Origin: Chloroflexota bacterium
GTDB lineage: Bacteria > Chloroflexota > Anaerolineae > Anaerolineales > Anaerolineaceae
Assembly (NCBI GenBank): GCA_011053085.1
Contig: DSBE01000185.1
Location: 1-8,767, forward strand
Length of the DNA stretch: 8,767 nt
Direction of reading: 5' to 3'
Shown: piece after piece, positions 1-8,767 of the stretch
Layout: the number at the start of each line of letters is the position of its first letter
How positions within the stretch are numbered: the first letter of the stretch is position 1
Program-made: the position numbers and the translations under genes
Notes under the pieces: model-generated
Database searches by the model: none
Told to the model about the DNA's origin: nothing
What the model saw: only the letters and a program-made list of their open reading frames with translations

Positions 1-1689
1 GTCCACCAGGTAGAGCATATCTTTGGTATGGTAAGACTGCATGGAGATCATATCCAGACGGTGCAGGCGGTAAAAAGCACGGTAACCGTACACAGCTTTG
101 GCGGGGTTAAATGCCAGGCTCAACACGAGTAGATACACCGCTGTCAGGCTAAGCAGCGGCAGGAACCAGGCGGGCTGCGGCCGTTTTCCGCTGAGCAGGT
201 CAGCACAGCCGACACACAGCAGCGCCATCAACAGCATGAAATAGCGCCCGTCATAGGGAGTCCAGCCGAAGCGGATGATAGCCATGGTCGGCGCGGTGGT
301 AAGCAGGAAGATAGCGATAGTGATGATCAAAGGATGGCGTTTTTTGAGGGCGCGAACCAGGATAAAGGGCGCGCCAATGAAGGCTGCCAACCCACCCAAA
401 ACACCGAACCAGGCGGTATCTTCAGAGAACGGCAGCCACTCCGCATAGAGGAAACGGTGCTGGTTTAGCAAAGCTGCTTCCATCTCCAAACTGAGGCCGC
501 TGAACGCGGAGAAGGCACTCGTCAACATCGCCTGCAGTTTGAGCAGATAACCGGCGACAGGCTGCGGGATGCCAGTCGGGTCTGCCATATGGTAAGCCCA
601 GCGTCCCAGCATGAGCAGCACATGTGTGAGGGGTGAAATCGCTGCCTGACGACCGCCAAAGGGTGTCATATCCAGGGCATCAGGCCCGAGTGGAGAACCA
701 AAAGTCTGCCAGTTGCTCAGGTAAATGGGCGCGCTGAAGACGAAGAACGCCAGCAGCGCCGCCAGAGAGAACACCAGCACCTGCCGGAACGAAAGACGCT
801 TCAATACCAGCCAGAACACCAGCACCATCACAAAGAAACCCGGCAGGTAAGCGCCCACTGCCAGATTGGTGCCGATAGACAAACCCAGGCTTAATCCAGC
901 CAATAATAGCATTTGACAATTTTTTTGCTGGCTGGCGTTGTATAGAAAATAAAATCCTGCCAGCAACAGAAAGGTGCTGATGTGATCGTGGCGGGTGGAG
1001 GTCAGGTTGAGCTGCACCACCGGCATCGCCAGCCATGCCAACGCCACCAGCAAAGCCACGCGCGGCTTGCGGCTGAGCGACCGGCTCAGTTGATAGACCA
1101 GCGCGGAGGAAAGCAGGCCACTGACCAATGGGAAGGCTCCCAACAGACGTTCGCTATTGGTGAACAGCAGCGTCCAGTAGCCAACCAGTTGGGCGTTGAG
1201 CGGAAAAGTAACCTGCCAGATGACTTTGGTATCCCACGGCCGCCAGGAACCTTGCTGGTGCCACATGCCGATGCGCGCCAGGTGGATCATCAGCGAGTCG
1301 TTGTTGTTGGGCGGCACCGCCAGTACATAGATGATGTTGATGAGCATTGTTATCGCGGTCGCACCCAGCAGCAGCCACAGCGCCCAGTCTTTTTTACGCG
1401 GCAGAAAATCCCGGCGCGGTGCGGGGATCTTACATGGGGTGAACGGCAGGAACGAACGCAGGAGCAAGACAATAACCAGTGTAATCAGTTGCAGGAGAAG
1501 GACAAAATAGGGCTGGTTCATGCGTCCTACTGCGCTGGCGATATTCATCACCAGCACCAGCTGGGCGAACGAGACCAGCACCAGGCTGACCAGCCAGTCA
1601 ATGAATTTGCGGTGTGAAAAACAGCCATTGATAAGCAAACCGCTTGCCGATAACAAACTGAGACTTGTGAGAAAAAGAATGAAATTCAC
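1..1689 (-). CDS. GT39-like (GT-C fold) membrane glycosyltransferase, C-terminal end cut by window edge
   Basis: The minus strand is open for 563 codons from a GTG at 1689 to the window edge, so the C-terminus is missing. The protein is highly hydrophobic, with about ten or more membrane helices (for example residues 1-21, 31-52, 61-80, 103-125, 208-226, 262-298, 304-320, 427-447, 454-472, 484-497 and 507-527). Between helices, residues 127-139 read PNNNDSLMIHLAR, followed by a Trp-rich stretch (W143, W149, W152). This resembles the first extracytoplasmic loop of GT39-like enzymes, where an Asp (here D131) is the expected catalytic residue. Family members transfer sugars from polyprenyl-phosphate donors to lipid or protein acceptors on the outer face of the membrane. 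The start is supported by AAGGA about 7 nt upstream; another in-frame GTG seven codons upstream has no clear ribosome binding site. It is divergent from the ligase operon. Acceptor and donor cannot be told from the sequence. Confidence 0.8.
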   Translation of the reverse strand, partial: MNFILFLTSLSLLSASGLLINGCFSHRKFIDWLVSLVLVSFAQLVLVMNIASAVGRMNQPYFVLLLQLITLVIVLLLRSFLPFTPCKIPAPRRDFLPRKKDWALWLLLGATAITMLINIIYVLAVPPNNNDSLMIHLARIGMWHQQGSWRPWDTKVIWQVTFPLNAQLVGYWTLLFTNSERLLGAFPLVSGLLSSALVYQLSRSLSRKPRVALLVALAWLAMPVVQLNLTSTRHDHISTFLLLAGFYFLYNASQQKNCQMLLLAGLSLGLSIGTNLAVGAYLPGFFVMVLVFWLVLKRLSFRQVLVFSLAALLAFFVFSAPIYLSNWQTFGSPLGPDALDMTPFGGRQAAISPLTHVLLMLGRWAYHMADPTGIPQPVAGYLLKLQAMLTSAFSAFSGLSLEMEAALLNQHRFLYAEWLPFSEDTAWFGVLGGLAAFIGAPFILVRALKKRHPLIITIAIFLLTTAPTMAIIRFGWTPYDGRYFMLLMALLCVGCADLLSGKRPQPAWFLPLLSLTAVYLLVLSLAFNPAKAVYGYRAFYRLHRLDMISMQSYHTKDMLYLVD

Positions 1690-1770
1690 CGGGGTTCCTT
1701 CAATGATCACCAGGCATAGTTAACCGCTGTATACGTCCATCATAACAAAAATTCATCCAGTGGTCTTCCT

Positions 1771-1776
1771 ATTATA
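1771..1776 (-). promoter_or_regulatory. possible -10 element for the glycosyltransferase gene
   Basis: On the minus strand this hexamer reads TATAAT, a perfect consensus -10, about 80 nt upstream of the GTG start. No good -35 is present at 16-18 nt spacing; the corresponding bases lie within the inverted repeat at 1778-1812. The promoter is therefore either weak or dependent on a bound protein. Confidence 0.35.
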
Positions 1777-1777
1777 C

Positions 1778-1812
1778 CTGCCAGCAAAATTGCCTGCATC
1801 GCAGGCTGGCAG
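1778..1812. promoter_or_regulatory. nested inverted repeat in the divergent intergenic region, possible operator
   Basis: The outer arms CTGCCAGC (1778-1785) and GCTGGCAG (1805-1812) are exact reverse complements. A second, inner inverted repeat GCCTGC (1792-1797) / GCAGGC (1801-1806) has a 3-nt loop and shares two bases with the outer right arm. The element lies between a minus-strand TATAAT (1771-1776) and a plus-strand TATAAA (1823-1828). That is where a regulator controlling both divergent transcripts would bind. It has no T-tract, so a terminator is unlikely. No candidate regulator is encoded next to it. Confidence 0.35.
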
Positions 1813-1822
1813 TCTGTGTTAC

Positions 1823-1828
1823 TATAAA
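1823..1828 (+). promoter_or_regulatory. possible -10 element for the ligase-ACP-nanE-kinase operon
   Basis: TATAAA, one mismatch from the -10 consensus, lies about 44 nt before the GTG start of the ligase. No convincing -35 hexamer is found at 16-18 nt spacing, so this is a weak call resting on position and the AT-rich context. Confidence 0.3.
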
Positions 1829-1871
1829 AAAGCATAGAAAGTCAACTGCCTTTAATGATTGGAAGCCATCC

Positions 1872-3482
1872 GTGAATTCACAGCAAAACATCGCCGTGTT
1901 GTGCACCACCTATCAATGCCAGCAGGGGAACGCCCACAAAACCGCCCTGCGCTGGGTGGATGCGGATTTTACGTGCGCGGATTACACCTTTGCCGCGTTG
2001 GAGCAGCAATCCAATCGTTATGCCAATGTGCTGAAAAACCTGGGGTATGGCAAAGGCGACCGCATTTTCCTGTACCTGCCGCCCATGCCCGAGGTGTATT
2101 TTAGTTTTCTGGCGATCTTGAAGCGGCAGGCGGTGGCGGGTTTGCTGTTTTCCAATTTCGGGCGGTCGGCGGTCTTTGACCGCCTGTCAGATGCCGGCGC
2201 CAAAGTGCTGATCACCAAACAAAGCCTGTTGCGGCGCATGCGCGATGTGATCGATGGGCTGCCTGCGTTGGAAATGATCTTGCTGGTCGATGCAGATCAG
2301 GACGAAGACGAAAGCGTGCGCAGCCTGCCAATATTGCTGGCGCAAGCCAGTGATGAGTATGAAACCCCGCCGACCGCGCCTGACACCCCCTCGGTGCTGC
2401 ACTACACCTCTGGCTCCACCGGCAAACCCAAAGGCGTGCTGCATGTGCACGGCGGTATCAGCCACCAACAGCAGACGGTCAAGGAGGTGCTGCAACTGGA
2501 GAGCGATGACCTTTTCTGGTGCACGGCTGACCATGGCTGGGTGACCGGCACCACCTACGGCATCACCGCGCCCTGGAGCCTGGGGCACAGCCTGGTGCAA
2601 TTTGGCGGGTTGTTCAATGCCGAACACTGGTTCCGCCTGGTGGAAGAACAAAAGATCACGGTCTGGTACACGGCGCCGACCGCCTTGCGCATGCTGATGC
2701 GCGAAGAAGACAAGATCAAAGGCAAGTTTGACCTGTCAGCATTGAAACGCATGTACAGTGTGGGCGAACCACTCAACCCCGAGATCATCCACTGGGTGAA
2801 ACGCACGCTGGACAAAGACATCTATGACACCTGGTTCCAGACCGAAACCGGCGCGCACATGATCGTCAACCGCCCCGGCTTGCCGGTCAAACCCGGCTCG
2901 ATGGGCAAACCGGTCAGCGGCATCCAGGCGGCTATCTTCGTCGATGGCGAACGAAGCCAGACCCCCGGCACCATCGGCAGTTTGTGCTTGAAAAAAGGCT
3001 GGCCCTCCATGTTCGTCAGTTATCTGAACATGCCGGAGGCTTACGCCGCCAAATTCAAGGGTGATTTTTATGAGAGCGGCGACCTGGCGAAGGTGGACGC
3101 GGACGGTTATTATTGGTTTGTCGGGCGCGGTGATGATGTCATGAACCCCTCCGGTCACCTGGTGGGGCCGTTCGAGGTGGAAAGCGCATTGCTGGAACTG
3201 CCGGAGATCATTGACGCCGCCGTGATCGGCGCGCCTGACCCGCTGCTGTATGAGAAGGTGGTGGCCTTCATCACCCTCAAACCCGGGCTTGCCTGGGATC
3301 GCAAATTGGAAATCAAATGCCGCATTCATATCTCCAACCGCCTGTCGCCCATCGCGGTGCCGAGTGAATACCACCTGCGTGAGAGCCTGCCCAAGAACCG
3401 CAGTGGTAAAATAATGCGCAGAGTGTTGAAAGCCGACTACCTGGGTGAAGACCTGGGGGATATATCAACTCTGGAGGTATGA
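1872..3482 (+). CDS. AcsA-like acyl-CoA synthetase / acyl-ACP ligase (ANL superfamily)
   Basis: This 536-residue AMP-forming ligase activates a carboxylic acid as acyl-adenylate and then passes it to a thiol (CoA or a pantetheine arm). The ANL motifs appear in order: A3 P-loop YTSGSTGKPKG at 178-188, A5 WFQTETG at 321-327, A7 YESGDLA at 400-406, the hinge region starting GRGDD at 418, and A10 PKNRSGKI at 507-514 with catalytic Lys513. Segments such as WCTADHGWVTG (216-226) and WYTAPTALRM (265-274) place it near acetyl-CoA synthetase of the AcsA type. The second Trp of the usual TWWQTETG motif is Phe322, so the acid may not be acetate. The start is GTG with GGAAG 6 nt upstream; no other in-frame start lies nearby upstream. 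An ACP gene begins 1 nt after its stop, which suggests the ACP could be the acyl acceptor. Confidence 0.88.
   Translation: MNSQQNIAVLCTTYQCQQGNAHKTALRWVDADFTCADYTFAALEQQSNRYANVLKNLGYGKGDRIFLYLPPMPEVYFSFLAILKRQAVAGLLFSNFGRSAVFDRLSDAGAKVLITKQSLLRRMRDVIDGLPALEMILLVDADQDEDESVRSLPILLAQASDEYETPPTAPDTPSVLHYTSGSTGKPKGVLHVHGGISHQQQTVKEVLQLESDDLFWCTADHGWVTGTTYGITAPWSLGHSLVQFGGLFNAEHWFRLVEEQKITVWYTAPTALRMLMREEDKIKGKFDLSALKRMYSVGEPLNPEIIHWVKRTLDKDIYDTWFQTETGAHMIVNRPGLPVKPGSMGKPVSGIQAAIFVDGERSQTPGTIGSLCLKKGWPSMFVSYLNMPEAYAAKFKGDFYESGDLAKVDADGYYWFVGRGDDVMNPSGHLVGPFEVESALLELPEIIDAAVIGAPDPLLYEKVVAFITLKPGLAWDRKLEIKCRIHISNRLSPIAVPSEYHLRESLPKNRSGKIMRRVLKADYLGEDLGDISTLEV
3473..3478 (+). promoter_or_regulatory. 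strong ribosome binding site deciding the TTG start of the ACP gene
   Basis: GGAGGT lies in the last codons of the ligase gene and 5 nt before TTG at 3484. This fixes a TTG start for the ACP. An upstream in-frame ATG at 3445 would add 13 residues unlike any ACP. The ATG at 3479 is in another frame and stops after eight codons. Confidence 0.75.
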
Positions 3483-3483
3483 G

Positions 3484-3720
3484 TTGGAAATTCTTGAACA
3501 ATTAACTGAAGTGTTTCAAATGGTGTTTGAAGATGACGAGATCGAGATTGACCGCCATACCACCGCGAATGACATCGACGGCTGGGACTCGATGTCACAC
3601 ATGACGCTGTTGATGGCGATCGAAGAAGATTTCGAGATTGAATTTGAAGAGTGGGAAGTGATTGACCTTTCAGATGTGGGCGAACTGATCGACCTTATCA
3701 CCGAAAAGCTGTCTGAATAA
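3484..3720 (+). CDS. stand-alone acyl carrier protein
   Basis: This is a 78-residue, strongly acidic protein of normal ACP length. It carries the phosphopantetheine attachment motif GWDSMSHM (residues 33-40), with Ser36 as the modified serine. It is followed by the typical helix pattern of an IEEDF-type segment, then a Val-Gly-Glu-Leu turn and a hydrophobic last helix. The holo form would carry an acyl chain as a thioester on a 4'-phosphopantetheine arm in the cytoplasm. The gene begins 1 nt after the ligase stop, from a TTG with a strong GGAGGT ribosome binding site, so the two are almost certainly translated together. The WDSM-type serine motif is more like ACPs of specialised gene clusters (surface glycan, ligase-ACP pairs such as DltA-DltC) than the housekeeping fatty-acid ACP, which usually has DSLD. 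The partner acyltransferase is not in the window. Confidence 0.88.
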   Translation: MEILEQLTEVFQMVFEDDEIEIDRHTTANDIDGWDSMSHMTLLMAIEEDFEIEFEEWEVIDLSDVGELIDLITEKLSE

Positions 3721-3748
3721 TCCTTCCCCATAAAGAAAGGTGCAACTC

Positions 3749-4450
3749 ATGGACTATCAGGCTATATTGGACCACATTCGCGGCGGGTTGATCGTTTCGG
3801 TACAGCCCGACGCAGACAAGCCGCAGCTTGACCCGCTGAACGACGCCGCCATCATGGCAGCGCTGGCGCAGGCGGTGGTGTTGGGCGGGGCGGTTGCCAT
3901 CCGCGCTGACAGCCCCGGCCATATCCGCGCTATCCGCGAGAAGATTCAACTTCCCCTGATCGGGCTGTACAAATTTGACATCGAAGGCTTCGCCGTGCGT
4001 ATCACGCCAACGTTGGAACATGCGCGCGCGGTGGCACAAGCCGGCGCAGACATCATCGCCGTGGACGGCACCGGTCGGCCGCGCCCGGAAGGCCTTACTG
4101 CGCCGGAGTTTATCCAGCGCGTGAAAGCCGAGACCGGCGCGTTAGTGATGGCGGATATCGCCACTTGTGAAGAAGGGCTTGCCGCCGCAGAAGCCGGCGC
4201 TGACTTCATCGCCACCACTCTCTCCGGGTATACCGCTGACAGCCATCAATCCAGCCAGCCCGATTACCGCCTGGTGAGGAGCCTGTGTCAGGCTACCGAG
4301 GTGCCGATCATCGCCGAAGGACGCATTGCCACCCCCCAGCAAGCCAGCCGTATGCTGTCGGAAGGTGCATTCGCCGTGACAGTCGGCAGCGCCATCACCC
4401 GCCCGCGTTCGATCACCGAACGCTTTATCCAAGAGATCAAAGGGAACTGA
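3749..4450 (+). CDS. nanE: N-acetylmannosamine-6-phosphate 2-epimerase
   Basis: The 233-residue TIM-barrel protein matches NanE, which interconverts N-acetylmannosamine-6-phosphate and N-acetylglucosamine-6-phosphate in cytoplasmic sialic acid/ManNAc breakdown. Visible family segments are RGGLIVSVQ (11-19), the strand PLIGLYKFD (69-77) with the expected catalytic Lys75, DIIAVDGTGRPRP (101-113), MADIATCEEG (134-143) and IIAEGRI (187-193) with Glu190 as the second catalytic residue. The phosphate-binding TVGSAITRP follows at 211-219. The ATG at 3749 is chosen over the GTG at 3740 because AAAGG (3736-3740) lies 8 nt in front of it. The gene is 28 nt after the ACP and 1 nt before the ROK kinase. 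The NanE-kinase order is the common nan arrangement, but no N-acetylneuraminate lyase (nanA) or sialic acid transporter is in view. Confidence 0.92.
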   Translation: MDYQAILDHIRGGLIVSVQPDADKPQLDPLNDAAIMAALAQAVVLGGAVAIRADSPGHIRAIREKIQLPLIGLYKFDIEGFAVRITPTLEHARAVAQAGADIIAVDGTGRPRPEGLTAPEFIQRVKAETGALVMADIATCEEGLAAAEAGADFIATTLSGYTADSHQSSQPDYRLVRSLCQATEVPIIAEGRIATPQQASRMLSEGAFAVTVGSAITRPRSITERFIQEIKGN

Positions 4451-4451
4451 C

Positions 4452-5405
4452 ATGGACGCGATCATTGGCGCAGTGGATGTGGGCGGCAACAAGATCGCCG
4501 TTGGATTGGTGACTGAAAAAGGCGAGTTGATCGATTCTGTGCAGTGGGAAACCGATGCAGAACTGGACGCGCATGCAGCCATCGTGCCGATTGCAGATGA
4601 ACTCAAACAGTTAAGCCGCTCCCATGGCGTTCCCCTGGTAGGCGTGGGCTGCGCAGTCACCGGTCCGGTGGATTACCACCGCGGTATCCTGGGTAAAAAT
4701 GCCTTTCTACCCAAATGGGAGGGCAATGTGCTGCTCTCCACCCTGATTCACCAGCTGCGTCTGCCGGTGTTTGCTGACAATGACGCCATCGCTTCCGCCA
4801 TGGGCGAATATACCTGGGGGGCGGGCAAGGGCGCGCGCAGCTTCATCTTCATCTGCGTCAGCACCGGCATCGGCGTATCCGTGATCATTGATGGACAGGT
4901 ATACCGCGGGGTGGATGGGGCGCATCCTGAATGCGGCCACCATGTCATTGACATCAACGCCAGGGGGCCAGCCTGTTTCTGTGGGGCGCACGGCTGCTGG
5001 GAATCACTTGCCAGCGGCACTGCCATGGAGCTGCGCTGGCGCGAGGAGTTCCCTGAAGAACCGCTCAAAGCCAAGGAGATATGCAACCTGGCTGCCAACG
5101 GCGTGGCAGAAGCCCAGACAATGGTGGCGCTGGAAGGGCGCTATCTGGGCGTGGGTATTGCCAACCTGGTCACGCAATTTGTGCCAGAAGTCATCGCACT
5201 GGGCGGTGGTGTAATGGGCAGCTATGACATGTTCCTGCCCTATATCGAAGAACAAATTGCCGAACAATGCCGCCTGGTGCCGCAGGAACTGGTGGAGATC
5301 AAACCGGCGCGCTTCCGCGACAAAGCTGGTTTGCTGGGCGCTGCCGCCGTCTTCCCGCTGTACTCCTACCGCCTGCAGGGCTTGAACAACACCCACGACG
5401 AATGA
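4452..5405 (+). CDS. ROK-family sugar kinase, probably N-acetylmannosamine kinase
   Basis: This 317-residue protein is a ROK kinase that phosphorylates a hexose or N-acetylhexosamine with ATP. It has the N-terminal phosphate motif VDVGGNK (8-14), the catalytic base in ADND (108-111, Asp111), and a zinc site built from HPECGHH (158-164) and CFCGAHGCWE (175-184): His163, Cys175, Cys177 and Cys182. A C-terminal IALGGGV-type loop is also visible. The neighbour nanE, whose stop lies 1 nt before this ATG (AAGGGA in front of the start), suggests the substrate is N-acetylmannosamine, giving the 6-phosphate that NanE epimerises. Against a firm call, HPE-x-GH is a form also seen in ROK fructokinases, while the CxCGxxGCxE motif is typical of glucokinase/NanK types. 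It is the last gene of the operon, with no clear terminator after it. Confidence 0.85.
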   Translation: MDAIIGAVDVGGNKIAVGLVTEKGELIDSVQWETDAELDAHAAIVPIADELKQLSRSHGVPLVGVGCAVTGPVDYHRGILGKNAFLPKWEGNVLLSTLIHQLRLPVFADNDAIASAMGEYTWGAGKGARSFIFICVSTGIGVSVIIDGQVYRGVDGAHPECGHHVIDINARGPACFCGAHGCWESLASGTAMELRWREEFPEEPLKAKEICNLAANGVAEAQTMVALEGRYLGVGIANLVTQFVPEVIALGGGVMGSYDMFLPYIEEQIAEQCRLVPQELVEIKPARFRDKAGLLGAAAVFPLYSYRLQGLNNTHDE

Positions 5406-5456
5406 TTGTTTGACGAGTATTCCTTCCGCCAGAGACATCCGACTTTTTCCAAGCAC

Positions 5457-5485
5457 TTGTAATAGCATGATATCCGTGATATCAT
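5457..5485 (+). promoter_or_regulatory. predicted promoter of higBA
   Basis: TTGTAA (5457-5462; 4 of 6 matches to the -35 consensus) and TATCAT (5480-5485; 5 of 6 matches to the -10) are separated by exactly 17 nt. Transcription would be expected to begin near 5492, which is the A of the higB start codon, so the mRNA would have little or no leader. Both hexamers overlap the palindrome at 5460-5492. Confidence 0.5.
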
Positions 5486-5492
5486 GCTATTA
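5460..5492. promoter_or_regulatory. 33-bp palindrome, likely HigA/HigBA operator
   Basis: The left arm TAATAGCATGATATC (5460-5474) and right arm GATATCATGCTATTA (5478-5492) are exact reverse complements around the 3-nt centre CGT. The last base of the right arm is the A of the higB ATG. A symmetric element over the promoter is what an XRE-type antitoxin dimer, alone or with toxin, would bind for autorepression. No second copy was noticed elsewhere in the window. Confidence 0.7.
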
Positions 5493-5785
5493 TGATCCAG
5501 TCATTTAAAGACACTGGCACCGAAGCCATATACAATGGCATCAATAACAAAAACGCCCGCAACGCATTGCCAAATGTGCTTTGGAAAGTGGCTGCCAGAA
5601 AACTGGACCAGTTAGATTCCGCCAGTCAGTTATCAGACTTGCGCGCCCCTCCCGGCAATCATCTGGAGACATTGTCCGGTGAACGCCTGGGGCAACACAG
5701 CATTCGCATCAACCAACAATATCGAATTTGCTTTGTCTGGACAACACAAGGCCCAGACAAGTTGGAAATCGTAGATTACCACTAA
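5492..5785 (+). CDS. higB: HigB-family (RelE/ParE fold) toxin
   Basis: The 97-residue protein is a full-length HigB-type toxin. Family members are small ribosome-dependent mRNA interferases, neutralised by HigA. Recognisable segments are the start MIQSFKDTGTE, the central LRAPPGNHLETLSG (50-63), the strand SIRINQQYRICFVW (70-83) and the ending EIVDYH (92-97). The last three residues (Asp95-Tyr96-His97) match the C-terminal residues important in Proteus HigB. The histidine of that enzyme's LHPLKG segment corresponds here to Glu59, which I believe is usual in this branch. The ATG at 5492 is the only plausible start and matches the family start, yet there is no ribosome binding site in front of it and the predicted transcription start is at or near it. 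The antitoxin gene follows 11 nt after the stop. The toxin-first order is typical of hig loci. Confidence 0.9.
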   Translation: MIQSFKDTGTEAIYNGINNKNARNALPNVLWKVAARKLDQLDSASQLSDLRAPPGNHLETLSGERLGQHSIRINQQYRICFVWTTQGPDKLEIVDYH

Positions 5786-5796
5786 GAGAGGTTTTT

Positions 5797-6135
5797 ATGG
5801 TCCGTGTCCCGACCAACCGCACACCCACACACCCCGGAGATATGCTGCTGGAAGAGTTTCTCCAACCAATGGGGTTGACCCAGCGTCAGCTGGCCGACCG
5901 CATTCATGTGCCCTATCAGCGTGTTAATGAGATCGTGCATGGCAAACGCGGTGTGACACCCCACACAGCGCTGCGCCTGGCGAAGTTCTTCAACACCAGC
6001 GTCGATTTCTGGATGAATCTTCAGCTGCGCTGGGAGTTATATTTTGCCCAGCAGGACGAAAAAGCCATCCTGCGCGAGATCCAGCCATTCGTCATCGCAG
6101 AGGAAAGCAACAGTGAACACTATGACGCACAATGA
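5797..6135 (+). CDS. higA: HigA-family antitoxin (XRE helix-turn-helix)
   Basis: The 112-residue protein opens with the THPGDMLLEEFL segment (11-22) typical of HigA/VapI antitoxins. It continues with a helix-turn-helix GLTQRQLADRIHVPYQRVNE (26-45), then GKRGVT (49-54), ALRLAKFF (58-65) and FWMNLQ (71-76). It should neutralise HigB by direct binding and repress the shared promoter through the palindrome at 5460-5492. The ATG at 5797 is preferred because GAGAGG (5786-5791) lies 5 nt before it; longer in-frame starts upstream would overlap higB and add an unrelated N-terminus. HigA thus has a good ribosome binding site while higB has none, which would favour antitoxin over toxin synthesis from the same mRNA. 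The C-terminal tail (about 100-112) is acidic. Confidence 0.9.
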   Translation: MVRVPTNRTPTHPGDMLLEEFLQPMGLTQRQLADRIHVPYQRVNEIVHGKRGVTPHTALRLAKFFNTSVDFWMNLQLRWELYFAQQDEKAILREIQPFVIAEESNSEHYDAQ

Positions 6136-6163
6136 AAAGACAGTAGGATAACCGGGTTAATCC

Positions 6164-7516
6164 ATGAGCATTACTACAATTGCCTTAATCCTGGCTGCTC
6201 TGCCGCTATTTTTCTTCTTGGCCAGTTTTGCCAGCATCTCGTTTCGTGAGCAGGAGCGGCGCGCCGGCTGGAAAGTGTTGGGCAGTCTGCTTATGTTAAC
6301 CGCCTCCGCAACCGTCGTTGCGTGGCTGGGCGGTATCGCTGCACAGGCTGCCCTGTATGCCATGCTTGGGCTGTACATTCTCCTCGCCTTTTTGTTCTTT
6401 GTGCCGGGCAAAAAGCACCAGGAGCCCGCGCAACATCCCCGGCGGCGTTATGATGAGCGCCGCATCATGTTTGCGCGCATGCGCATGCGGCCTGATTCAA
6501 CCAACTATCAGGATTATTACCGACAACACCCTGAGGATTTGGCAGGGGATGAAGCCATTCGTCAAAACAGCTGGCACAACCGGCAGGAGCTTTCTTCGCG
6601 CTTGATGGATGCGGCTGCCCATGCCAGTTTTGCTGCGGTCGGCAGCCTGCGCAGCCTGGTCGATGGTGAAGCTGCCCCTGACAAGATCGACATCCCTGCT
6701 GAAGAAAGAACTGCTTACCTTTGCGGGTTGGCAAAATTTTTCGGTGCGCTGGATGTTGGTGTTACCGCATTAAAGCCAGTCCATATCTATTCCCATGTCG
6801 GCAGAGGGGCGGGAGAATGGGGACAAGAAATTGCATTAAACCACACCCATGCCATCGCATTGACGACAGAAATGGCGCGGGAAAACATCATAAGCGCCCC
6901 GCGCCAGCCGGTGATGGCGGAATCTGCCCGGCAATATGCCCGGGCCGGCCTGACCGCCGTGATGCTGGCCGCCGCCATCCGCGCCATGGGCTATGAAGCA
7001 CGCGCCCATATTGACGGCAGCTACCAGGTTATCTGCCCGCTGGTGGCGCGCGACGCCGGGCTGGGCGAGATCGGCCGCATGGGCCTGTTAATGACGCCGC
7101 GGCAGGGCCCGCGCGTGCGCCTGGCGGTGGTGACCACCAACCTGCCCTTGCAAGCACATGATTATCAACCTGACCATGCCATCATCGATTTCTGCAATCG
7201 ATGCAACGTATGCGCTGCGAACTGCCCCGGCAAAGCCATTCCCACCGGGGAGCGCATCATGATAAACGGCGCCTTGCGCTGGCAGATTGACCAGCAGCGC
7301 TGTTACCATTTCTGGACACGCGCCGGCACTGATTGCGGCCGCTGCATGGCGGTCTGTCCGCTGGCGCACAGCGACCATTGGACCCACAATCTGCTGCAGC
7401 AGGGCATCCAGCGTTCCGCCGCCTTTCGACAGACATATGTCAAGTTAGACCGCTGGCTGTATGGCGCACATCCCCAACCAAAAGGCGCCCCCGCCTGGCT
7501 GCCGCGCGATCATTGA
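6164..7516 (+). CDS. reductive-dehalogenase-like iron-sulfur protein with N-terminal transmembrane helices
   Basis: The 450-residue protein has three hydrophobic helices (about 4-25, 36-57 and 60-80), a basic linker (KK at 83-84, RRR at 93-95) and a soluble domain of the RdhA type. The segment DAGLGEIGRMGLL (297-309) followed by TPRQGPRVRLAVV (311-323) is characteristic of cobalamin-dependent reductive dehalogenases. Two ferredoxin-type clusters follow: C344-x2-C347-x2-C350-x3-C354-P and C380-x10-C391-x2-C394-x3-C398-P. Classical respiratory RdhA enzymes have a Tat signal and a small RdhB membrane anchor. Here there is neither, so the helices are likely the anchor. By the positive-inside rule, with basic residues after helix 1 and after helix 3, the catalytic domain would face the cytoplasm. 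A class of putative dehalogenases with such helices is known from genomes. The substrate is unknown. The start at 6164 has only a weak, distant AGGA. The gene lies 28 nt after higA and overlaps the convergent tetR gene by 7 nt. Confidence 0.82.
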   Translation: MSITTIALILAALPLFFFLASFASISFREQERRAGWKVLGSLLMLTASATVVAWLGGIAAQAALYAMLGLYILLAFLFFVPGKKHQEPAQHPRRRYDERRIMFARMRMRPDSTNYQDYYRQHPEDLAGDEAIRQNSWHNRQELSSRLMDAAAHASFAAVGSLRSLVDGEAAPDKIDIPAEERTAYLCGLAKFFGALDVGVTALKPVHIYSHVGRGAGEWGQEIALNHTHAIALTTEMARENIISAPRQPVMAESARQYARAGLTAVMLAAAIRAMGYEARAHIDGSYQVICPLVARDAGLGEIGRMGLLMTPRQGPRVRLAVVTTNLPLQAHDYQPDHAIIDFCNRCNVCAANCPGKAIPTGERIMINGALRWQIDQQRCYHFWTRAGTDCGRCMAVCPLAHSDHWTHNLLQQGIQRSAAFRQTYVKLDRWLYGAHPQPKGAPAWLPRDH

Positions 7517-8154
7517 TCTGCCTGGCGCGGCACCTGCCATTGATCCTGCGGGTTCTCCAGGTTGTCCAGCATGGTATTTAGCATGCGTTCCGACACCTCG
7601 TGAAAGACTTGTTCGCCTGCCATCAATGAATGGCGCAGGATGACACAGCCATGGATGCAGGTCCACAACTGCAGCACCAGCAATTCTTCGTTGAAACCCG
7701 GCGGCAGATTCAGCAGGTCCATCTTGCGCGCCTGGCGCAGTTTTTTCTGCATGTAGCGGAAGTGCAGGGTGTTGAAGATCTCTTTGTAGTTGGGGCGGGC
7801 ATGGTCATAGCGCTCATAGATGAGCAGGTATAACTGCGGCTGCTCAACGGCGAACGCCAGCAGGGTGCGGCAGGCGGTGCGCACATCATCCAGCGGGTTG
7901 CCGTTCAGCCGCTCGGTTTCCGCAAAGGCATGCGCCATGCGCTTGAGCGCACGCTCGCGCACTGCTTGCAGGATGGCTTCTTTGCCGTCAAAATGTTTGT
8001 AGAGCGCAGCCGGGCTTAACCCGATGGCCTGCGCCAGCTGCCGCATCGAGAGTGCTTCTTGACCGTCTGCTTCAATGATCCGGGTGGCGATATCGACGAT
8101 CTTGCGGCGTGTGGTGGTTGCGCTGCTGATCCTTTGGATCGTTATCGTGTCCAT
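7510..8154 (-). CDS. TetR-family transcriptional repressor with WHG-type C-terminal domain
   Basis: The 214-residue protein has the N-terminal three-helix TetR DNA-binding domain (about 16-62), including the helix-turn-helix MRQLAQAIGLSPAALYKHF (37-55) followed by DGKEAIL. The all-helical ligand domain contains LWTCIHGCVIL (163-173), the W-x2-hHG signature that gives WHG-type TetR proteins their name. Such proteins usually repress their own gene and a neighbour, and are released by a small hydrophobic ligand, which is not identifiable here. The ATG at 8154 has AGGAG (8162-8166) 7 nt upstream, and a palindromic site lies just beyond it. The likely regulated neighbour is the divergent fatty-acid-hydroxylase-like gene. 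The 3' end overlaps the end of the dehalogenase-like gene tail to tail, so both stop codons lie within 7 bp. Confidence 0.9.
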   Translation of the reverse strand: MDTITIQRISSATTTRRKIVDIATRIIEADGQEALSMRQLAQAIGLSPAALYKHFDGKEAILQAVRERALKRMAHAFAETERLNGNPLDDVRTACRTLLAFAVEQPQLYLLIYERYDHARPNYKEIFNTLHFRYMQKKLRQARKMDLLNLPPGFNEELLVLQLWTCIHGCVILRHSLMAGEQVFHEVSERMLNTMLDNLENPQDQWQVPRQADQ

Positions 8155-8170
8155 TTCGTCACTCCTGGGG

Positions 8171-8185
8171 GTGAACGCTGTTCAC
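8171..8185. promoter_or_regulatory. 15-bp palindrome in the tetR leader, likely TetR operator
   Basis: GTGAAC (8171-8176), the 3-nt centre GCT, and GTTCAC (8180-8185) form a perfect inverted repeat of the size and symmetry bound by TetR-family dimers. It lies 16 nt upstream of the tetR start codon, just downstream of the predicted transcription start. Repressor bound there would block its own transcription. It is over 300 nt from the divergent gene, so control of that gene would need another site. Confidence 0.65.
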
Positions 8186-8199
8186 TTCCCTTTGGTTTT

Positions 8200-8228
8200 A
8201 GTGTACAAAAAACAACCGCTCAGGGCAA
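8200..8228 (-). promoter_or_regulatory. predicted promoter of the tetR gene
   Basis: Reading the minus strand, TTGCCC (8228-8223; 4 of 6 matches to -35) and TACACT (8205-8200; 4 of 6 matches to -10) are 17 nt apart. The expected transcription start, near 8193, would place the palindrome at 8171-8185 immediately downstream, a common position for autorepression. Confidence 0.4.
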
Positions 8229-8465
8229 CAATTTTTAACCTTAAGCCAGATACGGCAACTGGTTGCACGCTTATTCCCATCTTTATGCCCATATGTGGCG
8301 GTTTGGTACCGGCGAACCCTGTCAATCAGGCAAATTTCTCTATCTTCCATGAATCTTAACAAAAACCGAACAGTTCAGGTGATGATTGGTCTGCAAAATT
8401 TGCCCTGTCTTTTTGCACCCATGCCTGCCAACAGCCATTCTCATCGAAGGCAGCGCATCATCGGT
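8229..8465. other. intergenic stretch with nothing recognisable
   Basis: This is the middle of a 361-nt gap between divergent genes (8155-8515). Short open frames here lack ribosome binding sites and any family resemblance. I see no terminator hairpin, tRNA, repeat array or riboswitch-like structure. The ends of the gap hold the tetR promoter/operator and the -10 of the next gene. Confidence 0.5.
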
Positions 8466-8471
8466 TATAAT
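8466..8471 (+). promoter_or_regulatory. -10 element of the hydroxylase-like gene
   Basis: A perfect TATAAT lies 44 nt before the ATG at 8516. No good -35 is found 16-18 nt upstream, so the promoter may need an activator or be weak. Confidence 0.45.
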
Positions 8472-8515
8472 GAAGCTATCTGATCCACTCCCTCTTCATT
8501 CTACAGGAGTCTCCC

Positions 8516-8767
8516 ATGTCCCGTCGCCCTGTCCCCACCGGTATCGATAACGAAATTAACGACCCTGTCCGCCTGTTTGATTCCGATTTTCTGGAATTTT
8601 TCTCCCACATTTCGCCCATCACTGTGCTGGTGATCTGGGTGCCCGTGGTAGCATTTTTCCTGTGGCGCGCATTTGCCCTGCGCCCCGCTGGTGCAGGCTG
8701 GCTGTTCATCCCGCCAGGGGTGTTGATCGGCCTGTTCCTGTGGACGATTTCTGAATACCTGCTGCAC
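8516..8767 (+). CDS. membrane fatty acid hydroxylase / sterol desaturase-like protein, N-terminal part only
   Basis: Only 84 codons are in the window and the frame is open at the edge. The ATG has AGGAG (8505-8509) 6 nt upstream. The translation has a polar N-terminus of about 30 residues, a first membrane helix (about 34-50), a short basic loop (RAFALRP) and a second helix (about 60-77). It ends in WTISEYLLH (76-84). In fatty acid hydroxylase superfamily proteins, a Glu-Tyr-x-x-His ending at the close of a membrane helix begins the first histidine box (HxxxxH) that binds the di-iron centre, so His84 would be the first metal ligand. These enzymes hydroxylate lipid acyl chains or related compounds. 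The remaining histidine boxes lie outside the window, so the call rests on this short match. The divergent TetR gene may regulate it. Confidence 0.6.
   Translation, partial: MSRRPVPTGIDNEINDPVRLFDSDFLEFFSHISPITVLVIWVPVVAFFLWRAFALRPAGAGWLFIPPGVLIGLFLWTISEYLLH

Follow-up and report, generated by a model that had tools for sequence, protein, structure and literature searches.

The DNA analysed here, a contig of 8,767 bases that is hereafter called the window, contains a gene encoding an RdhA-like polypeptide with predicted membrane helices of its own, and raises the question of what such a protein does, and on which side of the membrane. Proteins of this kind were first noted in PMC6129605 and were described as a class of hybrid, N-transmembrane putative reductive dehalogenases (RDases) by Atashgahi 2019 (PMC6797604). 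Three questions have been left since the class was named in 2019: whether its members are functional, on which side they act and where their electrons come from. To the published class the present analysis adds a membrane hairpin that appears to be inverted, a frozen pocket and missing quinone markers. We favour, with a probability of about 0.6, the reading that the window protein belongs to the RdhA superfamily as a hybrid with N-terminal transmembrane helices, faces the cytoplasm, carries a corrinoid and two 4Fe-4S clusters, and reduces one conserved acceptor using a low-potential cytosolic donor.

Gene, neighbourhood and class membership

6164..7516, + strand: hybrid (N-transmembrane) RdhA-like gene, 450 aa, ATG start (ORF listing, NCBIfam scores, homologue search, 37-row alignment, tree)
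8075-8359, + strand: small ORF (94 aa) containing two hydrophobic segments and lying antisense to the beginning of the TetR gene

The window protein scored 128.7 bits against NCBIfam TIGR02486 (reductive dehalogenase; curated cut-off 160.35) and 37.6 bits against TIGR00276 (QueG; cut-off 200), and a Pfam scan returned ferredoxin-type families only. A PF13486 profile search of the host genome gave zero matches, as did the controls, and is thus uninformative. Homologues numbered at least 4,119 at E ≤ 1e-10 (at least 7,998 candidates scored), far beyond chance. The best among the matches listed was 94% identical over 100% of the query, and beyond the six closest hits listed relatives were at most 65% identical; the nearest homologues bearing a taxon name (P0011, P0013) belonged to Anaerolineae or Anaerolineaceae.

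A phylogenetic tree was calculated from 66 rows and 204 catalytic-core columns, including 25 hybrids (the window protein, 8 database proteins and 16 loci from other genomes). The hybrids formed one clade (100/100), distinct from the included rows of Tat-RdhA and NpRdhA, with four Chloroflexota RdhA-like proteins (L126, L127, L128 and L133) as its sister group (98/89). On reading their sequences, these four have a DER-x-x-FAR motif near the N-terminus, like the hybrids, but without preceding membrane helices. Because the sister group has no such helices, the nearest kin of the hybrids are, as judged from sequence, of the soluble type. Tat-RdhA with SmPceA and DhPceA, NpRdhA, and QueG were placed separately; one row (L136) had a long branch and an unsure position.

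The initial annotation had likened the protein to a little-studied class of putative membrane-helix dehalogenases, neither respiratory nor catabolic, and had proposed a phylogeny including QueG as a check. The likeness held and the phylogeny did not refute it: the window protein lies in the 100/100 clade outside the QueG clade, and its three predicted N-terminal helices, EXE motif, two 4Fe-4S motifs and separate clustering, with neither Tat signal nor rdhB found, are those of the hybrid class (PMC6797604), to which the gene belongs and which is neither Tat-type nor catabolic. What marks an exported respiratory RdhA (Tat signal, companion RdhB, TIGR02486 score over the cut-off) was not found, in the case of RdhB in a 70%-complete genome. 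Nor did the protein have the build of NpRdhA, with extra fused domains and no membrane helices, or the TIGR00276 score and tree placement of QueG.

Upstream of the gene lies a HigBA-like toxin-antitoxin pair (HigB-like toxin, PF05015, and HTH antitoxin, 5492-6135), which stops 28 bases ahead of the rdh start codon. Further upstream, 1872-4447 and 4452-5405 hold a row comprising an acetate/acyl-CoA ligase-like gene (672.3 bits, below the best NCBIfam cut-off of 729), an acyl-carrier-like protein, a NanE-like epimerase and a ROK kinase. The 3' end abuts a convergent TetR gene, the downstream context amounting to 1,251 bases, and no electron-donor gene was linked to the window locus.

A missing rdhB or other anchor gene had been noted at the outset, and this was borne out: an RdhB profile gave no match in the host bin (69.8% complete) and matched in 4/4 positive-control genomes. 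The ORF at 8075-8359 was considered as an RdhB anchor and rejected, having no EXE, no Pfam family and no RdhB-profile match; it is likely not a gene. Hybrids were carried by 7 of the 61 genomes searched (E < 1e-100), and in six of these seven RdhB was not found; the RdhB of the seventh (G043) adjoins a separate rdhA-like gene on contig 185. Contigs 96, 111 and 185 of that genome together hold the hybrid, three more rdhA-like matches and the RdhB. Around 77 hybrid genes, eight small hydrophobic same-strand ORFs were found within 800 bases (8075-8359 being one), none with EXE, by a test of modest sensitivity that was positive for 17/34 Tat-rdhA genes.

No neighbour was kept across phyla among the 24 largest clusters listed, each of at most 9 loci, in 81 hybrid loci (80 fetched and the window) with crudely called ORFs. 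The large clusters were mostly syntenic Marinifilaceae or Anaerolineae blocks, and an ABC-transporter family occurred at scattered places in 8 loci. CrcB/Fluc-like genes, recognised by reading the sequences, stand 2-5 genes downstream of the hybrid rdh on the same strand in two Anaerolineae and two Bacteroidales loci (4/80; L041:12421-12816, L045:11368-11748, L044:4286-4669, L092:10119-10502). They possibly hint at fluoride; a fluoride riboswitch was looked for with these loci and none was found. Just upstream of the hybrid in two syntenic loci is a gene whose N-terminus reads like that of an F420-dependent NADP oxidoreductase (L041:7295-7960, L045:7102-7761).

Active-site conservation and the substrate

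7193..7225, + strand: FeS1 motif C344-x2-C347-x2-C350-x3-C354-P (sequence and 37-row alignment)
7301..7357, + strand: FeS2 motif, cysteines C380, C391, C394 and C398-P (sequence and 37-row alignment)
6935..6937, + strand: Y258, aligned with the catalytic Tyr SmPceA Y246, DhPceA Y337 and NpRdhA Y426 (kept in 195/196)
7013..7015, + strand: D284, place of SmPceA N272 (196/196, alignment)
7118..7120, + strand: R319, place of SmPceA R305 / DhPceA R396 (196/196, alignment)
7313..7315, + strand: W384, place of SmPceA W376 / DhPceA W471 (196/196, alignment)
7331..7333, + strand: D390, place of SmPceA Y382 / DhPceA P477 (196/196, alignment)

The two complete 4Fe-4S motifs and the RdhA-type region reported initially were readily located: all eight Fe-S cysteines were invariant in 37 aligned members, DAGLGEIGRMGLL occupies residues 297-309 and TPRQGPRV residues 311-318. 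The AlphaFold2 model built from the 37-row alignment (pLDDT 87.1, pTM 0.88) predicted an RdhA fold, as in corrinoid enzymes; the fold comparison (VIA) covers mainly residues 87-450. The corrinoid pocket suggested for checking was judged from this predicted fold, and the catalytic Tyr likewise sought is represented by Y258. Binding of a corrinoid and two 4Fe-4S clusters is likely. Counting against it, four of the six listed corrinoid contacts of DhPceA (H395, K399, H461 and S479) were alignable by sequence and none is kept, the hybrid having V318, V322, Q374 and G392; SmPceA also departs from DhPceA at three of these four.

Residue conservation was assessed in 196 distinct members, comprising the window protein, 120 homologues among the matches listed and 77 proteins encoded at the fetched loci (a set of 198 until duplicates were removed). 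We take N272 and W376 to be pocket positions of SmPceA. Four others, T242, Y246, R305 and Y382, are named as such in PMC10624902, which is also our source for the roles of the catalytic Tyr and Arg. Five of the six positions were at least 99% conserved among the hybrids, compared with 16.9% of catalytic columns (binomial chance about 7 in 10,000, for columns that are not independent). The 16 Tat-RdhA compared (of 34; two of 18 chosen hybrid loci, L088 and L105, were lost to the pattern filter) kept the Tyr in 15 cases and varied at the places of R319, D284, W384 and D390; misalignment in gappy regions may explain some of this variation. From the frozen pocket we infer that hybrids would serve one conserved substrate, unlike the diverse substrates of Tat-RdhA.

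The same conservation suits a competing explanation, that the protein is no dehalogenase in vivo but a corrinoid reductase of the housekeeping type, which would act on a single endogenous and probably polar compound and use the RdhA scaffold as QueG does for epoxyqueuosine. An invariant Asp replaces both N272 and Y382 of SmPceA, and the distribution over about a dozen phyla, as judged from record titles, with no cross-phylum conserved neighbour among the clusters listed points the same way. The protein retains, however, the Tyr, Arg and Trp seen in respiratory RDases, its nearest characterised relatives in both sequence and fold are dehalogenases, and its substrate is not readable from sequence. 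We regard a housekeeping role as quite conceivable, at somewhat less than even odds.

Membrane hairpin and electron donor

6170..6247, + strand: predicted transmembrane helix 1, residues 3-28 (AlphaFold2; profile match to RdhB helix 2)
6248..6256, + strand: EXE motif E29-Q30-E31 in the basic loop joining helices 1 and 2 (E29 in 194/194, E31 in 165/194 filled rows; loop charges)
6257..6328, + strand: predicted transmembrane helix 2, residues 32-55 (AlphaFold2)
6335..6400, + strand: predicted transmembrane helix 3, residues 58-79 (AlphaFold2)
6452..6478, + strand: D97-E-R-x-I-M-F-A-R105 motif following helix 3 (alignment; D, E and R in 196/196; similar motif in the soluble sister group)

The three helices, which the initial annotation had placed in residues 1-80, were modelled as a block with pLDDT 89-95. 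As it had also stated, a Tat signal is absent, no RR-x-F being present in the N-terminus on sequence reading, and the three helices predicted there, with their conserved EXE loop, do not resemble a cleaved export signal.

In the hybrids the EXE motif sits in the loop that joins helix 1 to helix 2 (PMC6797604, 2019), and that paper likens it to the EXE of PceB as if the loop were the same. In the 2023 structure (PMC10624902), E61 and E63 of PceB are found on the outer (P) side, in the loop joining helices 2 and 3, and the gathered RdhB sequences, 28 distinct proteins from 13 earlier and 20 newly fetched stretches, agree in having the EXE place after the second helix. In a profile comparison with 151 hybrid N-termini (others lacked the DER motif or had it outside residues 85-125), helix 1-EXE-helix 2 of the hybrids matched helix 2-EXE-helix 3 of RdhB in register, with a score of 30.4 and a probability of 80.6. 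None of 300 block-shuffled profiles reached this score (best 25.0), and the reversed profile gave 13.7; earlier comparisons using 13 RdhB had given probabilities of 62.5 and then 75.6, with 0/200 shuffles as good. The match rested on helix 1 together with the EXE loop, which by themselves scored 26.3. Because the segment beyond EXE, taken by itself, fails to match RdhB (11.1), the motif may possibly be shared without common descent.

7385..7387, + strand: H408, place of DhPceA H495 in the menaquinone site (196/196, alignment)
7397..7399, + strand: Q412 (CAG), place of DhPceA R499, Arg in 195/196 members (196-member alignment)
7448..7462, + strand: D429..Y433, near DhPceA D515 and Y520 (D 193/196, Y 194/196)

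The menaquinone residues K489, H495, R499, D515 and Y520 of DhPceA align with H402, H408, Q412, D429 and approximately Y433, and H402 is His in 192/196 members. Q412 of the window protein is either a real change or an assembly error. On alignment, the conserved residues favour a quinol site, although some menaquinone-site residues are conserved even where no quinone is used (PMC10624902).

Genomic markers were examined in the seven hybrid-bearing genomes. MenA exceeded the cut-off in just two of them, G005 and G043; in G014, which has cytochrome bd, its score fell short. No MenA match, futalosine marker or cytochrome bd was found in the host bin (G000, 69.8% complete), in G001 of the same genus (95%), in G011 (97%) or in G028 (90%). 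Among the 54 relatives without such a hybrid, 25 had MenA over the cut-off; a UbiA-family protein occurred in 21/21 genomes searched, hence the family is not decisive. Because quinone markers are missing from four hybrid-bearing genomes, and given the caveat of PMC10624902, a low-potential cytosolic donor such as ferredoxin is likely in this organism; other hosts may possibly use quinol. The initial annotation had named quinol or ferredoxin; the evidence weighs against the former in this lineage and the latter kind is favoured for this organism.

These data bear on the alternative that the hybrids are menaquinol-dependent reductases, a self-contained inside-out PceAB in which menaquinol is oxidised at the cytoplasmic face via the EXE hairpin and H408/D429/Y433. 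The near-invariance of these three residues, whereas NpRdhA has Gly at the H408 place, speaks for it, together with the invariant E29, the likeness of the hairpin to RdhB and MenA in two of the genomes. Against it stand the four genomes without quinone markers, three of them 90-97% complete, and Q412 of the window protein at the place of R499; we consider it doubtful.

With regard to the corrinoid, no CobS match was found in G000, G011, G014 and G028, so that it would need to be imported there. The host bin does have corrinoid proteins (five B12-binding-domain matches, four over the cut-off), and its corrinoid is probably salvaged, or else CobS lies in the missing 30% of the bin.

Orientation, proposed mechanism and comparison with known systems

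The EXE loop was net negative in 25/28 RdhB proteins and net positive in none, and in hybrids it was net positive in 119/151 and negative in 8/151. Over 160 hybrid rows (171 sequences taken, the window twice, and 11 without the DER motif dropped), the EXE-side loop carried on average 3.16 K/R, against 0.46 in the other loop. Beyond helix 3 the chain was balanced across the family (4.0 K/R and 3.9 D/E), not clearly basic, and in the window protein it was basic (6 against 3). Read by the positive-inside rule, these loop charges support a hairpin inverted relative to RdhB and a cytoplasmic catalytic domain, the latter as the initial annotation had deduced by the same rule for this one protein, and would argue for a single orientation of the family. 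In the accessible parts of the literature searched, no earlier report of the inversion was found, nor the phrase 'positive-inside rule'.

The charges, together with a sister group that has no helices, count against an outward-facing respiratory enzyme with its C-terminal domain outside, inserted without Tat; moreover, we know of no evident Tat-independent export route for a folded corrinoid/Fe-S protein. TMHMM gave mixed orientations in PMC6797604, many members having a predicted exoplasmic C-terminus, yet we hold this arrangement to be improbable. A membrane-anchored relative of QueG, the epoxyqueuosine reductase, which the weak TIGR00276 match and the absence of any other QueG match in the host bin might suggest, is refuted for the window protein by the tree and the family scores.

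In the favoured, cytoplasm-facing arrangement, the catalytic domain would hang on the cytoplasmic face of the membrane. Helix 1-EXE-helix 2 would be the quinone-clamping hairpin of RdhB, kept but inserted the opposite way up, with helix 3 returning the C-terminal domain to the EXE side. The donor would feed electrons into the distal 4Fe-4S cluster, from which they would reach the proximal one and then Co(I); Y258 would serve as proton donor, stabilised by R319, and the acceptor would be one conserved compound, likely an organohalide or a close chemical analogue. No charge would be transferred across the membrane. Where the host has quinones, menaquinol could be oxidised on the cytoplasmic side by this hairpin together with H408, D429 and Y433. 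More tentatively, the hybrids as a whole may be membrane-inverted RdhAB, made up of a flipped RdhB hairpin, an extra helix and a cytoplasmic-type RdhA: one-chain, quinone-optional corrinoid reductases of one possibly non-halogenated substrate in about a dozen phyla.

With an EXE loop charged oppositely to that of RdhB and with quinone markers missing, both the side and the donor become directly testable. Judging from the frozen pocket, proteins from many phyla, including many uncultured sediment lineages, would share a single substrate that screening could find, and action at the inner face would set the hybrids apart from the well-studied exported enzymes that degrade chlorinated pollutants. 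Among related reports, RDase bins without RdhB have been described in which transcripts suggest cytoplasmic dehalogenation (PMC12090745), Marinifilum and Ancylomarina are candidate organohalide respirers (PMC12908670), and PMC7031245 does no more than cite the hybrid class.

Compared with the published hybrids (PMC6797604), which likewise have three helices at the N-terminus, an EXE in the first interhelical loop, a pair of 4Fe-4S motifs, neither Tat nor rdhB and a length of about 450 aa, the window protein shows nothing different in kind; it is a Chloroflexota member and the sole one of 196 with Q412. QueG has a related fold and a 4Fe-4S domain in common with it. The catabolic, soluble NpRdhA (4ras, 6zxu) is a chain of 704-725 aa with further domains, whereas the window protein has membrane helices, and Arg319 and Trp384 in place of Lys488 and Arg552 (the latter number counted from the alignment). 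Hybrids have been suggested to be structurally related to PceA2B2, the menaquinol:organohalide oxidoreductase of Desulfitobacterium (8q4h, PMC10624902); compared with that complex, the window protein is one chain without Tat and with an extra third helix after the hairpin, and its EXE loop is basic rather than acidic and predicted to lie on the inner side of the membrane.
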